From: Synergistota bacterium | GTDB taxonomy: Bacteria > Synergistota > JAGHAJ01 | Assembly (NCBI GenBank): GCA_021161545.1 | Contig: JAGHAJ010000084.1 | Span: 1 to 5,231, forward strand | Direction of reading: 5' to 3' | DNA: 5,231 bases | In this document: positions 1 to 5,231 of the stretch, piece after piece | Layout of the letters: the number at the start of each line of letters is the position of its first letter | Position numbering within the stretch: position 1 is the stretch's first letter | Notes under the pieces: model-generated | Database searches by the model: none | The model's input: the letters and a program-made list of their open reading frames with translations, nothing else | What the model was told of the DNA's origin: nothing | Position numbers and translations under genes: made by a program

Positions 1-1
1 C

Positions 2-61
2 TGTATTACAATGGGGTATTGCCCTGAAGAAAACCCTTGTCCTACGCCGCCTAAGATTTAG
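2..61 (+). CDS. C-terminal end of an upstream gene, Cys-rich tail, possibly ThyX (partial)
   Basis: An open frame enters from the left edge and stops at TAG 59-61, giving 19 visible residues. They contain three cysteines in the pattern C-x5-C-P-E-x3-C and end in PPKI. From memory, flavin-dependent thymidylate synthases (ThyX) of anaerobic bacteria often end in a tail like GPxCxxxGxCPExxxxCG, and thyX can lie just upstream of a DUF1385 gene. The identification rests on that resemblance alone, since no catalytic region is visible. If correct, the product would methylate dUMP using FAD and methylene-tetrahydrofolate. The third frame is also open, to TGA 66-68, but encodes an unremarkable basic peptide, so I prefer this one. 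The stop lies 11 bases before the next start, consistent with one operon. Confidence 0.4.
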   Translation, partial: CITMGYCPEENPCPTPPKI

Positions 62-69
62 GGGATGAT
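60..69 (+). promoter_or_regulatory. Extended Shine-Dalgarno site for the DUF1385 gene
   Basis: AGGGGATGAT matches the 16S-complementary consensus AGGAGGTGAT at 8 of 10 positions and ends 3 bases before the TTG at 73. Its AGGGG core is 8 bases from that codon. It supports TTG as the true start. The two ATGs inside the site (65 and 68) are in another frame and reach a stop within about ten codons. Confidence 0.6.
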
Positions 70-72
70 GAA

Positions 73-975
73 TTGGAAGAGAAAAAGTATGTAGGTGGTC
101 AGGCTGTTATTGAGGGAGTTATGATGAGGAGTCCTCAGCGGGTAGCTGTGGCGGTAAGGTTACCTGATGGGGGTGTAGATGTGTCGTCTTGGAGTAGTGT
201 GCCGTTGCATGCAAGAAATAGTTTTTTTAAGATGCCTTTTGTCCGTGGTATGTTTGTTCTGATTGACTCCTTAGTGTGGGGTATTAAGACACTCAACTAT
301 TCTGCAAATAAGACCCTCGAAGAGGAAGAGGAGAAACTGTCCACGAAAGACATAGTACTTTCGGTTGCACTTGCGATTGGAATGGCAGTTGGACTGTTTA
401 TAGTTTTGCCTAAACTTGCTGTGACCTTTCTTGTACAAGGTCATTCGATGTTTGTTTCAAATGTTATAGAGGGAGGTATAAGGGTATCATTCTTCATACT
501 GTACATATGGATAATAGGATTAGTGCCTGATATTAGGAGAGTTTTTGAGTATCATGGGGCTGAGCATAAGACCATTATGGCGTATGAGGCTGGTGCAGAG
601 CTAAAGCCACAGGAGGTCATTAATTATACACGCTTTCATCCAAGGTGTGGTACAGCCTTTATTCTTGTTGTTTTGGTAATAAGTATATTTGCTTTTTCAC
701 TTATAGACATACATCATAATTTGTGGTTCAGGATATTGGGTAGAGTCATTGTTTTGCCTGTTATATCTGGTGTGTCGTATGAAATTATTAGACTTGCATC
801 CAAGAATAGTACAGTAGCTGCGCTGTTTATAAAACCGGGATTGTGGCTGCAATATCTGACTACGAGGAATCCATCGGAGGATCAGTTAGAAGTGGCTATA
901 GCCTCTCTTAAAGCTGCTTTGGGAGATGAGGAAAAAGATGTGGGAAGCGTTGAAGTCAATAGAGAATCGATATGA
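73..975 (+). CDS. DUF1385 family integral membrane protein (YqhQ-like)
   Basis: This 300-residue protein is a full-length member of the DUF1385 family, whose biochemical role is not established as far as I know. Family hallmarks are clear: [12 protein letters not shown] at residues 8-19, PFVRG at 55-59, HGAEHKTI at 161-168 and HPRCGT at 189-194. The conserved His, Glu and Cys residues suggest a metal site or catalytic centre, but that is inference. Hydrophobic segments lie near residues 95-118, 133-152, 194-212 and 220-236, so it is a multi-pass inner-membrane protein. A charged EEEEE stretch (83-87) precedes the first segment. The start is TTG at 73, chosen from the strong ribosome-binding site and because the GGQAVIEG motif normally lies within the first ten or so residues. 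Its last codons overlap prfA, and DUF1385 genes commonly accompany prfA/prmC. The conserved linkage hints at an envelope or translation-related housekeeping job, but no function can be assigned. Confidence 0.9.
928..932 (+). promoter_or_regulatory. Shine-Dalgarno site deciding the prfA start
   Basis: GAGGA ends 5 bases before the ATG at 938, a normal spacing. The alternative ATG at 926 is directly abutted by GGGAG (921-925) with no spacer, which is unfavourable. This favours 938 as the prfA start. The site lies within the coding end of the DUF1385 gene, so translation of prfA is probably coupled to it. Confidence 0.5.
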
Positions 976-2008
976 AGAGATAGAAAAGAAAATGGAAGAC
1001 CCGTCCTTAGTAACGAACGTTAGTGAGTTGATGCGTTTGTCGAAGGAAAAGGCAGAAATAGAGGAGATAGTTAATAAGTATAGAGCATATAAAGGTGTTG
1101 TTGAAGAGCTGAAACAAACAAGGGAAATGCTCTCTACTGAAGCTGATCCTGAGTTTAGACAGATGGTAGAGGAAGAGATAGGTAATTTGGAAAAACAAAA
1201 AGGCAAAATGATTGAAGAGCTGAAGTTTATGCTTATTCCCAGAGATCCGAATGATGAAAAAAATGTAGTGGTGGAGATAAGAGCAGGAACTGGTGGCGAT
1301 GAGGCAGCCCTCTTTGCAGCTGATCTCTATAGAATGTATATAAGATATGCAGAGAGAAAAGGTTGGAAGGTGGAAATAGTTGAGTTGAACGAAACTGCCA
1401 TTGGGGGGTTTAAGGAAATAACCTTTTTAGTGGAGGGGAAAGGCGCATATAGTAGGTTGAAGTTTGAGAGTGGAGTCCATAGGGTACAAAGGGTCCCTGT
1501 TACCGAAGCAGGTGGAAGGATTCATACCTCTGCGGCTACTGTAGCTATATTGCCTGAAGCAGAGGAGATAGATATAGAGATTAACCCTGATGATATAAGA
1601 ATAGACACATTTAGAGCCTCTGGAGCAGGGGGGCAGTATGTGAATAGGACTGATTCTGCAGTAAGAATTACCCATTTACCAACAGGAATTGTTGTTAGTT
1701 GCCAGGATGAGCGTTCTCAGATAAAAAACAGGGCAAAAGCCATGAAAGTTTTACGTTCACGTCTGTTAGACATGAAAAGAAGAGAGCAGGCGGAAAAGAT
1801 GGATAATATGAGAAGGGTGCAGATAGGTAGCGGTGATAGGAGTGAAAAGATAAGAACGTATAACTTCCCGCAGAATAGAGTTACGGATCACAGGATAGGC
1901 CTCACCCTTTACAAACTTGCGTCGATACTCGATGGGGAGCTTGACGAGTTAATAAATGCACTCATAGCTGCAGAGCGAGCAGAAAAGCTGAAGGCTGTGG
2001 TGGAATGA
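938..2008 (+). CDS. prfA: Peptide chain release factor 1 (RF1)
   Basis: RF1 recognises UAA and UAG in the ribosomal A site and triggers hydrolysis of peptidyl-tRNA. From ATG 938 the protein has 356 residues, the usual length; an in-frame ATG at 926 would add MRKK. The start at 938 is favoured because family members begin near the IENRYEE-like stretch and because of its better-spaced ribosome-binding site. An N-terminal coiled-coil-like domain is rich in Glu and Lys. The codon-recognition tripeptide is PVT (residues 187-189), the P-x-T type of RF1 rather than the SPF of RF2. The catalytic GGQ is at 231-233 (bases 1628-1636), its glutamine being the target of PrmC encoded next. The residue after GGQ is Tyr instead of the usual His, followed by VNR as in RF2, and the usual RSQHKN appears as RSQIKN. 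The gene overlaps the DUF1385 gene by 38 bases and prmC by 4 (ATGA). It reads as a functional RF1. Confidence 0.97.
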
Positions 2009-2838
2009 GGATAAGAGAATTGGTTAAATGGTCAAATGATACCTTGCAAAGCTCAGGGAATATTAGCGGTATGGAATCTCTTTATATAGTTGGTGTGCTT
2101 CTTGGTGTTGACAGGGCTAACTTGATTGCCCGTATGGATGAATCTATCGATGAGGACATTGAAGATGTATTTAGAGATATAGTTTCAAGGAGGTGTAAAG
2201 GTGAGCCTTTGCAATACATACTGGGTTTTGCTGATTTTTGGGGAATGAAACTTAGGGTGTCTCCGGGTGTGTTTATTCCACGAGCAGATACAGAGGTAGT
2301 AGTAGAAGTTGCACTAAAATATGCCTCTTTGATGGATAAAAATATTAAGATGATAGACGTGGGTACAGGTAGCGGTAACATAGCTATTGCAGTTGCAAAG
2401 GAACTAAAAAACGCAGAAGTTTTTGGCCTTGATATCTCCACACAAGCTGTAGAATTGGCTAAGATTAATGCCAAGATGCAAAAAGTAGATATTGGCTTTT
2501 TTGTATCAGATATGTTTTCTTCTCTCCCGGAGAGAGAAGAATTTGATGTGATAGTTTCTAATCCCCCATATATCCCCTCTGTAGAGATAGAGAAATTATC
2601 CACTGAAGTTAAGGGATATGAACCCATCTCCGCGCTCGATGGGGGCGTAGATGGAGCTCGTTTTTATAGGCAGCTTTTTAATGAGGCTCTATTTAGACTT
2701 GCTAAGGGTGGTATCCTTGTAGTGGAGATAGATCCTAATATAGAGGAAAGGCTTATTGATATGTTGGATGTATTTGAGAGGTTTGAAATTCACAGGGATT
2801 TGTCAGGTAACGATAGAGCATTAGTATGTTGGAGGTGA
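2005..2838 (+). CDS. prmC: Release factor glutamine N5-methyltransferase PrmC
   Basis: PrmC (HemK) transfers a methyl group from S-adenosylmethionine to the side-chain amide of the GGQ glutamine in RF1 and RF2, which improves termination. The 277-residue protein has the family layout: a small helical N-terminal substrate-recognition domain (about 1-75, ending in GEPLQYILG at 66-74), then PRADTE at 92-97, the SAM-binding motif [13 protein letters not shown] at 117-129, an acidic residue in GLDIS (141-145), and the catalytic NPPYIP at 186-191. EPISALDGG (206-214) and the C-terminal DLSGNDR (265-271) are also typical. Length is normal and nothing essential is missing. The start overlaps the prfA stop as ATGA, so it is probably translated by ribosomes finishing prfA; only a weak GGTGGA precedes it. 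Placing enzyme directly after substrate is a widely conserved arrangement. A perfect inverted repeat lies within the gene at 2517-2541. Confidence 0.97.
2517..2541 (+). repeat. Perfect 10-bp inverted repeat (hairpin) inside prmC
   Basis: The arms TTCTTCTCTC (2517-2526) and GAGAGAAGAA (2532-2541) are exact reverse complements separated by the 5-base loop CCGGA. The region encodes the [10 protein letters not shown] stretch (residues 171-180) between SAM motifs and NPPY. There is no T-run after the right arm, so it does not look like an intrinsic terminator. It may be a by-product of Ser codons facing Arg/Glu codons, or an mRNA structure affecting decay or translation of the operon transcript. 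Confidence 0.55.
2831..2838 (+). promoter_or_regulatory. Strong Shine-Dalgarno site for trxB, embedded in the prmC stop
   Basis: GGAGGTGA is an uninterrupted match to the anti-Shine-Dalgarno complement and ends 6 bases before the trxB ATG at 2845. Its last bases are the final Arg codon and TGA stop of prmC. It is the best ribosome-binding site in the window, suggesting trxB is translated more strongly and more independently than its neighbours. Confidence 0.75.
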
Positions 2839-2844
2839 AATTGT

Positions 2845-4047
2845 ATGTCGGAGGAAAAGATTTATGATTTGATAATAGTTGGTGGTGGTCCTGCAGGCCT
2901 TTCTGCTGCTATATATGCAAGTAGGGCAAAACTTGATACCCTTGTGCTTGAGAAGAACTTTGTTGGTGGACAGATGGCAAATACAGATATAATAGAGAAT
3001 TATCCTGGCTTTCCTGATGGTGTTAGCGGCTCTGACCTTGTTAGCAGGATGGAAGAGCAAGCAGAAAAGTTTGGTGCAGAGATAGATTTTGCTGATATAG
3101 AAGGAATTGAAGTAGATGGTGCTGTAAAAAGGTTGAGAACCTCAGAGGGAGATTACCTAAGTAGGGCTCTTATAATAGCTACAGGGACCGAACAGAGGAA
3201 GTTGGGTGTAAAAGGTGAGGCAGAGTTTACTGGAAGAGGAGTTTCTTATTGTGCAGTGTGTGATGGTGCGTTTTACACGGATAAGGTTATAGCGGTGGTT
3301 GGTGGTGGTAATTCTGCTGTAGAAGAAGCTGTATATCTTACCAATTTTGCTTCTAAGGTTTATCTTATACACAGGAGGGATTCTTTAAGGGCTGAGAAGT
3401 TGCTTCAAGAGAGGCTGTTTGCGAATGAGAAGATAGAAGTTGTCTGGAATAGTGTGGTCACGGAGATAAAAGGGGATAAGTTTGTTGAGGCTGTTAGCAT
3501 TAAAAACCTTTTGTCAGGTGAAGTTAAGGATCTGGCTGTATCTGGTGTATTTGTATATGTTGGTGTGGTGCCGAATTCACAGGTGTTTAGAGGTGTTCTG
3601 GAACTTGATGAGTGGGGGTATATAAGAACAAACGAGGAGATGGAAACATCTGTGGATGGTGTTTTTGCAGCTGGTGATGTACGAACTTCAGTCTTAAAGC
3701 AAGTTATCACAGCAGCGGCTGAGGGAGCGATAGCTGCAACCTTTGCAGAGAAGTACGTGAGAGAGCAGGTTTACTTTGACCAGAATATATCTTCTGGTAA
3801 GAGAGTAGTAGTGGTTTATAGTTCCATTACAGATGAGGGGAGAGAAATCGTTAAATGTATGTCTGAGCTTGAAGCAAGCAATGTCATTGCAATAGATGGA
3901 TATAAAAACAGCAGAATATCCAAGAAACTGAATGTAGAGAAGTTTTCCGCAGTGAGGATCTTTGATAATGGTAAAGAAGTATTTAGTAAGGATGGAGTTG
4001 CTGTGCATGAGATAGTAAATATGTTGAAGGAACAGGGGATCGTATGA
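2845..4047 (+). CDS. trxB: Thioredoxin reductase with C-terminal degenerate thioredoxin-like domain
   Basis: The enzyme uses NADPH and FAD to reduce the thioredoxin disulfide in the cytoplasm. Residues 1-310 are a standard low-molecular-weight thioredoxin reductase: FAD-binding GGGPAGL at 13-19, GGQM at 41-44, ENYPGFP at 51-57, the redox-active disulfide CAVC at 136-139 followed by Asp140, NADPH-binding GGGNSAVEEA at 153-162, HRRDSLRAEK at 176-185 (arginines that contact the 2'-phosphate and favour NADPH), and FAD-contacting GDVR at 277-280. The family usually ends around 305-320 residues; this protein has 400. The additional 80 or so residues resemble a thioredoxin fold lacking its active-site cysteines (see the domain entry). 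The reading frame and composition continue smoothly, so this looks like a genuine fusion and not a frameshift. Start ATG follows a strong ribosome-binding site. The stop overlaps the next start (ATGA). Ferredoxin-dependent or other disulfide reductase variants are less likely given the HRR motif. Confidence 0.95.
   Translation: MSEEKIYDLIIVGGGPAGLSAAIYASRAKLDTLVLEKNFVGGQMANTDIIENYPGFPDGVSGSDLVSRMEEQAEKFGAEIDFADIEGIEVDGAVKRLRTSEGDYLSRALIIATGTEQRKLGVKGEAEFTGRGVSYCAVCDGAFYTDKVIAVVGGGNSAVEEAVYLTNFASKVYLIHRRDSLRAEKLLQERLFANEKIEVVWNSVVTEIKGDKFVEAVSIKNLLSGEVKDLAVSGVFVYVGVVPNSQVFRGVLELDEWGYIRTNEEMETSVDGVFAAGDVRTSVLKQVITAAAEGAIAATFAEKYVREQVYFDQNISSGKRVVVVYSSITDEGREIVKCMSELEASNVIAIDGYKNSRISKKLNVEKFSAVRIFDNGKEVFSKDGVAVHEIVNMLKEQGIV
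3799..4044 (+). other. TrxB C-terminal domain: thioredoxin-like fold without CXXC or cis-proline
   Basis: These are TrxB residues 319-400. An ungapped by-eye alignment to E. coli thioredoxin places the strand VVVVYSS (321-327) on VDFWAE, TDEG (329-332) on the catalytic CGPC, and REIVKCM (333-339) on the following helix. Further on, NVEKFSAVRIFDNGKEV (363-379) matches the GIRGIPTLLLFKNGEV region, so Ser368 replaces the cis-proline and Ala369 the next Thr. A final amphipathic helix VHEIVNMLKEQ matches the thioredoxin C-terminal helix. Only one cysteine, Cys338, remains, outside the active-site position. The domain therefore cannot perform dithiol exchange; a docking, dimer-stabilising or regulatory role is inference. 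The fold call comes from pattern reading, not a profile search. Confidence 0.6.
4034..4040 (+). promoter_or_regulatory. Shine-Dalgarno site for the EamA gene
   Basis: AGGGGAT lies 3 bases before the ATG at 4044, inside the last codons of trxB. Together with the ATGA stop-start overlap it supports translational coupling and this start codon. A second candidate, AAGGA at 4027-4031, is 12 bases away. Confidence 0.45.
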
Positions 4048-4469
4048 AGGCAGAGTACCTTGCGATTATGACAGCTGCACTCTGGGGAATAGGGAGCTTT
4101 TTTGAAAAAAAGGGACTTTTGCTGGGGCATTTGGCTCCTGGGGTAGGAGCTGTAATACGGACTTCTGTAGCGTTTGTTATCCTGTTCTTATTTGCCCTTC
4201 CTCATGTAGGAGATATTACAAAAGCAGGGTATAAACCCATATTGCTGATTGCCATTGGTGGGGGATTACTTGCAGGTGCTCTGGGTATAATCTCGTTTTA
4301 TGCGGCATTGAAGGTTGGGTCCTTAGGTAGAGTACTGCCAATAGCGTTTACATCTCCATTCTTTGGAGTCTTAGTTGCAGTCATTATGGGGACTGAAACG
4401 ATAACCATGCGAGTAGCATTAGGGATGTTGTTGACAATATCTGGTATTGTGGTGTTGACATGGAAGTAA
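4044..4469 (+). CDS. Single-domain EamA/DMT superfamily membrane protein
   Basis: This 141-residue protein corresponds to one EamA unit, about half the roughly 300 residues of classical drug/metabolite transporters, which carry two. About five hydrophobic segments are visible near residues 3-20, 32-53, 65-86, 96-116 and 122-140. Typical EamA features include ALWGIGSFFEKKG at 12-24 and the helix-rich end from FYAALKVGS (85-93) through PIAFTSPFFGVLVAVIMGTE (99-118) to GMLLTISGIVVL (127-138). One-domain versions are known in many bacteria and presumably work as dimers. It sits in the cytoplasmic membrane, and the substrate cannot be read from the sequence. It starts in an ATGA overlap with trxB and ends 10 bases inside tsaC. 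The reading frame ends with a clean TAA immediately after the last helix, so it is not an obvious truncation of a two-domain gene: the following DNA is tsaC, not a second EamA half. Confidence 0.85.
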   Translation: MKAEYLAIMTAALWGIGSFFEKKGLLLGHLAPGVGAVIRTSVAFVILFLFALPHVGDITKAGYKPILLIAIGGGLLAGALGIISFYAALKVGSLGRVLPIAFTSPFFGVLVAVIMGTETITMRVALGMLLTISGIVVLTWK

Positions 4470-5038
4470 TAAAGATGTTACCTGAGAATGTACCTATTGT
4501 AGTAGATGTTATAAGAGATGGTGGGATTGTGTTATTTCCCACGGAGACTGTGTACGGCATAGGTACAGCCATGGGAAACTTAAAAGGGGTGGAGCAGATA
4601 TACAAGGTCAAGAAGAGAAATAGAGAAAAGCCATTAACATTGCATGTGGGTAGTTATGCTACTATATATGACGTTGCAGAAGTAAATGATCGTGCAAGTG
4701 ACTTTATGGAAAGGTTTTTGCCTGGCCCATATACATTGATTCTCCCTTCTAAGGACAAAAGTATCGCTTCAACTATAGGTATAAGGTTTCCAGCACTATC
4801 GTTTCTGATGGATGTCTTGAGACGTGTAGGAAAGGGTATGTGGGGGACGAGTGCTAATATCTCTGGTGGAATAAGTCCCTGCAGCTTTGATGAGGTACAA
4901 AAGGAAATTCTCAATGATGTAGATATAGCTGTGGACGGAGGAACCACTTACTATAGGAGTGCTTCTACGGTGGTGGATCTTACGGGTGGTACTATTAGAA
5001 TACTTAGAGAAGGGGCAGGTATTGTATCATGGCTATAG
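4460..5038 (+). CDS. tsaC: L-threonylcarbamoyladenylate synthase (Sua5/YrdC/TsaC family)
   Basis: The enzyme makes threonylcarbamoyl-AMP from threonine, bicarbonate and ATP, the first step of t6A formation at position 37 of ANN-decoding tRNAs. At 192 residues it is the short TsaC/YrdC form without the extra C-terminal Sua5 domain. Visible motifs are FPTETVYGIG at 26-35, the KKRNREKPL substrate/ATP-binding stretch at 51-59, LPGPYTLIL at 87-95, GIRFP at 107-111, TSANISGG at 130-137, STVVDL at 169-174 and ILREGA at 181-186. The start at 4460 is chosen because MEVIKMLPEN aligns with the usual N-terminal xxIIKVxPEN of the family. An internal ATG at 4475, preceded by GGAAG at 4462-4466, is a possible secondary start giving 187 residues. 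The gene overlaps the EamA gene by 10 bases and nadD by 10. The partner proteins TsaB, TsaD and TsaE are not in the window. Confidence 0.95.
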   Translation: MEVIKMLPENVPIVVDVIRDGGIVLFPTETVYGIGTAMGNLKGVEQIYKVKKRNREKPLTLHVGSYATIYDVAEVNDRASDFMERFLPGPYTLILPSKDKSIASTIGIRFPALSFLMDVLRRVGKGMWGTSANISGGISPCSFDEVQKEILNDVDIAVDGGTTYYRSASTVVDLTGGTIRILREGAGIVSWL

Positions 5039-5231
5039 GCATAATGGGTGGTAGTTTTAATCCAATTCATTATGGTCATCTGTTTGCTGCGGAGGAGGCA
5101 CGAGTCTCTTTTGGGATGAGGAAGGTCGTATTTGTTCCTACGGGCTATCCCTATTACAAGGAAGTGTGTGATATAGCACCAAAAGAGGATAGGTATGTGA
5201 TGGTAATTATCGCTACTGTGGATAACGACAG
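5029..5231 (+). CDS. nadD: Nicotinate-nucleotide adenylyltransferase, N-terminal part (partial)
   Basis: The frame starts with ATG 5029 and runs off the right edge after 67 codons plus two bases. The first residues, MAIGIMGGSFNPIHYGHL, carry the nucleotidyltransferase signature: GGSFNP at 7-12 and the catalytic HxGH as HYGH at 14-17. FAAEEAR and the VVFVPTG strand follow, as in NadD proteins. NadD adenylates nicotinate mononucleotide with ATP to deamido-NAD, a required step in NAD biosynthesis. The normally conserved PPHK after the second strand appears here as PYYK (positions 43-46), a noticeable departure. The start overlaps the tsaC stop by 10 bases, with only a weak CAGGT (5016-5020) ahead of it, so translational coupling is likely. 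A phosphopantetheine adenylyltransferase is less likely because of the MGGSFNPIHYGHLFAAEEAR wording. Full length and C-terminal motifs cannot be seen. Confidence 0.93.
   Translation, partial: MAIGIMGGSFNPIHYGHLFAAEEARVSFGMRKVVFVPTGYPYYKEVCDIAPKEDRYVMVIIATVDND

Follow-up and report, generated by a model that had tools for sequence, protein, structure and literature searches.

The trxB locus and its reductase core

The window, i.e. the whole stretch of DNA analysed (5,231 nucleotides of contig JAGHAJ010000084.1 from a Synergistota bacterium), encodes a thioredoxin reductase, TrxB, that is extended at its C-terminus by a second, predicted thioredoxin-like domain (Table 1). The gene closes the order DUF1385–prfA–prmC–trxB (window 73–4047; L116–L127), which is conserved across much of Synergistota; several tail-less lineages carry trxB at a different locus. 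Immediately downstream, the trxB stop codon overlaps the start (ATGA) of a gene for a single-unit EamA transporter (141 aa, window 4044–4469), and in family f3 a 62% identical EamA copy lies near trxB (L134, 1294–1731), followed by sua5. One genome (G020, L032) holds prmC and trxB in a single open frame of 728 aa with no intervening stop, and a comparably long frame of 741 aa spans trxB in another (G064:C171). These long frames are possibly natural fusions, or merely reflect a missing stop between two genes.

Table 1. Features of trxB and its upstream neighbours, with positions in the window; residue numbers refer to TrxB.
Feature	Position	Strand	Basis
prfA and prmC, upstream of trxB	926..2838	+	Part of the conserved DUF1385–prfA–prmC–trxB order
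trxB, NADPH-type thioredoxin reductase with predicted C-terminal pseudo-thioredoxin, 400 aa	2845..4047	+	CDS translation; TIGR01292 above cut-off at residues 7–305
CAVC (136–139), redox-active motif of the reductase core	3250..3261	+	CxxC invariant in 115 tail-bearing proteins
HRRDSLR (176–182), NADPH motif HRRxxxR	3370..3390	+	HRR and R182 in 115/115 tail-bearing proteins
C-terminal helix (287–316), predicted to continue past residue 307 or so, where TrxB usually ends, and to join the tail through almost no linker	3703..3792	+	AlphaFold2 model
Predicted pseudo-thioredoxin domain (319–400), beta-alpha-beta-alpha-beta-beta-alpha	3799..4044	+	Structure models, fold searches, profile comparisons
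TDEG (329–332) at the thioredoxin CxxC place, with conserved SSI (326–328) just before it	3829..3840	+	Family alignments
Cys338, sole cysteine of the window tail, not conserved	3856..3858	+	Alignment of 115 tails
DGYKNSR (351–357), most conserved motif of the tail	3895..3915	+	D351 99%, Y353 89%, N355 92%, R357 87%
Ser368 at the cis-proline position	3946..3948	+	Pro in 114/115 aligned proteins

The sequence-only reading had described the reductase core as intact, and our analysis agrees. Residues 7–305 scored 404 bits with TIGR01292, whose cut-off is 343, and CAVC and HRRDSLR are accompanied by GGGNSA (residues 153–158), corresponding to GxGxxA, and by GDVR (277–280), leaving both NADPH motifs (GxGxxA and HRRxxxR) intact. 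The thioredoxin-binding motifs of thioredoxin reductases are GR/KG and FF (PMC9025218); the window protein contains GRG and reads AFY at the place of FF. Variation in the thioredoxin-binding motif of the core tracks lineage rather than the presence of the tail. The loss of a thioredoxin-binding Arg was considered as a sign of an occupied groove and rejected, since this loss likewise follows lineage. The core would act as a normal NADPH-thioredoxin reductase that reduces the separate thioredoxin of the genome. Such a free thioredoxin, with the active site WCVPC, is encoded elsewhere in the window genome, and the tail was therefore rejected as a substitute for a missing one.

Fold and active-site counterpart of the C-terminal extension

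An AlphaFold2 model of TrxB built with 25 relatives (pLDDT 88.7) placed residues 287–316 in one continuous helix, followed three residues later by a strand–helix–strand–helix–strand–strand–helix succession at residues 320–396. Modeled alone from 100 sequences, the tail reached a pLDDT of 89.4. When this tail-alone model was compared with the PDB using Foldseek, the best matches were thioredoxins (E 4e-6, TM 0.73 by query length), and among the matches listed all PDB structures were thioredoxins or related or designed thioredoxin folds. VIA-align 2 yielded a Z of 11.7 and an rmsd of 2.0 over 87 residues; in most of its rows the match begins at about thioredoxin residue 12 and runs to the end, with chiefly the first strand missing. 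A search of PDB sequences with the tail profile retrieved mostly thioredoxins and designed thioredoxin folds (best E 1.8e-4), and hhalign related the same profile to the free thioredoxins of the phylum at P 1e-6, as good a value as that of the active second fold of TIGR03143. Pfam Thioredoxin (PF00085) matched the tail alone at E 0.005 and 17.2 bits, below the gathering cut-off of 23.5. The PDB matches included no solved structure of a tail-bearing reductase. By prediction, from both models and profiles, the tail is a thioredoxin fold without CxxC, as had been proposed from the single sequence, and the suggested profile comparison with thioredoxins revealed the expected homology.

Family alignments also upheld the ungapped reading in which CGPC becomes TDEG, placing D-x-x-Q at the same site in most relatives and S-x-x-S in clostridial tails. 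The central idea of the sequence-only reading stands. Two further residues singled out in the sequence-only reading lost their significance once relatives were aligned: Cys338, suggested as a possible regulatory thiol, occurs in one of 115 tails, and the replacement of the cis-proline gains no support as a design feature, being confined to the window, where Ser368 rests on one assembled genome. Retention of redox or other chemistry, through the lone thiol of Cys338 or the Asp or Ser replacing the cysteines, would fit the finding that about 85% of relatives carry Asp and Gln in place of the two cysteines. We nevertheless consider it highly improbable, given that Cys338 is unique, that no CxxC stands at the active-site place in 114 tails or in 22 clostridial tails, and that the single CxxC pattern found, in L186, lies away from the site at the far C-terminal end of the tail. 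Other positions are nearly invariant, with Asp at 351 in 114 of the 115 tail-bearing proteins and Gly at 376, within the NG turn of the window tail (residues 375–376), in all of them. Residues 304–318 are conserved among tail-bearing relatives and absent from tail-less ones.

Distribution, selection and origin of the tail

Within the window's phylum, 137 of 185 genomes gave a match to the tail profile. These matches span 11 of 12 families, and nearly all fall in TrxB reading frames of 390–445 residues. The remaining matches were contig fragments, frames open upstream and two weak matches to free thioredoxins; apart from these two, the tail occurs only on TrxB within the phylum. Genera g50 and g51 of family f2 (G148–G162) mostly carry a tail-bearing TrxB, and Pfam Thioredoxin matches are weak or absent in several of their genomes. 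A separate deep clade, made up of the window and family f3, also has the tail. In family f6, trxB occupies its usual position in the conserved gene order but has no tail, and in family f4 tail-less genes are nested within the tail-bearing clade; the tail was therefore lost more than once.

Median dN/dS over 28 disjoint pairs, some of them distant and almost saturated for synonymous changes, was 0.14 for the tail and 0.058 for the core, with closer pairs likewise far below 1. On these substitution patterns, the tail is under purifying selection across the family. Of 20 strongly conserved positions the window tail retains 12, compared with 7–8 in family f3; it is divergent, yet no more so than its nearest kin. 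Repeated loss, together with the mere 12 of 20 positions and the missing cis-proline in the window, could be read as the signature of a vestige, the thioredoxin half of an old TrxB–Trx fusion that is dead and whose deletion is still to come. Such a history is improbable, and already disfavored family-wide, in view of a dN/dS far below 1, the near-universal cis-proline (114/115), D351 (99%) and G376 (all), and the retention of the tail over most of the phylum and part of Bacillota. The claim that the extension is not incidental is borne out by the homolog survey: both a non-thioredoxin structure and an unconserved tail were tested for, and neither occurred. Nothing was found in favor of an incidental tail or an unfolded frameshift product, which is refuted by fold, conservation and selection and to which we give virtually no credence.

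Outside the phylum, we sampled Bacillota as the group around a Thermosediminibacter genome (398 genomes) and found the tail in 59 of them, with few exceptions on TrxB-like frames about 400–440 residues long. Eighteen of the 22 clostridial tail-bearing genes examined lie in glycine/betaine/sarcosine reductase clusters, mostly adjoining an active TrxA and frequently in the order GrdX–TrxB–TrxA–GrdE–GrdB. Judged by the NADPH motifs taken from PMC10880999, all 22 clostridial proteins lack HRRxxxR and have VIHDEG-like letters at that place, in keeping with reductases that do not use NADPH; their electron donor may therefore be ferredoxin or another protein. In L259, the tail stretch FWSPSSEES aligns without gaps with FWSPKCEPC of the adjoining TrxA, both cysteines being replaced by serine; in the window's phylum Asp and Gln prevail at these two positions. 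Profile comparison gave P 1.3e-17 between phylum and clostridial tails, and P 5e-22 between clostridial tails and grd TrxA. A tree of tails and thioredoxins, calculated from few columns by a quick method, united all free thioredoxins in one branch with 100% support and left the tails outside. Since every tail falls outside the free-thioredoxin clade, the simplest history is a single old TrxB–Trx fusion with early loss of the cysteines (CxxC to SxxS or DxxQ). The tail thus appears to share one old fusion with the clostridial glycine-reductase-operon reductases, a connection that goes beyond the sequence-only reading. The fusion may have reached both groups either by descent or by transfer, as the core tree does not resolve this part. 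The dead first fold of TIGR03143 was rejected as a source of the tail for lack of similarity (P 0.28).

Traces of the glycine reductase connection are also found within Synergistota. Two tail-bearing genomes (G010 and G023) have trxA within a grd operon and trxB elsewhere, and in G014 and G035, both of genus g8, trxB lies beside grd genes. All 12 tail-less genomes of g8 lack GrdB, and 22 of its 27 tail-bearing genomes have it (Fisher 1.6e-6, kinship ignored). A GrdB search of the window genome (82% complete) and of the f3 genomes gave no match, but the tail is retained in G000, G002 and G006; in f6 the situation is reversed, with GrdB present and the tail absent. Strict dependence of the tail on glycine reductase was rejected on account of f6 and of those tail-bearing clades, the window's among them, that are without GrdB; the link is historical or partial, not obligatory. 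That the tail serves as a built-in pseudo-substrate, a dead glycine-reductase thioredoxin holding the TrxB–TrxA–GrdA relay together as a complex and kept or repurposed in the window lineage, where glycine reductase was not detected, strikes us as rather doubtful.

Proposed role of the tail and comparison with known systems

The tail is a real, conserved domain that probably serves binding rather than chemistry. Its strictest conservation across the family falls on the former-CxxC loop, the DGY[K/R]N loop and the cis-Pro loop. Thioredoxins hold their partners through just such loops, namely the CxxC-site, DGY[K/R]N-type and cis-Pro loops, and as the most strictly kept surfaces of the tail coincide with these, a docking face is its most likely function. 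We accordingly give about an even chance to the reading in which a rigid, redox-dead tail on a working NADPH-TrxB forms a non-catalytic docking face for a partner. The core would reduce the separate WCVPC thioredoxin, while the tail, carrying no electrons itself, would act as a rigid extension of the C-terminal helix and dock a partner of the thioredoxin relay (TrxA or a TrxA client) close to the reductase. In the glycine-reductase relatives, the docked partner would plausibly be GrdA. Several observations speak against this role. Lineages that lack glycine reductase, including the window genome and its nearest relatives, still have the tail, so that a GrdA-type client is not required; all of f6 and some genera have TrxB and no tail, which makes the tail dispensable; and in the window itself the cis-proline is lost.

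Just as well, the conserved loops could be turned towards the body of the reductase itself. It is possible that the tail acts as an internal brace or regulator, packing on the extended helix and the partner subunit to stabilize the dimer, limit the rotation between the flavin-reducing and flavin-oxidizing states or cover the thioredoxin groove. Almost no linker separates the domains, the extended helix (304–318) is conserved, and the connection seems too short to allow NTRC-like shuttling; moreover, the C-terminal tail of cyanobacterial FFTR acts on the flavin of the other subunit (PMC12796991). Because the C-terminal helix of thioredoxin reductase ends at the dimer interface (PMC8564101) and the linker is short, bracing comes close to docking in likelihood. 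It fits less well with conservation being strictest on the thioredoxin partner loops and with a core thioredoxin-binding motif that varies irrespective of the tail.

Fusions of thioredoxin reductase to an active thioredoxin are known. For a fusion to a dead thioredoxin that is conserved this widely, the literature searched, which covered few subscription journals, yielded no earlier description, and no model was found in Pfam or NCBIfam; as far as this literature goes, the conserved fusion is undescribed. It suggests that central redox metabolism also employs the thioredoxin fold in a non-catalytic capacity. Low-Mr NADPH-TrxB (TIGR01292) resembles the window protein in its FAD and NADPH domains, CxxC, GxGxxA and HRRxxxR, but lacks the 95 extra residues that form the second domain. 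In the TrxB–Trx fusion of Mycobacterium leprae, the C-terminal thioredoxin domain is reportedly redox-active. NTRC is likewise a reductase with a C-terminal thioredoxin-fold domain (PMC4988983, PMC9025218); its domain is redox-active, whereas the window family lacks CxxC throughout and has almost no linker. AhpF and its homolog family (TIGR03143) also combine a TrxR module with thioredoxin folds, one of them without CxxC, but they have two such folds, the second active, compared with the one fold without CxxC in the window protein, which scored 367 bits against TIGR03143 (cut-off 687.65). In TIGR03143-type proteins of 545–583 aa (L128–L132), CxxC is missing from the first C-terminal segment, and the second, thioredoxin-like segment carries CTMC or CTLC. 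FFTR shares the TrxR fold, and, like it, the clostridial tail-bearing relatives lack the NADPH motif; the window protein, by contrast, keeps both NADPH motifs, and the FFTR chains in the PDB (288–320 aa) have no such domain. The clostridial grd-operon TrxBs (L236–L259) share with the window's family a homologous pseudo-thioredoxin tail, the DxYRN motif, the cis-Pro and the absence of CxxC. They differ in having mostly Ser and other residues, not Asp/Gln, in place of the cysteines, in lacking HRRxxxR and in being encoded next to trxA and grd genes. The shared tail connects the Synergistota reductases with the clostridial glycine, betaine and sarcosine reductase operons, in which electrons are transferred via TrxA.
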